64,000 nucleotides of DNA from Candidatus Thioglobus autotrophicus. Its GTDB lineage: Bacteria; Pseudomonadota; Gammaproteobacteria; PS1; Pseudothioglobaceae. The notes beneath the pieces were generated by a model. That model searched no databases. It saw nothing but the letters and a program-made list of their open reading frames with translations, and was not told the origin of the DNA. Of the stretch, positions 1 through 64,000 are shown in pieces. The DNA is taken from NCBI RefSeq assembly GCF_001293165.1, contig NZ_CP010552.1, positions 868,001 to 932,000 on the forward strand, given 5' to 3'. The translations under genes and the position numbers were made by a program. Position 1 is the first letter of the stretch, and every line of letters begins with the position of its first letter.

Positions 1-1
1 T

Positions 2-481
2 TTCTACCCATTAGATTTTACTTTTGTCTGCCCTTCAGAAATTCTAGCACACCATCACCGTGTGGCTCAATTTGCTGAAAAGGGTGTTGAAGTTGTCGGT
101 ATTTCAGTTGATTCACAATTCACGCATAATGCTTGGCGCAACACAGCGCCAGCAGACGGCGGCCTAGGTGCAATCGATTTTCCATTAGTAGCTGATACTG
201 ATCATTCGATTATGCAAGCTTACGGCATTGTACATCCAGCGGGTATTGCACTGCGCGCTTCGTTCTTAATTGACGAAGAGTTTACTGTGCGTCATCAAGT
301 TGTGAACGATCTACCATTAGGTCGTAATGTTGATGAAATGTTACGCATGGTTGATGCGCTTGATTTCCACACAACGCATGGTGAAGTTTGCCCAGCAGGC
401 TGGAACAAAGGCGACGAAGGCATGAAAGATACACCAGAAGGTGTGGCCGAATATTTGGCCAAAAATGCTGATGATCTATAA
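2..481 (+). CDS. 2-Cys peroxiredoxin (AhpC/TSA family), 5' end outside window
   Basis: Thiol peroxidase that reduces hydrogen peroxide and organic peroxides in the cytoplasm. The frame is open from base 2, so the N-terminus lies upstream of the window. The peroxidatic cysteine sits in a FTFVCPSE motif at bases 29-31 and the resolving cysteine in a GEVCPAGW motif at bases 389-391, so this is a typical 2-Cys enzyme of the Prx1/AhpC type. The internal GTG at 62 is not the start, because conserved family sequence continues before it. A hairpin terminator follows the stop and separates it from the rubredoxin gene. The family is clear; the exact subfamily and symbol are not. Confidence 0.93.
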   Translation, partial: FYPLDFTFVCPSEILAHHHRVAQFAEKGVEVVGISVDSQFTHNAWRNTAPADGGLGAIDFPLVADTDHSIMQAYGIVHPAGIALRASFLIDEEFTVRHQVVNDLPLGRNVDEMLRMVDALDFHTTHGEVCPAGWNKGDEGMKDTPEGVAEYLAKNADDL

Positions 482-499
482 GAGTTAATCAGTTTGATT

Positions 500-526
500 A
501 AAGGGAGTGAATCGCTCCCTTTTTTT
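500..526 (+). terminator. Rho-independent terminator after peroxiredoxin
   Basis: An 8-bp stem (AAAGGGAG at 500-507 with CTCCCTTT at 515-522) is followed by a T run to 526. It lies 19 bases after the peroxiredoxin stop and before the rubredoxin ATG. Confidence 0.85.
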
Positions 527-551
527 ACGTATTTAATAACAGGAAATAACA

Positions 552-716
552 ATGAAAAAATTTAAATGTATGGTGTGTGGCTGGGTTTATGATGAAGCTA
601 AAGGCTCTCCAAAAGAAGGTATTGAGCCAGGTACTAAGTGGGACGATGTTCCTCAGGATTGGGTATGCCCAGATTGTGGTGTGACCAAGGATCAATTTGA
701 AATGGAAGAAATCTAG
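552..716 (+). CDS. Rubredoxin
   Basis: A 54-residue cytoplasmic electron carrier with one iron bound by four cysteines. Both family motifs are visible: CMVCG at residues 6-10 and CPDCG at residues 39-43, with the usual aromatic residues (WVYD, WVCP) around them. The length is standard for a single-domain rubredoxin. The start is ATG 552, with a weak purine-rich stretch (AGGAAATAACA) ahead. Its position after a peroxiredoxin suggests a role in oxidative-stress electron transfer; that link is inference. Confidence 0.95.
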
Positions 717-755
717 TAAAATAGCATTTTTTAAGATTCATACAAAGGAAGAAGC

Positions 756-1829
756 ATGTCAAAAATATTAGTATTGCCGGGTGACGGTATTGGTCAAGAA
801 ATTGTTGAGCAAGCGCTTAAGGTAATTAACCATTTAAACGCAAATAATAATCTGAACATGGAGTTAGTGCACGGTCTCATTGGCGGCACAGCTTATGATG
901 AAACTGGCTCGCCACTACCGCAAGCAACATTAGACGCTGCTAAAGAGTGTGATTCTATTTTACTGGGCGCTGTTGGTGGTTATCAGTGGGAAGCGCTAGA
1001 GCGCGATCTTCGTCCTGAGCGTGGTCTTCTGGGCTTGCGTGCTGAAATGGATTTATTCTCAAATCTTCGCCCCGCTATTTTGTATCCGCAACTGGCCAGC
1101 GCTTCAACTCTAAAAGAAGAGATCGTTTCTGGCTTGGATTTAATGATTGTTCGTGAATTGGTATCTGGCATTTATTTTGGTCAGCCTCGCGGTATTGAAA
1201 TGCGTGATGGTGAGCGTTTCGGCTTTAATAGTGCAACCTACTCTGAGTCTGAAATTCGTCGTATTGGTCATTCAGCTTTCAAAATTGCGCAAAAACGTGG
1301 ATCACGTGTTTGCTCAGTCGATAAGGCTAACGTGCTCGAAGTCTGCGAGTTATGGCGCGAAGTGATGGAGGAAGTGGCTAAAGATTATCCAGATGTTGAA
1401 CTCTCACATATGTATGTGGATAATGCTGCGATGCAGTTAGTCAGAGCACCAAAGCAATTTGACGTGATGGTGACATCGAATTTATTTGGTGACGTACTGT
1501 CTGATTGCGCCGCTATGCTTACGGGTTCTATTGGCATGCTGCCAAGCGCCTCTTTAAATAAAGATGGGTTTGGTATGTATGAGCCGATCCATGGTTCTGC
1601 TCCAGATATTGCTGGCCAAGATATTGCCAATCCACTAGCCACTATTTTGTCAGTTTCAATGATGTTGCGTTACTCACTTAATCAAGTAACGTTGGCTGAT
1701 AAAATTGATTCCGCAGTGAATACAGTGCTTGATCAAGGCTACCGCACAGCAGACATTGCCAGTGAAGGTGACACGGTTATTGGCACGAGTCAAATCGGTG
1801 ATTTAGTCGTTGAAGCGCTTCAAGGATAA
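756..1829 (+). CDS. leuB: 3-isopropylmalate dehydrogenase
   Basis: NAD-dependent oxidative decarboxylation of 3-isopropylmalate in leucine biosynthesis. The protein is 357 residues, standard for LeuB. Features seen: an N-terminal GDGIGQE motif, the substrate region with LLGAVGG and [10 protein letters not shown], the YFGQPRG loop, and the C-terminal metal/NAD region [14 protein letters not shown] followed by [13 protein letters not shown], the family signature. AAGGAAGA lies just before ATG 756. leuC and leuD are not in the window. A glutaredoxin gene follows after 2 bases and is probably co-transcribed. Confidence 0.96.
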
Positions 1830-1831
1830 TC

Positions 1832-2071
1832 ATGAAAATTGTCGTCTACTCAACTAATACTTGCCCAATTTGCGTTAAAACCAAAGAGCTACTAAACAAG
1901 TGGAATCTACCGTTTGAGCAAAAGATGATTGACGAAGATCGCGCCCATATGGCAGAATTTTCCAAAGTGACTAATGGTGCCAGAATGGTGCCACAACTCA
2001 CGATTGATGGCAAGCATATTGGAGGGTTTAGCGACCTAACAGAGTTACACATGGACGGCTTCTTCGATTAA
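1832..2071 (+). CDS. Glutaredoxin (GrxC-like)
   Basis: A 79-residue thioredoxin-fold protein that reduces disulfides or glutathionylated thiols with glutathione. The active site CPIC is at residues 11-14, the cis-proline motif (MVPQLTIDG) near residue 55, and the GGFSDL glutathione-binding turn follows. CPIC differs from the classical CPYC, and the second cysteine is present, so dithiol chemistry is possible. It starts 2 bases after the leuB stop, so the two are probably one transcript. Functional assignment beyond glutaredoxin is uncertain. Confidence 0.88.
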   Translation: MKIVVYSTNTCPICVKTKELLNKWNLPFEQKMIDEDRAHMAEFSKVTNGARMVPQLTIDGKHIGGFSDLTELHMDGFFD

Positions 2072-2076
2072 ATAAG

Positions 2077-2187
2077 GGTAATTTTTTCCAAATTCTTTGT
2101 TGTCGCAATTCTCAAAAGCAGTCACTTACTAAATGTAAGCTCCTGCCTTTTTAAATTTCTTACGCTTCGACTTTGATAAAAATTACC
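2077..2187. repeat. 111-bp imperfect palindrome (MITE-like or structured RNA)
   Basis: Terminal arms GGTAATTTTT (2077-2086) and AAAAATTACC (2178-2187) are perfect inverted repeats. Inner elements GCAG/CTGC (2118-2121, 2143-2146) and CTTAC/GTAAG (2125-2129, 2135-2139) share exactly the same centre of symmetry, base 2132. The nested symmetry over 111 bp suggests a small non-autonomous element or a long hairpin RNA. No coding capacity is visible. Together with the remnant at 2280-2404 it fills the 361-base stretch without an intact gene. Confidence 0.6.
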
Positions 2188-2279
2188 ACTTATTCTGTTA
2201 TTTAAGAATACAATATAGTTCATGGAAAGCTAAGAAAGACTAGCAGAGATAGTGCTACTATTAATTTAAAAGAGACTAT

Positions 2280-2404
2280 ATGAAAACAATACTTAGTTTA
2301 TTTATGCTGGCAGTTTCTTCTCTGATGGATATGGTGGTGGATTTTTTGTGGGTGGCGAAGATTACAGTCGAGTGATATCAGGCACAGCAATTTATTTAAA
2401 ATAA
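2280..2404 (+). pseudogene. Remnant of a small secreted protein gene (frameshifted)
   Basis: ATG 2280 opens a frame that encodes a signal-peptide-like start (MKTILSLFMLAVSS) and then runs into a stop at about 2373. From 2321 a different frame continues with a Gly-rich, sensible-looking sequence (GGGFFVGGEDYSRVIS...) to a TAA at 2402-2404. The pattern fits a short exported protein disrupted by a deletion or frameshift. I do not recognise the parent family. It could also be chance, because the pieces are short. Confidence 0.35.
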
Positions 2405-2432
2405 ATTCGAGCGAAACCCCTTTGAGTCCATA

Positions 2433-3386
2433 TTAGAAATCTAGTGTTTCAACCTCTTGTAGCATTTTGCCAATATGCTTGCCTATTTGCTCATCAAATG
2501 CAGCCCAATTTTTGTAAGCCTCTAGCTTTTTAAGCGCTTCAGGCTTTATTTCATAGCCAGACAAGTCCTCTTCATAGCCTTTTTCCGCCTGCTGTTTGAT
2601 GATAGCTAAATAGTCTAAAAAAGAATTGATGGCCACATCAGGATTGCCTGTTTGACCATGTCCAGGGACGTAATTTTTAAAGTTAAGGTCAACCGCATAG
2701 TCTAGCGCTTTAATATTGCTATGCATGTCAGAGCTGGCATCAAAAGAGCCTAAGAAATCAATAATGGCATTGTCACCCAAAAATAAAGTTTGGCTGCCAA
2801 CATGCTCAATCATGATGTCAGTATCTGTATGAGCTTTTTGCGTCGGACTGTGAATGATAAATTGCTCTGAGTCCAGCGTCATTTTCTGCAAGTGTGCCAC
2901 ACTATCGGTTGGATAAACAGCTTTTGTATTTTTGGTATAGCCTTGTGTATTGTCATTCATGATATCTAGCCAAAAATCAGTTTCGCCTTCATGAGCTTGT
3001 TTGAGCATCTGCGCGTGAGCGTAGATTTTGACCGCTGGATAGCGTTCAACGATGGCCTGATTACCGAGCCAATGATCGCCATGTGCATGGGTATTAAATA
3101 CGGCAATAATAGGTTTTTTGGTGATTTTTTCAATTTCAGTAATGACTTTTTTGCCAATATGATAAGCACTGCCTGGATCAATCACAATCACCCCTTGGTC
3201 GCCAATAATCATTGCAGGATTATTCATAAAGCCTTTGTTGTCAACGCTGGGTGTGCCTACGGGCCCGTGAATAACAAAGACATTTTTTGCAATAGGCTCA
3301 AATTGGTATTGCCCAACTTTGTCGATTGTCCAAGCATTAACAAGACTAGATAAAAATAGTGTTAGTAATAGAAGTGCTGTTTTCAT
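2433..3386 (-). CDS. Secreted MBL-fold metallo-hydrolase (paralog 1)
   Basis: A 317-residue metallo-beta-lactamase-fold protein with a Sec signal peptide (residues 1-18, ending VNA before WT). The zinc-site motif HAHGDH is at residues 100-105. Later metal ligands are expected at the KAHTDTD, FLGDNA and PGHGQTG segments. It is related to the protein at 4953-5903 over the full length and more distantly to 23478-24416. Related periplasmic MBL proteins (SoxH-like, or linked to quinoprotein dehydrogenases) occur in sulfur and C1 oxidisers, but the substrate cannot be read from the sequence. Monocistronic. Confidence 0.85.
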   Translation of the reverse strand: MKTALLLLTLFLSSLVNAWTIDKVGQYQFEPIAKNVFVIHGPVGTPSVDNKGFMNNPAMIIGDQGVIVIDPGSAYHIGKKVITEIEKITKKPIIAVFNTHAHGDHWLGNQAIVERYPAVKIYAHAQMLKQAHEGETDFWLDIMNDNTQGYTKNTKAVYPTDSVAHLQKMTLDSEQFIIHSPTQKAHTDTDIMIEHVGSQTLFLGDNAIIDFLGSFDASSDMHSNIKALDYAVDLNFKNYVPGHGQTGNPDVAINSFLDYLAIIKQQAEKGYEEDLSGYEIKPEALKKLEAYKNWAAFDEQIGKHIGKMLQEVETLDF

Positions 3387-3502
3387 AGTGTTCTATAGTC
3401 GAAAAATAAGTAAAGACGATACGCTCTTTTTTGTAAGAATTTTGAAAAATTTGCCAAATAATAAGAATGGCCGCAAGTTGAGCCAGTGGTTGGATATAAA
3501 TG

Positions 3503-3585
3503 GGCAATAATTGCCATATATTCCCGAAAAAAACCCATTTTTTGCTTAAAAATGGATGTTTTTAGCTGTTTATTGGCAATAATTG
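3503..3585. promoter_or_regulatory. Palindromic region upstream of carbonic anhydrase
   Basis: The palindrome GGCAA-TAA-TTGCC (3503-3515) recurs as a partial direct copy, GGCAATAATTG, at 3575-3585. Between them lies a perfect 8-bp inverted repeat, CCATTTTT/AAAAATGG (3535-3542, 3548-3555). All lie in the divergent gap between the MBL gene and the carbonic anhydrase gene, so operator sites are plausible. The regulator is unknown. Confidence 0.35.
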
Positions 3586-3669
3586 ATTGATTTTTGCGTG
3601 TGGATGAAAAATTTTGGAAATTTTAATTATGAATGCTCAATCTTGTTTTTTGTATTACAATTCACGCTT

Positions 3670-4260
3670 ATGAAAGACTTTGTTGCTAATAATAAGCATT
3701 TGAAGAAATTGGTAGAGGGTAATAAGCGTTATATCGCCTCCCATCTTCAGCACCCAGATCAATCCAGTGAAAGGCGTTTCGAGCTTAAATATGGACAGCA
3801 TCCTTTTGCCATTATTTTGGGTTGCTCAGATTCGCGCGTACCACCTGAGGTTATCTTTGACCAGGGTTTGGGAGATTTGTACGTGGTTCGTGTTGCTGGC
3901 AACGTGTTGGATGAGGTGGTTATGGCTAGCATTGAATACGCAGTATTGCATGTGGGAGTTTCGCTGATTATGGTGATGGGGCATTCTCAATGTGGCGCTG
4001 TACAGGCAGCGTGTGCACATGAACAGCTTGAGGGCAGTCTGCCTGCTTTGGTGCAGGCATTCAATCCAGTACTTGAGCAAGTAAAAGGTCAGCCGGGCAA
4101 TTTGGCTGAAAATGTGGCTTTGGCCAATGTTGTTCATGTGGCAGAAAAACTCAAACAAACGGGGGTGCATTTTTTAAAAATGTTTGACGAAAACCAGCTG
4201 ACAATTGTGCCAGCGTATTATGATATTGACACAGGTAAAGTGGAGTTATTAAGCGAATGA
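3670..4260 (+). CDS. Beta-carbonic anhydrase
   Basis: Interconverts CO2 and bicarbonate with a zinc ion; in an autotroph or symbiont it could feed carboxylases. From ATG 3670 the protein is 196 residues. Zinc ligands are visible: C52 in GCSDSRVPPE, then H105 and C108 in GHSQCGAV, with the D54/R56 dyad. A longer reading from TTG 3583 adds 29 residues unlike the family N-terminus and overlaps the palindromic control region, so I prefer 3670, although its Shine-Dalgarno is poor. The stop overlaps the next ATG (ATGA), so it is coupled to the TRIC-family gene. Confidence 0.93.
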   Translation: MKDFVANNKHLKKLVEGNKRYIASHLQHPDQSSERRFELKYGQHPFAIILGCSDSRVPPEVIFDQGLGDLYVVRVAGNVLDEVVMASIEYAVLHVGVSLIMVMGHSQCGAVQAACAHEQLEGSLPALVQAFNPVLEQVKGQPGNLAENVALANVVHVAEKLKQTGVHFLKMFDENQLTIVPAYYDIDTGKVELLSE

Positions 4261-4892
4261 ATTTAGATGTTACGCAAGAATTATTAAACAGTTTATATTG
4301 GATTTCTCTGGTAGCTGTGGTGGTGTCATCGGCTTCTGGTGTGCTCAAGGCTGGTTTTAGAAAATTTGATTTATTTGGGGTGGTGATTATTGCTATTACC
4401 ACTGGATTGGGCGGCGGCTCTTTAAGAGATATGTTGTTAGATATTGATGTATTTTGGATACAAGATCAGATCTTTTTTATTGTTTCATTGGCCAGCGCGT
4501 TGATCATATTTATTGGCGCTCGTTTCGTGTCAATTTCGCCAAAATTTTTCCTAATTCCTGACGCAGCTGGATTGGCAGCATTTAGTATTGCCGGAACCAT
4601 GGTAGCATTAACCGCAGGCGCACCTTGGTTGGTGGCGAGTTTCATGGGCGTTATCACCGGCACAATGGGCGGTGTTTTTAGAGATTTGCTGTGTAATGAA
4701 ACGCCGATTGTATTTAAGAGTCCACTGTATGCGACTGCTGCTTGGCTGGGTGCTTTAGGGTTTATTGCGCTAGTACACTATGAAGTGGGCGTGGTGTTTA
4801 GTGCAATTATTGCTGGCCTTTGTATTTTTATCACGCGATTAATCGCCATTCGACTTAATTTGGGCCTGCCTAAATTTCAACTAAAAGAATAA
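4257..4892 (+). CDS. TRIC-family (UPF0126) membrane protein
   Basis: A 211-residue integral membrane protein with about seven hydrophobic segments arranged as two similar halves, each with a Gly-rich segment followed by a conserved RD motif (TGLGGGSLRDML and TGTMGGVFRDLL). This is the signature of the bacterial trimeric intracellular cation channel / YadS-like family. Its ATG overlaps the carbonic anhydrase stop by 4 bases, so they are translationally coupled. The transported ion and physiological role are unknown; coupling to carbonic anhydrase hints at ion balance during bicarbonate handling (inference). Confidence 0.85.
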   Translation: MNLDVTQELLNSLYWISLVAVVVSSASGVLKAGFRKFDLFGVVIIAITTGLGGGSLRDMLLDIDVFWIQDQIFFIVSLASALIIFIGARFVSISPKFFLIPDAAGLAAFSIAGTMVALTAGAPWLVASFMGVITGTMGGVFRDLLCNETPIVFKSPLYATAAWLGALGFIALVHYEVGVVFSAIIAGLCIFITRLIAIRLNLGLPKFQLKE

Positions 4893-4902
4893 AAATGGCA
4901 AA

Positions 4903-4933
4903 AAAAATGACGACCTATTGGGCCGTCATTTTT
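4903..4933. terminator. Bidirectional terminator
   Basis: A 10-bp perfect stem (AAAAATGACG at 4903-4912 with CGTCATTTTT at 4924-4933) sits between the convergent TRIC-family and MBL genes. A/T runs on both sides let it work in either direction. Confidence 0.85.
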
Positions 4934-4952
4934 AGTTTGAAACTAAAGGCAT

Positions 4953-5903
4953 TTAAATATCTAGCGCCTCAATCTCCAATAGCATTTTGTTGATATGCTT
5001 GCCGAGCTGTTCATCATAGCCACTCCAATCCCTATAATTTGCTAAATGATTATTAGCAAAAGGTTTGATTTCATAGTCGGCTAAATCCTCTTCAAAACCT
5101 TTTCTAGACTCTTGTTCAATCACTTTAAGGTAGTTTAGATATGGGTCAATCGCTTGAGTGACATTTCCTGAGTAGCCATGTCCAGGAACATAAGTATCAA
5201 TAGTTAGATTTTTCGCATAATCTAAAATTTTGATATTATCTAGCATGTTTGATTGTCCATCAAATCTGCCCATTCTGTCAGTAAAAGCATTATCTCCAGT
5301 AAAAAGGGTTTTAGAATTTACATGCTCAATCATGATGTCCGAAGAAGAATGAGACGAAGGAAGTGGTGAGTGAATGACTAATTTCTGCCCTTCAATATTT
5401 AGTGTGTCCTTGTGGCTTATTGAATACGTTGGTATGACAGCAATTGTGCCTTTGGCCTTGCTTGTAATATCGCTATATACTTTTATCCATCTTTGGGCTT
5501 CGCCATATTCCGCTTCACGAATCATATTCATATGTGCGTAGAATTTAGCGTTTGGATACTTATCTTTTATAGAATGATTGGCCAGCCAATGATCGCCATG
5601 TACGTGCGTGTTTATGACAGCTACAACAGGTTTTGATGATATTTTTTCAATTTCGTTAAGAATGTTATCACCAACAAATTTTGAACTACCAGGGTCAATT
5701 ATAATTAAACCATTGTCACCTTCAATAAAAGCAGGATTGTTCATAAAACCGTGATTTAGTTCGCTAGGGCTGGCAATAGGACCGTGTATAACATGCACTT
5801 GCTTGTTTAATTTTTCAAATTTAAAGTCACCCACATCATCAATTGTCCAAGCATGAATTGTTGACGATAGTGCCAAAGTAAATAGTAATGCTAATTTTTT
5901 CAT
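4953..5903 (-). CDS. Secreted MBL-fold metallo-hydrolase (paralog 2)
   Basis: A 316-residue paralog of the protein at 2433-3386, with the same layout: signal peptide (1-18, ending IHA), an AWTIDDVGDF start to the mature protein, the HVHGDH zinc motif at residues 100-105, HSSSDIMIEH, FTGDNA and PGHGYSG. The two genes flank the carbonic anhydrase/TRIC operon on the opposite strand, which suggests duplication followed by insertion or local rearrangement. Substrate unknown. A Shine-Dalgarno (GGAGAGAGATATG) precedes the start. Confidence 0.85.
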   Translation of the reverse strand: MKKLALLFTLALSSTIHAWTIDDVGDFKFEKLNKQVHVIHGPIASPSELNHGFMNNPAFIEGDNGLIIIDPGSSKFVGDNILNEIEKISSKPVVAVINTHVHGDHWLANHSIKDKYPNAKFYAHMNMIREAEYGEAQRWIKVYSDITSKAKGTIAVIPTYSISHKDTLNIEGQKLVIHSPLPSSHSSSDIMIEHVNSKTLFTGDNAFTDRMGRFDGQSNMLDNIKILDYAKNLTIDTYVPGHGYSGNVTQAIDPYLNYLKVIEQESRKGFEEDLADYEIKPFANNHLANYRDWSGYDEQLGKHINKMLLEIEALDI

Positions 5904-5919
5904 ATCTCTCTCCTCTATG

Positions 5920-5950
5920 TTGAATTGCCCATTATAGCTAATGTTATAAT
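5920..5950 (+). promoter_or_regulatory. Extended -10 promoter directly before nudE (leaderless start)
   Basis: A perfect extended -10, TG-T-TATAAT (hexamer 5945-5950), has a -35-like TTGAAT at 5920-5925. The nudE ATG begins 7 bases after the hexamer, so transcription would start at or next to the A of the start codon. No Shine-Dalgarno is present. Confidence 0.55.
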
Positions 5951-5957
5951 TCTATTT

Positions 5958-6512
5958 ATGCGAAAAAAACCCATACTAAGCAATGTTACTGACATTGCCA
6001 CCACTCGATTTTTCAATATTCAGTCAATGGATGTTGAGTTTTCAAATGGAGAGAAGCGTCAATATGAACGCCTAAAGCCGCCAGGCAACGGTGCAGTTTT
6101 AGTCATTCCAATGTTGGATGATGAGACAGTGTTGATGATTTATGAATATTCTGGCGGCACAAATCGCTACGAGTTGGCGCTCACTAAAGGCAAAATTGAT
6201 GATGGTGAAACACCCTTAGAAGCGGCCAATAGAGAGCTCATTGAGGAAATTGGTTATGGCGCTAAAAAACTCACTTATATGAAATCTATGAGTATTGCGC
6301 CAGGTTATCAGTCGAGCGAAACGCATATTGTTTTGGCACAAGATTTATATCGAGAGTCAGCTGAGGGGGACGAGCCGGAGCCGCTGGAAGTAGTTAAGCA
6401 CAAGCTGAGCAATTTAGAAAGCTTGGTTTATGATGATGATTTGACTGAGGCAAGAAGTATTGCCGCACTATATATGGCCAAAGAGGCAATTAAACGGCAA
6501 TTAAGTGATTGA
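5958..6512 (+). CDS. nudE: ADP compounds hydrolase NudE
   Basis: A Nudix hydrolase of 184 residues that cleaves ADP-ribose, Ap3A, NADH and similar compounds. The Nudix box is complete (GKIDDGE, then REL.EE.GYGA, about residues 78-100). The NudE-type N-terminus (VEFSNGEKRQYERL) and C-terminal EGDEPEPLE segment are also visible. An upstream in-frame extension to 5925 has no family similarity and would precede the promoter, so ATG 5958 is chosen. The end overlaps the aat start by 8 bases, indicating an operon. Confidence 0.92.
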   Translation: MRKKPILSNVTDIATTRFFNIQSMDVEFSNGEKRQYERLKPPGNGAVLVIPMLDDETVLMIYEYSGGTNRYELALTKGKIDDGETPLEAANRELIEEIGYGAKKLTYMKSMSIAPGYQSSETHIVLAQDLYRESAEGDEPEPLEVVKHKLSNLESLVYDDDLTEARSIAALYMAKEAIKRQLSD

Positions 6513-7164
6513 TATTCCTCAGGATTTTGTTCTCGCATCGGCGAGCACGCCTTTTCCTGCTACTGAGCGAGCCCTCAAAGAACCTAACGGCCTGATTGCT
6601 ATCGGTGGTGAGCTATCAACTCAACGTTTATTAGAGGCTTATAGTCAAGGTATTTTTCCTTGGTATAGCGAGCAGGATCCCATACTTTGGTACAGTCCAA
6701 ATCCTAGAATGGTGATGACGTCAGATAGATTGCATGTGTCTAAAAGTCTGCAAAAAACGCTAAATTCTGATAAATTCCAAATAAAAGTTGATACAGATTT
6801 TGAGCAAATTATTCATCATTGCAAAACGGTCGAACGCAAAGATCAGACGGGCACTTGGATTGATCAAGCGATGGTTGACGCCTATACCGATCTATATCAG
6901 CAGGGTTTTGTTCGCTGCGTTGGCGTGTATCAAGAGTCTAGGCTGGTGGGCGGTCTTTATGGCGTGTCATTGGGCAAGGTGTTTTTTGGTGAATCGATGT
7001 TTTCTTTAGTAGCGGACAGCTCTAAAGTAGCCTTTGTGCATTTACTGAAAAACATGGGCTATTCATTGGTTGACTGCCAGGTTGAAAGTCCACATTTAAA
7101 AAGCCTTGGTGCCTTTAATGTTGAGCGCCACGCGTTCATTCAAAGTCTTCAAGAATTGCTGTAA
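6505..7164 (+). CDS. aat: Leucyl/phenylalanyl-tRNA-protein transferase
   Basis: Adds Leu or Phe from aminoacyl-tRNA to N-terminal Arg/Lys of proteins, marking them for ClpS/ClpAP degradation (bacterial N-end rule). 219 residues. Family motifs are clear: GLIAIGGELS, GIFPWY, WYSPNPRMV and VGGLYGVSLGKVFFGESMFS. The start is GTG 6505, overlapping the nudE end by 8 bases. Length and motifs match the Aat family. No clp genes are in the window. Confidence 0.95.
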   Translation: MIDIPQDFVLASASTPFPATERALKEPNGLIAIGGELSTQRLLEAYSQGIFPWYSEQDPILWYSPNPRMVMTSDRLHVSKSLQKTLNSDKFQIKVDTDFEQIIHHCKTVERKDQTGTWIDQAMVDAYTDLYQQGFVRCVGVYQESRLVGGLYGVSLGKVFFGESMFSLVADSSKVAFVHLLKNMGYSLVDCQVESPHLKSLGAFNVERHAFIQSLQELL

Positions 7165-7204
7165 AATAGCGACTAATTTTATAAATAACCAAGAGAAAAT
7201 TAAA

Positions 7205-7363
7205 ATGATCAAATTAACAGCGCTAATGTTTATTGTTGTCGGTCTTTCAGCTTGTGGAAAAATGGGTGAATTAGAGGCAGTTAAAGCGCAAGCTATTGAT
7301 GCATCTACAACACAAACTACAGTTGCGCCAGAGTTGGATATATTGCCGCACAACTCAAAATAA
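7205..7363 (+). CDS. Small lipoprotein (LptM/YifL-like position)
   Basis: 52 residues. The signal peptide ends in a lipobox LSAC (cysteine at residue 17), so a lipidated periplasmic peptide of about 36 residues is predicted. A small lipoprotein directly ahead of lysA is a recurrent arrangement in Proteobacteria, where it is the LptM/YifL protein linked to LPS-export LptD. Apart from the lipobox and short Gly-containing start, the sequence does not match the LptM consensus closely, so the name is tentative. ATG 7205 has an upstream AAGAGAA. Confidence 0.65.
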   Translation: MIKLTALMFIVVGLSACGKMGELEAVKAQAIDASTTQTTVAPELDILPHNSK

Positions 7364-7366
7364 CGG

Positions 7367-8608
7367 TTGAGCTTTTCTTACAAAAATAAATCTTTACACG
7401 CCGAATCTGTTGATATTGCAGATTTGATGGATCGTTACGGCTCGCCGTTATACGTTTATTCACGAACTGATATTGAAAATAATTGGCGTGAGTTTGATTC
7501 GGCTTTTGGCGATCATCCGCACTTGGTGTGTTACGCAGTTAAAGCTAATTCTAATATTGCCGTGCTTAATGTGCTGGCTAAAATTGGCGCCGGATTTGAC
7601 ATTGTTTCAATTGGCGAATTGGAACGTGTTTTGGCAGCAGGTGGACAAGCCTCAAACTGTGTATTTTCAGGTGTTGCCAAAACGCAGGTGGAAATCAAAC
7701 GTGGCCTCGAGGCTGGCATTCGTTGCTTTAATGTGGAATCTGCTGCAGAGTTAGGGCGTATTGAACAAGTGGCGAGTGGCATGAATGTGCAAGCGCCAAT
7801 TTCCATTCGCGTCAATCCGAATGTGGACGCAAAAACACATCCATATATTTCTACAGGCCTAAAAGAAAACAAATTTGGCGTGGATATTGACGATGCGCTC
7901 GTACTCTATAAAACGGCGCAACAATCCAAGTATTTGTCGATTAAAGGTTTGGACTGTCACATTGGCTCCCAGCTCACTGATGTATCGCCATTTTTAGATG
8001 CACTGGATAAGGTACTGGGTTTGATCGAGATACTTAAAAACCAAGGTATTGACATCGAACACCTAGATTTAGGCGGCGGTGTTGGCATTGTCTATGATGA
8101 TGAAACGACAATCGATATTGCTGCTTATATTGCTGCAGTTTTAAAGAAAGTTGGAAATTTAGAAATTATATTGGAGCCAGGACGCGCTATTGTCGGTAAT
8201 GCGGGCGCCTTTATCACCAAAGTTGAGTTTCTAAAGCGAAATTCAGACAAGTCGTTTGCGATTATTGATGGCGCGATGAACGACTTATTACGACCCGCTT
8301 TTTACAATGCCTATCATCAAGTGTTGCCTGTGCGTGAAAATGCTCAGGGAATTGAGTCTAATTGGGACTTGGTAGGTCCGATTTGCGAAACCGGTGATTT
8401 TTTAGCCAAAGATAGGGTGCTGTCTTTATCTGAGGGCGATTATCTCGCCATTATGTCTGCAGGCGCGTACGGTTTTACCATGAGTTCTAATTACAATTCC
8501 CGACCCCGTGTAGCGGAGGTAATGGTGTCAGATAATACACATCACTTGATTCGCAAGCGGGAAACCATTCAAGATTTATTTAATACAGAGATACTAATCA
8601 ATGACTAA
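7367..8608 (+). CDS. lysA: Diaminopimelate decarboxylase
   Basis: PLP-dependent decarboxylation of meso-diaminopimelate to lysine, the last step of lysine synthesis. 413 residues. PLP lysine K59 is in CYAVKANSN; HIGSQ, the LDLGGG loop, EPGRAIVG and the GPICETGDFL catalytic-cysteine motif follow in order. The start is TTG 7367, three bases after the lipoprotein stop; its N-terminus (FSYKN..LHAESV) aligns with the family's usual beginning, which supports this rare start codon. The end overlaps yhbY by 8 bases. Confidence 0.95.
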   Translation: MSFSYKNKSLHAESVDIADLMDRYGSPLYVYSRTDIENNWREFDSAFGDHPHLVCYAVKANSNIAVLNVLAKIGAGFDIVSIGELERVLAAGGQASNCVFSGVAKTQVEIKRGLEAGIRCFNVESAAELGRIEQVASGMNVQAPISIRVNPNVDAKTHPYISTGLKENKFGVDIDDALVLYKTAQQSKYLSIKGLDCHIGSQLTDVSPFLDALDKVLGLIEILKNQGIDIEHLDLGGGVGIVYDDETTIDIAAYIAAVLKKVGNLEIILEPGRAIVGNAGAFITKVEFLKRNSDKSFAIIDGAMNDLLRPAFYNAYHQVLPVRENAQGIESNWDLVGPICETGDFLAKDRVLSLSEGDYLAIMSAGAYGFTMSSNYNSRPRVAEVMVSDNTHHLIRKRETIQDLFNTEILIND

Positions 8609-8903
8609 GCTTACCAACAATCAAAAGAAATTTTTACGCTCTAAAGGGCACAGCCTTAAACCAGTCGTTATGTTGGGCCAACATGGTCTTACTAAGGGTG
8701 TATTGGCCGAGCTGGAGTCGAGTTTAGAAACACACGAACTATTAAAGATTAAGGTTCGTGGTGATGATCGTGAAGATAAACAACGCGTCATCGATGAGAT
8801 TCTTAAAACAACACGTGCGCATTTGGTGCAAGTGATTGGTAATGTTATGGTTATTTATCGCGCTTTTGATAAAGAACCTCAACTTATCCTTCCAAGAAAA
8901 TAA
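8601..8903 (+). CDS. yhbY: Ribosome assembly RNA-binding protein YhbY (CRM domain)
   Basis: A 100-residue single CRM-domain protein that associates with the 50S precursor. It contains the family motif LGQHGLTKG (GxxG type) and the N-terminal KFLRSKGHSLKPVV stretch that defines YhbY. It overlaps the lysA stop by 8 bases and is followed 5 bases later by lpxB, so it belongs to the same operon. Confidence 0.93.
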   Translation: MTKLTNNQKKFLRSKGHSLKPVVMLGQHGLTKGVLAELESSLETHELLKIKVRGDDREDKQRVIDEILKTTRAHLVQVIGNVMVIYRAFDKEPQLILPRK

Positions 8904-8908
8904 CCCAC

Positions 8909-9997
8909 ATGACCAAGATTGCAATTAGTGCTGCTGAAACCTCAGGCGACCTAATTGGATCTACGCTGGTTCAAGCATTAAAAGCTCAAGATTCAACACT
9001 TCAAATTGAAGGCTTGTGCGGTGAAAAAATGCAAGCTCAAGGGTGCAAGCAACGCTGGAATATGAATCTGGTTAATGTCATGGGCTTTAGCGAGGTGTTA
9101 AAAAAATTACCTTCACTATTAAGCTTAAGAAAAGCTATGATCGCGTATTTTTCGATCAATAGGCCTGATGTTTTTATTGGGGTAGATGCGCCAGATTTTA
9201 ACTTCGTTATTGAAAAAAAACTTAAAAAACAAGGGGCTAAGACAGTTCATTTTGTTTCTCCTTCGGTTTGGGCATGGCGCGCATCACGCGTTAAAAAAAT
9301 TAAACGTGCCAGTGACTTGATGTTGTGTCTATTTCCTTTTGAGGTTGACTTTTACACACAACATAATCAAAGAGCGGTATTTGTCGGTCACCCTTTGGCA
9401 GAAAAGCTCACCCCTAGAAAAAACCACCAAGCCGGTAAGAATATTTTGCTTATGCCTGGCTCAAGAGCAGGAGAGGTTAAGCGCTTATTGCCAGAAATGT
9501 TGTTGGCTGCAAAATCTATGGCAGAGCAAGATCCAGCTCTCAGCTTTCATTTGGCATTGGCTAATGATGAGCTATTGGAATGGGCTCAAGCGCTAATTGC
9601 TCACCAAGATGTTAGCTTGTCTATTAATGAAGCACACGAACGCATGCAAAGTGCAGATTTAGTGCTGGTGGCCTCAGGTACAGCGGCACTTGAATTAGCA
9701 CTAGTTGGCGTGCCAATGGTGGTCGTGTACAAGCTATCTAGACTGAGTTATTTTATTGCCTCTAATTTGATGACCAGTCGGTTTATTAGCCTGCCCAATG
9801 TGATTGCCAATAAGCCTCTAGTTCCAGAGCTAATCCAAACAGAGGCAAATGGCAACAACATAGCTAAACATGCTTTGCAAATTTTAGATGGTGATCATGC
9901 TGAGTTGAGCCGTGAATTTGGAAAAATACACCAGAGTTTATGTCTAAATTCTAGCCAAGAATCGGCCAAACTTATTCTTGAATTTATTCATGAATAA
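8909..9997 (+). CDS. lpxB: Lipid-A-disaccharide synthase
   Basis: Condenses UDP-2,3-diacylglucosamine with lipid X to form the lipid A disaccharide (GT19 family) at the inner face of the inner membrane. 362 residues. Motifs seen: SAAETSGDLIGS at the N-terminus, GIDAPDFN-like GVDAPDFN, SPSVWAWR, LLMPGSRAGEV and VASGTAALELAL. The start is ATG 8909. The 3' end overlaps the nadC start. It implies a Gram-negative LPS outer membrane, in keeping with the lipoproteins elsewhere in the window. Confidence 0.96.
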   Translation: MTKIAISAAETSGDLIGSTLVQALKAQDSTLQIEGLCGEKMQAQGCKQRWNMNLVNVMGFSEVLKKLPSLLSLRKAMIAYFSINRPDVFIGVDAPDFNFVIEKKLKKQGAKTVHFVSPSVWAWRASRVKKIKRASDLMLCLFPFEVDFYTQHNQRAVFVGHPLAEKLTPRKNHQAGKNILLMPGSRAGEVKRLLPEMLLAAKSMAEQDPALSFHLALANDELLEWAQALIAHQDVSLSINEAHERMQSADLVLVASGTAALELALVGVPMVVVYKLSRLSYFIASNLMTSRFISLPNVIANKPLVPELIQTEANGNNIAKHALQILDGDHAELSREFGKIHQSLCLNSSQESAKLILEFIHE

Positions 9998-10811
9998 AGA
10001 ATTTCAGAAAATGGTTGACTTGGCGTTAGTCGAAGATTTGGGCTCTGGTGATGTTTCGGCGAGTTTGTTGTCTGATGAACAAGCTTTTGCAACGATTATT
10101 TGTCGAGAATCGGCCGTTATTTGCGGCATTGAATTTGCTCAGGCTGCGTTCTCATCTTTGGATAAAAATATCGATATTGACTGGAAAATTAAGGATGGCG
10201 ACCCAGTGCAAGCTTCTCAAGTTTTGGCCACCTTATCAGGCTCTTCAAAATCGATTATTAGCGGGGAGCGAGTAGCGCTTAATTTTTTGCAGACATTGAG
10301 CTCAGTTGCGACACAGACCAGATTATTGGTTGATAAAATTGCCCATACAAAAGCACAATTACTAGATACAAGAAAGACATTGCCAGGACTGCGCCTGGCA
10401 CAAAAGTATGCGGTTAAATGTGGTGGCGGCATGAATCATAGGCTGGGGTTGTATGATTGTGTAATGCTCAAAGAAAACCATATCATTGCTTCGGGCGGTA
10501 TTGCTAAGGCTGTTAAAAAAGCGAGGGATAATTACCCTAAGCTTGATTTGATTGTTGAAGTAGAAACATTGGAGCAATTAGCAGAAGTGCTAGAGTTGAC
10601 AGGTGTGAGCAGGGCACTATGTGATAATTTTTCGCATCAAGCGCTTGAGCAAGCTGTGCAAATGGCTACTGGCAAACTACCGCTTGAGGCTTCTGGAAAT
10701 ATTGACGAGAGTACGATTGCATCGGTAGCAGAAACTGGTGTTGATTTTATTTCAACGGGCAGTATTACTAAAAACATTCAGGCGATTGATTTATCGTTAC
10801 GTTTTTCCTGA
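9990..10811 (+). CDS. nadC: Nicotinate-nucleotide pyrophosphorylase (QPRTase)
   Basis: Converts quinolinate and PRPP to nicotinate mononucleotide in de novo NAD synthesis. 273 residues from ATG 9990. Visible motifs: EDLGSGDVSA near the N-terminus, LNFLQTLSSVATQT, the DTRKTLPGLR substrate motif, KYAVKCGGGMNHR, LKENHI and STGSITK. A TTG at 9978 would add four residues, but the ATG matches the family N-terminus and overlaps the lpxB stop by 8 bases. It ends convergently with cysQ, overlapping by 15 bases. Confidence 0.95.
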   Translation: MNKEFQKMVDLALVEDLGSGDVSASLLSDEQAFATIICRESAVICGIEFAQAAFSSLDKNIDIDWKIKDGDPVQASQVLATLSGSSKSIISGERVALNFLQTLSSVATQTRLLVDKIAHTKAQLLDTRKTLPGLRLAQKYAVKCGGGMNHRLGLYDCVMLKENHIIASGGIAKAVKKARDNYPKLDLIVEVETLEQLAEVLELTGVSRALCDNFSHQALEQAVQMATGKLPLEASGNIDESTIASVAETGVDFISTGSITKNIQAIDLSLRFS

Positions 10812-11561
10812 AGCAAAGAACACAGGACTTTTTAAACTGTCTTGGGTGTTATAGCGCAGAGGCTTATTGTCTTCACCCACAACACGCCCGCCAGCAGCCT
10901 CCAAAATACACCCGCCAGCAGCCGTATCCCATTCAGAACAAGGGCCAAATCGTGGATAGTAGTCGTATTCACCTTCGGCAATTTTACAAAATTTTAGCGC
11001 ACTACCTAAATGATTGATGCGGTATAAACCGAGTTTATTTAGATGGTCATGTAGTTTTAAATTATGAGATGAGTAATGGCCAGTAACCACTTCTAAAGGT
11101 TTATTTTGAGCAACTGCTTGAAGTAGTGTGGTTGTGTTATTGTTGAGTTTGAAAGCTCGGGCCTGATCATTGGTAAAGTAGTGAGTTTTACTAAGAGGCG
11201 CATAAATAAAGCCGAAAATAGGGCGATTATTCTTGATATAGGCAATGCAAATGCAAAACTCTCCAGTTTGCTCGATAAAATCTCTAGTGCCATCCAGTGG
11301 GTCTATCAGCCAGTATTCATCCCAGCTTGAGCGCTCAGAAAAATCAACCGGTTCAGACTCTTCAGAAAGAATCGGTGTGCCTGGGGTTAACTGGCTTAGT
11401 GTTTCAGACAATAATTGGTGTGCTTTTTGATCAACAACAGTTAAAGGTGTTTGATCTGACTTAGCTTCAATGGTTAGACTGGTTTTGTAATACGACATAA
11501 TCATCTCTCCGACTTGCGTGGTGAGTGTGATTAAGTGGGGTGTCAGTGTATCAAACATCAT
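10797..11561 (-). CDS. cysQ: 3'(2'),5'-bisphosphate nucleotidase CysQ
   Basis: Inositol-monophosphatase-fold enzyme that hydrolyses PAP, the by-product of PAPS use in sulfate assimilation, to AMP. 254 residues from ATG 11561 (or 11558). Metal-site motifs: SEESEPVD and the DPLDGTRDF loop, then CSEWDTAAGGCILEAAGG. The open frame extends upstream to 11636, but that part reads through the tRNA-Ile gene and is not coding. A TATGAT -10-like hexamer lies 6 bases before the ATG. Likely co-transcribed with rpoD and the tRNA. Confidence 0.9.
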   Translation of the reverse strand: MMFDTLTPHLITLTTQVGEMIMSYYKTSLTIEAKSDQTPLTVVDQKAHQLLSETLSQLTPGTPILSEESEPVDFSERSSWDEYWLIDPLDGTRDFIEQTGEFCICIAYIKNNRPIFGFIYAPLSKTHYFTNDQARAFKLNNNTTTLLQAVAQNKPLEVVTGHYSSHNLKLHDHLNKLGLYRINHLGSALKFCKIAEGEYDYYPRFGPCSEWDTAAGGCILEAAGGRVVGEDNKPLRYNTQDSLKSPVFFASGKT

Positions 11562-11602
11562 GATATTATCATACCCTTGAGGATGAGAAATACTACTAAA
11601 TA

Positions 11603-11679
11603 TGGTGGGCCTACTTGGACTTGAACCAAGGACCAATCGATTATGAGTCGAGTGCTCTAACCAGCTGAGCTATAGGCCC
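11603..11679 (-). tRNA. ileX: tRNA-Ile (anticodon CAT, lysidine type)
   Basis: 77 nt including an encoded CCA. The acceptor stem GGGCCTA pairs with TAGGCCC, the discriminator is A, the D-arm contains GCTC..GAGC, the anticodon loop is CTCATAA and the T-arm contains GGTTCAAGTCC. The anticodon-arm sequence (CGACTCATAATCG) resembles E. coli tRNA-Ile2 rather than the initiator or elongator tRNA-Met. Such a tRNA reads AUA only after TilS converts C34 to lysidine; tilS is at 31892-33067. It starts 15 bases after the rpoD stop with no visible terminator between. Confidence 0.88.
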
Positions 11680-11694
11680 GATAAAACGGATTTT

Positions 11695-13509
11695 TTAAGA
11701 ATCTAAAAAGCTTTGAAGTTTATGGGCACGAGAAGGGTGTCGTAATTTTCTCAGCGCTTTGGCTTCAATTTGACGAATACGTTCACGTGTTACATCGAAT
11801 TGTCGGCCTACTTCTTCTAGCGTGTGATCGGTGTTCATGTCAATACCAAAGCGCATTTTGAGTACTTTTGCTTCACGAGGAGATAGGTTGGCTAGCAGGT
11901 CGCCTGTTGTTTCTCTGAGACTTTCTTTGGTGGTAATTTCCACTGGTGAAGATAAGTTGGTATCTTCAATAAAGTCACCAATGTTGGAGTCTTCATCGTC
12001 ACCCACTGGAGTTTCCATTGACAAAGGTTCTTTGGCAATTTTTAAAATTTTGATAATTTTGTATTCTGGCAACTCCATTTCAACAGCCAACTCTTCTGGA
12101 GAAGCTTCACGACCAAATTTTTGTAATAATTGACGACGTACGCGATTGAGCTTGTTAATGGTTTCAATCATGTGCACTGGAATACGAATCGTGCGTGCTT
12201 GGTCGGCAATTGAACGTGTAATAGCTTGGCGAATCCACCAAGTTGCGTAGGTTGAGAATTTATAACCACGACGATACTCAAACTTATCAACTGCTTTCAT
12301 CAGGCCAACATTGCCTTCTTGAATTAGGTCTAAAAACTGCAAGCCACGATTTGCGTATTTTTTGGCAATCGAAATAACCAATCTTAGATTGGCCTCAATC
12401 ATTTGTGATTTGGCCTTTTTAGCGCGTCGGTCACCTTTGCGGTAGAGTTTATTAAGCGCTTTTAGTTCGGCAACTGTGAGTTGCATTTCTTCTTCATACT
12501 CATGCAAATTTTTCTGCGCATAGAAGATTTCATCTTTAACTGAATCAAGTGCTGAGGCAAGTTTTTCGTCTAATTTTGCATTTTTGAGCCAGTCATAATT
12601 GGTTTCATTGCCAGCAAATATCTCGAAAAACTGAGCTCTTTCCATGCCCGCATAAAGACAGGCATTTTGGATAACTTTTTCTTGTTTTTTAATCTGGGCG
12701 ACACGATCACAAATAACTTCCATCATGGTTGAAACCAATTTTGGTGCTAGGCGTAAGTCCGATAAGCCTTTGGATAGTTGCTCACGTGCAGCCACGGTTT
12801 TTTTGTGGCGAAAGCCGTGTTTTTCATTGAGTTCTTGGTAGCCTTGAGAGCAGCTTAAAACGGTTTCAAAACGGGTATATATCTTATCTTCATCAGGGCC
12901 TGTATATTCCATTTCTTCCATGTCTTCGTACTCTTCGTCATCATCAAACTCGCCGGCATCGAAGGCCGCTTTTTTGGCTTCAAAATCTGCCGCGTCACCT
13001 TGGTAGCCAATGATCACATCGGTCATTTTACACTTGCCTTCTTCTAGACGTTTATGCGCCTTGAAGAAGTAATCAGTGATTGATGGGTAAAGCGTAATGG
13101 CTTGCATAATTTCAAACACGCCGGCTTCAATTTCTTTGGCAATGCGAATTTCATCTTCTTGATCTAATAGATCTACAACACCCATTTCACGCATGTACAT
13201 TCTGACTGGATCGGTTGTTCGTCCAAATTCAGAATCAAGAGCGGCTAGTGCAGCGACAGCTGCTTCTGCAGAAGTAGATTGAGCTTTAGCGCCCGATTCT
13301 ACAACCAAGGTGTCAGCATCGGGCACTGAGTCAGAAACTGTAATATCGAGTTCTTCTAAAATGGTAACAATAGGCTCTACTTGTTCTTGCGTTAGTAAGT
13401 CTTCAGGCAAGATGTCGTTAATTTCAGAGTAGGTTAAATAGCCTTTCTCTTTACCAACTGTAATAAGTTTTTGTAGTGCTTGCTTGTGTGCTTTTGTAGT
13501 AGATTTCAT
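11695..13509 (-). CDS. rpoD: RNA polymerase sigma factor RpoD (sigma-70)
   Basis: Primary housekeeping sigma factor, 604 residues. Region 1.1 is at the N-terminus; region 1.2 has [11 protein letters not shown]; a long acidic non-conserved insert follows; region 2 has [26 protein letters not shown] and [10 protein letters not shown]; region 4.2 has [28 protein letters not shown]. Length and order match gammaproteobacterial RpoD. Upstream is a TATAAT at 13542-13547 (minus strand). The usual neighbour dnaG is absent; prs lies upstream instead. Confidence 0.97.
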
Positions 13510-13599
13510 AGAGTAACGTGTTATGACAGACCAAATGATGGATTATACACAAAGTTACCTATTAAAAATCATAGCCTTGTGTGCTTTTAAAATGAAGGG

Positions 13600-14562
13600 T
13601 TATTGTATATCGGCAAAAATATTAATAATAGATTGTTCTTCACTGATGCGTTTGATAACTTCTGCCATGATTGGTGCGATAGACAGCTGTCTGATCTTAT
13701 GGCATTTGGCAGCATCAGCGGTGAGTGGGATGGTGTTTGTAGTGACTAGCTCATCGAGCTCAGAATTCTTAATATTGCTAATAGCGTTGCCAGAAAGCAC
13801 TGCGTGTGTTGCGTATGCAACCACTTTTTTCGCGCCTTTTTCTTTCAGAATTCCAGCCGCTTGACATAAGGTTCCAGCGGTATCAACCATGTCATCAATT
13901 AAGATACAAGTTTTACCTTCAACATCGCCAATGACATTCATCACTTTCACCATATTAGGTGCAGGACGACGTTTGTCAATAATGGCTAAATCTGCATCAT
14001 TGAGTTTTTTGGCCGCTGCACGCGCACGCACAACACCGCCTACATCTGGAGAAACCACTACAATATCTTCGTGATTTTGGCTGATAATGTCATCCAATAG
14101 TACAGGTTGAGCGTAGATATTGTCAATAGGAATATCAAAAAATCCCTGAATTTGATCGGCATGTAAATCAACCGTTAAAATTCTGTCAATGCCTGAAGAC
14201 TCAACCATCTTGGCGGCGAGTTTTGCAGTAATAGGAACACGGGTTAAGCGAGAGCGACGATCTTGTCGTGAATAGCCAAAATAAGGCACAACTGCCGTAA
14301 TTCTTGCCGCCGATGAGCGCTTTAAAGCATCTGCCATGACTAATAATTCCATCAGCGTTTCCGCGGGAGAGGGTCCACACGTTGGCTGAATGATAAAGAC
14401 GTCACAGCCACGAACATTTTCTAAAATTTCAACCTGTGATTCACCGTCGCTAAACCTACCAACAACAGCCTTTCCTTGTGCAATATTTAAACTAGAGATA
14501 ATTTCGCCAGAAAGTAACGGATTTGCGTTACCACTAAAAATTTTGATCGTGTCAAGAGACAT
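13600..14562 (-). CDS. prs: Ribose-phosphate pyrophosphokinase
   Basis: Makes PRPP from ribose 5-phosphate and ATP, feeding nucleotide, NAD (nadC), Trp (trpD) and His synthesis. 320 residues. Motifs: FSDGE near residue 38, [10 protein letters not shown], the [11 protein letters not shown] metal motif, the VVSPDVGGV flag region, and the PRPP-binding loop [13 protein letters not shown]. It is separated from the upstream tRNA-Gln by a strong terminator, so it should have its own promoter in 14563-14670. The ispE / tRNA-Gln / prs order is a familiar gammaproteobacterial arrangement. Confidence 0.97.
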
Positions 14563-14670
14563 AGGTATGGTTGGTTGTTGAGAATTGATTAAATTATACT
14601 AGGTTACGATGACAAAAATAGCATTTGCTGAGGGATTACGTGAGTAAATTTAGGCAAATAAAAGACATAA

Positions 14671-14706
14671 AAAAAGCTGCATCTTAATGCTAAGATGCAG
14701 CTTTTT
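14671..14706 (-). terminator. Terminator downstream of tRNA-Gln
   Basis: A perfect 16-bp stem (14671-14686 with 14691-14706) with an ATGC loop, containing GCTGCATCTTA and its complement. On the minus strand the stem ends in a T run just after the tRNA-Gln 3' end. One of the strongest terminators in the window. Confidence 0.92.
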
Positions 14707-14711
14707 GAAAA

Positions 14712-14786
14712 TGGCTGGGCTGGCAGGATTTGAACCTGCGCATGACGGGATCAAAACCCGTTGCCTTACCGCTTGGCGACAGCCCA
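14712..14786 (-). tRNA. tRNA-Gln (anticodon TTG)
   Basis: 75 nt with an encoded CCA. Acceptor TGGGCTG pairs with CAGCCCA and the discriminator is G. The anticodon stem-loop contains CGGGTTTTGATCCCG with anticodon TTG, and the T-arm is GCAGG-TTCAAAT-CCTGC. The first 21 nt overlap the 3' end of ispE, whose TAA stop falls in the D-loop, so the tRNA must be cut from the ispE transcript or made from a promoter inside ispE. Confidence 0.96.
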
Positions 14787-15635
14787 TTTAAGGATCGGAG
14801 AAGTATTTATTGCTTGCGCAGTAAAACTCATCCATTCTTTTGGCATTTTTTTAAATGCTGCCAGAGCATCGTTTTGAGTGGAAAATTCAGCAAAAACACA
14901 ACTGCCCGTTCCACTCATTCTTGCTTTTCCTATCAGATTAGTGCAGTGGTTAAGCTGTTCTAATGCAAGCCTGATTTCATCTGTTTGCTCGATGGCTGCT
15001 TGTAGACAATCATTATGAGTATTTACAAGCTCAGAGAAGTCCGATATTTTCCCTATCATCGGGCTCATTGTCAATGCTTTATGCGAGAAAATTTCTGATG
15101 TGGAGGTATGTTGATTGATAAACACCACTAAAAAGTAATGATTTGGGGTGTTTACAGGGCTTAGGATTTCTCCCACGCCTTCCGCCCAAGCACTCTGAGC
15201 ATTGATAAATATAGGTACATCTGCACCTAATTCTAAGCCTAGTGCCATTAATTGCTGCTGATTCAGGTTGGTATTCCAGAGGTGATTTAATGCGACCAGC
15301 GTAGTTGCCGCATCAGAGGATCCACCTCCTAAGCCGCCACCAGCAGGAATGTGCTTTACAATAGAAATATCGCAACCCAGCTGTGTATGAGTGTTTTTTT
15401 GCAAAAGTTTGGCGGCGCGTATGATTAGATCGGATTCTGGTGTGACATTCTCATTTCCAGAGGCTCTATTAATAGTGCCTTGGTCAGTTACCGAAAACTG
15501 CAGTTCGTCATAATAATCTAGCAGTTGAAAGATGGTTTGGAGGTTGTGATAGCCATCTTTGCGCTTGCTATTAATATGTAAAAATAAATTAATTTTTGCC
15601 GGTGCAAGCCATACCTTAGGAGGGTTAAACATCAA
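14766..15635 (-). CDS. ispE: 4-diphosphocytidyl-2-C-methyl-D-erythritol kinase
   Basis: GHMP kinase of the MEP isoprenoid pathway that phosphorylates CDP-ME. 289 residues. The N-terminal [10 protein letters not shown], the ATP-binding loop [17 protein letters not shown] and the C-terminal [12 protein letters not shown] are all present. Two adjacent Met codons (15635 and 15632) could start. The coding region ends inside the tRNA-Gln gene (WAVAKR then stop), an overlap of 21 bases. It follows orn with an 11-base overlap. Confidence 0.95.
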
Positions 15636-16167
15636 TAAAGACGTCTCGGTAGTATTTTAATTCATCAATTGAATCGCGAATATCAAGTAGTGCTAAGTGC
15701 GCAGGCTCACCTGTTCGAATCATTTTCGCTTCAGGTTTCCAGCGTACTAAAAGCTCTTTTAGAGTGCTAACATCAACATGACGATAGTGGAAAAACTTTT
15801 CTAATTCAGGCATGTAATTGTATAAAAAACGCCTATCTTGGCAAACAGTGTTGCCACACATAGGTGAGGTGCCAGCAGTTACGTATTTTTCTAAAAACTC
15901 GATGGTTTGTTTTTCTGCTTGTTTGGTGGAAATAACACTATCTTTGACACGCTGAACTAGGCCAGATTTGGTATGGTGCTCGGTATTCCACTCATCCATG
16001 CCTGCTAGAATTTCACTACCTTGATGAATGACCAAAGCAGGCCCTTCTGCCAAAATATTAAGATCTTTATCCGTCACAATGGTGGCGATTTCAATAATCA
16101 CGTCACGCTCTGGCAATAGGCCGGTCATTTCTAAGTCAATCCAAATTAAATTTGTTTCTTTGTTCAT
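15625..16167 (-). CDS. orn: Oligoribonuclease
   Basis: A 3'-5' exoribonuclease that degrades di- and short oligoribonucleotides, including pGpG. 180 residues, DEDDh family: IDLEMTG near the N-terminus, [13 protein letters not shown] and a C-terminal [14 protein letters not shown]. Length matches E. coli Orn (181). Shares an operon with ispE downstream (11-base overlap) and lies 12 bases after the trpD stop. Confidence 0.96.
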
Positions 16168-16179
16168 GTTTTTTGTCCT

Positions 16180-17199
16180 TTAACAGCCGGTTGATTCACG
16201 CACAAAATCGTCTAGTTTTTGATGAGCTGTGCCTTTATTTAAGATATTGAGTGCTTTGTCTATGCCGCCTTGTAGGGAATTACTTAGGCCACACACATAA
16301 ATGGCTGCCCCCGCATTGAGTGCAATAATATTTTTAGCGGAGCCTTCCTTGCCATCAAGCGCTTGTTGAATTAGCACTAGAGAATCTTCTGCATCATTGG
16401 CTTTAATATCATTTAAATTACCAAGTGGCACGCCAAAATCAGTTGGGTTGATGGTATAAGTGGTGACCACGCCATTATTTAGTTCAGCAACAAAAGTGTC
16501 GTCTGCAATAGAGATCTCATCCAAGCCATCTTTGGAATGTACGACCATCACATGCTTAGAGCCTAGACTCTTTAAAACATTGGCAATCGGTTCAACCAAT
16601 TCCTTACTGTATACCCCCATCACTTGAGTGGGTGCTTTAGCAGGGTTAGTGAGAGGCCCAAGTACGTTAAAAATAGTTCTAACAGCCAGTTCTTTGCGCG
16701 GACCAATAGCGTACTTCATGGCCGAATGGTGTGCCGGTGCAAACATAAAGCCAACGCCAATTTTATTGACACTATTGCTGATTTGCTCTGCACTCATATC
16801 TAAATTAACGCCCGCTGCTTCTAAAACATCTGCACTGCCTGATTTTGATGAAATGGAGCGGTTGCCGTGTTTAGCAACTGAGCCACCAGCAGCAGCAACG
16901 ACAAAAGCACAAGCGGTAGAAATATTAAACAAGCTAAGTCCATCGCCACCTGTGCCACAAGTATCAACCAAGTGCCTAGTGTTTTTAACCTCAACACCTT
17001 TGGCGAGTGAGCGCATAACTTTGGCACTGGCAGTAATTTCGGCAACGGTTTCACCTTTCATAGCAAGACCGACCAAAAAAGCACCAATTTGCGCATCAGT
17101 GGTTTTGCCAGTCATAATATCTGTCATCACATCATGCATCTCATTTTCATTGAGATCTTTTTTTGCAATAACTGCCTTAATCGCTTGCTGTATGTTCAT
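16180..17199 (-). CDS. trpD: Anthranilate phosphoribosyltransferase
   Basis: Transfers the phosphoribosyl group of PRPP to anthranilate in tryptophan synthesis. 339 residues. The PRPP loop DTCGTGGDGL, HGNRSISSKSGSADVLE and the anthranilate-side MKYAIGPRKELAVRTIFN and LGPLTNPA motifs are present. It stands apart from other trp genes (trpB is at 42.6 kb); its start overlaps the pepP stop by 4 bases, so it is expressed with pepP rather than in a trp operon. Confidence 0.96.
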   Translation of the reverse strand: MNIQQAIKAVIAKKDLNENEMHDVMTDIMTGKTTDAQIGAFLVGLAMKGETVAEITASAKVMRSLAKGVEVKNTRHLVDTCGTGGDGLSLFNISTACAFVVAAAGGSVAKHGNRSISSKSGSADVLEAAGVNLDMSAEQISNSVNKIGVGFMFAPAHHSAMKYAIGPRKELAVRTIFNVLGPLTNPAKAPTQVMGVYSKELVEPIANVLKSLGSKHVMVVHSKDGLDEISIADDTFVAELNNGVVTTYTINPTDFGVPLGNLNDIKANDAEDSLVLIQQALDGKEGSAKNIIALNAGAAIYVCGLSNSLQGGIDKALNILNKGTAHQKLDDFVRESTGC

Positions 17200-18425
17200 A
17201 GGTTTGTTTGGCTCATGAGAGTTTCGATATCGTTAATTGTTTTAATGAGATTTTTCGTTAATACGGTATTACCTTCATTGGTGACCAAAACATCGTCTTC
17301 AATTCGAATGCCGATATTGTGATACACAGGGTCGATTTTAGCATCCTTGCGAATATAAATGCCAGGTTCAACAGTTGTTACCATGCCTTTTTCAAATACC
17401 CTGTGTTGCTGATTATCTTGATATTTTCCCACATCGTGTACATCCATACCCAGCCAGTGTCCTGTACCATGCATATAAAATTTTGACAAACAGTCTTTAG
17501 GTGATAACAGACCCAATGCCTCCAGCCCTTGTTGAATAATATCAGAGGCGATTTTATGTGGCTTGTGAATATTTGCGCCTGGCTTAATGCTATCAATAGC
17601 GGCCAGTTGTGCGTCGAGCACAATTTGGTAGATTTGTTTTTGTGGCTCGCTAAATTGGCCACTCACCGGAAAGGTTCGAGTGATGTCGCTGGCGTAATAG
17701 TCAAGCTCACAGCCGGCGTCAATCAGCACCAAATCACCAGATTTGAGCACTTGATTATTGTCGATATAATGCAATATGCACCCGTTTTTACCGCCTGCCA
17801 CAATGGGCGTGTAGGCGTGTTGCGTATTGTTTTTAGCAAAGTGCGCATCAAATACACTTTGTAATTCATATTCAAACATATTGGGGCTCACCTGAGTCAT
17901 TGCTAAGGTATGTGCAGCACAAGAGATATCAGCTGCTTTTTGCATGGTTAGAATTTCTGACTCCTCTTTAATCAGGCGCATTTCATGTAGTGGCATTTGC
18001 AGACTTGTTGGATTGTATTGAGCGAGTAATTTAGTCAGTTTTGAGTCTAATTCGCAAGGTTTTGCATCAAAGTAAACAGAATGACCGGCAGGAATAAGTT
18101 GTGTTAATTCTACTTCTAATTGATTGATATCAAACGCATGGTCAAGATTTAAGACACTCGGCGCTTCAAGTAAGCCTACACGCGCCCCGTCCCAGATTTC
18201 ACGAGCAGGGTCTTTAGGGCGTAGAAACATACAGTAGCTATCTTTGCTAATAACAGCAACAGCCTCTGGCTCTTGAAAGCCCGTTAAATAGAAAAAATCA
18301 CTATGCGGGCGAAAGGGGAAGCTCACATCGCCATTTCTAAATTGCTCAGGATTAGTTGATATAATTAGTACACAATTATCATCAAATTGGCTTAGCAGCT
18401 CTTGTCGTCTGTTTTGATGTATCAT
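17196..18425 (-). CDS. pepP: Xaa-Pro aminopeptidase (M24B)
   Basis: Removes N-terminal residues preceding proline; dinuclear Mn enzyme. 409 residues. The N-terminal AMP_N domain carries RPHSDFFYLTGF and the C-terminal pita-bread domain carries metal-ligand motifs LIDAGCELDYYASDITRTFPV, HGTGHWLGMDVHD, VEPGIY and GIRIEDDV. First gene of a probable pepP-trpD-orn-ispE-tRNA-Gln transcript on the minus strand, divergent from rsmE. Confidence 0.94.
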   Translation of the reverse strand: MIHQNRRQELLSQFDDNCVLIISTNPEQFRNGDVSFPFRPHSDFFYLTGFQEPEAVAVISKDSYCMFLRPKDPAREIWDGARVGLLEAPSVLNLDHAFDINQLEVELTQLIPAGHSVYFDAKPCELDSKLTKLLAQYNPTSLQMPLHEMRLIKEESEILTMQKAADISCAAHTLAMTQVSPNMFEYELQSVFDAHFAKNNTQHAYTPIVAGGKNGCILHYIDNNQVLKSGDLVLIDAGCELDYYASDITRTFPVSGQFSEPQKQIYQIVLDAQLAAIDSIKPGANIHKPHKIASDIIQQGLEALGLLSPKDCLSKFYMHGTGHWLGMDVHDVGKYQDNQQHRVFEKGMVTTVEPGIYIRKDAKIDPVYHNIGIRIEDDVLVTNEGNTVLTKNLIKTINDIETLMSQTNL

Positions 18426-18460
18426 TATTTTTCAGTTCTTTTAAGTAGCGCAAAGATACC

Positions 18461-19177
18461 ATGAAACACGTTCGCTTGTACCAAGATACCCCTTTGAAAA
18501 TTAATGATAATAGAATTCTTGATGAATATGCCTCTCATCATTTAGCCAAGGTTTTGCGCTTTCCTCAAGGGCAAGAAATCACCTTATTTAACGGTGATGG
18601 CCATGATTATAAAGCAAGCGTGCTAAGCGTTAAAAAGCAATGTGAAGTGCGTATTAATAGTTGTGCTCCCAATTTAAGCGAATCAAAATTAAATCTTATT
18701 TTGGCACAAGGTGTGGCCAAGGGTGAAAAGATGGATTTTTTAATGCAAAAGGCGGTGGAGCTTGGTGTTAATCAAATTATTCCTATTTTTACTGAGCGTT
18801 GCGTGGTTAGACTAAAAGCTGAAAAATTAAATAAACGTATGCAACATTGGCGCAAAATTATCATTGGCGCCTGTGAGCAATCTGGTAGATCAGTGGTTCC
18901 AGAATTACTCAATCCACTAGATTTGACCGACTTAATGGCGCGTAATTGTCCCCATGTATTTGTCTTGCATCATCGAGCACAAAAATCATTATTAGAGTTT
19001 GATCAACCCGACCAAGCAACGATTCTTATAGGTCCTGAAGGTGGTTTGAGTGATGATGAAATTACTTACACAATGCAGCAAGGCGCGCAGCCATTGCTAC
19101 TAGGTTCTAGAGTGCTGAGAACAGAAACCGCCTCGTTGGCCGCAATTGCCAATATGCAAATGCTATGGGGTAGTTAG
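18461..19177 (+). CDS. rsmE: 16S rRNA (uracil1498-N3)-methyltransferase
   Basis: SPOUT-class methyltransferase that modifies U1498 in the 30S decoding region. 238 residues, standard length. The N-terminal PUA-like domain is followed by the knotted SAM-binding region: QGVAKGEKMDFLMQKAVELGV, IGPEGGLSDDEI and LLGSRVLRTETA. It starts at ATG 18461, divergent from pepP, and ends convergently with the DsrS-like gene with a 15-base overlap. Confidence 0.95.
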   Translation: MKHVRLYQDTPLKINDNRILDEYASHHLAKVLRFPQGQEITLFNGDGHDYKASVLSVKKQCEVRINSCAPNLSESKLNLILAQGVAKGEKMDFLMQKAVELGVNQIIPIFTERCVVRLKAEKLNKRMQHWRKIIIGACEQSGRSVVPELLNPLDLTDLMARNCPHVFVLHHRAQKSLLEFDQPDQATILIGPEGGLSDDEITYTMQQGAQPLLLGSRVLRTETASLAAIANMQMLWGS

Positions 19178-20203
19178 AATGGCCAGTGCTTTTTGAATAG
19201 GCTCGAGTACCGGGGCTAGCTTTTTACGAATGGCAGATCCCGTTAGATTATGAGCTGAAATAGTGCTAACCACCAAACGCTCGTTCACACCTGCTAATAA
19301 CAATCTAGCATTGAGCTGATTTTGCTCTGTGTTAGATGTCAAATCCAAGCTTTTAATTTGAATATTAATTTTATCAATAGTATCTTGCATGATGATTTTC
19401 TCATGAGATAAATATTTTCCCAAGGCTTCCAAGGCTCTATAAAGTACGTATTCCTGGTTGATTTTTTTAAGAATATGCGCCAAAGTTGTTAAAAAAATTT
19501 GTGATTGCTCGCTGTTAATGATTTGCAGGTCAGGATGTTGATAGTTAAGAGCTTGAATGTTGAGTTCGTTAGGCAGCTTGCCTTGCATTCTCTCAACAAA
19601 GCCTACCAAGAAGGCTGTTTTTCTTTGACCTTGTTGCCAAAGTCTTGCTTTGGCTTTTTGATCAATTAACCCGTCTTGTAGCACCAAGCTGGTTGTGTCA
19701 ATTAGCTGTTCGGTTTCATTGACAAAAGGTAGGAATTCAAGCAAATACTCAGCAATTTCTCGACCTGTTTCAGTATGGGTAACAAACGTTTTGGTGAGTA
19801 AAAATCGGCCAATTTCAGCCTGATTATCAGTATTGGTAGCGCACCACCAAGTCAGTTTGAGTAGTTGATCATCCAGATTGGTTGAATTGGCAACCGCTAC
19901 AACAGCTTCAACCTCACCCAGTTTAAGTAGTGAGGTCAAGTTTGAAGATTCAACCTGACCCATTCTTGACCAACGCTTTAAATAAGAAGGGTAGCCGCCC
20001 ATGGCACCAAGTACTTGAGTAACCAATAGTTTTTTAACCTCCTTGATATAAGCTGCACTATCACCACTGGGTTTTAGCTCAATAGTCTGCTCTTTTAGTT
20101 GTGTATTCAATCCAACTACGACTAATTTATAAGTATCGATGCGAATGGCAATCGAGGTAGCAATTAAAACGTTTAGTTTTAGTATATCTTCAGGCTCAAG
20201 CAT
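19163..20203 (-). CDS. dsrS: Probable DsrS, sulfur-oxidation-associated cytosolic protein
   Basis: 346 residues, no signal peptide or membrane segments, mainly helical. The conserved-looking core reads GGYPSYLKRWSRMGQ, LLKLGE.EAVVAVA and a WW motif, which fits my memory of DsrS from the dsr loci of purple and SUP05-type sulfur oxidisers. DsrS has been linked to regulation of dsr expression, but its biochemistry is unclear. It is not beside other dsr genes here; its partner is the small membrane protein upstream (8-base overlap). The name rests on recalled family patterns. Confidence 0.55.
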   Translation of the reverse strand: MLEPEDILKLNVLIATSIAIRIDTYKLVVVGLNTQLKEQTIELKPSGDSAAYIKEVKKLLVTQVLGAMGGYPSYLKRWSRMGQVESSNLTSLLKLGEVEAVVAVANSTNLDDQLLKLTWWCATNTDNQAEIGRFLLTKTFVTHTETGREIAEYLLEFLPFVNETEQLIDTTSLVLQDGLIDQKAKARLWQQGQRKTAFLVGFVERMQGKLPNELNIQALNYQHPDLQIINSEQSQIFLTTLAHILKKINQEYVLYRALEALGKYLSHEKIIMQDTIDKINIQIKSLDLTSNTEQNQLNARLLLAGVNERLVVSTISAHNLTGSAIRKKLAPVLEPIQKALAILTTP

Positions 20204-20597
20204 TTAGTAGTCTGTTCAATTGTGACAAGGAGTGAGAGGAAAGTGAATCTTTAAAAATAACCAAAGAGCGCTTACCAAGGCTGATTATCACCAGGAATTG
20301 AGATTGATAGGCGCAGTAAACACAGGGATATTGGCGATTACGGCCTAATTTATCAGTTGTTATGAGTGTTTTATCCTTTAAAGAAAATGAGAGGATGGTA
20401 TTTGATTTTTTTAGCAAAATATTTAAATTTAGCCAATAAAAATGCATAATTAATGCAGCACTCAATGCAAGACTGGCGTAGTTGTTAAAGCTATAAAGCC
20501 AAATCACAATGAGTGCAAATAGATGCACAAGTATTGAGATACGCACGTATATTCTCGAGGTTTGAAGTTTAAACGTAACCGTTTCAGTCGCTATCAC
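20196..20597 (-). CDS. Small membrane protein, YgfX-like
   Basis: 133 residues with two adjacent transmembrane helices in the first 65 residues (ISILVHLFALIVIWLYS and the following hydrophobic stretch), then a basic beta-rich cytoplasmic tail ending SLSSHSLSQLNRLL. The layout of two helices plus a tail with a late Arg/Leu-rich helix resembles YgfX/CptA proteins, but similarity is weak. It overlaps proC upstream (14 bases) and dsrS downstream (8 bases), so it sits in a compact proC-ygfX-dsrS unit. Confidence 0.5.
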   Translation of the reverse strand: MIATETVTFKLQTSRIYVRISILVHLFALIVIWLYSFNNYASLALSAALIMHFYWLNLNILLKKSNTILSFSLKDKTLITTDKLGRNRQYPCVYCAYQSQFLVIISLGKRSLVIFKDSLSSHSLSQLNRLLNA

Positions 20598-21414
20598 TTA
20601 GTTCTGACGCTAGCTTGCCAGCTCTATCAAACGCAGCACGCATCGCGTGTGTAACGATCATTTCAAAATTTTGATCTTGAAATGATTCAATCGCAGCTTG
20701 GGTAGTGCCATTTGGAGAAGTGACATTGGCACGTAATTCTCTTGGTGATTCATTGCTAGTATTGGCCATCATGCTAGCACCCAAAGCAGTTTGTATACTA
20801 AGCGTTTGTGCTGTTGCTTCATCCAGCCCGAGTGCAACACCTGCTTTTGCCATGGACTCAATCATTAAGAAAAAATAAGCTGGGCCACTGCCAGATAAGG
20901 CGGTTACAGCGTCTAACATACCTTCTTCCGACACCCACAGACTTTGACCTACACTGTTAAGAATGCTAGTGGCTAATTCTTTTTGCACATCGTTCACACA
21001 TTTGTTTGCAAATAATCCTGTCACTCCTTGGTTTAATAAGGCCGGTGTGTTGGGCATGGTGCGTACAACGGCATTATCACCACCAAGCCAGCGGTCTATG
21101 TCGTGTGCACGCACGCCTGCTGCAATTGAAATTATCAGTGTATTGGGCTTGAGCGCGCCTTTTAACGCCTGGCAGACGTCAGCCAATACTTGAGGCTTGA
21201 CTGCCAATATCAAGACGTCACAACAACAGGCAAGCGCTAGATTATCCGTAAATACTTCAAGGTTAAACTCTTGCTTTCGCAGGGATAATAGCGACGCATT
21301 CGTATCGCTGATTTTAATATTTTCAGTAGAAAAACCAGTATTAATCAATCCAGAAATAATAGCATAAGCCATATTTCCTGCGCCAATAAAGCCAATGGTT
21401 GTTGAGTTTTTCAT
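20584..21414 (-). CDS. proC: Pyrroline-5-carboxylate reductase
   Basis: Last step of proline synthesis, NAD(P)H-dependent. 276 residues from ATG 21414. Rossmann motif IGFIGAGNMAYAII at the N-terminus, VLAVKPQ-like ILAVKPQ, RTMPNTPALLNQG and the C-terminal signature ALSGSGPAYFFLMIESM followed by ELRANVTSPNGTT. The open frame extends to 21486, but those extra residues precede the nucleotide motif and overlap the divergent gph start, so they are not used. Confidence 0.95.
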   Translation of the reverse strand: MKNSTTIGFIGAGNMAYAIISGLINTGFSTENIKISDTNASLLSLRKQEFNLEVFTDNLALACCCDVLILAVKPQVLADVCQALKGALKPNTLIISIAAGVRAHDIDRWLGGDNAVVRTMPNTPALLNQGVTGLFANKCVNDVQKELATSILNSVGQSLWVSEEGMLDAVTALSGSGPAYFFLMIESMAKAGVALGLDEATAQTLSIQTALGASMMANTSNESPRELRANVTSPNGTTQAAIESFQDQNFEMIVTHAMRAAFDRAGKLASELSDSD

Positions 21415-21476
21415 TACAATGTTTTTTAAATTTAGTCTAAAGACTATTCTACCAAAATAACTAAAGAGGTATCCAA

Positions 21477-22151
21477 GTGAGTGCAAAAAAATTCAATCCA
21501 AAATTAATTATGATCGACGTCGATGGCACCTTGGTAGACAGTGTTCCAGACTTGGCATATTGTGTTGATGAAACCATGAAGGCCATGGGTAAGAAGCCTT
21601 GGGGCGAGGCACAAGTTCGCCATTGGGTGGGTAACGGCGTGCCAAAATTAGTTGAAAGATCTTTAACAGGGGAGCTAGAAGGGACGCCTAATCAGGCTGA
21701 ATATGATCAAGCTTATCCAATATTTTTAGAGCTGTATGCGGTTAATACATCGGTACGTTCATGTTTGTATGAGGGTGTTGAAGAGGGCTTGGCTTATATG
21801 AAAGCACAAGGCTATACACTCGGCTGTGTGACCAATAAAGCTGAGCAATTCACTTTGCCTATTTTAAAAGATTTGGGTATTTTTGATTATTTTGGTATCG
21901 TAGTGTCTGGCGACACTTTAGCGAAGAAAAAGCCTGATCCATTGCCACTTCTTCATAGTGCTGATTTTTTCGGTATCGATCCAAAAGATTCGCTTATGCT
22001 GGGTGATTCAGTCAGTGATGTTAAGGCGTCACGCGCAGCTGGGTTTGATATTATCTGCATGTCATACGGTTATAACCACGGCAACGATATTCGCGATACC
22101 AATCCAGACTTAGTCATTGATTCTATGGCTGAGCTTAAAAATTATTTATAA
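21477..22151 (+). CDS. gph: Phosphoglycolate phosphatase (HAD family)
   Basis: Dephosphorylates 2-phosphoglycolate, the oxygenase product of RubisCO or a DNA-repair product. 224 residues. HAD motifs in order: DVDGTLVDS (I), CVTNKAEQ (II), KKKPDPLPL (III) and MLGDSVSDVKASRAAG (IV). The start is GTG 21477 after an AAGAGG Shine-Dalgarno. In a CO2-fixing sulfur oxidiser it would serve photorespiratory salvage (inference). It stands alone between proC and bioA. Confidence 0.92.
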   Translation: MSAKKFNPKLIMIDVDGTLVDSVPDLAYCVDETMKAMGKKPWGEAQVRHWVGNGVPKLVERSLTGELEGTPNQAEYDQAYPIFLELYAVNTSVRSCLYEGVEEGLAYMKAQGYTLGCVTNKAEQFTLPILKDLGIFDYFGIVVSGDTLAKKKPDPLPLLHSADFFGIDPKDSLMLGDSVSDVKASRAAGFDIICMSYGYNHGNDIRDTNPDLVIDSMAELKNYL

Positions 22152-22181
22152 TTTTTTGGAAAATAAATCCTCCTCTTGATC

Positions 22182-22219
22182 ATACGCACAGACCTCAACA
22201 GTTTCGTGCGTATTATAAA
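22182..22219 (+). promoter_or_regulatory. Inverted repeat and -10 upstream of bioA
   Basis: Perfect 8-bp arms ATACGCAC (22182-22189) and GTGCGTAT (22206-22213) are followed directly by a -10-like TATAAA (22214-22219). The repeat covers the -35 zone, as expected of a repressor operator controlling biotin synthesis. It matches no biotin-repressor site I know. Confidence 0.45.
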
Positions 22220-22242
22220 TATCATGCGTAAAATGCATCTGT

Positions 22243-23481
22243 ATGGATACATTTGATCAAAACCATATTTGGCACCCTTATGCCAAAATTCCTAACTCTG
22301 TTAAAGCGCACAAGGTGCTTTCAGCTGAGGGTGTTTATCTTAATTTAGAGGACGATAAGCGTGTTATTGATGGCATGAGTTCTTGGTGGAGCACCATTCA
22401 TGGCTACAACCATCCGACACTAAACCAGGCGCTGACAACACAATTAAGCAAAATGTCACACGTGATGTTCGGTGGTTTAACGCATGATCCTGCAATCGAG
22501 CTTGCTAAAACCTTAGTTGATATTACGCCTGAAAATCTTAGCAAAGTCTTTTTTACAGATTCAGGTTCTGTCGCTGTGGAAGCAGCACTGAAAATGGCCT
22601 TGCAATATTGGCATAATAAAAGCCAAGCTAAAAAACACAAATTTATCACTATTCGTGGCGGTTATCATGGCGATACTTTTGGCGCTATGAGCGTGTGCGA
22701 TCCAGACAATGGCATGCACCATTTATTTTCAGGTGTTTTACCACAACATTTTTTTGTCAAAAGCCCATCAATGGTGTCAATGGATGAGGCCTTGGCAGAT
22801 TTAGAAATAACCCTCAAAGCGCATTCAGACAATATTGCCGCTATGATTTTAGAGCCTGTGGTGCAAGGTGCAGGTGGTATGAGAATTTATAATCCTCAAT
22901 ATTTAACCAAAGCCAAAGCGCTATGTCAGCAACACCAAGTGCTATTTATTTTGGACGAAATCGCCACAGGATTTGGACGTACAGGTGAATTGTTTGCATT
23001 AGAATATGTCGATGTTGAGCCAGACATTTTGTGCTTAGGTAAGGCGCTAACAGGCGGCTATATGACTTTGGCTGCAACCCTGACAACGGATGAAATCTCC
23101 CAAAGGGTTGGCACACTCATGCATGGCCCTACTTTTATGGCCAACCCACTAGCTTGTAGTGTGGCCAATGCTAGTATTGAGTTATTGTTAAATTCTCCAT
23201 GGCAGGATAATATTGCTGATATTGAGACTGTTTTGAGTGGTGAGTTGTCTTCATTGAAGTCACATGATAAGGTCGCTGATGTGCGTATTTTGGGCGCTAT
23301 TGGCGTGGTCGAATTAACCCAAGAAATAGATGTAGAGAAGGTTCAAAATCAACTAATTGAACATGGCGTATGGCTTAGACCTTATGGTAAGCTACTGTAT
23401 ACCATGCCACCTTTTACTATTAGCAAGCAAGAGTTGTTGCTAATTACCAAAGCCATTAAAATCGTTATTGAGGAATTATGA
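22243..23481 (+). CDS. bioA: Adenosylmethionine-8-amino-7-oxononanoate aminotransferase
   Basis: PLP aminotransferase of biotin synthesis that converts KAPA to DAPA with SAM as amino donor. 412 residues. N-terminal HIWHPYAKI, SSWWSTIHGYNHP, the GSVAVEAALKMALQY cofactor region, ILDEIATGFGRTGELFA and the PLP lysine in CLGKALTGGYM match BioA. No other bio genes follow; instead a secreted MBL hydrolase overlaps the end by 4 bases. Confidence 0.95.
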   Translation: MDTFDQNHIWHPYAKIPNSVKAHKVLSAEGVYLNLEDDKRVIDGMSSWWSTIHGYNHPTLNQALTTQLSKMSHVMFGGLTHDPAIELAKTLVDITPENLSKVFFTDSGSVAVEAALKMALQYWHNKSQAKKHKFITIRGGYHGDTFGAMSVCDPDNGMHHLFSGVLPQHFFVKSPSMVSMDEALADLEITLKAHSDNIAAMILEPVVQGAGGMRIYNPQYLTKAKALCQQHQVLFILDEIATGFGRTGELFALEYVDVEPDILCLGKALTGGYMTLAATLTTDEISQRVGTLMHGPTFMANPLACSVANASIELLLNSPWQDNIADIETVLSGELSSLKSHDKVADVRILGAIGVVELTQEIDVEKVQNQLIEHGVWLRPYGKLLYTMPPFTISKQELLLITKAIKIVIEEL

Positions 23482-24416
23482 AAAAAATCATTTTACTATT
23501 AAGTTTATTAGCCTTCACAGTCCAAGCTAATGATTATGAAAAAGTTAGTGTTGATATGGCTGCTGAAAAACTCAACGGTAGTGCTTACTACATACCTGGC
23601 TTGTCCGGCGCTGCTACTGAATACGAGGGCTTTATCTCCAATGCCGGTTTTGTAGTCACCAGCGAAGGAGTGGTGGTATTTGACGCTTTGGGCACACCGT
23701 CACTCGCTAAAGCCATGCTTGACGAAATCCGAAAAGTGACTAACAAGCCTATTAAGCTAGTGATTGTGAGCCACTATCATGCGGACCATATTTACGGCCT
23801 ACAAGTATTTAAAGAACAAGGGGCTGAAATCTGGTCGCCTAAAGGTACTTGGGACTATCTTGATTCTGAAACCGCTCCCAACTTGCTAGAATCTAGACGT
23901 ACGTCACTTTACCCATGGGTTAATGACGAAACTTATCTGGTTAAGCCCGATCGAATTATTGATCAAGATACAAAGTTTAATTTAGGCAATCATCAATTTC
24001 TACTGACTTATTTTGGCAAAGTGCATTCAGAAGGCGATATGTCTTTATTGAGTTTGAATGATCAAACACTCTATAGTGGCGATATTATTTTTGAAGGGCG
24101 CATCCCCTTTGTGGGCGACGCCGATATTATAAAATGGTCAAAAACGCTCGATCGAGTGCGCAATATTGAGATGGAATATTTTGTTCCTGGACATGGCTCT
24201 GCTTCAGATCAGCCACAAGAAACTATGGATCTCACCTACCGATACCTAAATTTCCTGCTTAAGCAATTAACCACTGTTGTTGATGAGATGACACCTTTTG
24301 ATGAAGCTTATCAAGCCATTGATTGGTCAGAATTTGAAGACGAGCCAGCTTTTGATGCAGCTAATCGTAAAAATGCCTATGCCGTTTACTTGTATTTAGA
24401 ACGTGTCATGGAATAG
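23478..24416 (+). CDS. Secreted MBL-fold metallo-hydrolase (paralog 3, SoxH-like)
   Basis: 312 residues with a Sec signal peptide (1-17, ending VQA). The zinc motif HYHADH is at residues 99-104, followed by KVHSEGDM, LYSGDIIFEG and VPGHGSAS, a complete MBL metal set. It is more distant from the other two paralogs (2.4 and 5.0 kb) than they are from each other. It is coupled to bioA (ATGA overlap) and followed 3 bases later by a TtrS-like sensor kinase, so it may act in the same periplasmic sulfur or quinoprotein pathway. The substrate is unknown; SoxH-like is a suggestion from fold and context. Confidence 0.82.
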   Translation: MKKIILLLSLLAFTVQANDYEKVSVDMAAEKLNGSAYYIPGLSGAATEYEGFISNAGFVVTSEGVVVFDALGTPSLAKAMLDEIRKVTNKPIKLVIVSHYHADHIYGLQVFKEQGAEIWSPKGTWDYLDSETAPNLLESRRTSLYPWVNDETYLVKPDRIIDQDTKFNLGNHQFLLTYFGKVHSEGDMSLLSLNDQTLYSGDIIFEGRIPFVGDADIIKWSKTLDRVRNIEMEYFVPGHGSASDQPQETMDLTYRYLNFLLKQLTTVVDEMTPFDEAYQAIDWSEFEDEPAFDAANRKNAYAVYLYLERVME

Positions 24417-24419
24417 CTA

Positions 24420-26555
24420 TTGTTTGTGTGTAGATTTAAGTTTTTATTAGCCGCTCTATTTTTTGGATTATCTTTATCCGCTGTTGCTAAAAATATTTCA
24501 ATTGCTGTTTTAGCCTTTTCAGGTGAGGAATATGCACGCACTTCCTGGCAACCGACAGTTGACTATTTGAATGCTCATATATTAAAGCATCGATTTAGAC
24601 TTATCCCTATAGAGCCAAGCAACATAGAATATTTAGATCAATTGGTGCAGCAGCAGAAAGTTGATTTTATTATTACCCAGCCCGTTACTTTTGTTGAGCT
24701 ACAAGTAAAATATGGTGCCACCAGCATCCTCACCTTGGTAGATGCATCCAAATCATCTGAATTTGGTTCGGTTATTTTTTCCAGGTCTGATAGCGATATT
24801 GTTAATTTTCCTCATATAAGAGGCAAGTCTATTGCTGGCGCCAACCCAAAAGGATTGGGAGGCTGGCTTATCGGGTACAACGAATTAAAGCAGCATAATG
24901 TTGACGTCATTAATCAATCCAAAGTATCTTTTTTAGGCGTGCAAGAGAATATCGTTCGTCGTGTTTTGGATGGTTCGGTTGATGTTGGCATTGTGCGTAC
25001 TGGTGTACTTGAAAGACTCGCTAATAGCAAAAACTTAGATTTGGCAAAGCTAAGAGTACTTAATCAGAAAAAAGTCAAAGATTTTCCTTGTTTGTTGAGT
25101 ACGTCGTTATATCCAGAATGGGCCTTTGTTAAAGCAAGCCATACCTCTAAGCTTATTGCTAAGCAGGTGGCTTCTACGCTTTTATTGATGACACCTGGCT
25201 CCAAAGAGGCGACCGCTAGAGGCTATTGGGAGTGGGTAACACCGATTAATTATCAGCCTATTCACGATCTCATGAAAAGCCTACGTGTAGGTGTTTATCA
25301 GGATTTTGGCAAGGTTAGTTTTGTTCAATATATTAAAGATAATCTCGTTTTATCATCCATGTTTTTTATCGTATTGATTGTATTGGTAATGACAGGGTTA
25401 TGGGTATTAAGACTAAACAATCGACTAAAAATCATTAATTATTTTATAGAGCAGCAAAATAATATGATTCTTGACTCAGTATCTGAGGGGATTTATGGTG
25501 TTGATTTAGCTGGAAAATGCACCTTTATTAATCAGGCGTTAACCGACATATTGGGCTGGGACAAGCAAGATATGTTAGGAAAATTGCAGCATGAAATTCT
25601 TCATCATACGCATGCAGATGGCACGCCCCACCCTAGTAATGAATGTCCAGTTTATGAGACATTTATGGATGGAGAAGCCCGGTTTATTGATAAAGATACT
25701 TTTTGGAAAAAGAATGGGCAGAGTATTTCTGTTGAATATAGTGCCACCCCTATTAAAGATAAATTGGGAAATATTGTTGGTAGTGTTGTTGTTTTTAAAG
25801 ACATCACCCAACAAATTGAACATCAAAAATTACAAAAAAAATATGAGCAGGATCTCGAGCATGTAAGCAGACTCAATACCATGGGTGAAATTGTAACGGG
25901 CATAGCGCATGAGTTAAATCAGCCGTTAACAGTTATATCAACCATGGCTTTTACAGGAGCGGGGCTCATTAAATCCAAGCAGTATGATGCGGATAAGTTT
26001 CTAGATATTTTTAGCATGTTATCAAAGCAGGCTGAACATGCGGCCAATGTGATTAAACACATGCGCAAAATGAGCAATAAGGATCAGTCTGATTATGCAT
26101 TGATCGATATTAACGCAAGAATTAAGGGCGTGATTACATTGTTGCAAGCGCTTATTAAAGATAATAACATTCAGCTTAGGCTCGATTTAAATCAAACGCT
26201 GCCTTTGGTATTTGCGCAAGCAGTGCAAATTGATCAAGTAGTCTTAAATCTATGTAAAAATGCAATTGATGCCATGGATGGCAGTGATAAGCATAAAGTC
26301 CTGGGTATCAAGACAAGATGTCTAGATAAAACGATAGAAGTTGCTATTATGGATACTGGTAACGGTATTGATGCTGATATTGTTGAGCATTTATTCGACC
26401 CCTTCTCAACGCTCAAGAAAAATGGCATGGGCATGGGTTTATCGATTAGCAGAAGTATTATTGAACGACATTATGGCAATCTATATGTGGCAAAATCGAC
26501 ACACAATATGACTACTTTTAAATTTACACTACCCATTAAAGCGCCTCATGAATAA
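24420..26555 (+). CDS. Sensor histidine kinase with periplasmic PhnD-like domain (TtrS-like)
   Basis: 711 residues. A signal/anchor helix leads into a periplasmic solute-binding domain of PhnD/TtrS type (about 25-290), then a transmembrane helix (about 310-335), a PAS domain (about 345-465), a HisKA domain with H497 in GIAHELNQPL, and an HATPase_c domain with N and G boxes (LCKNAIDAM, DTGNGID, GMGMGLSISRSI). This order is that of TtrS, the tetrathionate sensor. The start is TTG 24420. The cognate regulator overlaps the end by 8 bases. The ligand is inferred, not shown; a sulfur oxyanion is the leading guess given soxYZ 1.7 kb away. Confidence 0.85.
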   Translation: MFVCRFKFLLAALFFGLSLSAVAKNISIAVLAFSGEEYARTSWQPTVDYLNAHILKHRFRLIPIEPSNIEYLDQLVQQQKVDFIITQPVTFVELQVKYGATSILTLVDASKSSEFGSVIFSRSDSDIVNFPHIRGKSIAGANPKGLGGWLIGYNELKQHNVDVINQSKVSFLGVQENIVRRVLDGSVDVGIVRTGVLERLANSKNLDLAKLRVLNQKKVKDFPCLLSTSLYPEWAFVKASHTSKLIAKQVASTLLLMTPGSKEATARGYWEWVTPINYQPIHDLMKSLRVGVYQDFGKVSFVQYIKDNLVLSSMFFIVLIVLVMTGLWVLRLNNRLKIINYFIEQQNNMILDSVSEGIYGVDLAGKCTFINQALTDILGWDKQDMLGKLQHEILHHTHADGTPHPSNECPVYETFMDGEARFIDKDTFWKKNGQSISVEYSATPIKDKLGNIVGSVVVFKDITQQIEHQKLQKKYEQDLEHVSRLNTMGEIVTGIAHELNQPLTVISTMAFTGAGLIKSKQYDADKFLDIFSMLSKQAEHAANVIKHMRKMSNKDQSDYALIDINARIKGVITLLQALIKDNNIQLRLDLNQTLPLVFAQAVQIDQVVLNLCKNAIDAMDGSDKHKVLGIKTRCLDKTIEVAIMDTGNGIDADIVEHLFDPFSTLKKNGMGMGLSISRSIIERHYGNLYVAKSTHNMTTFKFTLPIKAPHE

Positions 26556-27162
26556 AGCTACTATTTTTATTATTGACGATGATCAACAGGTTAGAGCGGC
26601 CTTGTCTTTATTAATGGAGTCTGTAGGCTGGAAAGTGAAATTGTTTGCAACAGCTGTCAGTTTTTTAGAACAGTTTGATGGCGACATTCCTGGCTGCATT
26701 ATTACCGATATTAGAATGCCTATGATGAGCGGCTTGGATTTGCAAATAAAGCTAAAAGAGTACCGTATTTCACCTCCGGTTTTAATGATTACAGGCCATG
26801 GAGATATAACTATGGCGGTGCGTGCGATTAAAGAAGGCGCATTAGATTTTATTGAAAAGCCGTTTAATAATCAGTATCTTTTGGACCGAGTACACCAAGC
26901 TATTGAAATTGATAGTGATAATAGGGAAGCAGTATTGCGCGTCCTAAAAGTTAAGGAAAAATATAATCAGTTGACCGATAAGGAAAAGCAAGTATTTGGG
27001 TGGATTATCAAAGGTGCTCTAAGTAAACAAATTGCTGAAGAAGTGTTTGTTACTCAATCGGCAGTTGAGGCTAGACGGTCAAAAATTATGGAAAAAATGA
27101 ATGCCGATAATATTTCTGATTTAATGAAAATGGCCATGGTTATGGGCATGGTAAATACTTAG
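26548..27162 (+). CDS. FixJ/TtrR-type response regulator
   Basis: 204 residues. Receiver domain with acidic pocket DDD near residue 10, phospho-acceptor D54 in CIITDIRMP, and EKPF; a C-terminal LuxR/FixJ HTH follows (LTDKEKQVFGWIIKG..KQIAEEVFVTQSAVEARRSKIMEKM). It overlaps the sensor gene by 8 bases, so the two are a coupled pair. TtrR is of this class. Probable targets are the neighbouring sox and DUF4395 genes (inference from position only). Confidence 0.9.
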   Translation: MNKATIFIIDDDQQVRAALSLLMESVGWKVKLFATAVSFLEQFDGDIPGCIITDIRMPMMSGLDLQIKLKEYRISPPVLMITGHGDITMAVRAIKEGALDFIEKPFNNQYLLDRVHQAIEIDSDNREAVLRVLKVKEKYNQLTDKEKQVFGWIIKGALSKQIAEEVFVTQSAVEARRSKIMEKMNADNISDLMKMAMVMGMVNT

Positions 27163-27184
27163 TCAAAAACTAACTTTATCGAAT

Positions 27185-27892
27185 TTATTTTTTATCCCAG
27201 TTTAGATTGTTGCATGCATGGCATGTTTCTTTGAGCAGGCCAATCTTCACCAGTAAAGCGTGAATTTTACAGCCTACACAGTATCCCAATATCGCCTCTA
27301 ACCACATAAATAGCAAGCAAACTGAAACGAGAATAATGCCTAATCCTGCAGGCATATATCGTTCTGTAGTCGGCAGTAGATTCAGTTGAAAAACTGAGTT
27401 CAATCCATGTGCAAACACCACGGGATTAAAAAATATAATACAGGTGATTACCATGCCAATGCCAATACTCCAGGCAAATCGCTTGGGAGCTATGGGCACC
27501 CAAACAGGTGGATGGTTTTTAGCAAGATAACTACTAATAAGAATACTGGGTGAAAATCTGGAAGTAGATACAAACATGCTAACGATCATTTCAAATAAGA
27601 CATAAAACAAAACTAAAGTTTGTGTTGAGTACTCATAAGTTCTCTTGACCGCCTCGACTGCGTAGATAATTTGATCATCCCAATTGGTGTCATAGGTGTC
27701 AGTAGCGGTACTAACATCAACCACCCACTTTGAAGTGTAAGCCACATCATATAACATCAAACCCATATACACAGGTACAAGTAAAAGTATTCCTGCACGA
27801 ATACGAACAGCAACTTCATTAATATAAATAACAGAAGCATCTAGATCTTGAAACCAGAGATTTTTCACTATTTTAGATAATTGACTTTTCAT
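27185..27892 (-). CDS. DUF4395 membrane protein
   Basis: 235 residues with about four transmembrane segments. The C-terminal half carries the DUF4395 pattern: a PKRFAW motif before the membrane segments, then LEAILGYCVGCKIHALLVKIGL with its CxxC pair, and a further CHAC near the end. The N-terminal 100 residues, with an acidic extracytoplasmic loop, are an addition to the basic domain. DUF4395 proteins often lie beside sulfur-metabolism and thioredoxin genes. It is on the same strand as, and 87 bases downstream of, soxZ. Function unknown. Confidence 0.75.
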   Translation of the reverse strand: MKSQLSKIVKNLWFQDLDASVIYINEVAVRIRAGILLLVPVYMGLMLYDVAYTSKWVVDVSTATDTYDTNWDDQIIYAVEAVKRTYEYSTQTLVLFYVLFEMIVSMFVSTSRFSPSILISSYLAKNHPPVWVPIAPKRFAWSIGIGMVITCIIFFNPVVFAHGLNSVFQLNLLPTTERYMPAGLGIILVSVCLLFMWLEAILGYCVGCKIHALLVKIGLLKETCHACNNLNWDKK

Positions 27893-27979
27893 GATTTTTT
27901 AATAAGTTTGTGCAATCATCTCTTGTCTTGAGAAGAAAGTTAAAGGCATTGAAGTAAATTGACGCTAATGCCGGATTGT

Positions 27980-28285
27980 TTATTTTGATACTTTGGATAT
28001 TTGCAGTGTCTTTCCCAGATTATCAATAGATTCGAAATGAATCTCATCGCCTTTTACACCTGGAATCTTAAACTGAAAAAATGGATTTTCAGAAATACTT
28101 CCACCAATCGCTGCTTTGGCGGCCAAACGATTATTCTTCTTTAAGATTAGGTTAGTGATGTGATTCTCTGGAACGATTTTCCCACTCTTATCTTTTCGAT
28201 TGCCACTTTCCATTGGATGCTTAATTAGCACCCTAACAGTAATAAATCCCGCTCTTGACTTAGCTTTTAGTTTGATTTTTGCCAT
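27980..28285 (-). CDS. soxZ: Thiosulfate oxidation carrier subunit SoxZ
   Basis: Partner of SoxY in the periplasmic carrier that holds the sulfur substrate during thiosulfate oxidation. 101 residues, no signal peptide of its own, as usual for SoxZ, which is co-exported with SoxY. Family features include KIKLKAKSRAGFITVRVLIKHPMESG, HITNLILKKN and NPFFQFKIPG. It follows soxY by 21 bases and is co-transcribed. soxA, soxX and soxB are outside the window. Confidence 0.95.
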   Translation of the reverse strand: MAKIKLKAKSRAGFITVRVLIKHPMESGNRKDKSGKIVPENHITNLILKKNNRLAAKAAIGGSISENPFFQFKIPGVKGDEIHFESIDNLGKTLQISKVSK

Positions 28286-28306
28286 AATTCTTTCTGGAGT
28301 ATTGTA

Positions 28307-28750
28307 CTAACCTCCGCATCCTCCTAAGGTGACCTTGACAGTCTTGTTTCTAATAAAGCTTCCTGATGCTGTGCCCACAACAGCTGTTACAACTGATGTT
28401 TCTGCCATTTTGATGCGCGTTGTAATAAAAGCAGACGCCTCTAAGATTTCAAAATATGCAGATAATGGCACTTTGTTGTTATGCACATAAATCGCAATAT
28501 TTTTAACGGCGGGCATATGGCTAGCATCGATTGTAATAGGTACCATGGCGCCATTTTCGGCAATCTCTGGTGCCTTTAATATAAACTCACCCTCTTGAGC
28601 GTTAGACAATTGTCGTTGAGTTTTTTTGGACAGTTCTTTAAACTCTGATGTATTGGCAAAGGCTTTAATAGGTGTCAGCAATCCAAAACTAACCGCAGTC
28701 GCGACTGAAGTAATGGCGATAGATTGCTTTAGAAATAATCTTCTATTCAT
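28307..28750 (-). CDS. soxY: Thiosulfate oxidation carrier protein SoxY
   Basis: Carries sulfur intermediates on a C-terminal cysteine. 147 residues. The Tat signal has NRRLFLKQS at the N-terminus; the mature domain contains LKAPEIAENGAMVPITI and the chain ends with the swinging arm GGCGG (Cys at 145). Operon order on the minus strand: DsrE-like, hairpin, soxY, soxZ. A SoxY-like domain without the arm appears in the caspase protein at 61223 (see finding). Confidence 0.96.
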   Translation of the reverse strand: MNRRLFLKQSIAITSVATAVSFGLLTPIKAFANTSEFKELSKKTQRQLSNAQEGEFILKAPEIAENGAMVPITIDASHMPAVKNIAIYVHNNKVPLSAYFEILEASAFITTRIKMAETSVVTAVVGTASGSFIRNKTVKVTLGGCGG

Positions 28751-28770
28751 TGTGCACTCTCTTTAAGTGT

Positions 28771-28799
28771 CAACACACAGGTAAAACCCCTGTGTGTTG
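28771..28799 (-). promoter_or_regulatory. Intergenic hairpin between dsrE-like gene and soxY
   Basis: A perfect 11-bp stem (CAACACACAGG at 28771-28781, CCTGTGTGTTG at 28789-28799) with a 7-nt loop. No T run follows on the minus strand, so it is not a classical terminator. It may set mRNA stability or partial attenuation between the two cistrons. Confidence 0.6.
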
Positions 28800-28805
28800 A
28801 TGTTA

Positions 28806-29288
28806 TTAAGGTCTTAAGTAGGCAAAACCTTTGGCTTGAAGATGTGCAATCTCTGCAACACCACTGGGAACGATGTCAGTTCTTTCAGCATCGTAAAGTT
28901 GGTCTGTATCAATCTTCTTGCCTTTTAGCGTATTTGCGCACACTTTAAAGGTAACACCTTGTTTTTTTAGATTGGCAATAGAAGCTTGCTGCTTGTTTGT
29001 GGCATTTCCAACTGGAAGCTTAGTGCTACTAGCCTCTTCTGGTAATAGCAACATTGACAAGCCTTTGCCGTGCATAATAACTCGAAGATCTAGGTTTTTT
29101 GCGCCGACAGCATTGATATGGTTTTGGATATTTCTAAGTGCGCCTGTTTGTCGCTTAGCACCGTCATAGTTAACATGGTAGGCAATTCTCTGCGTGCCAT
29201 AATCTCCAGCATTAGCTATCGATGATAAGCCAAATGCCATGCTAAGTGCTATAAGCCCTGTTACCATTTTATTTATTGTTGTTTTCAT
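28806..29288 (-). CDS. Periplasmic DsrE-family protein
   Basis: 160 residues with a Sec signal peptide (about 1-27, ending SIANA). The mature part resembles DsrE/DsrF-like folds (YHVNYDG near the start, LDLRVIMHGKGLSMLL in the middle, GVTFKVCANTLKG near the end, ending in AEIAHLQAKGFAYLRP). Exported DsrE-like proteins of this type lie beside sox genes in many sulfur oxidisers and may bind or move sulfur. One cysteine is seen in FKVCANT, at the position of the functional Cys of the family. First gene of the sox run on this strand. Confidence 0.85.
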   Translation of the reverse strand: MKTTINKMVTGLIALSMAFGLSSIANAGDYGTQRIAYHVNYDGAKRQTGALRNIQNHINAVGAKNLDLRVIMHGKGLSMLLLPEEASSTKLPVGNATNKQQASIANLKKQGVTFKVCANTLKGKKIDTDQLYDAERTDIVPSGVAEIAHLQAKGFAYLRP

Positions 29289-29425
29289 TTTCTCTCCCTA
29301 TTTATATTAAATGTCTTTTTTAAGTCAAGCATATGGCTCGACCGATTTCAATTGTATAGAACTGGGAAAATAATAGAATTAGGGCTTATACCAATAATGT
29401 TGGTAGTTATTTGAACGGATGTCGT

Positions 29426-31387
29426 TTAATCAATCGGATCTACATCTAAATACCAGCGAACTTTATTTTTAAGCTTGATGGTATCAATGTGCTGGCTAAA
29501 AGTGGCGAGCATTTGATGAAGTGCTTTTCTGTCATTTGATTGCAAGTACAAATTGAAGTAATAATAATCTGCCTTTTTTTCAATTGAATTGGCTACAGGC
29601 CCCCAAATTTCTACCGTATCAAGCTTAACACTTTTTAAGAGACCGGCCACCTCGCGCAAAAAATCCTCAGCATTTTGTTTATTTTTAGCATTCGCACATA
29701 ACAACGCTTGATGAGCGAATGGTGGCATCATGGCACTTTGTCGCTGCTTAAGTAGGCCACTGGCAAATTGTGTATAGCGATTTGAAAGGACATAATGAAA
29801 CATTGGATGATCTGGGTAGCGTGTTTGAATCGCCACCTCGCCTTGATCGCCACTGCGACCAGCACGCCCTGAAACTTGAATCAGAAGCTGCGCCAAATAT
29901 TCAGTGGCACGGAAATTGGTGGATAAAAAACCACCATCAATATCCAATATACCCACCATGGCTAAATTAGAAAAGTCATGGCCTTTGGCCAACATTTGCG
30001 TGCCAACAATAATGCATGGCTCACCAGAATTAATTTTTTCTAAGTGTTCGGCTAGGGCTTTTTTGCGTCGTGTGGTGTCGCGATCAATACGGATAATAGG
30101 CGTATCGGCAAAGTGTGAACCTAGGGTTTCTTCGAGTCGTTCTGTACCGTAACCATAAACCTCTAAGCTTTGTTCGCCACACTCAGGACAGGCTTGTTCT
30201 GGCATTTGTTCATCGCCACAGTGGTGACACTTGAGTCGATTGATATGTCGATGATAAATCATGGAAGCATGGCAATGGTTACACTCAGATTTCCAACTAC
30301 ATTCTGTACAAAAGTAAACTGGCGCATAGCCACGCCTGTTAATAAACAACATCACTTGCTTGCCTTTAGACAAGTATTGCTGCATTTTTTCAACGAGCAG
30401 TTTAGACAAAGCACCATCAGTATGCGAGCGCATGTCAATCAGGCTAACTTTTGGCATCACCACGCCACCAGCTCGATTGGCCAAAGTTAGGCGCGTGAGC
30501 TTATTATCCATAGCGTTTTTTAAAGTTTCCAAGCTCGGCGTAGCTGTACCTAATATCAGCGGAATTCCAACTTGCTTGGCACGAATAAAGCTAAGATCTC
30601 GCGCTGAATAACGAAAGCTTGATTGTTGCTTAAATGAGCCGTCATGCTCTTCATCAATAATAATCATGCCAAGATTTGGCATGGGCGCAAAGATGGCGCT
30701 TCGTGTGCCTAAAACCACACCAGCGTCTCCACTTTTGGCCATAAGATAAGCATCAAGCTTTTGGGTTTCATTTAGTTGTGAGTGAATAGCTACGACACGG
30801 GTTTTTAGGCGCTGTTCAAAGCGCGCTATCATTTGTGGCGTTAGGCCGATTTCCGGTACCAATACTAATACTTGTTGACCTTGATTAAGCACCTCTTGGG
30901 TGATGCGCAGGTAAACTTCAGTTTTTCCACTGCCGGTAACACCGTGAAGCAGAAAGCCGTGATACTTATGTTGTTCAGCCAAAATGGCTTCAATAGCTAG
31001 TGTTTGCTCCTGGGTAATTTCAAAGTCAGGCTGGCTGGTTTTAAGCGGCAAGCCAATAACTTTTTTGATCTTTGCTTCTTTGCCAAGACGCAAATTTTTG
31101 GGCATGGCTGCCAACAACACCTCGCCAACAGGATGGTGATAATATTTAGCTGCCCAAAAAAGAAAATCCAGAATGGGTTTATCCAGAATCGGCATTTCGT
31201 CCAGAACTTCCACGATAGATTTCAGCTTGTTAAAATCACTTTTATCTTTATTGGCAAGCGCAATTCCAATGACTTTTTTAGCACCAAAAGGCACTTTAAC
31301 ACGCGCGCCAACAGCAACTTCATGATCACTTTGGTAATCAAAAGTTTTGTTTAATGGAACGGCAATAGCAACTTCAATGATTGGCAT
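29426..31387 (-). CDS. priA: Primosomal protein N' (replication restart helicase PriA)
   Basis: Superfamily 2 DNA helicase that restarts stalled forks. 653 residues from ATG 31387, shorter than the 732 of E. coli. N-terminal 3'-DNA-binding part (VAIAVPLNKTFDYQ), Walker A GVTGSGKTEVY, DEEHDGSF, then the zinc cluster with paired cysteines (CTECSWKSECNHCH, CHHCG, CPECG), GTQMLAKGHDF and QVSGRAGR. An upstream GTG at 31408 would add seven residues that do not match the family N-terminus. Confidence 0.95.
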   Translation of the reverse strand: MPIIEVAIAVPLNKTFDYQSDHEVAVGARVKVPFGAKKVIGIALANKDKSDFNKLKSIVEVLDEMPILDKPILDFLFWAAKYYHHPVGEVLLAAMPKNLRLGKEAKIKKVIGLPLKTSQPDFEITQEQTLAIEAILAEQHKYHGFLLHGVTGSGKTEVYLRITQEVLNQGQQVLVLVPEIGLTPQMIARFEQRLKTRVVAIHSQLNETQKLDAYLMAKSGDAGVVLGTRSAIFAPMPNLGMIIIDEEHDGSFKQQSSFRYSARDLSFIRAKQVGIPLILGTATPSLETLKNAMDNKLTRLTLANRAGGVVMPKVSLIDMRSHTDGALSKLLVEKMQQYLSKGKQVMLFINRRGYAPVYFCTECSWKSECNHCHASMIYHRHINRLKCHHCGDEQMPEQACPECGEQSLEVYGYGTERLEETLGSHFADTPIIRIDRDTTRRKKALAEHLEKINSGEPCIIVGTQMLAKGHDFSNLAMVGILDIDGGFLSTNFRATEYLAQLLIQVSGRAGRSGDQGEVAIQTRYPDHPMFHYVLSNRYTQFASGLLKQRQSAMMPPFAHQALLCANAKNKQNAEDFLREVAGLLKSVKLDTVEIWGPVANSIEKKADYYYFNLYLQSNDRKALHQMLATFSQHIDTIKLKNKVRWYLDVDPID

Positions 31388-31443
31388 GAATGCTGGAATA
31401 TTAACCACGTAAAATAAATCATTTTATCAATTAAATCTTGGGC

Positions 31444-31884
31444 ATGATTGTTATTCAAAATAGTATTGACGTTAATAGTATTAATGAAGCAGAGTTTTCC
31501 AATACGCTACAAAGCGTACTAGATGAGCTTAACGTAAGCGATAGTGAGCTACTCGTGCGCTTTGTGGATAAGATAGAAATTCAGCAGTTAAATAAAACCT
31601 ATCGTCATCAGGATAAAGCCACCAATGTATTGTCTTTTCCCAGCGATTTGCCGATTGAAATTGAAGAGGCGATTTTAGGTGACGTGGTTATATGTGTTGC
31701 AGTTGTGACTGAAGAGGCGCAAGCGCAAGGAAAAACTTTTGAGAATCATTTGCTGCATATGGCCATTCACGGAACGCTGCATTTATTGGGATTTGACCAT
31801 ATTGAAGAATCAGATGCTGAAAAAATGGAAGCGCTTGAAGTAAAAATTTTGGAAAAAATGCAAATCAGCAATCCATATCAATAA
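31444..31884 (+). CDS. ybeY: Endoribonuclease YbeY
   Basis: Metal-dependent RNase for 16S rRNA 3' maturation and ribosome quality control. 146 residues from ATG 31444; a TTG two codons upstream is possible but not needed. Motifs: RFVDKIEIQQLNKTYRHQDKATNVLSFP, the LGDVVIC segment and the zinc site HGTLHLLGFDH. Divergent from priA; convergent with tilS. Confidence 0.95.
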   Translation: MIVIQNSIDVNSINEAEFSNTLQSVLDELNVSDSELLVRFVDKIEIQQLNKTYRHQDKATNVLSFPSDLPIEIEEAILGDVVICVAVVTEEAQAQGKTFENHLLHMAIHGTLHLLGFDHIEESDAEKMEALEVKILEKMQISNPYQ

Positions 31885-31891
31885 TTAAGGT

Positions 31892-33067
31892 TTATTCAGC
31901 GTGCTCCATGCGTCCAAGGCGCTCCATAGCACGTAATTCATCGTTAATATAATACATTTTGAGTGAATTTCGCTCCCAAGGCGGTATTCCCGCTTCTTGC
32001 AAGACCTTTTTCAGAGATTGTGAGTGTTTTTTGCCGGGTAACTTGATGCGTTGACCTTCGGCTCGATAACGAATGGAAAAATTTGGCAAATTTTCTAATT
32101 CAGTGTGAATTGGGCATTTTTCTGATATTTTTTCAGTTGTGTTATTAATAAAATACAAGGATTGCTGGTAACGCCTTACTTCAAACTCATCCCATCTAAC
32201 TAATGGCGTTGCATCGGCTTTGGCAGATAACAGCTCAATAATCTGATCGAGGATTTTGTCGCTTGGCGCTAAAAAATTTAACTGATTAAGTTGATGGCGC
32301 AATACGTTTTTAATTCTATGCAGCTGAAGTGTTGTCAATGCATCAATTTGCAGGCGATTATTAGCATCAAGCAGATTGTTAGTCTGAATATCAAGCTCAG
32401 CTAATTCACGCATGAGTTTGAGCGCTTCTGACTGGTGTTTGGCGCTACGAGCAAGGGATTTTGTCAAATTTTGATAGATTTTTGATAATAGAGGGATTAT
32501 CTCTAAACGCAGTAAATTTCGCCTAAAATTAGTATCTTTGTTGCTATCGTCTTCAATCCAGTTGAGTTTGTGCTGGGTAGCGTAGTCAATCACCTGCTGT
32601 TTTCCAATCCCGAGCATGGGGCGGTAGTGAACACCTAGTCCCAAAGGTTTTTGTGGTGGCATTGAGGCTAATCCAGCAACACCAGCGCCTCGAAACAATT
32701 GCAAAAGCAAAGTTTCTGCTTGATCGTCCTGATGATGTGCAGTGCACAAAATTTCATCTTGATTTAAATCACATGATAATGAAAAATAGCGTTTTTTACG
32801 GGCATTTTCTTCGATGTTAGATGTTTTTTCTAGATAAAAGTCGATATTTTTATAAGGGATGTTGAGGCTTTTACATATCTGTTGGCAAAAAGCATGCCAA
32901 TGATCACAATGCTCAGATAAGTGATGGTTGCAATGTACAACTCTGAGTTGTTTGGGAAAGTGGGTGTGTAAATAGTGGAGTAAGACGACCGAATCCATGC
33001 CGCCACTCAAGCCTAGGACAATATTTTTGCCCTGAAGATAGCTGTCTTTAGTCTTTAAATTGTCCAA
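31892..33067 (-). CDS. tilS: tRNA(Ile)-lysidine synthase
   Basis: ATP-dependent modification of C34 in tRNA-Ile(CAU) to lysidine, needed to read AUA. PP-loop signature SGGMDS near the N-terminus, then [24 protein letters not shown] and [12 protein letters not shown]; the C-terminal TilS substrate-binding domains follow. The frame stays open to 33115, inside accA. Starting at TTG 33067 gives about 390 residues with the usual short lead to the PP-loop and still overlaps the accA end by 20 bases; TTG 33073 is also possible. Its substrate tRNA is at 11603-11679. Confidence 0.92.
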
Positions 33068-33998
33068 ACCCAAGGAGTTTTTCTTGTCTTGCTGAAAGCA
33101 GGTCGGCCGTAGCAATTTTTTTAATAGCGTTTAGTTCTTGCACTAAAGCAGCTTTCAATAAAGACTGAGCTTCTGACGGATCACGATGGTTGCCACCCAA
33201 TGGCTCATTAATAATAACGTCAATTAATCCCTCTTTTTTAAGGTGTTCTGAGGTGAGCTTTAAGGATTCAGCAGCAATGTTTGCTTGGCTGGCATCTTTA
33301 TATAAAATAGAGGCGCAACCTTCTGGCGAAATGACTGAGTAGATTGAGTATTCGAACATCATCATGGTGTCGGCTACGCCAATTGCCAAAGCGCCACCAG
33401 AGCCACCTTCGCCAATAACCACGGAGATAATCGGTGTGGCTAGGGTTGACATCTCGAATAGATTTTTGGCAATGGCTTCGCTCTGTCCGCGCTCTTCTGC
33501 GCCAATGCCTGGATAAGCGCCGGGCGTGTCAATAAAGGTAATGACAGGCAGATTAAATTTTTCAGCCATTTTCATTAAACGTAGCGCCTTACGATAGCCT
33601 TCAGGGCGTGGCATGCCAAAATTATATTTGAGTTTTTCTTGGGTTGATCGACCTTTTTGTTGGCCAATAAACATTACTGGTTGGCCGTCTAATTTGGCAA
33701 TACCGCCCACAATAGCATGGTCATCGCCATAAGCACGATCACCATGTAGCTCGGTAAATTCTTCAAACACTTCATCAATATAATCTAGTGTGTAAAGACG
33801 TTTAGGGTGGCGCGCTAGTTGAGAAATTTGCCAATCAGATAAAGAAGAAAATATCTTTTTTGTGAGGCTACTGCTTTTGCTCTTTAAGGCCTTCATTTCA
33901 TCGGCAATATCAGCCTTATCTTGAATGTTGTAAAGCGCATTAATTTTTTCTTCTAGTTCGGCAATTGGCTGTTCAAAATCAAGATAATCTAAATTCAT
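33048..33998 (-). CDS. accA: Acetyl-CoA carboxylase carboxyltransferase subunit alpha
   Basis: Alpha subunit of the carboxyltransferase that makes malonyl-CoA with AccD. 316 residues, the standard length. [14 protein letters not shown] at the N-terminus, [44 protein letters not shown] and the [23 protein letters not shown] loop followed by [15 protein letters not shown] are all family features. Operon with tilS (overlap); the same gene pair is adjacent in many Gammaproteobacteria. Confidence 0.97.
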
Positions 33999-34042
33999 AA
34001 GGCATTAAAATAAATGTTTAAATAATGATTGAATTATAGCAG

Positions 34043-34651
34043 ATGGAACTATTAACACTACTATCTTTAATGTTTGCCACGTTTGTGTATGCCATCTCTC
34101 CGGGCCCCGGGATATTTGCCGTATTAGCCACCTCAACACGTTATGGCCCTATTGCGGCTTTGTGGCTTTCTATTGGGCATGTGATCGGCGATATCCTGTA
34201 TGTTTCAATTGCCATGTTTGCGCTTACATTTTTGGCGCAAACCATCGAGCAAAGCATGGTTTTTGTGAAAATGTTTGGTGCGACATATTTGCTCTATATT
34301 GGCTTTCAACAATATCGCTCAATGGGGGTTAGTTTTAAAGAAGACAAGAGTCAGAAGTCAATCATCCATCTGCTTTTTTCTGGGTTTATTGTGGGCGGAA
34401 CTAACCCAAAAACCATTATTTATTACTTATCTTTTTTGCCTATTTTTATCGATTTAAATAATCTAACGCTAATGACTGAGGTGCAAGTTATTGTGGTGGT
34501 GGGCGTGACAGTTTTGTTGGTATTGAGTTTGGCTAATATTCTTGGACTAAGGCTGAGAAAATCTGTCAAAGATCCTAGCGTGATTCAAAAGGTTAATAAA
34601 ATAACAGGTATAACTATGATGTTAGTCGGTGTTTTTGTGGCATTATATTAA
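34043..34651 (+). CDS. LysE/RhtB-family exporter 1
   Basis: 202 residues, six predicted transmembrane helices. The N-terminal signature AISPGPGIFAVLATSTRYGP is that of the LysE/RhtB amino-acid exporters; GGTNPKTIIYYLSFLPIF in the middle is the second conserved block. It is followed 5 bases later by a paralog of the same length and then by an EamA-type permease, suggesting a small export operon. Substrate unknown. Confidence 0.88.
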   Translation: MELLTLLSLMFATFVYAISPGPGIFAVLATSTRYGPIAALWLSIGHVIGDILYVSIAMFALTFLAQTIEQSMVFVKMFGATYLLYIGFQQYRSMGVSFKEDKSQKSIIHLLFSGFIVGGTNPKTIIYYLSFLPIFIDLNNLTLMTEVQVIVVVGVTVLLVLSLANILGLRLRKSVKDPSVIQKVNKITGITMMLVGVFVALY

Positions 34652-34656
34652 AGCCA

Positions 34657-35265
34657 ATGACATTACTTGATTTCACCTCTTTATTTTTAATTGCCTTTGT
34701 GTTTGTGATTACACCTGGGCCGGGCACTTTGGCGGTATTTGCCAAGAGTATGGCACAAGGGTTTGTGCCGGCTTTTTATTTATCACTTGGTATGGTGCTG
34801 GGCGATTTGGTGTATTTGGCCGCAGTACTTTTTTCGCTGGATTTATTTGCCGAGGTTATTACACCACTCATGGATTATGTTAGGGTTCTTGGCGGGCTTT
34901 ATTTAATTTATTTAGGCTATGGCGCTTGGAATGCGCACAAAGTAAAGCTAAGCTCAAAGTCTAAACACAAGACGAATGCTAAGGAGTTTTTAACGGGGCT
35001 AATAATTAGCCTAACCAATCCTAAAGTGATGATTTTTTATATTGCTATTTTGCCAGCCTTTATTGACCTATCTCAAGTTAGCATACTCTATGCTTTAGAA
35101 ATTTTAGCCACCGTTGGCGTGGGGCTTATTGTCGGTATTAGCGTGATTAATATTACTGTTGGAAAGATTAAGAAAATATTTGCCAAGCCAGGAATGGATG
35201 TGCGTATTAATAAAATTAGTGGCACGATTATGGTTTCTGTTGGTGTTTTGTTGGGCTTGTCATGA
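34657..35265 (+). CDS. LysE/RhtB-family exporter 2
   Basis: 202 residues, six predicted transmembrane helices; a tandem paralog of the preceding gene (VITPGPGTLAVFAKSMAQG and SLTNPKVMIFYIAILPAFI correspond block for block). The same length and adjacency point to tandem duplication followed by marked divergence. The stop overlaps the next gene start by 4 bases. Substrate unknown. Confidence 0.88.
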   Translation: MTLLDFTSLFLIAFVFVITPGPGTLAVFAKSMAQGFVPAFYLSLGMVLGDLVYLAAVLFSLDLFAEVITPLMDYVRVLGGLYLIYLGYGAWNAHKVKLSSKSKHKTNAKEFLTGLIISLTNPKVMIFYIAILPAFIDLSQVSILYALEILATVGVGLIVGISVINITVGKIKKIFAKPGMDVRINKISGTIMVSVGVLLGLS

Positions 35266-36158
35266 GTAATGATCGCCAGCTATCCCTTTGGATTGTGCTT
35301 GCTATGTTGTTCTGGGGCGCCTCTTGGCCGATTGCGAATGTGCTGTCAAATTACATTAACGTGCATGAATTTATAAGCTATCGCTACATCATTACAACCA
35401 TCACTATGGTGCCTGTGTTGTGGTGGATGAAATTAAGCTTTAAGATTAGTTTTCAACATTTTTTGGTGGCCTGTGCCGCAGCTATTCTACTGATTTATTA
35501 TTCTAAATATTATTTCTTAAGTACTAAATATGGCGCCCCAGGATTGGCAGGTGCGGTAGTAACGACGCTGATGCCAGTATTGGTGTATTTGCTGATGATG
35601 TTTAGTAAGCAGAAGAAAACCCAAAACAAGGATTGGCTGGCTTTATTGTTGGGTGTTTTTGGGGTTTTGGTTACCATGAATATTTGGCAGTTTCAGCTCA
35701 GTGAGATTATAAGCGGTACCAGTGTGTATCTATTGGCCGCAGCAACTTGTTGGGCTTTGATGTCTATTGTTACCACCTATGCCAAGTCAGTTGTACCTGC
35801 AACACTGAGTTTTTATATTTATTTGATGACAGCGCTTTTTGATTTAACCTTCTTTTTTGAGCCAACTCACGGCTCTATCTTGGCTATGGATAGTGTATTT
35901 TGGCTTAGTTTTTTGATTGTTACGATTGGCTCCACGACATTTGCCACTACCGTTTATTTTTTAGGTATTCAAAAATTAGGCTCCAAGCAAGCCAGTGTAT
36001 TTACTTTTTTAGTGCCATTTTTTGCCGTTGGTTTAAGTGTGCTATTTTTAAACGAAAATTGGTATTGGACAACCATACTCGGCGCACTAATGACAATCGT
36101 TGCTCTGATTATATTAAACAATATTAAGCTTGGATTTTATAATAAAGGCCATGATTAG
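35262..36158 (+). CDS. EamA/DMT-family permease
   Basis: 298 residues with ten predicted transmembrane helices in two EamA halves (LSLWIVLAMLFWGASWPIANVL at the start; the second half starts near residue 150 and ends SVLFLNENWYWTTILGALMTIVALI). Drug/metabolite transporter superfamily, probably an exporter of amino acids or related metabolites. It overlaps LysE-type gene 2 by 4 bases. Confidence 0.86.
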   Translation: MSNDRQLSLWIVLAMLFWGASWPIANVLSNYINVHEFISYRYIITTITMVPVLWWMKLSFKISFQHFLVACAAAILLIYYSKYYFLSTKYGAPGLAGAVVTTLMPVLVYLLMMFSKQKKTQNKDWLALLLGVFGVLVTMNIWQFQLSEIISGTSVYLLAAATCWALMSIVTTYAKSVVPATLSFYIYLMTALFDLTFFFEPTHGSILAMDSVFWLSFLIVTIGSTTFATTVYFLGIQKLGSKQASVFTFLVPFFAVGLSVLFLNENWYWTTILGALMTIVALIILNNIKLGFYNKGHD

Positions 36159-36319
36159 CACTTGGAAAAGGGGTGTTATTACAGCCATTTTTAATGAAAA
36201 AAATAAGTGAAAAATTGAGCATATTTTGAGAAAATGTCCAATAAGCTCCCAAAAAATGAGCTTCTTGAATAAAAAATAAACGCAATTAATGTTATGATTG
36301 ACACAAAAGAGTGGAATAA

Positions 36320-36493
36320 ATGGATGTAATTTATTGGTTGATACCGAGTATGATTTTTGTCGGCGTTGTGCTTGTAATCCTTTTAATGATGGGGGTTAAG
36401 AGTGGGCAGTTTGAAGATCTGGAAGGAGAAGGTCAGCGTATTTTATTTGACGATGATCAAGATAATCCGCCCGCCAAAAAAAAATCCAAATAA
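36320..36493 (+). CDS. ccoS: cbb3-type cytochrome oxidase assembly protein CcoS
   Basis: A 57-residue single-pass membrane protein: one transmembrane helix (about 5-25) followed by the diagnostic tail GQFEDLEGEGQRILFDDD and a Lys-rich end. CcoS is needed for cofactor insertion into cbb3 oxidases. A GAGTGGA Shine-Dalgarno precedes ATG 36320. ccoNOPQ and ccoGHI are not nearby, so this is an orphan. It implies a high-affinity cbb3 oxidase elsewhere in the genome. Confidence 0.9.
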   Translation: MDVIYWLIPSMIFVGVVLVILLMMGVKSGQFEDLEGEGQRILFDDDQDNPPAKKKSK

Positions 36494-36563
36494 GGGGTTG
36501 ACACTTGTGTGTTTTTATAGAAAATTCGCATTTAACTAAACAACAAAAAAACAGGTAGCAAAT

Positions 36564-37241
36564 ATGGCTAAAAGTATTATTGATGGTTTATTTGGAAAAT
36601 CTCCAATTAGCCCACTCCAGCATCATATGACCAGTGTACATTCGTGTATTGCCGAATTAAAAGATTTTATGGTTGCTATTCATGCCCAAGATTGGGACAA
36701 GGCTGAAGAAATTCGCTCAAAAATCGGCGATAAGGAAGGCGAGGCTGATGTTTTGAAGAAAAAGCTACGCCTAAGTTTACCCTCTACCTTCATGATGCCT
36801 TTCTCTCGTAGAGATTTGCTTGATTTGTTGCTTATTCAAGACTCTATCGCCAACCTGACTAAAGATGTATCAGGCCTGATGATTAATCGAAAAATGACTT
36901 TGCCAAATGAAATCTTTGAGGATGTTATTGAGCTGACCAGTGTTTGCATTAAAACTTCAGCAACGGCGCTTAAAGCGGTTAATGAGCTGGATGAACTATT
37001 AGAAACTGCCTTTGGCAATCGTGAACGCAAAGTGGTTGGCTCTATCATTAGTGATATTAATGAATTAGAAAGCGAATCAGACCGAATTCAACACGTGATC
37101 CGAACCAAATTATTTCCATTAGAGGCTGATTTACCTCCTGTTGATGTGATGTTTTATTATCGCGCTGTAGAGTGGCTTGGTGAGTTAGCAGATGCGGCGC
37201 AAAAAGTCGGCTCTCGACTAGAAGTATTGCTCGCAAAATAA
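36564..37241 (+). CDS. DUF47 / PhoU-like Pit accessory protein
   Basis: 225 residues, all-helical PhoU-like fold (TIGR00153/DUF47). Typical sequence: LFGKSPISPLQHHM, KLRLSLPSTFMMPFSRRDLLDLL, and the C-terminal VDVMFYYRAVEWLGELADAAQKVGSRLEVLL. It is always found beside Pit-type phosphate transporters; here pit follows 20 bases later. Likely modulates Pit activity. A -35-like TTGACA at 36498-36503 may belong to its promoter. Confidence 0.9.
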   Translation: MAKSIIDGLFGKSPISPLQHHMTSVHSCIAELKDFMVAIHAQDWDKAEEIRSKIGDKEGEADVLKKKLRLSLPSTFMMPFSRRDLLDLLLIQDSIANLTKDVSGLMINRKMTLPNEIFEDVIELTSVCIKTSATALKAVNELDELLETAFGNRERKVVGSIISDINELESESDRIQHVIRTKLFPLEADLPPVDVMFYYRAVEWLGELADAAQKVGSRLEVLLAK

Positions 37242-37261
37242 TCAGTTAAAAGGACTCTATT

Positions 37262-38530
37262 ATGGAAATTATTGCAAATTACGGTGATATTTTATTAATG
37301 TTGGCAGTGGCTTTTGGCTTATTTATGGCTTGGGGTGTGGGTGCTAATGATGTGGCTAATGCCATGGGAACTTCGGTAGGTTCTGGTGCGATTACTATTA
37401 AACAAGCGATTATTATCGCTGTTATTTTTGAATTTGCGGGCGCTATCTTGGCCGGTGGAGAGGTAACAGCAACCATTCGTAAAGGTATTTTAGATGCAAA
37501 TATTTTTACCGATAGCCCACATTTATTGGTCTACGGTATGTTGGCTTCACTATTAGCAGCAGGCACGTGGCTGATGGTTGCCTCTAATTTAGGCTGGCCG
37601 GTGTCAACCACACACTCTATTGTTGGCGCTATTGTTGGTTTTGGCGCTGTGGGTGTTGGAGTTGATGCGGTTGCTTGGGGCAAGGTTGGTAATATTGCCA
37701 TGAGTTGGATTGTTTCCCCAATTTTGGCAGGATCCATTGCTTTTATGCTCTTTAGAAGCTTGCAAAATCTGATTATTGACACCAAACATCCATTTGATAA
37801 CGCTAAAAAATACGTACCGTTTTATATGTTTTTAGTGGGTTTTGTTATTTCACTTGTGACTATTTTTAAAGGCCTTAAGCATGTTGGCTTAAGTTTTGAT
37901 CTGTCAACTAGCTACATGTTGGCATTTGGTTTTGGGCTGTTGGTTATGTTGGTCGGCACGCTTATTATTAGGCGTATTCATGTTGATCCTAATGAAAATG
38001 ATGACTTTCACTTTACCTCTATGGAAAGAATTTTCAGTGTACTAATGATTATTACTGCAGCGGCAATGGCGTTTGCTCATGGATCAAATGATGTTGCTAA
38101 TGCGATTGGTCCATTAGCAGCGATTTATAGTGTTATTGAAAGTGGCGGACTAATTGGTGCGAAAAGTGCCTTGCCTATTTGGGTGTTGTTAGTTGGTGGT
38201 GGTGGTATCGTATTTGGTCTAGTGACTTATGGTCATAAAGTTATTGCCACAGTGGGAACTGGTATTACTCAGTTAACCCCTTCAAGAGGTTTTGCTGCAA
38301 CTTTAGCGGCAGCTGCCACTGTTGTAATTGCATCTGGTACTGGCCTTCCAGTATCAACCACGCAAGTGTTAGTGGGCGCAGTTTTAGGTGTTGGTCTGGC
38401 AAGAGGTTTGGCAGCATTGGATACTCGCATGATTAACAAAATTTTTCTTTCATGGTTGATCACATTGCCAGCTGGCGCAATGATGTCAATCATATTTTTC
38501 TTTATGCTTAAGGGCATGTTCGGAGCTTAA
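37262..38530 (+). CDS. pit: Low-affinity inorganic phosphate transporter (Pit)
   Basis: 422 residues, about ten transmembrane helices with the duplicated PiT signature: GANDVANAMGTSVGSGAIT in the first half and HGSNDVANAIGPLAAI in the second, plus GWPVSTTHSIVGA and TGLPVSTTQVLVGAV. Couples metal-phosphate uptake to the proton or sodium gradient. Operon with the DUF47 gene upstream and an IbaG-like gene 4 bases downstream. Confidence 0.94.
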   Translation: MEIIANYGDILLMLAVAFGLFMAWGVGANDVANAMGTSVGSGAITIKQAIIIAVIFEFAGAILAGGEVTATIRKGILDANIFTDSPHLLVYGMLASLLAAGTWLMVASNLGWPVSTTHSIVGAIVGFGAVGVGVDAVAWGKVGNIAMSWIVSPILAGSIAFMLFRSLQNLIIDTKHPFDNAKKYVPFYMFLVGFVISLVTIFKGLKHVGLSFDLSTSYMLAFGFGLLVMLVGTLIIRRIHVDPNENDDFHFTSMERIFSVLMIITAAAMAFAHGSNDVANAIGPLAAIYSVIESGGLIGAKSALPIWVLLVGGGGIVFGLVTYGHKVIATVGTGITQLTPSRGFAATLAAAATVVIASGTGLPVSTTQVLVGAVLGVGLARGLAALDTRMINKIFLSWLITLPAGAMMSIIFFFMLKGMFGA

Positions 38531-38534
38531 AAAA

Positions 38535-38765
38535 ATGACATTAGATGAAATTCAAGCAAAACTAGAAGCAGGTGTTCAGGACTCAACCGTCACCATGCAA
38601 GGTGACGGTTGTAATTGTTCTACAGTTGTAGTGTCAAATGTTTTTGAGGGTATGTCGTTGCTAGCTCGTCAGAAAATGGTGCTGGCAACTGTTCGTCCAG
38701 AAATTGATTCTGGTGAATTACATGCATTAACCATTAAAGCAAGAACACCTGAAGAAATGAGTTAA
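38535..38765 (+). CDS. BolA-family protein (IbaG-like)
   Basis: 76 residues. The BolA/IbaG fold is recognisable from FEGMSLLARQKMV and the C-terminal HALTIKARTPEEM, close to IbaG. Such proteins pair with monothiol glutaredoxins to handle [2Fe-2S] clusters. The GDGCNCSTVVVS stretch carries two cysteines near the expected cluster-ligand position. It starts 4 bases after pit. In other Gammaproteobacteria ibaG precedes murA, which is not here. Confidence 0.85.
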   Translation: MTLDEIQAKLEAGVQDSTVTMQGDGCNCSTVVVSNVFEGMSLLARQKMVLATVRPEIDSGELHALTIKARTPEEMS

Positions 38766-38768
38766 TAG

Positions 38769-38960
38769 CTATTCGTCTTCATGTTTCGCTGATATATAAA
38801 CATTTTCATCAAAGTCAATTGTTGTTGTGATATTAATCGGTCGACAGCAAACTGAACAGTCCTCAATATAACTTTGATCAGGCTCAGAACAATCGACCTC
38901 TATATCGATAAACTCCCCACAATAAGGGCACATAATTGAATGATCTTGTAGCTCAATCAT
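38769..38960 (-). CDS. CPXCG-motif cysteine-rich protein
   Basis: 63 residues from ATG 38960. Two cysteine pairs, CPYCG (residues 11-15) and CSVCC (about 36-40), make a small zinc ribbon; this is the CPXCG-containing cysteine-rich family. The start overlaps the upstream DUF1289 gene by 8 bases, so the two are translationally coupled. A TTG one codon earlier is possible. Function unknown. Confidence 0.85.
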   Translation of the reverse strand: MIELQDHSIMCPYCGEFIDIEVDCSEPDQSYIEDCSVCCRPINITTTIDFDENVYISAKHEDE

Positions 38961-39129
38961 CAATAGTTCGATCTTTTAGATCTTTAGTGATGGCTTTTTT
39001 AAGGTCATTTGAGTAGTTAATCCAGCCAGTTATTTCGTCGCTATGTCGCTTACAGCCTACACAATATCTGTCTTTGTTGTATTTGCAAATTCCAATACAA
39101 GGGCTTTTAATAGCTTGGTAATTATTCAT
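38953..39129 (-). CDS. DUF1289 protein (probable Fe-S or zinc-binding)
   Basis: 58 residues, ATG 39129. The DUF1289 signature is complete: SPCIGICKYN, then YCVGCKR, then EITGWINYS, with four cysteines at residues 11, 15, 23 and 26. It is co-transcribed with the CPXCG gene, whose start overlaps its stop. Divergent from the rhlE-like gene. Biochemical role unknown. Confidence 0.85.
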   Translation of the reverse strand: MNNYQAIKSPCIGICKYNKDRYCVGCKRHSDEITGWINYSNDLKKAITKDLKDRTIDD

Positions 39130-39200
39130 ACGAAGTATTATAGATTGCTCTTACAAGGTAAATGTAAAATAGGCACCTTTATATTTATGCGCAACAAATT

Positions 39201-40514
39201 ATGGGTTTTACAAAATTAGGCTTATCAGATGCTATTCTAGAGGCTGTTAAAAAACAAGGCTACGATACACCTTCCCCCATTCAAGAGAAATCTATTCCTT
39301 TGGTTTTAGAAGGCAAAGATGTGATGGCTGCCGCGCAAACAGGGACAGGAAAAACAGCTGGTTTTACCTTGCCAATTTTGCAGCTTTTGTCAAAAGGTCA
39401 GCCGACTAAATCAAACCAAGTTCGCGCTCTAATACTGACACCAACTCGTGAACTTGCCGCTCAAGTGCAAGATAGCGTGAATACTTATGGCAAGCATTTG
39501 CCGCTTAAGTCAGCTGTGGTTTTTGGCGGTGTTAAGATTAACCCGCAAATGCAAAAGCTACGTGGCGGTGTTGATATTTTAGTGGCAACACCGGGGCGCT
39601 TGCTAGATCTTCATTCGCAAAATGCTGTCAAGTTTGACGAACTTGAAATCATCGTATTTGATGAAGCAGATAGAATGCTAGATATGGGTTTTTTGCCAGA
39701 TATTAAGAGAATTTTAAAGACGTTACCGCCTAAAAGACAGACGTTAATGTTTTCAGCGACGTTTTCTGATGAGATCAGAAAATTGGCAAAATCTCTGGTT
39801 CATAATCCAGTAGAAATTTCAACTGCGGTGCGCAATACAACAGTTAAATCGGTTAAACAGTGGATTCACCCTGTTGATAAGTCTAAAAAACAAGCGCTAT
39901 TAACTCAATTAATTCAGGATCATGCTTGGTATCAAGTGCTAGTGTTTAGTCGTACTAAGCATGGCGCTAATCGTATTGCCACACAGCTCGGAAAAAAAGG
40001 CATTAGTGCGGCTGCGATTCATGGCAACAAATCTCAAGGTGCTCGTACACGAGCCCTGGCAGATTTTAAAAATGGTAAGGTTAATGTCTTGGTAGCCACT
40101 GATATTGCCGCACGCGGTATTGATATTGCTGAGCTGCCACACGTGGTTAATTTTGACTTGCCAAACGTACCAGAAGATTATGTGCATCGTATTGGTAGAA
40201 CGGGACGCGCTGGTTCAAAGGGTGAGGCAATCTCGCTTGTCAGTGCGGATGAAGCGAAGCAGTTATTTGATATTGAGCGTCTAATTCAAAATAAGTTGGA
40301 TCGTATTATGGTGGACGATTTTGTGCCAGATCACAACCTGCCAGAGTCGCTTAAAAATCAACCAGCACCAAAGAAGAAAAAACCCAAAAAGGATAACAGT
40401 CGCAACAAGCCTAGATACGGAAAAAATAGCAACTCTAAAGATAAAAAAGACAATAAGAAAAAAAGCTTTTGGGATAACAAGCCAAAGAAAAAACCTAAAA
40501 AAAGTAATACTTAA
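39201..40514 (+). CDS. rhlE: DEAD-box RNA helicase, RhlE-like
   Basis: 437 residues. Helicase motifs in order: Q motif (GYDTPSPIQ), AQTGTGKT (I), PTRELAAQ (Ia), TPGR (Ib), DEAD (II), SAT (III), VFSRTKH (IV), [11 protein letters not shown] (V), [10 protein letters not shown] (VI). The last 60 residues are a Lys/Asn/Pro-rich basic tail, typical for RNA tethering. It resembles RhlE more than DeaD, SrmB or DbpA. ATG 39201 lacks a clear Shine-Dalgarno. A djlA-like gene follows 14 bases later. Confidence 0.9.
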
Positions 40515-40528
40515 GCAGGACGATAGTT

Positions 40529-41308
40529 ATGAGTTGGTGGACAACAGTTTTAGGTGGTGCGTTTGGCTTTATGCTTGGTGGGCCTTTAGGTGCGATGCTT
40601 GGCGCGGCATTTGCGGGCAATTTCTCTAAAGGGAAGTCTAGTTTTGGTGGATTTGATAAAGATCATCATCTGGGCGATCAGCAGCGTGTTCAGGCAGCAT
40701 TTTTCAGCAGTTTATTTTCAGTGATGGGCTATATTGCCAAAGTGGATGGCAAAGTATCAAAAGAAGAGATTCTCTTAGCTCAGCAAGTAATGCAGCATAT
40801 GCAATTAGCAGATGATATGCAGAAAGTTGCAAAAGAATTGTTTAACCAAGGTAAGCATAAAGACTTTAATCTAGATGAAGTGCTTGAACAGTTCCGCGTC
40901 GAAAGCCATAGACGTACCCATCTGGTGCGTATGTTTTTAGAGATTCAAATTCAAGCTACTTATGCTGATGGAATTTTGGATGATCAAGAGTATGATGCCC
41001 TTAGATATATTGCGCAAAAACTACATTTTCCCCTGCATGAGTTAGAAAATCTAATTCAACAATTTAACGCCACCAGAGGTCATGCAAGCCAACTAACAGT
41101 CGATGATGCTTACGTAGTGCTTGGTGCAGATAAGAATCTTACTGACAAAGAATTAAAACGAGTTTATCGTCGATTGTTAGCACAACATCATCCAGACAAG
41201 TTAGTGGCTAAAGGCTTGCCAGAAGAGATGATGAAAATTGCCAAAGAAAAAACACAAGGCATTATTAGTGCCTATGAACTTATTAAAAAACAACGTGGTA
41301 TGCACTAA
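40529..41308 (+). CDS. djlA: DnaJ-like co-chaperone DjlA
   Basis: 259 residues: an N-terminal Gly-rich membrane segment (GGAFGFMLGGPLGAMLGAAF), a TerB-like central domain (about 55-180) and a C-terminal J domain with HHPDKL. This is the DjlA layout: inner membrane anchored, J domain in the cytoplasm, stimulating DnaK. Probably co-transcribed with the helicase gene upstream. Confidence 0.9.
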   Translation: MSWWTTVLGGAFGFMLGGPLGAMLGAAFAGNFSKGKSSFGGFDKDHHLGDQQRVQAAFFSSLFSVMGYIAKVDGKVSKEEILLAQQVMQHMQLADDMQKVAKELFNQGKHKDFNLDEVLEQFRVESHRRTHLVRMFLEIQIQATYADGILDDQEYDALRYIAQKLHFPLHELENLIQQFNATRGHASQLTVDDAYVVLGADKNLTDKELKRVYRRLLAQHHPDKLVAKGLPEEMMKIAKEKTQGIISAYELIKKQRGMH

Positions 41309-41333
41309 TCTAGTTAAAAACAATGGAAAAAAT

Positions 41334-41582
41334 ATGAAAATTAAACCAATCACTTTCTTAATTGCATTTGCAGCTTCTGTATCTTCTCAAGCAGGAATTT
41401 GGGAAAAAATGACAACGATGGGCGCTACAACTATTAAGCCATCATCTGAGTATTTGATCGAAACTGCTGGTTGGAATATTCGTGTTTACGAATGGATCCC
41501 GGCGGATAACCCTGATACCCGCTGTATGTTTGCAGCAGGCTCAGAAAAGGGTGGTGTGGCTTGTTACTCAATCAACGATTAA
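41334..41582 (+). CDS. Small exported protein of unknown function
   Basis: 82 residues from ATG 41334. Sec signal peptide (about 1-20, ending SSQAG), then a mature domain of about 60 residues with two cysteines (RCMF and ACYS) that could form a periplasmic disulfide. I do not recognise the family. An in-frame extension back to 41238 overlaps djlA and is not used. Confidence 0.65.
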   Translation: MKIKPITFLIAFAASVSSQAGIWEKMTTMGATTIKPSSEYLIETAGWNIRVYEWIPADNPDTRCMFAAGSEKGGVACYSIND

Positions 41583-41586
41583 ACTG

Positions 41587-41655
41587 ATGTTTGAATTATT
41601 TATCCTTGGCTTTATTATTGCGATTGTTGTTTATCTGATTAGAGGTAAAGTTTAA
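41587..41655 (+). CDS. 22-residue single transmembrane peptide (candidate)
   Basis: ATG 41587 to TAA 41655 encodes MFELFILGFIIAIVVYLIRG plus two residues: one clean transmembrane helix with a positive C-terminal end. It begins 4 bases after the preceding stop, consistent with translational coupling, and ends one base before the convergent SOUL gene. Length alone makes this tentative. Confidence 0.35.
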   Translation: MFELFILGFIIAIVVYLIRGKV

Positions 41656-42246
41656 TTATTTCAGTTCGATTAGTATTTCATTTCGACGTAAAAATGGCAA
41701 TGTCCATGGTGGGTTGTAAAACGCATAAATAGGGCTATTCTGAGTTTGTAGCCCGTTATCTAATATGTATTGTGTTAATTTTAATTCATGTTGCTGGATG
41801 TTATCCTCAGAGGATAAGCCCGAAAATTTAATGACAACGAATTTCTGTTGATCAATTTTTTTAATTTTAACCGCAGGGTTTTCTGGTTTTGGTAAGGTAT
41901 CTAATGAATGCTCAGCCGGCATTATAAATCGAACAATCCATCCATTTTCTGACTTTTGCTGAGTGACTGGTGCAGTCATGCTAATTTTCGTTTGTTGCTG
42001 GTTATTGCCAAAAATATAATCAGCAATTAATTTAAACCCTTCATTAATAGATAATTTTCTAGTATTTTTAACAACCACTTCCGAAACAATTAATGCACTA
42101 TATTGCCTAATTTCGATAGGTGAGTTTTGCTCAATAACATCATATTTTGGCTGCTCTACATCACTCATAATTACTCCGGATAAGATAAATATAATTAGCA
42201 AAACACCACTAACACTTATTAATATTTTTATTAACTGTTTTTTCAT
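41656..42246 (-). CDS. SOUL-family heme-binding protein
   Basis: 196 residues. An N-terminal hydrophobic segment (about 7-28) acts as anchor or signal, then a SOUL domain: PKYDVIEQNSPIEIRQYSALIVSEV at the start and ISMTAPV in the middle are characteristic. SOUL proteins bind heme or porphyrin weakly. It lies just downstream of the DCC-family gene on the same strand. A heme role fits the ferrochelatase in the cluster at 47.5 kb, but this is inference. Confidence 0.88.
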   Translation of the reverse strand: MKKQLIKILISVSGVLLIIFILSGVIMSDVEQPKYDVIEQNSPIEIRQYSALIVSEVVVKNTRKLSINEGFKLIADYIFGNNQQQTKISMTAPVTQQKSENGWIVRFIMPAEHSLDTLPKPENPAVKIKKIDQQKFVVIKFSGLSSEDNIQQHELKLTQYILDNGLQTQNSPIYAFYNPPWTLPFLRRNEILIELK

Positions 42247-42252
42247 ATCTTG

Positions 42253-42609
42253 TTAATTCATATTGCAGTATTTAATTCTTTTAAATCGCCAGTTCGCAAA
42301 TTTTTTATAAGCAAATCGCAATATAGATCTGATTACCGGAAAAGAAGTTATAGTTGCTAATATCCTAAACTTAGGTAATTTAGACCAGATTAAAATGAAT
42401 GCATCCAAGCCTAAAGATAGTTCATTTTTAGAATTTTTAACATGTAATACTTTTAATGCCTCTGCTAGTGAAAAATTTTCTTTAGATAAATCAAGGCCTG
42501 ATTCAGTGACATCTACCCATTCAAAAACATCCTTTGAGGCAATATTTTTGTAATGATTAATTTCTTTTGAGCAAACGCTACATTTACCATCATAAAATAC
42601 TTTAATCAT
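42253..42609 (-). CDS. DCC-family thiol-disulfide oxidoreductase (DUF393)
   Basis: 118 residues. The family start VFYDGKCSVC gives the DxxCxxC signature (C10, C13), and ILATITSFPVIRSILRFAYKKFANWR is the usual C-terminal segment. The enzyme activity is predicted only. DCC proteins occur in the photolyase/LitR stress clusters of many Gammaproteobacteria, and here it lies 3 bases after trpB and 3 kb from photolyase. Confidence 0.85.
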   Translation of the reverse strand: MIKVFYDGKCSVCSKEINHYKNIASKDVFEWVDVTESGLDLSKENFSLAEALKVLHVKNSKNELSLGLDAFILIWSKLPKFRILATITSFPVIRSILRFAYKKFANWRFKRIKYCNMN

Positions 42610-42612
42610 CAG

Positions 42613-43812
42613 TTACAACTCTTTCATAATTGATCTGACGGTATCAATATCTTTGTCTCCTCTACCCGAGAGATTGACAATGATATTCTTATCTTGGCCT
42701 AACTCTTTGGCAAGTTTTATAGCATAAGCAACAGCATGAGAAGATTCTAATGCTGGCAAGATTCCCTCTACTTTCGTTAAAGTGTGAAATGCAGCCAATG
42801 CCTCATCATCAGTAATTGATGCATATGAAGCTCTACCAGAATCTTTTAAATAAGCATGTTCTGGGCCAACACCTGGATAGTCTAATCCGGCAGAAATTGA
42901 ATGCGTTGCCCCAATTTGTCCTTTATCATCACAAACTACATATGTTCTATTTCCATGAAGAACGCCAGGCCTTCCTTTGTTTAAAGGCGCTGAATGCTGA
43001 TCAGTATCTAATCCGAAGCCCGATGCTTCAACACCATAAATACCGACTGAAGTATCATCGACAAATTCATGAAAAAGCCCTATTGCGTTTGATCCTCCAC
43101 CTACACAAGCCACTAAGGCATCAGGTAAACCGCCTACTTGTTCATTAAATTGTGCCTTGGCCTCTTTTCCAATCACAGACTGAAAGTCTCTAACCATCAT
43201 TGGGTAGGGATGAGGGCCAGCAACAGTGCCGATAATATAGAATGTGTCATCAACATTAGTTACCCAGTCACGCATCGCTTCGTTGAGAGCGTCTTTAAGT
43301 GTTTTCGAGCCTGATGTAACAGGAATAACAGTTGCACCCAGCAGCTTCATACGAAAAACATTTAGTGCCTGGCGAGCCACATCAACCTCACCCATATAAA
43401 CGACACACTCTAATCCTAAGCGAGCAGCAACGGTTGCGGTTGCAACACCATGTTGGCCTGCGCCAGTTTCAGCAATAATTCGAGTTTTCCCCATTCGCTT
43501 AGCGAGTAATGCTTGTCCAATGGCATTGTTTATTTTATGAGCACCAGTATGATTTAAGTCTTCACGTTTAAGATAAATCTGTGCACCACCAACTTTTTGG
43601 CTTAAATTTTTAGCATGATAAAGTGGAGTAGAGCGACCAACATAGTGCTTTAAATCATCATCAAATTCAGCTTGAAATTCTGAATCTTTAAGGGCTTCAG
43701 CATAATTATGCGCTAAAGATTGCAGTGGCTCAAACAGCGTTTCTGCTGAAAAATTTCCACCATAGTCGCCAAAGTGACCCTTTATATCTGGTAAATTATA
43801 AGACTTGGGCAT
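42613..43812 (-). CDS. trpB: Tryptophan synthase beta chain
   Basis: Makes tryptophan from indole and serine with PLP. 399 residues. The PLP lysine is in [35 protein letters not shown] and the C-terminal [12 protein letters not shown] motif are all present. trpA does not follow; a DCC-family gene is next, and CbiX overlaps upstream by one base, so trpB is embedded in the stress cluster rather than in a trp operon. Confidence 0.96.
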
Positions 43813-44192
43813 TATTGGCGTCCTCCTTGAGCATAAACAGCTGCTTTGATTAATAATTCAGCAATTTCACTACGAGCACCAAGATAACCCGAAACTGTAA
43901 TCTCAACAGCAGGATTGTTCTTTTGACCAATTGCAATCTCTTCAGGAATATCTTCCGTCACATGTCTTCCAGCCGATAGAAAATAAGGTACTACAGTAAT
44001 GTGAGTAGCACCACATTTCACGCAATCATCTATTGCACCAGGTATAGATGGCTCTGCTAATTCTAAAAAACCATGTTTAACTAAATCAAACTTTCCATCA
44101 GTGAGTCGTTGCATTTGTAAAGCCAACTGCTTAACCTCAGTATTTGAAGATTCTTTTCTGCTTCCGTGAGCAACTAATAATAATGCATTCAT
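43812..44192 (-). CDS. CbiX/SirB-type chelatase domain protein
   Basis: 126 residues, single-domain chelatase: [14 protein letters not shown], then [18 protein letters not shown] and [20 protein letters not shown], the metal-binding His region. Short CbiX proteins insert cobalt or iron into sirohydrochlorin (B12 or siroheme). B12 relevance is plausible because the regulator of this cluster is of the cobalamin-binding MerR type. Overlaps trpB by one base. Confidence 0.88.
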
Positions 44193-44208
44193 TGTAAATT
44201 CTCCTGTG

Positions 44209-45570
44209 TCATTTCATTGATATAATTTTCTTATATCTTAGTTTAGCCGCATGAGCCGAGTCTGAAATCGAAACAATTGGCGTGGTTAGTATGTTTTTTT
44301 TTGGCAAATATTTATTGATATAATCGCCCTTTTTATCATATTTTTGCGTTTGTATTGTCGGGTTAAATATACGGCTAAATTGTGCCGAATAGGGTGCTGT
44401 TCCAGCTACCCATTGCCACCCCATAGAATTAAGAGCAAGGTCAGCATCAACTAAGCTATCCCAAAACCATGTAGCACCCTTGAGCCAGTGTATACCTAGG
44501 TTTTTGGTTAGAAATGAAGCGACAATCATTCTTGATCTATTGTGCATCCATCCTTCTTCACGAAGTTGTTGCATTGCTGAATCTATGATTGGAATTCCAG
44601 TTTTCGAAGTCTTCCAGAGTTCAAACAATATATCATCACCATTCCATAAAACATCACTGTCACAATAGCTATAGGCTGATTTAAAGTAAGTATCAGAATT
44701 ATGAAATAAAGTATATTTTGCAAACTCTCTCCATGCCATCTGTTTAATAAACGTATGAATACTTAATTCACATGACTCATGAGCACTATAAAGTTCTTGG
44801 GTAAGTCTCTGGTACAAGGCAGCTGTAGAAATTTCTCCAAAATTAATAGCTGCAGAGATTTTAGCTGTTGCATCATCAGACATAAAATCTCTATGGTCTT
44901 TATATTTAAAGAGATTAGTTTGAATAAATTTATCCACATTATCTAATGAGTTGCGCTCACCAGGTTGCCAGTATTTATCAAATTTCTTATACCAATCCTT
45001 TTCAGGTAGTAATTTTAAATCTAATACATTAGTATTTTTTTCACCCGAATTAAAGTATTTTTTTAAAGGGATATTACATTGTTGACTTTCTAATATTTCT
45101 TGGCCCACAAACTGCTCAAACTTATTCCAGAAGGGGGTGTAAACTTTATAGTAGCCACCATCATTGGTCTTAATTTGTTCTGGGCTTATAATTGTATCTC
45201 TACCAATATAACTCAATTGGCAGTTTTTTGGTAATCGCTTGTTAACTTCTTGATCAATCTTAAGTTGAATAGGATTATTGGACTCAGTGCAAAATATACG
45301 TTCAATTTTATCTTGGTCTATTTTTTTCTTGAAAAATTCGGCCGTATCTTCTCGATAGAAGTTTAAAGTAATGCCAATTTCTAATAAGTCCTTTTCTAAA
45401 GCAATGAGACTCTTATGAAGATACCATTGTGCGGCCTCTCCAATATACCAATCAGTATCTTTTGGAATAATATAAACAGCTTCTAAATTAGATGAACAAT
45501 CAATGGCTTTTTTCAGAGTGATATTATTCTGAATGCGCAAATCATTTCTAAACCAGATTAAATTATTCAT
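44209..45570 (-). CDS. phrB: Deoxyribodipyrimidine photolyase
   Basis: Light-driven repair of cyclobutane pyrimidine dimers. 453 residues. The N-terminal antenna-binding domain starts LIWFRNDLRIQNN; the FAD domain contains FIKQMAWREFAKY, WMHNRSRMIVASFLTKNLGIHW, DADLALNSMGWQWVAGT and RIFNPTIQTQKYD. This is a class I type. Its start overlaps the upstream MerR gene by 8 bases, a coupling often seen for LitR-regulated photolyases. Confidence 0.94.
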   Translation of the reverse strand: MNNLIWFRNDLRIQNNITLKKAIDCSSNLEAVYIIPKDTDWYIGEAAQWYLHKSLIALEKDLLEIGITLNFYREDTAEFFKKKIDQDKIERIFCTESNNPIQLKIDQEVNKRLPKNCQLSYIGRDTIISPEQIKTNDGGYYKVYTPFWNKFEQFVGQEILESQQCNIPLKKYFNSGEKNTNVLDLKLLPEKDWYKKFDKYWQPGERNSLDNVDKFIQTNLFKYKDHRDFMSDDATAKISAAINFGEISTAALYQRLTQELYSAHESCELSIHTFIKQMAWREFAKYTLFHNSDTYFKSAYSYCDSDVLWNGDDILFELWKTSKTGIPIIDSAMQQLREEGWMHNRSRMIVASFLTKNLGIHWLKGATWFWDSLVDADLALNSMGWQWVAGTAPYSAQFSRIFNPTIQTQKYDKKGDYINKYLPKKNILTTPIVSISDSAHAAKLRYKKIISMK

Positions 45571-46516
45571 GATATTGATGTCGCATTTGTTGTCGAAAAA
45601 TATTAACAGCTACCGCGCTATTATTGCCTAGAAATTTAACCCCTAAAGGCTCTAAGGTGGATCGGATTATTCGATCAACAACAGTAAAATTCTCTAAAGT
45701 AGAATGAGCTTTTTGGCTGTCTTCATTGAACGCCCCTACAGTAGCTATAGTCTCACCAAATAAGAAAACAGGAATATTAAGACTTTTAATTGATTGACTA
45801 AAATCATCTAATTGCTCAATCAAATGCTGATTTGGCATAATAAATAAAGCCTTTGCAGCAGACTTTTCTACTACTGAGGCGATGTTATTTAGTGGCAGAA
45901 GGCTTCCAAAAAACATCGCCTGATAACCCTGTGAGATAATCATATTACTCACTAACATTAATTCCGTCTCATGCTCTGGAGGGCCAGAGAATATGATTTT
46001 TTTAGCATTATGAGAAAGGCAGTTATCATGATGAAATCTTGAAGAAAATCGGACTTGCAGCCATTTATTAAAAAATCCTGACTCTGCGATTAATAAATCA
46101 TTTTGTCGATAGTATTCAAGCAACGGTCTTATAAATTTTTCAAACACTATTTCGATTGGATACAATGAACTAATCTCATTAAATACAGAATCAACACGCG
46201 CGTAACTATAATCAGATACCGCTGTTTTGATATCATGAATTGGTGCTTGCCAAATATTCTTTGTATCTTCTAATAAACTAGCATCTGAAGCAGATTGAAT
46301 GATTTTTTTAATACTAGTAAATCCATGACCATCATTTATCAGCTGCTTGATTCTCTCCACAATATCAACATCTTCTTTGGTATATAGCCGATGTCCTTTT
46401 GGTGTTCTTGCGGGTTTTAATAAGCCATAGCGCCTTTCCCAGGCTCTTAATGTCGATGCATTTACTCCAGTAATGGAGCCCAATTCTCTAATTGGGAATA
46501 GTTGATTATTTTTCAT
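45563..46516 (-). CDS. MerR-family regulator with B12-binding-like domain (LitR/CarH-like)
   Basis: 317 residues. N-terminal MerR HTH (FPIRELGSITGVNASTLRAWERRYGLLKPARTP), a helical linker, and a C-terminal Rossmann-like region (about 170-270) resembling a cobalamin-binding domain: IIFSGPPEHETELMLVSNMI has a His at the place of the lower ligand region, followed by GYQAMFFGSLLP. The preceding conserved W..E...H helix is not obvious. Its promoter has TATAAT overlapping the first half of a TACAA-N11-TTGTA repeat, so it is probably self-regulated. Photolyase is directly downstream. Confidence 0.85.
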   Translation of the reverse strand: MKNNQLFPIRELGSITGVNASTLRAWERRYGLLKPARTPKGHRLYTKEDVDIVERIKQLINDGHGFTSIKKIIQSASDASLLEDTKNIWQAPIHDIKTAVSDYSYARVDSVFNEISSLYPIEIVFEKFIRPLLEYYRQNDLLIAESGFFNKWLQVRFSSRFHHDNCLSHNAKKIIFSGPPEHETELMLVSNMIISQGYQAMFFGSLLPLNNIASVVEKSAAKALFIMPNQHLIEQLDDFSQSIKSLNIPVFLFGETIATVGAFNEDSQKAHSTLENFTVVDRIIRSTLEPLGVKFLGNNSAVAVNIFRQQMRHQYHE

Positions 46517-46530
46517 AGTAAGACTAATTA

Positions 46531-46551
46531 TACAATAAATTTATTTTTGTA
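46531..46551. promoter_or_regulatory. Putative MerR/LitR-type operator 1 (TACAA-N11-TTGTA)
   Basis: Inverted repeat TACAA (46531-46535) / TTGTA (46547-46551), extendable to TTATACAA...TTGTATAA, in the divergent gap between the MerR gene and ybgA. It overlaps the TATAAT of the MerR promoter on the minus strand. An identical architecture is found at 49463-49483. Confidence 0.6.
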
Positions 46552-46575
46552 TAAGTATTTGTCGAGGTTGTTGTA

Positions 46576-46581
46576 TATAAT
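46576..46581 (+). promoter_or_regulatory. TATAAT -10 with leaderless spacing to ybgA
   Basis: TATAAT at 46576-46581 is followed by 7 bases and then ATG 46589. As with nudE, the transcript would start at the ATG, and no Shine-Dalgarno is present. Confidence 0.5.
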
Positions 46582-46588
46582 TTAAATT

Positions 46589-47551
46589 ATGGAAAATTTC
46601 GACAACAATAAAACTAAGCCAAATATAGGAATTAGCGCCTGTTTAATGGGACATAAGGTTCGCTTTGATGGCAGCCATAAAAACAATAAATTTGTTAATG
46701 AAGTGGCTAACCATTATTTTAATCCTGTTACTGTTTGCCCTGAAGTGGGTTCCGGAATGGGCACACCTAGACCACCAATACATTTGTACAATTCTAATCA
46801 AGGAATTCTCTTAGTAGATAGGGATGATCATGCTATTGATTATAGTGAACCTATGCATGAATTTGCACAGCAGGAGTCTTTACTATTAGCCGATCAGTTG
46901 AATGGCTTTATCTTTAAAAGTAAATCACCTAGCTGTGGCATTGAAAGGGTGCCGATCTATCAAGATGGCAATAAAATGCCTGATTACAGTGGCATTGGAG
47001 CATTCACTCAAATTTTTACACAAGTTAATCCAAATATTCCAATCGAAGATGAAGGTCGACTGAATGATAGTAAGATTAAAGAGAATTTTTTAGAGCGGGT
47101 ATACGCACATTATCGTTTTTCCATGACTGAAAATACCATTAGTGACTTGCTAGACTTTCATGCATCTTATAAATACTCTATTATGGCAAGAGGGTCTCAA
47201 TATCCCTCCATATTAGGAAGAATCGCTGCTAGTGCTCGCCATGATAATATAGAAGAAATTCGAGATGTATATTTCAAAGAGTTTATGCAAATAATGAAGA
47301 TTCAAGCTTCAAGAAGCAAGCATATTAATACCATGCAACATATAATGGGATACTTTAAAAATGAATTAGATGCTGATTCAAAACAAGAGTTGTTATCTGT
47401 TTTTGATTCCTATAAAAATTATGAAGCGCCACTATCAACACCTATGGCACTTTTAAACTTATTTCAAAGAAGGTATAAAAATAATTATTTATCAACTCAA
47501 TATTATCTTAACCCTTATCCTAAAGAGTTGGCGCTTAGAGCCAACATTTAG
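46589..47551 (+). CDS. ybgA: YbgA-like protein (DUF523 + DUF1722)
   Basis: 320 residues in two domains: DUF523 at the N-terminus (ISACLMGHKVRFDGSHK, CPEVGSGMGTPRPP and FKSKSPSCGIERV, with conserved cysteines) and DUF1722 from about residue 170. The family co-occurs with photolyase and LitR; DUF523 members have been linked to thiouracil desulfuration, which I cannot verify here. First gene of the plus-strand arm, controlled from the shared operator region. Confidence 0.88.
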   Translation: MENFDNNKTKPNIGISACLMGHKVRFDGSHKNNKFVNEVANHYFNPVTVCPEVGSGMGTPRPPIHLYNSNQGILLVDRDDHAIDYSEPMHEFAQQESLLLADQLNGFIFKSKSPSCGIERVPIYQDGNKMPDYSGIGAFTQIFTQVNPNIPIEDEGRLNDSKIKENFLERVYAHYRFSMTENTISDLLDFHASYKYSIMARGSQYPSILGRIAASARHDNIEEIRDVYFKEFMQIMKIQASRSKHINTMQHIMGYFKNELDADSKQELLSVFDSYKNYEAPLSTPMALLNLFQRRYKNNYLSTQYYLNPYPKELALRANI

Positions 47552-47562
47552 TTAGGAGAATT

Positions 47563-48600
47563 ATGTATAAATGTACGACACGTTATGAGCCTATTGGACA
47601 GGACAAAATTGGAGTTTTGGTTACTAACTTAGGCACGCCAGATGCCCCAACTAAATCCGGGCTTAAAATCTATTTGAAAGAATTCTTGTCAGACACAAGA
47701 GTAGTTGAGCCACCTCCAGCTAGATGGATTTGGAAGATGATATTAAATTTCATTATTCTTAATTTTAGACCTAGACTATCCGCCAAATCGTATCAGTCAG
47801 TTTGGGGCGCTTTCGGTAGTGGTTCGCCATTATTTGATATTTCTAAACAGCAGGAAGAGTCACTCCAGATACAATTTGACAAAATTCATCCAGGTAAGTA
47901 TCAAGTAGAACTAGGTATGCGTTATGGCAATCCTTCGATCAAATCTGCATTAAGAATTTTAGAAAAAGCAGAATGCGATAAAATTATTGTACTACCTTTA
48001 TATCCTCAGTATGCGTCAGCAACTACAGGATCAACTTTTGATGCAGTTGCCGATGAAATAAAAACTTGGAGAAGGGTTCCTGAGATGCGATTTGTTAATC
48101 ATTATTTTAATGATGAGCGCTACATTAGCGCATTAGCAAACAGCGTAAAAGACTTTCAAAAGGAAGGCGAAAAGCCCGATTTATTATTAATGTCCTATCA
48201 TGGGATACCAAGAAGATATTTTAATAATGGAGATAGCTACCCATGTCATTGTTGTCAAACAACTTATCTATTAGCCAAAAAGCTAGAGATGGAGCCAGAT
48301 ACATACAAAATGACGTATCAATCTCGTTTTGGTAGAGAAGAGTGGATGAAAGACTATACCGATGAGACTCTTAAAGGGTTACCAGGCAAGGGTGTTAAAA
48401 ATATTCAGGTTATTTGTCCAGGGTTTTCTGCTGATTGTCTTGAAACTATTGAAGAGATCGAAGAAGAAAATAAAGAATATTTTATGCAGGCTGGTGGTGA
48501 AAAATATCAATACATTCCTGCATTGAATAACCGACAAGACCATATTGATTGCTTATATGGTATCGTTGAAGACAAAACCCAAGACTGGTTAAAGCAGTGA
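47563..48600 (+). CDS. hemH: Ferrochelatase
   Basis: Inserts Fe2+ into protoporphyrin IX, the last step of heme synthesis. 345 residues. GVLVTNLGTPDAPT at the start, SYHGIPRRY with the catalytic-region His, YPCHCCQTTYLLAKKL and CPGFSADCLETIEEIEEE are family features. A TAGGAGAA Shine-Dalgarno lies 12 bases after ybgA. It overlaps the YfcH-like gene by 4 bases. A hemH copy in photolyase clusters is usual where porphyrin is a photosensitiser; whether it is the only copy is unknown. Confidence 0.95.
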   Translation: MYKCTTRYEPIGQDKIGVLVTNLGTPDAPTKSGLKIYLKEFLSDTRVVEPPPARWIWKMILNFIILNFRPRLSAKSYQSVWGAFGSGSPLFDISKQQEESLQIQFDKIHPGKYQVELGMRYGNPSIKSALRILEKAECDKIIVLPLYPQYASATTGSTFDAVADEIKTWRRVPEMRFVNHYFNDERYISALANSVKDFQKEGEKPDLLLMSYHGIPRRYFNNGDSYPCHCCQTTYLLAKKLEMEPDTYKMTYQSRFGREEWMKDYTDETLKGLPGKGVKNIQVICPGFSADCLETIEEIEEENKEYFMQAGGEKYQYIPALNNRQDHIDCLYGIVEDKTQDWLKQ

Positions 48601-49445
48601 ACATCTTAATTTTAGGAGGTACTGGCCTTGTCGGTCAGGCACTTCATGAAACCTTACAAGATGATCATCAAGTACAAGCTTTTGGAAGAGGTATATACTC
48701 CTCCACAAAACTCTTAACTGAGAAGATTGAATGGTCAGATATTCTAATTCAACTAAGTGGTGCTTCTGTTGCCAAAAGATGGACTGCAAGATACAAACAA
48801 GAAATTTGGGATAGCCGTATTAAAACCAACCAGCAATTGGTTGATATTTTTTCCACATTAAAAAACAAGCCCAAGCTAATTTTTGCTTCTGCAGTAGGGT
48901 TCTACCCTGAGTCTTATTGCGACGCCGCCCTAGATGAAAGTTGTAGCGAGCCTGGCTCAGACTACTTGTCTTTGCTATCTACTCGTTGGGAAGAGCTTGC
49001 TAAAGAAATTTCAAATGATGCGTTAATCTTTAGATTTGGCGTAGTTCTAAGTAAGAAATCAGGCGCATTAAAAGAAATGCTTCCTATGTATAAGTTTGGA
49101 CTTGGAGGCCCTATTGGATCAGGAGAGCAGTGCTTTCCTTGGATCTATATTAAGGATTTAGTTCGTGCATTTTCTTATGGAATTAATAAAGATTTAACTG
49201 GAATTTATAATTTAACCTCTCCAAATTTAATTACTCAGAAGACATTTGGAAAGACATTTGCTAAAACATTAAGACGTCCATTTTATCTAACGACTTTTGA
49301 ATGGCAATTAAAGCTTATATTTGGTGAGGGATCCCAGGTTCTAACTAAAAGTTTAGCGATCAAGCCTACTAAGCTTTCTGAGCAAGGTTTTATTTTTAAA
49401 TACCCAAAAATTGAAAACACCTTAAAAGATATTTTTAATAATTAG
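48597..49445 (+). CDS. yfcH: TIGR01777-family NAD-dependent epimerase-like protein (YfcH)
   Basis: 282 residues of extended SDR fold. The N-terminal nucleotide motif is ILGGTGLVGQAL; later SGASVAKRWTARYKQEIWDSRI, SAVGFYP and FRFGVVLSKKSGALKEMLP are typical of YfcH/TIGR01777. Enzyme substrate unknown. The 4-base overlap with hemH and its presence in other LitR/photolyase clusters support joint expression. Confidence 0.88.
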   Translation: MNILILGGTGLVGQALHETLQDDHQVQAFGRGIYSSTKLLTEKIEWSDILIQLSGASVAKRWTARYKQEIWDSRIKTNQQLVDIFSTLKNKPKLIFASAVGFYPESYCDAALDESCSEPGSDYLSLLSTRWEELAKEISNDALIFRFGVVLSKKSGALKEMLPMYKFGLGGPIGSGEQCFPWIYIKDLVRAFSYGINKDLTGIYNLTSPNLITQKTFGKTFAKTLRRPFYLTTFEWQLKLIFGEGSQVLTKSLAIKPTKLSEQGFIFKYPKIENTLKDIFNN

Positions 49446-49462
49446 ATAAGTGTTAATAGTTG

Positions 49463-49483
49463 TACAAAAATAAATAAATTGTA
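49463..49483. promoter_or_regulatory. Putative MerR/LitR-type operator 2 (TACAA-N11-TTGTA)
   Basis: TACAA (49463-49467) and TTGTA (49479-49483) separated by 11 A/T bases, the same layout as operator 1. It lies 61 bases ahead of the DUF2892 gene. Confidence 0.6.
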
Positions 49484-49544
49484 TAACAATTATTAAATAT
49501 TTTAGGTATATTGGGAATCTAAATAAAATAAAACAAGGATAGTT

Positions 49545-49733
49545 ATGAATAAGAATATTGGTACTACTGATAAATTTTTAAGACTTATTGTCGGAATCGC
49601 ACTTGTTATTGCAACTGCTTCAGGCAATCTTCCAGTATGGGGTTGGGTTGGTGTTGTTTTAATAGTGACGGCATTAGTTAATTTTTGCCTACTTTATAAG
49701 ATTTTTGGCATTAGCACCCGCGGCGATAAATAA
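49545..49733 (+). CDS. DUF2892 small membrane protein
   Basis: 62 residues with two transmembrane helices. The start MNKNIGTTDKFLRLIVGIALV and the late NFCLLYKIFGIST match DUF2892 (YgaP C-terminal-like) proteins. It has an AAGGA Shine-Dalgarno before ATG 49545, its own operator-like repeat upstream and a strong terminator downstream, so it is a separate transcript in the same probable regulon. Function unknown. Confidence 0.85.
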   Translation: MNKNIGTTDKFLRLIVGIALVIATASGNLPVWGWVGVVLIVTALVNFCLLYKIFGISTRGDK

Positions 49734-49755
49734 AGTTAAGTCTAAAAAATAATAT

Positions 49756-49785
49756 AAAAAAAGCCGTTAAAAAACGGCTTTTTTT
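49756..49785 (+). terminator. Strong terminator closing the core region
   Basis: The stem GCCGTT (49763-49768) / AACGGC (49773-49778) is extended by seven A before and seven T after, making 13 pairs with an AAAA loop. It lies directly after the DUF2892 gene and before the accessory region. Confidence 0.9.
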
Positions 49786-49792
49786 ATTGATT

Positions 49793-49806
49793 TGGTGGAG
49801 ATGGCG
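49793..49806. other. tmRNA/tRNA 3'-end-like 14-mer, candidate attachment site
   Basis: TGGTGGAGATGGCG matches the reverse complement of a tmRNA 3' end (E. coli ssrA: TGGTGGAGCTGGCG) at 13 of 14 positions as I remember it, and then diverges. Its place exactly between a terminator and the accessory genes is what an att remnant of a tmRNA-targeting element would show. No integrase gene is seen beside it. Confidence 0.4.
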
Positions 49807-49897
49807 TACATTAAACTGCTTACTTAACCCATTGATTTATAATTAAAAAAAGACCTCAGTTGGGGCTCTTACATACAATTCTACATACATTTTTTCG

Positions 49898-50088
49898 GCT
49901 AAATTTCAACATTTAGCTATATAGGTTATTTGTAAATAACCAGTGTTTTAAATTCACATGAGCGCTCTTCTTAAATTTAAAAAAAGTTACATAACATAAT
50001 AGTATGAATGTTAGTTGTGTTATGTGTTTGTTTGTAAAAAAAAAGTAGCGAGCGTTAGCGTTGCTACTGGGCGTTGCGTAGCAACCCC
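49898..50088. other. Block of five consecutive inverted repeats upstream of the polymerase-like gene
   Basis: Stems: GCTAAAT/ATTTAGC (49898-49917), GGTTATTTGTAAATAACC (49924-49941), ACATAACA/TGTTATGT (49989-50025), AGTAGC/GCTACT (50044-50068) and GTTGC-GTA-GCAAC flanked by GGG/CCC (50069-50088). No ORF of note lies in 49734-50106. The block ends 18 bases before the GTG start of the polymerase-like gene. It could be a replication origin, an att/recombination region, or a structured non-coding RNA; the sequence alone does not decide. Confidence 0.55.
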
Positions 50089-50106
50089 TTCTAAGGATTG
50101 TTTATT

Positions 50107-51402
50107 GTGAAGAAGATTGAATTTAAGACTAAAGTTATTTCTAATTGTGAATTATATGTTTCTAATACTGCACGTAAGTTAAGTGCTGAAACCGGTTACC
50201 CTTTAAGTAAGGCTTTATTGAAAGTAAGCCATTTCCTAGAATTGGCTGTTTTTGAATTTATTAGATGTGAGCTTAGTACCGATAGTGATTTAGTTGCTTT
50301 AAAAAGGCGTTATATTAGCAAGTCGAAACTTGCTAATAGTTTAGGTACATTTAGAGTTTCCAAGAAAAGATTTTGTGTGCTTAAGACTGTCAACTCAATT
50401 AACCTTTTATTTTTTGATGTTGCGGTTGGTTCTAAAGTTACAGGTAAAACCTCATTAGTGCAAGCAACTAATTTCTTCCAAAAAATACTTGATGAAGCAA
50501 ATACTAATAGTGCGATTGTAACGAGTGCGATGTTTGATGAGTTTATTGATGATTTGGCAGACCCATTAAAATATGACAAGGTTTATATTGATGCCAATTC
50601 TTTACGTCATGCTGTGACTCAGTACCATAAGGCTCATGATATAAAAGTTGCTAATAGTTTGTTACATTTCCATACCGTGCTTGGTTACTTGCCACACATT
50701 ATTAATGAAAGCCCATTTGGACGTAAATATTATCGCGGTATTAATTTACAAGGCGCTTCAAAGAGAATTCGACAAGATGCTTTGCCAAACGCTATTGAAA
50801 TTGATATTAATAGTGCTTCCAATGAATGGCTCATGCAACAGGCTAAGTTGTACGGTTTAGATTATTCTTTGATTGCGGAGTTTAGTAAGCATAAAAAATT
50901 AGTAAGGATAGGCATCGCTATTGATGTATTTGGTAAAAATTATTCAGATGACGAATTTAATAATATCAAGCAGTGCATTACCGCTATCGGCTTTGGCGCT
51001 CGCATGAATAATATAAGAGGGAATGCTATTCACGACATTATAAAAAACGGGGTTCGTCGTAGTAAGTTCACAAAGAATTGGTTTATTAAGGGGTATTGTC
51101 AGGAAATGGTTGAGATTGGTAAGGCCGTTTATAGGGCAAACAAAGATCAGTTAAAAGATGTAGATTGCCTGTATTCTGTAACCAAGACAAATAGGAAGTT
51201 ATTTAAGAAGGCGAAATTAATGGCTTATTTATATCAGCATTTTGAACGAGATGCGATGGATACTGCTTTTGCTGGGTTTCAAAATAATATTAAGTTGATG
51301 GTACATGATGGGTGTTATGCTGAAGGTCTGAGCGATAAAGACATTGACATAATTAAGCGTAGATTTAGAAAGAATAGTTTAACTGTGTCAGTGGGTGGTT
51401 AA
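50107..51402 (+). CDS. Divergent family-A (Pol I-like) polymerase palm protein
   Basis: 431 residues from GTG 50107 (AAGGA 9 bases upstream; TTG 50098 is an alternative). Numbering from the GTG, a NLQ motif at about 214-216 and KRIRQ at about 220-224 precede EIDINSASNEWL (motif A-like, Asp 233). IKQCITAIGFG follows (O-helix-like K288 with Phe-Gly at +8/+9, as in KxxxNFxxxYG), then KLMVHDGCY (motif C-like, His 400-Asp 401). The A-to-K distance (55) is close to that of E. coli Pol I (53), and K-to-C is 113 against 124. No exonuclease domain is seen in the first 200 residues. I do not recognise the protein; the assignment rests on motif order and spacing. Confidence 0.55.
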   Translation: MKKIEFKTKVISNCELYVSNTARKLSAETGYPLSKALLKVSHFLELAVFEFIRCELSTDSDLVALKRRYISKSKLANSLGTFRVSKKRFCVLKTVNSINLLFFDVAVGSKVTGKTSLVQATNFFQKILDEANTNSAIVTSAMFDEFIDDLADPLKYDKVYIDANSLRHAVTQYHKAHDIKVANSLLHFHTVLGYLPHIINESPFGRKYYRGINLQGASKRIRQDALPNAIEIDINSASNEWLMQQAKLYGLDYSLIAEFSKHKKLVRIGIAIDVFGKNYSDDEFNNIKQCITAIGFGARMNNIRGNAIHDIIKNGVRRSKFTKNWFIKGYCQEMVEIGKAVYRANKDQLKDVDCLYSVTKTNRKLFKKAKLMAYLYQHFERDAMDTAFAGFQNNIKLMVHDGCYAEGLSDKDIDIIKRRFRKNSLTVSVGG

Positions 51403-51476
51403 TAGCTAAATAATGACAATTGTTTACCTGTTTGGACAATGCCTAATCCTAAGAGTGGATGATAAATTGCGACTAA

Positions 51477-51506
51477 TTGTTGAAATTAACCTCAATGGTT
51501 TATAAT
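51477..51506 (+). promoter_or_regulatory. Putative promoter of the protease operon
   Basis: TTGTTG (51477-51482), an 18-base spacer and a perfect TATAAT (51501-51506). The first ATG (51505) overlaps the -10, while the second in-frame ATG (51514) begins exactly 7 bases after it, giving a leaderless start. Confidence 0.5.
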
Positions 51507-52800
51507 GAAACATATGGTTTATAAATTTAACAATATAAAAACAATATTATTTTTCACTCTGTTTAGTGTAGGCACTCAGGTGAGTTTTGCCACCTGGGAT
51601 AATAAAATTTCACAGTTTGTTAATGATATTGTCAATGTCAATCCTCAAGAAGGTTCTGTGTATGTAAGTGAAATTCTTGACTCGTCACAAAATAGAATTT
51701 ATCTTCCATTTTCTAATCGAATACATGAGGTTTTAAGCTCATCGCTTATCAAAAGCGGCATTTCAGTCACTAACAAATATTTTGACGCCAACCTTGTGCT
51801 AGCAATTAGTTATACAAAATCATTTAAAGGGTTGTCTTTGTATGGCAGCGTAATGAATAGCGAAGGAAAAAACATTTCTAGTGGCTCAATGTTTCTTAAA
51901 TCAGAAGCATTGCCTAGCAACTGGCAGAATAGATCGCTAAGAGATATTTCTTATGAAATCGCAGGTAAGTTTGATGAGCAGTTGGCCGGACAAAGAGTTA
52001 ATGCTGTAATTTCTGGATTGACAGGTGGAAAATCTAATTCTGATGAATTTATTAGTGATTTTACTGTTGCTATGAATCAATATATGGTGGAAGATCTCAA
52101 CAACCTTCCTTCTATCATTGTTAAAGATAAGTCTAATATCAATCAACAAGTAAACAGGCTGAAAGGTAGGTTTAGAGTGGGTGGCAACAAAGTAAATTTA
52201 AACTATAAGCTATCAAAATCAGACGGAACAGTTATTGCAACTGCCTCAACTGAATTCACAATGAGCACATCTATTCCGCAAGGTATGTCAATGTATCCTA
52301 GTAACAAGAATATTGTTAAAGATACATTTGATAATATTGATCCAAATGAAGGAGGGATATCTGTTGCTGCTTGGGTTAATCATGAAAGCGCTGTTTATAG
52401 AGATGGAGATCGTTTAGAGATAAGCATTAGGCCAGATGTTGATGCTTACATTAGAGTGTTTTACGTTACTGTTGATGGCACAATCTGCCAGATAAAGCCA
52501 ATCTCTGAAAAAGACTCAGGGTTTCTTTCGGCAGGCACCATACATGTAATTGGCGGTAAGGCTGACAATGAATTAGAAGAACTTATCATTACTGATGAGA
52601 CGATAGGTCAAGAAACGATTAAGATTTTTGCATCATTAACCCCAATTGAAGAAAGGTTTTTACCAATAAAACGAGTCGAAGGGGTAGACTATGCTTGTAT
52701 GGACGATGATTACAAATCTTTAAAGATCGGGATGGCGAAAGCATTGCAAAAGAGGCGCAATATATATCCAGTAAATGAAATTAAAATACTAGTTAAGTAA
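51505..52800 (+). CDS. Exported DUF4384-type protein, first gene of protease operon
   Basis: 431 residues (428 if ATG 51514 is used, which the promoter position favours). Sec signal peptide to about residue 29 (FSVGTQVSFA). The middle (about 35-280) resembles CsgG/FlgO-like domains that sense or build outer-membrane assemblies (RIHEVLSSSLIKSGISVTNKYFDANLVLAIS), though weakly. Residues 298-380 look like DUF4384 (YRDGDRLEISIRPDVDAYIRVFY, then GTICQIKP and GTIHV). DUF4384 domains are often found with caspase-like proteins, which fits the two caspases downstream. The next gene starts 18 bases on. Confidence 0.7.
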   Translation: MKHMVYKFNNIKTILFFTLFSVGTQVSFATWDNKISQFVNDIVNVNPQEGSVYVSEILDSSQNRIYLPFSNRIHEVLSSSLIKSGISVTNKYFDANLVLAISYTKSFKGLSLYGSVMNSEGKNISSGSMFLKSEALPSNWQNRSLRDISYEIAGKFDEQLAGQRVNAVISGLTGGKSNSDEFISDFTVAMNQYMVEDLNNLPSIIVKDKSNINQQVNRLKGRFRVGGNKVNLNYKLSKSDGTVIATASTEFTMSTSIPQGMSMYPSNKNIVKDTFDNIDPNEGGISVAAWVNHESAVYRDGDRLEISIRPDVDAYIRVFYVTVDGTICQIKPISEKDSGFLSAGTIHVIGGKADNELEELIITDETIGQETIKIFASLTPIEERFLPIKRVEGVDYACMDDDYKSLKIGMAKALQKRRNIYPVNEIKILVK

Positions 52801-52818
52801 CTAAATAGGAGAAATAAA

Positions 52819-54579
52819 ATGAATTCAATAACAGCACAGCTCTCAAAAAGTATTGTATTAATTATGAGCTTAATATTGATGGCGGGATGTCAAGCCAATA
52901 AGACTACGGCTATCCAATTAAATGAGGCGACTTTATTAGACAAGCCATTTCCACAACAAAATGAAAAACAGTTTATCTATAACTTCGAAGACCATAAAAC
53001 AGCTGTTTCAGAAGACATTGAAGATGAGAATGAGGCTGTAAAAAAAGCGGCACAGAAGGCTGTAGCAGAGTTAAAAATTAAGGCTTTAAGGCAAACAGCA
53101 AATGAGATAAATTCAATTCTTGTAAGTCCTTTGTCAGGTAAAGAGCTAGATTTACGCATTAAGAAGGCAGCATCAATTAATGCGGACTTTGTTGATGAGT
53201 TTAAGTTGCTAGAGCAAGAGACTGATTCGACTCAAATGCTGTTTACGACAACTCGACCAAAAAATGTAATTTTAACTGGTTATTTTAAGATTAACAGAGC
53301 TGCGCTGAAGAGCTTTATAGTTGATACGGTAAAAACGGTAACCACATCTGTTAGTGAAAAAGATGTCCTTTCAGTTTCAGTTCCTACTAGCACCAAAAAT
53401 ACATTTATTGCATCGTTTAATAATGTGACTAAAAGAGTTCCAGATGATGCAGTCAATCATGAAGCTACGAGGACAAAGCTTGTTAATGAATTAAAGTTAA
53501 AAGCAATAAATGAAGCGGCAGATGAAGTTAATCACGCACTATCTCAGCCAATGGATTTTGATGAATTTAATCGTGCTATTACGAAGGCAAATAAGAATTT
53601 CTCAGATTATATTTCTGAGTGGAAGTTAACCAATCAAGTAGTTGATCAGAAAAATACTTATCTTGGCACTACTGAAAGTGTTCGCCTGAGTGGCTGGTTT
53701 GCAGTAGATAAGACTAAACTACGTAGAGCTTTAGTTGATGGGCGTGCAATTACAACTGTCGCAAAATATCGTACTTATGTTGAAGCGTTTTGGAATGTAG
53801 AGGATAAAGATGTTAATCCTGAAGTTATGAGTGTTGTAATTGGCAACATTGAAGATCAATTTTCACAGAGTGGTTATGAGGTTGTTGAATTTGAAAGGAT
53901 TAAAGGTGATCTAGTTGAGTTGTTGAATAAAGAAGAAGTGTCAGGTATCTATTCTAGTAATGAACTCGAAAGGTTTAATGCAAATCTTGAATTAAGAAAT
54001 ATTGATTCTAAGTTTGAAAATGGTAAAAGAGTCCTCGCTGAATATGCCGACTTATTAATTGGTGTAACTATTAACTCTATGGAGGTTAGTAATCGCATGA
54101 TGAAAGTTAGACTTACAGTGGATGCGACATTATTTGAGAATGGCGAATGGATGAAGTTAGCTAGTACGGACCATACAGGGTCTATTCCTTATGTTCGAGG
54201 TGATACAGAAGGTTTAATTGCCATAGCAAAACGTGTAGCTCTTTCAGCAGCTGCAGATCTTGAGAAAAAAGCAAGAAAACAGATCTCACTTAGAAAAACT
54301 AAGGAAAGTATTAAGTTAGATGAAGAGCGTGAATTCACTCTAGTGTTTAATACTTTAGATTCTAGCTCATTTAGCGCTTTGAGAAAAACAGTAAAAAGTG
54401 GTTCCGACTGGGCTTATAAGGGAGCAGATCCTAAAAATAAAATCATTAGACTTGGTTATAGAGGACAAATTGATGGGCTATCTGATGCTATTGAAGACTT
54501 CTTATCAGGCTCTAGTCTAAAACTAGGCGACCCCGAGTTTTCAATTGGACGTAACCGTATTATTTTTGGTAAGGAGTAA
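52819..54579 (+). CDS. Large lipoprotein with tandem internal duplication
   Basis: 586 residues. Lipobox LMAGC (Cys 24), so membrane anchored. Two tandem segments of about 95 residues (about 83-175 and 221-313) align with each other: ELKIKALRQTANEIN / ELKLKAINEAADEVN and ILTGYFKINRAALKSFIVD / RLSGWFAVDKTKLRRALVD. The middle (about 335-500) is like LPS-associated or FlgT-like domains (LLIGVTINSMEVSNRMMKVRLTVDATLF). The last 80 residues (FTLVFNTLDSSSFSALRK...) resemble the repeat unit of the next protein. It ends 3 bases before that gene. Specific function unknown. Confidence 0.7.
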   Translation: MNSITAQLSKSIVLIMSLILMAGCQANKTTAIQLNEATLLDKPFPQQNEKQFIYNFEDHKTAVSEDIEDENEAVKKAAQKAVAELKIKALRQTANEINSILVSPLSGKELDLRIKKAASINADFVDEFKLLEQETDSTQMLFTTTRPKNVILTGYFKINRAALKSFIVDTVKTVTTSVSEKDVLSVSVPTSTKNTFIASFNNVTKRVPDDAVNHEATRTKLVNELKLKAINEAADEVNHALSQPMDFDEFNRAITKANKNFSDYISEWKLTNQVVDQKNTYLGTTESVRLSGWFAVDKTKLRRALVDGRAITTVAKYRTYVEAFWNVEDKDVNPEVMSVVIGNIEDQFSQSGYEVVEFERIKGDLVELLNKEEVSGIYSSNELERFNANLELRNIDSKFENGKRVLAEYADLLIGVTINSMEVSNRMMKVRLTVDATLFENGEWMKLASTDHTGSIPYVRGDTEGLIAIAKRVALSAAADLEKKARKQISLRKTKESIKLDEEREFTLVFNTLDSSSFSALRKTVKSGSDWAYKGADPKNKIIRLGYRGQIDGLSDAIEDFLSGSSLKLGDPEFSIGRNRIIFGKE

Positions 54580-54582
54580 GTT

Positions 54583-56973
54583 ATGAAAAAGCTATTTTCT
54601 ACTTTACTTATACTGGCCACGCTATTTTCTAATGCAAGCTGGGCAGAAGGCACTAAGACGCTATTGATTTCTGATTCTAAGGAGTTAATGAGTGAGGCCA
54701 AAAGTTATTTCTCTGATGTTTTAAATGTCATGTCATCTGATGTTGAAAATAACTACATATCAAAACAGTTAATCACAGGAGAGGGCTCGAGGATTTCATT
54801 TGATGACCTGTTTCATCAAAAATCATTTAGAGATAGCTCGGCTTTACAGCAGCTGAAAGATGAATATGCGCCTAAGACGATTTCACTGGTTTGGATTGAA
54901 AGCGAAGACGTTAAAGACTACAAGGCTTACGGCTTAAAAAGAAGTGTTTTAAAGCTTAGATTACGAGTGATCGATGCAATAAGTGGCAGAACGATTACTG
55001 ATAAGTCTATTTCATATAAACCAAGGTACAAGGTTGAGCCTAAGGATGAGGATGATAAGCTTGATGCAAGAAAGGCAACATTAGCAAAAGCTTTGTCTGA
55101 ATTTGATTTAGATAAGGTTAAGAATTCTATAAGCAGTTATTTAGACGGTTCGGACTCCATGAGCAACAAGTTCCGTGTTGTTGTTAATGATGTTAAACAA
55201 AAAGATTATTTCGATTGGAAAAATAAGATGTTTGACTTTATGGGCCCTATCGGTGCAAACAACCTAAGAGAAAGCTACGATAAAGCTAGTAAGGTATTAA
55301 CAGTTCGTGGTGATACTGGTAGTAATGTTTCTGATTTTTTTCAATCAATGTATCAGAAAGCTACAGACTCAAAAACCTTTGATGGTTTTGATATTGATAG
55401 GTCTGGCAATATGATCGAGTTTAATAAGCAACAAGCTGACAAACTTACTGTTGTTATTAATAATATTGCTCCAAGTGATTACCGCTCTGTTGGTGCTGCA
55501 ATGGATTCTATTATTAAGAATCTTGATGTTAAAGAGTTAGAAAAATCATACAGTCGAGAAGACTTCCAGCTTACTTATGTATTTGATACGGTTGATAAAG
55601 CTGTCGATCTAGACACAGAGCTTTGGAAGCGAATTAGCGGCAATTCTAGTCTTGAAAAAATTGTACAAGATAGTGGTGCGGGTAATGTACTTGGCTATTT
55701 CTTTAATAATGATAGGGCTGATAGTCGACATATTGAAGTTACTGTTAGAAATGTTAATGAGGATGATTATTCCAAAGCGGGCAGAATGCTGATTACCACT
55801 GTTAAACAAATTGAAGGTGTTGATAAGTTTAAATATGATTACTCTGAGGAGGATCAAGTAATCAATATGACTTTCTTTTATAAAGGTGAAAATGCCTATG
55901 CAGTCGATAGTGTAATTTGGGATCGCATATCAAACAATAGAGATTTGTCAGGTCTTAAAGCGGGTCTTATTGATGAGAATGCTCTAGAGTATTTATTCAG
56001 TGAAAAAGACGATGGTAAGAATAGTGATCGTGTTTTAATTGTAATGAAAGGTGTAAGTGGTAAAGATTATAAGCACGTGTCGACTGCTTTTGCTAAAGCG
56101 CTTAGGTCAGCTAGAGACGTTCGTCATGTAAGATATGGTTACAGTGTAAAGAGGCAAACAATTACATTTAGAGTTAAATACAGTGGCGATGGGATGTTTG
56201 CACTTGAAGATGCTATTCAGCTAGCAATGTCTAAGGATGACTTATTAAAAGATGTTGAGCGTGGCCAGGACAAAGGCGGAAGATTAATCTATCATTTTAA
56301 TAGTGAAGATTCGGATGATTCGTCTTCATATTCTAATGATCTGTCTACTAGTTTTTCTGGGTCTTTAATAGATAAGTTAGATAAGCAAGTTGTTTTTATT
56401 TCAGCGTACGACGGCGATAAAGGATCGTCTGGATCGGGTTTTTTTGTTAGTAAAAATGGCTACATTATGACTAATGCCCATGTAGTTGATGGCTCTGATC
56501 GATTGTACGTAACAACACTAGATGGCGATAGAATTAAGGCTGAAATAATTGATTCAAATGCCAAATTAGATCTTGCGTTAATAAAGCTAGTCACAGTAAA
56601 AAAAAACTTTCCAGCTAACAGGATTGGTAATAGTAACAATCTAAGAAAAGGCCAGCCAATCATCATGATTGGTAACCCGTTAGGGGCTCGTTATGAACAT
56701 ACAGTGCTCACAGGGATTATTAGTGGCTTTAATCGCCATAATGGCTCAATACAACTATCCATCCCATCTTACCCAGGAAGTAGTGGCTCACCAGTCTTCA
56801 ATAGCCAGGGTAGAGTAATTGGCGTCATGAGAGCTAGAGCCGTTGACTCAAAAACAAGTACATACAAGATTAAAAAAGAAGAGGTGACCTTTACGAGTTA
56901 CGAAGGTGTTGAAAATATTGGCTTAGCAGTTCCAATTAATTATGCAAAGCCTATGTTGAGTATGGCCAAGTAA
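54583..56973 (+). CDS. Exported trypsin-like (HtrA-type) serine protease with four N-terminal repeats
   Basis: 796 residues. Signal peptide to about 21 (NASWA). N-terminal domain about 25-190, then four repeats of about 95 residues beginning near 197, 287, 383 and 483 (RVVVNDVKQKDY, TVVINNIAPSDY, EVTVRNVNEDDY, LIVMKGVSGKDY). The C-terminal peptidase domain (about 595-796) has all three catalytic residues: H633 in TNAHVVDG, D663 in KLDLALIKL and S734 in PGSSGSPVF. There is no PDZ domain. It lies between lipoproteins and caspase genes, so it could process or be activated by them (inference). Confidence 0.88.
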   Translation: MKKLFSTLLILATLFSNASWAEGTKTLLISDSKELMSEAKSYFSDVLNVMSSDVENNYISKQLITGEGSRISFDDLFHQKSFRDSSALQQLKDEYAPKTISLVWIESEDVKDYKAYGLKRSVLKLRLRVIDAISGRTITDKSISYKPRYKVEPKDEDDKLDARKATLAKALSEFDLDKVKNSISSYLDGSDSMSNKFRVVVNDVKQKDYFDWKNKMFDFMGPIGANNLRESYDKASKVLTVRGDTGSNVSDFFQSMYQKATDSKTFDGFDIDRSGNMIEFNKQQADKLTVVINNIAPSDYRSVGAAMDSIIKNLDVKELEKSYSREDFQLTYVFDTVDKAVDLDTELWKRISGNSSLEKIVQDSGAGNVLGYFFNNDRADSRHIEVTVRNVNEDDYSKAGRMLITTVKQIEGVDKFKYDYSEEDQVINMTFFYKGENAYAVDSVIWDRISNNRDLSGLKAGLIDENALEYLFSEKDDGKNSDRVLIVMKGVSGKDYKHVSTAFAKALRSARDVRHVRYGYSVKRQTITFRVKYSGDGMFALEDAIQLAMSKDDLLKDVERGQDKGGRLIYHFNSEDSDDSSSYSNDLSTSFSGSLIDKLDKQVVFISAYDGDKGSSGSGFFVSKNGYIMTNAHVVDGSDRLYVTTLDGDRIKAEIIDSNAKLDLALIKLVTVKKNFPANRIGNSNNLRKGQPIIMIGNPLGARYEHTVLTGIISGFNRHNGSIQLSIPSYPGSSGSPVFNSQGRVIGVMRARAVDSKTSTYKIKKEEVTFTSYEGVENIGLAVPINYAKPMLSMAK

Positions 56974-56980
56974 GGAAAAT

Positions 56981-57757
56981 ATGAAAAAAATTATATTTAT
57001 TATTGGAATAGTGTTTTTGTCAGGGTGTGGAATGACGCCTGTTAAACATATAGATCCAAATTTTATTGATAATTTAAGAGAAGGTAGAGTAACCCTTTCA
57101 GGTGGTGGTTGTGGCTTTACTTGGGGGGCAAGCAATCAAGCTATTCTTTCGAATCTTTCAGGGGAGAGATGGCATGATTTAGCTAACCTTATAAAGTCAC
57201 TAGAGTGCTCACAAGATAGTGCTTATTATTTTTTAGGAAGGTCAGCTGAAGGTTTAGGGTTTAAGAATGCCGCCAAAAAGTATTACAAAACATCAATTAA
57301 TAATTCAAAAGTAGGTAATCATTTGTATTCTTGTGCATCGATGCTTGAATATAACTGCTGGGGATTTAAGTTTCCTCAAGATTCAGAAACACGCTTATCT
57401 CAGTTAAAAATATATCAATTCAAGGATATGCCGATGGTTTTAGAGGTTACCGAAAGTGGAAGAACTTTTAAATTATCAGGAATAGTTAAAGACATATTAG
57501 GAAATCAAAATGATGTTTTTGGATTTTTCAACGATTCTGGTATAAAGGTTTGTTCGGGTGAATTTAATCTTAATAGGTCAAAATCAAGAGGAAGTGTTTC
57601 ACTTAATTGTTTTAATGGGAAGTTTAGTGGGACTGGCGAGGTTCTAAGTTCTTCTTATAATGAGAGCCAAGGCACTTATAGTGGTGTTGGATTGATTAAG
57701 ACACCAAGTACTCAAATAAGAATGCTGTATGGACCTAATGTATCAAGTATTGAGTAG
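56981..57757 (+). CDS. Lipoprotein with shared C-terminal beta-rich domain (copy 1)
   Basis: 258 residues. Lipobox FLSGC (Cys 16). Residues about 60-120 form two or more helical TPR-like segments (YFLGRSAEGLGFKNAAKKYYKTSINN). The last 110 residues share a clear pattern with the protein at 60363-61187: VCSGEFNLN, SLNCFNGKFSGTGEVL, YSGVGLIKT and YGPN. The repeating G/E/S pattern suggests a small beta sheet. Unknown family. It starts 7 bases after the protease gene. Confidence 0.65.
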   Translation: MKKIIFIIGIVFLSGCGMTPVKHIDPNFIDNLREGRVTLSGGGCGFTWGASNQAILSNLSGERWHDLANLIKSLECSQDSAYYFLGRSAEGLGFKNAAKKYYKTSINNSKVGNHLYSCASMLEYNCWGFKFPQDSETRLSQLKIYQFKDMPMVLEVTESGRTFKLSGIVKDILGNQNDVFGFFNDSGIKVCSGEFNLNRSKSRGSVSLNCFNGKFSGTGEVLSSSYNESQGTYSGVGLIKTPSTQIRMLYGPNVSSIE

Positions 57758-57775
57758 GATTAAGTAATAAAGAAA

Positions 57776-60343
57776 ATGAAACTAAAAAACACAATATTAA
57801 CTCTATTACTATCAATTAGTTTAATTGGCACTACCTATGCTGATTATAGCGATGGCCTAAAATACTATAATGAAGGGGATTATGGTCAAGCATTTGTTAA
57901 GTGGAGCTATATGGCCAAACAGGGTGATTCTGCTTCACAGGCAGTCTTAGGTTTTATGTATTTAGATGGCAAAGGTGTAGCACAAGATGATAAACGGGCA
58001 GTAAAGTGGTATCGCAAGGCGGCCGATCAAGGTAATGTTGGTGCCCAATTCAATTTAGGCGTTATGCATTCAGATGGCAAAGGTGTAGCACAAGATGATA
58101 AACAGGCAGTAAAGTGGTATCGCAAGGCGGCTAATCAAGGCTATGCTAATGCCCAATCCAATTTAGGCTGGATGTATGAAAATGGCAAAGGTGTAGCACA
58201 AGATGATAAACAGGCAGTAAAGTGGTATCGCAAGGCGGCCGATCAAGGTAATGCTAATGCCCAATACAATTTAGGCTGGATGTATGAAAAGGGCGAAGAT
58301 GATAAACAGGCAGTAAGGTGGTATCGCAAGGCGGCTAATCAAGGCTATGCTAATGCCCAATCCAATTTAGGCCTTATGTATTCAAATGGCAAAGGTGTAG
58401 CACAAGATGATAAACAGGCAGTAAGGTGGTATCGCAAGGCGGCCGATCAAGGCTATGCTAATGCCCAATACAATTTAGGCCTTATGTATTCAGATGGCAA
58501 AGGTGTAGCACAAGATGATAAACAGGCAGTAAGGTGGTATCGCAAGGCGGCTAATCAAGGCTATGCTAATGCCCAATCCAATTTAGGCCTTATGTATTCA
58601 AATGGCAAAGGTGTAGCACAAGATGATAAACAGGCAGTAAGGTGGTATCGCAAGGCGGCCGATCAAGGCTATGCTATTGCCCAATACAATTTAGGCCTTA
58701 TGTATTCAGATGGCAAAGGTGTAGCACAAGATGATAAACAGGCAGTAAAGTGGTATCGCAAGGCGGCTAATCAAGGTAATGCTAATGCCCAATACAATTT
58801 AGGCTGGATGTATGAAAAGGGCGAAGATGATAAACAGGCAGTAAGGTGGTATCGCAAGGCGGCCGATCAAGGTAATGCTAGTGCCCAATCCAATTTAGGC
58901 CTTATGTATTCAAATGGCAAAGGTGTAGCACAAGATGATAAACATGCAGTAAGGTGGTATCGCAAGGCGGCCGATCAAGGTAATGCTAGTGCCCAATACA
59001 ATTTAGGCTTGATTTATGAATATGGTAATAGTGTGCTTGATAAGAGTTATAAGTTGGCAATTGAATATTATAAAAATTCTATTAAAGGCGATGGTCTTAG
59101 CACAGATTCAAAAAATTTAGCTGTGCAAAAAATAGCCAAACTAACCGCTAAATTAAAACCAAACAAAGAAAAAAGTAGTTTTGCCGAATTATGGCAACAG
59201 TATGGTGGTGATTCATATACTGCTACTGATGATTCTACAGATGATAATGATCAGACTGCACTGGTCATCGATGAACAGCCCCCGGTTATACATATAACTC
59301 GAGGTGACAACATCTCCATCACTGAATCACAGACCACACTAAGTGGTTTGGCTATTGATGATTCAACAATTGCAGAAATTATTGTTGACGGGGATGCGGT
59401 AGCTATTAGCACTTCAGGAGGTTTTAGCGCCAAGTTGTATGTACCTTTTGGTAAGAAAGAGGTGTTAGTAAGCGCTACAGACGCTAAAGGTAATACTGCA
59501 ATTAAGAGTGTAACGATTACTAGAAAAGAAGCAACTTATAAAAATAAAGATAAAAAACTTATACCGCCGTTAGATAGTAAAGCAAACAATCCTAATGCAG
59601 TGGCCTTAATTATTGGCATTGATAAATATGAAGCGATTGCTAATGCTCAGTGGGCTGAATCTGATGCAGGAATGTTTTATGATTTTGCCAATAAATCGTT
59701 AGGAATATCAACAGATAGAATAAAACTCATAAGAGGTGATAAATCTGACATGAGAGGGATTTGGAAATCAGTAGAGCAATGGCTTCCAGCATATGTCGAC
59801 GAAAGGAAGAGTGATGTGTATGTTTATTTTGCCGGTCATGGCCTTGCTTCTGAGAATGGAGACGATGTTTATTTAATACCTTGGGATGGAGATCCTGAAC
59901 TTCTAAAAAGAACAGCATTAAGAAGAAGTGAGTTTGTTGAAACACTTAAATCTTTAAATGCTGCAAGTGTTACCTTGTTTATGGATACATGCTACTCAGG
60001 AAAAGCTAAAGGTGGTAAGGGAGTATTAGTTGCAGATGCTAGGGGCCTTAGAATTGTCAAAAAAGACAAAACTTCGGATCTGCCGCCTAACTTTACTTTG
60101 TTTTCAGCAGCTGCGAATGATGAAACTGCTCGAAGCCATCCTTCATTAAAACATGGGCTTTTTAGCTACTGGATGATGCGCGGGTTAGGTGGTGAAGCGG
60201 ATATGAATAATGATAGCAAGTTAACAAATGGCGAGCTTCATTCTTTTGTTAGTAAAAAAGTACAACAAACCGCAACTACTTCAGGATACAAGCAGCATCC
60301 TCAATTAGTTGGTGACAAAGACAAAGTTATCGCATCATGGTAA
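57776..60343 (+). CDS. Exported Sel1-repeat / Ig-like / caspase-like protease (copy 1)
   Basis: 855 residues. Signal peptide 1-22 (GTTYA). Eleven Sel1-like repeats (about 50-435), mostly 36 residues and nearly identical (GKGVAQDDKQAVRWYRKAAD type). Next come a motif KSSFAELWQQYGG, an Ig-like beta domain (about 502-582, IVDGDAVAISTSGGFSAKLYVPFG) and a C-terminal peptidase C14 caspase domain (about 605-850): ALIIGIDKYE, catalytic H688 in YFAGHG and C739 in MDTCYSG. The Sel1 part may bind partners. It appears to be an exported orthocaspase; whether it is self-activated is unknown. Confidence 0.9.
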   Translation: MKLKNTILTLLLSISLIGTTYADYSDGLKYYNEGDYGQAFVKWSYMAKQGDSASQAVLGFMYLDGKGVAQDDKRAVKWYRKAADQGNVGAQFNLGVMHSDGKGVAQDDKQAVKWYRKAANQGYANAQSNLGWMYENGKGVAQDDKQAVKWYRKAADQGNANAQYNLGWMYEKGEDDKQAVRWYRKAANQGYANAQSNLGLMYSNGKGVAQDDKQAVRWYRKAADQGYANAQYNLGLMYSDGKGVAQDDKQAVRWYRKAANQGYANAQSNLGLMYSNGKGVAQDDKQAVRWYRKAADQGYAIAQYNLGLMYSDGKGVAQDDKQAVKWYRKAANQGNANAQYNLGWMYEKGEDDKQAVRWYRKAADQGNASAQSNLGLMYSNGKGVAQDDKHAVRWYRKAADQGNASAQYNLGLIYEYGNSVLDKSYKLAIEYYKNSIKGDGLSTDSKNLAVQKIAKLTAKLKPNKEKSSFAELWQQYGGDSYTATDDSTDDNDQTALVIDEQPPVIHITRGDNISITESQTTLSGLAIDDSTIAEIIVDGDAVAISTSGGFSAKLYVPFGKKEVLVSATDAKGNTAIKSVTITRKEATYKNKDKKLIPPLDSKANNPNAVALIIGIDKYEAIANAQWAESDAGMFYDFANKSLGISTDRIKLIRGDKSDMRGIWKSVEQWLPAYVDERKSDVYVYFAGHGLASENGDDVYLIPWDGDPELLKRTALRRSEFVETLKSLNAASVTLFMDTCYSGKAKGGKGVLVADARGLRIVKKDKTSDLPPNFTLFSAAANDETARSHPSLKHGLFSYWMMRGLGGEADMNNDSKLTNGELHSFVSKKVQQTATTSGYKQHPQLVGDKDKVIASW
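57923..58978 (+). repeat. Tandem 108-bp Sel1 DNA repeats
   Basis: Ten units starting at 57923, 58031, 58139, 58247, 58343, 58451, 58559, 58667, 58775 and 58871. Eight are 108 bp; the fourth and ninth lack 12 bp (GEDDKQ in place of GKGVAQDDKQ). Units 5-6 (58343-58558) and 7-8 (58559-58774) are nearly identical 216-bp blocks, so expansion occurred in two-unit steps. An eleventh degenerate copy starts at 58979. Confidence 0.95.
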
Positions 60344-60362
60344 TGTAGTAAAGGATAAAACA

Positions 60363-61187
60363 ATGAGAAAAATTATATTTATTTTGTTTGGGGTAGTGCT
60401 ACTTTCAGGGTGTGTAAGCAACCCTGTCAATCAATTAACCAGCACTTTAGGAATTGATTCAGCTGAAGCCTATAGAGTTTCATTACCGTATAGTATGAAC
60501 GATCAAGCATGGAATACTAATGACTTGATAAGGCCGTATATGAGAAAAAGAAAGCCCGCTCAAAGTGGTTTTATAAATGATATTCGTAATATTAAATTCG
60601 TTGATAGGTGGCTTGACAGAGATAGTAACAAATCAAAAGCAATATTTGCTATCGATCCACAAAGCTGTAAAGACAGTAGTCGATATGCATCTTGGAATTT
60701 TAGAACTGACTTGGCTGCAATAACAAGAGCAAAAGATGGTTGTGACAAGACTGCTCAGAAAATAAATGAACAGCTAGGAAAAGCCTGTAAATGTAGGCTT
60801 GTTGCGCTGAATGACACCTTTTTTTATAACGCTAATACATATAAACAGCATACAGGAAGCTTTCCCTGGGTAATGGAGGTTGTTGAAAGCGACCAAACTA
60901 TAAAAATTTCGGGCATGGTTAGTTTGGTTGGCGATAAGCAAGAAAGATTTAACCTTGTTAATGACTCAGGGCGTAACGTTTGTTCAGGGCGATTTGATTT
61001 TAATAAGGGCGGATCAAAAGGCGATATTTCATTAAGTTGCTTTGATGGAAAAATTAATGGCGATGGCGAAGTATTGAGGGCTGAATACAATAAAGATTTG
61101 CGTATGTATTCAGGTACAGCATTAATTAAAACTCAAAAGGGTGAGATGAGAGTTGTGTATGGGCCAAATGCTTTAAAAATTAAGTAA
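60363..61187 (+). CDS. Lipoprotein with shared C-terminal beta-rich domain (copy 2)
   Basis: 274 residues from ATG 60363. Lipobox LLSGC (Cys 17). The open frame reaches back to 60309, but those residues overlap the caspase gene end and lack a signal peptide. N-terminal 150 residues unrecognised, with several cysteines (PQSCKDS, DGCDKT, KACKCRL). Residues 168-274 are paralogous to the C-terminus of the lipoprotein at 56981: VCSGRFDFN, SLSCFDGKINGDGEVL, YSGTALIKT, YGPN. Each copy sits directly before a caspase gene. Confidence 0.65.
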   Translation: MRKIIFILFGVVLLSGCVSNPVNQLTSTLGIDSAEAYRVSLPYSMNDQAWNTNDLIRPYMRKRKPAQSGFINDIRNIKFVDRWLDRDSNKSKAIFAIDPQSCKDSSRYASWNFRTDLAAITRAKDGCDKTAQKINEQLGKACKCRLVALNDTFFYNANTYKQHTGSFPWVMEVVESDQTIKISGMVSLVGDKQERFNLVNDSGRNVCSGRFDFNKGGSKGDISLSCFDGKINGDGEVLRAEYNKDLRMYSGTALIKTQKGEMRVVYGPNALKIK

Positions 61188-61222
61188 TACAGAAGTGGAA
61201 ATTATAAAAAAGAAGGCGTAGT

Positions 61223-64000
61223 ATGATTAATATGAAAGCTCTAAAAATATTCTTAACAGTTGTAATGTTGCAAGTTGGCATGCAGGCACATTCTGATGAT
61301 GCATTAGCTGATCTTATTAAGGGTATTTTAGGCGCTAAGTTGATAGAGGGTATAGCTCAAGAGTTTAATAATGAAGATGCCAGCCAACAAAACTATTCAA
61401 GTGATAATCGTGTTAATACCAGCTCTGGAAATGAGGGTAGTCTCGGGTATCAGTACTATGTTCTAGGGCAGAAAAGCTGTAAAAGTGGAGACCATCAAAA
61501 AGCACTTAAATGGTTTAGGGAATCTAAACAACAAGGCTATGTTCGTTCTGTTGAGAATGTTTATAAGGCTTGTTCTGGAAAGAGTGTGCAATATTCTCAA
61601 AGTGAGGTTGAGAGCAACAAGGGTAGTCTTGGCTACCAGTATTATCGTATAGGTAAAAAGCACTGCAAGAAGGGTGAAACTCAGCAAGCAATAAAGTGGT
61701 TTAAAGAATCTAGAGGCCAGGGTTATAAGTGGGCAGATAGAGCCATTGATAGCGTATATTCAAAATGTCGTGAAAGCACAGCACAGGTATTAAGTAGAGA
61801 CAAGGTGTGCTCTAATGGAGTATTTGCAACTGCCTATGTTGATAATGAATGCCCTGGTATCACCAACAGATGGTCTAATAATACAAAGGTGAGTTCTAAT
61901 TCCAAGGCGGTTACTAGCGAGAATATAACAATAAAAGCACCAAAGTACGTTGAAAACGCAGCGGTTGTACCAGTTACAGTAGTGTTTGGTGATCGAGTAC
62001 ATAGTGGTGACAAAATAAAGCTTTATGTGAATGGCAAGCTAGCCTTGCAAGTTAACCCAAAAAAAGGCAGTTACATTGATCAGATTTCAACACGAGTTAT
62101 TCTTGAAAGAAAGAGCAGCCGTATAAAAGCAAAAATAATACGCTTAAGTGGGGTTGTTGAAACCAAAACATCTAACAAGATTTCTGCAGATAATTCTGCA
62201 TCAATACCAAGTAGTTCTGATAGTGATAAAAAACATAAGCTTAAAGAAAAAGATGGCAACATTAAGATGTTGATCAGGAACAAGATGGGTAGTGGTAAGC
62301 ACATCTGGAAAATTAAGTTAGCCTCATCTTCAGGTGAAGTTTTTGTTAAGTTGTCACCGTTACTCTCTAAAAATCCATATCTTCAGATAAAGGGTAACCA
62401 TGATAATGCCAAGTTAGTAGAAACACTTTATGGTAGTTGTAACAAAGATTATTCAAGTTCAACTAAAGAGCCACATTGTCTTTTTGAGCAAGAAAATTGG
62501 TATGCATCATTAGGCCAGAATAAGGAAATTGCTCAGGAGGATATTCTGAACGAGTTAAAAGTAAATTATATTAATCAAATCGCTTCACGAGTTAAAAATA
62601 AATGGCGCTACCAAGGCGCTAAAGATCACTGGGGCTGTGATGTGTACATCTTGCAAGATGTGGATGGCAATGTACAAAGTGTGAATTTACAGTCTTGTAA
62701 TATTGATAACAATGCGAAAGCAAAATCGTTTAAAGATTCGATTGAACGTGCGGTATATAAAGCATCACCATTGCCATCAGCTCCAGACCAAAGTGTTTTT
62801 GATCGCGAAATATTATTTCACTTTGTAATTAATTCAAATAATAACCCAGCAAAAGTTGTGCAGAAGAAGTCTAGCTTCTCCGATTTATGGGGTCAGTATG
62901 GTGGATCAATACTAGATTCAAACACTAACAGTTCTTCCGATAAAGGTGATTCATATAGTATTTCTGAGGCTGATACACAGCCACCAGTAATTCGTTTTAA
63001 TCATAGTGACTCTATGGCGGTAAATGACAAAAAAGCAACAATAAGCGGTGTGATTAAAGATAGTTCAAAGATAACAGAATTACTTATTAAAGGCAAAAAG
63101 GTTGCAATAGATGAGAATGGTAATTTCAGCATATCTAGATATGTGCGCTTAGGGAGGAATACGTTTGATATTGTGGCATTAGATGCGTTTGGCAATAAGG
63201 CAGCCAAGGTTGTTACAATCACTAGAAATAAAGACATTGTTAAAAATTTAGATAAGCCTTTAGATTTGCCATCATTCAAAGGCAGAAAGGATAAAAATGC
63301 AGTAGCTTTGATTATTGGCCTTGATCAGTATGAGAATATAGCTAGAGCCCCATGGGCGGAATCGGATGCGTCTGTATTTTTTGATTATGCACAGCAATCA
63401 TTAGGCATCCCTGCTGATAGAATTGCCCTTATCACTGGAGATAAGTCTGATAGAAGTGGAATTTATGACTCATTGGATATGTGGCTACCTACTATGGTTG
63501 AAAAAGGCCGTAGTAATGTTTATGTGTATTTTGCTGGGCATGGATTGGCAACAGCTAATGGTGAGCAGGCATATCTAATTCCTTATGATGGAAATTTGGA
63601 GAGCTTACGTAGAACAGCAATATCTAGAAAAGAAGTTATCAGCGTTTTAAAAGATTTAAAAGCTAAAAGTGTGACTTTGTTTATGGATACTTGTTACTCT
63701 GGAACTCCGAAGGGCGGTAAAGGTACGTTGGTTGCTGATTCTCGTGGACTGCGCATTGTTAAAAAGGATAATTTTTCTTCGCTACCTAAAAACTTTACAA
63801 TTTTTTCAGCAGCTTCAAATCAGCAAACTGCTAGTAGCCATCCAAATTTAGAAAATGGTTTATTTAGTTACTGGATGATGCGAGGCTTAGGCGGTGATGC
63901 AGACAGTAATAACGACAGAAAAATCACAAATGGTGAGCTTCATAAGTTTATTAATAAAAATGTGAAGAAGGCTGCAGCACTAATGGGTCGCAAGCAAAAC
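61223..64000 (+). CDS. Exported multidomain caspase-like protease (copy 2), 3' end outside window
   Basis: 926 codons to the window edge, no stop. Signal peptide about 1-23 (GMQAHS). Two related segments of about 60 residues at 72 and 134 (GSLGYQYY...ALKWFRES, TPR/Sel1-like). Residues about 236-322 resemble SoxY; about 450-537 resemble a TolA/TonB C-terminal domain (YKASPLPSAPD). KSSFSDLWGQYGG and an Ig-like domain (about 587-670) follow, as in copy 1. The caspase domain starts near 692: ALIIGLDQYE, H773 in YFAGHG and C824 in MDTCYSG, the same 51-residue spacing as copy 1. ATG 61223 is 35 bases after the lipoprotein stop. Confidence 0.88.
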   Translation, partial: MINMKALKIFLTVVMLQVGMQAHSDDALADLIKGILGAKLIEGIAQEFNNEDASQQNYSSDNRVNTSSGNEGSLGYQYYVLGQKSCKSGDHQKALKWFRESKQQGYVRSVENVYKACSGKSVQYSQSEVESNKGSLGYQYYRIGKKHCKKGETQQAIKWFKESRGQGYKWADRAIDSVYSKCRESTAQVLSRDKVCSNGVFATAYVDNECPGITNRWSNNTKVSSNSKAVTSENITIKAPKYVENAAVVPVTVVFGDRVHSGDKIKLYVNGKLALQVNPKKGSYIDQISTRVILERKSSRIKAKIIRLSGVVETKTSNKISADNSASIPSSSDSDKKHKLKEKDGNIKMLIRNKMGSGKHIWKIKLASSSGEVFVKLSPLLSKNPYLQIKGNHDNAKLVETLYGSCNKDYSSSTKEPHCLFEQENWYASLGQNKEIAQEDILNELKVNYINQIASRVKNKWRYQGAKDHWGCDVYILQDVDGNVQSVNLQSCNIDNNAKAKSFKDSIERAVYKASPLPSAPDQSVFDREILFHFVINSNNNPAKVVQKKSSFSDLWGQYGGSILDSNTNSSSDKGDSYSISEADTQPPVIRFNHSDSMAVNDKKATISGVIKDSSKITELLIKGKKVAIDENGNFSISRYVRLGRNTFDIVALDAFGNKAAKVVTITRNKDIVKNLDKPLDLPSFKGRKDKNAVALIIGLDQYENIARAPWAESDASVFFDYAQQSLGIPADRIALITGDKSDRSGIYDSLDMWLPTMVEKGRSNVYVYFAGHGLATANGEQAYLIPYDGNLESLRRTAISRKEVISVLKDLKAKSVTLFMDTCYSGTPKGGKGTLVADSRGLRIVKKDNFSSLPKNFTIFSAASNQQTASSHPNLENGLFSYWMMRGLGGDADSNNDRKITNGELHKFINKNVKKAAALMGRKQN

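Follow-up and report, generated by a model that had tools for sequence, protein, structure and literature searches.

A TV-Pol-type divergent family-A polymerase gene in a tmRNA-inserted integrative element, with relatives in small uncultivated phages

Introduction

What is a short protein with polymerase-like motifs doing in an accessory region of a bacterial genome, and whose nucleic acid would it copy? The window analysed here, a 64,000-nucleotide stretch of the genome of Candidatus Thioglobus autotrophicus, contains an intact ORF (50107-51402, + strand, GTG start) that automatic annotation would call hypothetical. An earlier note had read it as an orphan family-A polymerase-like palm protein of 431 residues, perhaps the replication protein of an integrated element; both the ORF and the length of 431 aa proved right. 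We propose an explanation for this gene that we regard as probable, namely that it encodes a minimal family-A polymerase of the TV-Pol type, belonging to an integrative element of ~23 kb that is inserted at the tmRNA gene, and copying that element when excised.

Results

Motifs of the 431-aa protein

The features of the gene, all on the + strand, are as follows.

50107..51402, +, TV-Pol-type divergent family-A polymerase gene (ORF, AlphaFold model, fold matches, family alignment)
50107..50562, +, N-terminal domain, residues 1-152: helices, then a helix/hairpin unit (AlphaFold of the domain alone)
50722..50772, +, beta-hairpin Arg206/Tyr208, NLQ 213-215 and RIRQ with Arg222 (R206, Y208 and R222 in 39/39 sequences)
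50803..50805, +, motif A Asp233 in strand 230-235 (model and alignment)
50968..50997, +, motif B/helix O, Lys288 to Phe296-Gly297, with Phe284 at the Pol I Arg754 equivalent (K288 and G297 in 39/39)
51235..51246, +, Gln377..Glu380 (YQxxE), invariant in 39/39
51304..51309, +, motif C His400-Asp401 at a beta-hairpin turn (39/39; aligned with Pol I H881-D882)

Each of the motifs named earlier could be located: N213-L214-Q215, R220-I-R-Q223, the motif A-like D233, K288 with F296-G297 at +8/+9, and V399-H400-D401-G402. The spacings also agree with those given, at 55 residues for D233-K288 and 113 for K288-D401 against 53 (705-758) and 124 (758-882) in E. coli Pol I, whose numbering we checked.

Standard libraries are silent on this protein. 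No model in Pfam, PHROG or NCBIfam describes it, the best family-search scores being noise (Methyltransf_24 0.004, MADS3 0.005, phrog_27018 0.0095), and phmmer and hmmsearch found no match among PDB sequences. The suggested HMM search against PF00476 gave a negative answer, the protein not being among the matches at E<=10; PF00476 is also silent on the phage contigs that bear relatives of the polymerase.

Predicted structure and profile comparison

An AlphaFold model built with a 39-sequence family alignment (mean pLDDT 90.7, pTM 0.80) bears out the family-A palm. The top Foldseek matches in the PDB are all DNA polymerases I, theta or nu (E 8.6e-6), and VIA-align superposes residues 154-431 of the model on Pol theta with Z 15.0 (rmsd 3.8 over 261 residues) and on Bst Pol I with Z 14.7. 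The match to the polymerase I/theta fold spans residues 144-431; the family-A fold is limited to this part and no exonuclease family was matched, in agreement with the absence of an exonuclease domain noted before. The palm that structure prediction was meant to look for is there. In the model strand 230-235 contains D233, helix 281-295 contains K288, and the H400-D401 pair occupies the turn of hairpin 395-399/402-405, as in family A. Aligned by hhalign with a Pol A profile (E 3.3e-5; portal control E 0.31), the family places K288 on K758 and H400-D401 on H881-D882, so that motifs B and C are in register.

Among viral models (BFVD), the two best matches are uncharacterised and come from uncultured Caudovirales (E 7e-23 and 4e-18); they are followed by an unnamed 776-aa protein (2.4e-8) and by the replication proteins of Qinghai Lake virophage (7e-6) and Zamilon (5e-5). 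These larger proteins, including those of the virophages ('TVpol'), have a TM of about 0.5 and an rmsd of 4-6; for the virophage proteins and the 776-aa protein both values are better than those for Pol I.

The same comparisons bear on whether the product might be RNA, made by a single-subunit RNA polymerase or RNA primase. Five residues after D233, where Pol I has its steric-gate Glu710, the family has Val, Ser, Ala, His or Ile, and the motif B spacing (K-x7-F/Y-G) is also that of T7 RNAP. Against this, a T7/SP6 RNAP profile, built from two sequences only, aligned with E 0.2 and probability 0.3, just around motif C, compared with 3.3e-5 for Pol A; the top 50 PDB fold matches include no RNA polymerase; nothing of comparable size here corresponds to the long N-terminal half of T7 RNAP; and CCPol, the tested TV-Pol, favours dNTPs (PMC7581432). 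By profile and fold ranking, single-subunit RNA polymerases, which the earlier note had also proposed to search, appear not to be the closest relatives; a T7-like enzyme was rejected as closest kin on that ranking, and we consider an RNA-making enzyme quite improbable.

Residues 1-152, folded alone, gave a confident model (pLDDT 88.8) with weak winged-helix-like matches, the best being MarR-like at Foldseek E 0.045 and the best VIA Z 5.4. None of these stands above background, so no known fold is assigned to the N-terminal domain and a new one is not claimed.

Relatives and conservation

The designation 'orphan' did not survive. The genome itself (1.51 Mb, one contig) encodes another intact copy (P0002), with 45-48% identity to the window protein, and a third that is truncated, and in all ~50 relatives were found in this genome, bacterial islands, plasmids, phages and viral contigs of 23-36 kb. 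These retain R206, R222, D233, R267, K288, G297, Q377, E380, H400 and D401. The members of the 39-sequence alignment are 18-29% identical to the window protein and share 11 invariant positions, namely those ten and Y208; therefore the motif set is more than chance. Gln377 is probably the equivalent of Pol I Gln849, which is invariant in the Pol A set.

That the gene is a degraded remnant of an earlier element, its fold kept and its function lost, would fit the truncated third copy and an integrase 18 kb away. The frame is full-length and all catalytic and family-invariant residues are kept, and P0002 is likewise intact; since both copies are intact at 45-48% identity, the frame has been maintained over a long divergence. 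Loss of function is accordingly the reading to which we give least credence.

Beyond the genome itself, sequence and profile searches found 1 match in 57 near relatives, none in 369 genomes of the same class and 2 in 398 genomes of the phylum, so the family is rare in bacteria. Matches by tblastn came from two Polaromonas plasmids and one Desulfovibrio phage, and one search step further reached Microcystis phages including Ma-LMM01. A hand-made degenerate DNA pattern for the block GRxY....LQ......R..AL matched 23 viral contigs, all of which (23/23) encode full or contig-truncated members, and 3 bacterial contigs, all likewise encoding members; two further matches (L040, L041) are PilY1-like and were set aside as chance. 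Automatic back-translation patterns found no relatives in the viral or genome collections. A profile-guided scan led to 40 viral loci.

The tree joins the window protein to P0002 (100/99) and places the pair, with weak support, among phage members; a member from one bacterial island (G020), the Polaromonas plasmids and two more bacterial members form a separate group (99/97). Some loci deserve separate mention. At L038:2802-7848 the genes that follow a bacterial member code for an excisionase-like HTH protein, a restriction-modification enzyme of MmeI type and a DEAD-like helicase. The member encoded at L007:7362-9665 by an unannotated 142-kb Desulfovibrio phage measures 767 aa and has a long C-terminal extension. 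In the window, 39 bp upstream of the gene (49966-50004) are 82% identical to the upstream regions of both other copies; this stretch is a possible promoter or origin.

The integrated element at ssrA

The elements of the island that contains the gene are listed below; the tmRNA gene (ssrA) was identified by ARAGORN.

49791..49806, +, attL-like repeat TTTGGTGGAGATGGCG (two genome matches at <=1 mismatch; control 0)
49807..64000, no strand assigned, in-window part of the ~23.1-kb integrated element, which continues to about 72870
51505..60343, +, cargo: DUF4384 protein, lipoprotein-like protein, trypsin-like protease, lipoprotein-like protein, Sel1-repeat and caspase-domain protein
Genome 940870 (window coordinate 72870, beyond the window), second att copy ATTGGTGGAGATGGCG, the ssrA 3' end, with one mismatch

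The polymerase lies at one end of the ~23.1-kb element; at the ssrA end are a P4-type tyrosine integrase with an arm-binding domain (PF00589/PF13356), AlpA (PF05930) and a resolvase (PF00239). The gene preceding the polymerase is outside the island and the gene that follows it encodes a DUF4384 protein, also of 431 aa. In a related genome (G010) the gene on the left flank of the island is ~660 bp from ssrA, as against 23 kb here; the site is thus differently occupied in kin, as would be expected of a P4-type element inserted in ssrA. Taken together, the att repeat, the tmRNA, the integration genes and the spacing in G010 place the polymerase within an ssrA-inserted element. The suggestion of a replication protein of an integrated element is supported by this residence, and we infer that the window polymerase would prime and replicate. 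The host genome encodes its own PolA.

We envisage the following course. AlpA-type regulation and the P4-type integrase would excise the element as a circle, with the predicted joined att sequence TTGGTGGAGATGGCG; the polymerase, probably primase and DNA polymerase in one chain, would copy the circle or its single-stranded intermediate; and the integrase would return the element to ssrA. The N-terminal domain would replace the exonuclease and the extra thumb, and may bind the template or a partner. Polymerase and integrase are at opposite ends of the element and so may act independently of each other.

The run of exported or lipoprotein-like cargo extends from window 51505-60343 on to genome 936.9 kb and includes further large proteins; it is possibly a defence or cell-surface module.

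Other elements carrying the polymerase

Four other elements associate a relative with recombination genes. In a second, unrelated bacterium (G672) a tmRNA, a P4-type integrase, AlpA and the polymerase lie inside 4.6 kb; in G020 the order is tRNA-Asn, integrase, small ORF and polymerase; in G627 the polymerase is flanked by a resolvase and a large serine recombinase; and the truncated copy in the genome itself adjoins a tRNA-Leu-linked integrase. Between the truncated-copy locus and the P0002 locus, 1113 bp comprising the upstream region and the polymerase N-terminus are 99.7% identical, and this points to a recent duplication. The duplicated loci are:

L094:4192-7983 (genome 509.2-513.0 kb)
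L095:8543-10552 (genome 546.5-548.6 kb)

The neighbours of the truncated copy in L094 are the tRNA-Leu, a 384-aa integrase, an inverted 345-bp duplicate of the start of that integrase and a G2P-like Rep protein.

These settings help to weigh the main alternative, that the protein is an active family-A polymerase and not a replicase, whether repair, gap-filling or lesion-bypass cargo or a nucleic-acid synthetase with a part in defence. In favour of this are the small size of the protein and its lack of proofreading, the absence of an adjacent helicase and the non-replicative nature of the remaining cargo (trypsin-like protease, Sel1 repeats, caspase domain); in addition, a role in repair or as RNA polymerases has been suggested for the divPolA2 proteins of large phages (PMC11348598). 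Relatives stand beside integrase and AlpA or recombinases in four other elements, though, and the homologue of the small phages is one of their large non-structural genes, with Pol A, Pol B and Pol III alpha not found there. We hold a non-replicative role to be unlikely, and retain replication of the excised element as the preferred reading.

Discussion

Comparison with known polymerases

The TV-Pol (transposon-virus polymerase) family was defined by Iyer, Abhiman and Aravind in 2008, includes the polymerases of the Sputnik, Zamilon and Qinghai Lake virophages and a Ma-LMM01 phage protein, and was proposed to comprise minimal primase-polymerases near the root of family-A DNA and RNA polymerases (PMC2579912). 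TV-Pols share a family-A core of 400-600 aa made up of thumb, palm and fingers without exonuclease, a beta-hairpin Arg, two palm Asp and a fingers Lys, and they reside in mobile elements with a lambda-type integrase, resolvase or transposase, or are linked to a D5 helicase. The window protein likewise has a minimal core that lacks the exonuclease and an RRM-like palm with two Asp (D233 and D401, 39/39), and its island contains an integrase and a resolvase; relatives reside in the four further elements with recombination genes. R206 (39/39), located with strands 195-201 and 207-210, matches the beta-hairpin Arg of TV-Pols as described (PMC2579912); from its place it appears to be the same residue. 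The RxxxK of the fingers is absent: K288 is found in 39/39, and position -4 is mostly Ile, Val or Leu (position 284, Phe in the window protein, with no Arg among the counts listed for the 39-sequence alignment). We therefore call the protein a TV-Pol-type variant and not a strict member. By eye, gp030 of LMM01 also lacks RxxxK, and its sequence similarity to the family is marginal; from the adjoining transposase, gp030 would be the Ma-LMM01 protein of the 2008 paper. No D5-type helicase is fused or adjacent to the polymerase at the window locus.

CCPol of SCCmec was the only TV-Pol studied biochemically as of the 2020 CCPol paper; it extends primers, prefers dNTPs and, together with MP, its partner, can prime de novo from dNTPs (PMC7581432), and its kin are the PolA-SSB pairs (PMC10061031). 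Like the window protein, these are element-borne truncated family-A polymerases thought to act in replication. They differ in that they are described as nearer to Pol I and as keeping part of the exonuclease fold (PMC7581432, PMC10061031), and they are encoded in one operon with a small OB-fold partner and a helicase, whereas no helicase, small SSB-like or OB-fold partner gene adjoins the polymerase at the window locus.

The divPolA2 proteins are also about 430 aa, with an N-terminal globular domain, a palm and no classical thumb or exonuclease (PMC11348598). They accompany a regular PolB, while in the small phages considered below no other polymerase family was found among those searched. Our profile scored 1.5 bits, which is not significant, against the single divPolA2 sequence compared (AUR84708), and a common family with divPolA2 is not supported by that comparison. 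By eye, AUR84708 (L125:25469-26761) shows GGRMYDLGIQNL..R..VYDF, resembling the GRxY..NLQ..R..D block, the comparable block being GGRMY..QNL..R..VYD; the two may possibly belong to the same wider family.

With Pol I and T7 gp5 (PF00476) the family shares the palm-fingers architecture, an NLQ-like block and equivalents of K758, G767 and H881-D882. Unlike them it gives no PF00476 match and has no exonuclease, and of the DYSQIE, RxxxK and HDE motifs it keeps D, K and HD and lacks the equivalents of E710, R754 and E883, the last being replaced by Gly, Ala, Cys or Ser.

Phage relatives

The viral contigs other than obvious fragments are mostly 23-36 kb and tailed-phage-like, and may be incomplete; in the one examined we found a portal, large terminase, major head protein and tape measure. 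DNA_pol_A was absent from 23 viral contigs, and DNA_pol3_alpha and DNA_pol_B from 14, with controls working in each case; protein-primed PolB (PF03175) gave no match in the phages, but its control was equally silent. The homologue thus appears to be the sole recognisable DNA polymerase of these small uncultivated phages among the families searched, and is likely the genome-replication polymerase of the related small phages. Contigs of the phage group include L042/L078-L079, L046/L080-L081, L065/L084-L085, L067/L090-L091 and L032/L092-L093. The phage collection held no isolate matching the L028 member.

Implications

What is new is a subfamily missed by standard libraries that occurs in intact integrative elements and in phage contigs where no other polymerase was found. 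As a tentative extension, which we rate as possible and well short of probable, the subfamily could be a self-contained primase-polymerase that serves as the only replicative polymerase both of ssrA and tRNA islands and of a large group of as yet uncultivated tailed phages of 23-36 kb. If so, it would start chains itself without the steric-gate Glu and the fingers Arg, possibly with ribonucleotides, and its N-terminal domain would stand in for a separate SSB or primase. Whether one small family-A chain can prime and replicate a genome is thereby made a directly testable question.
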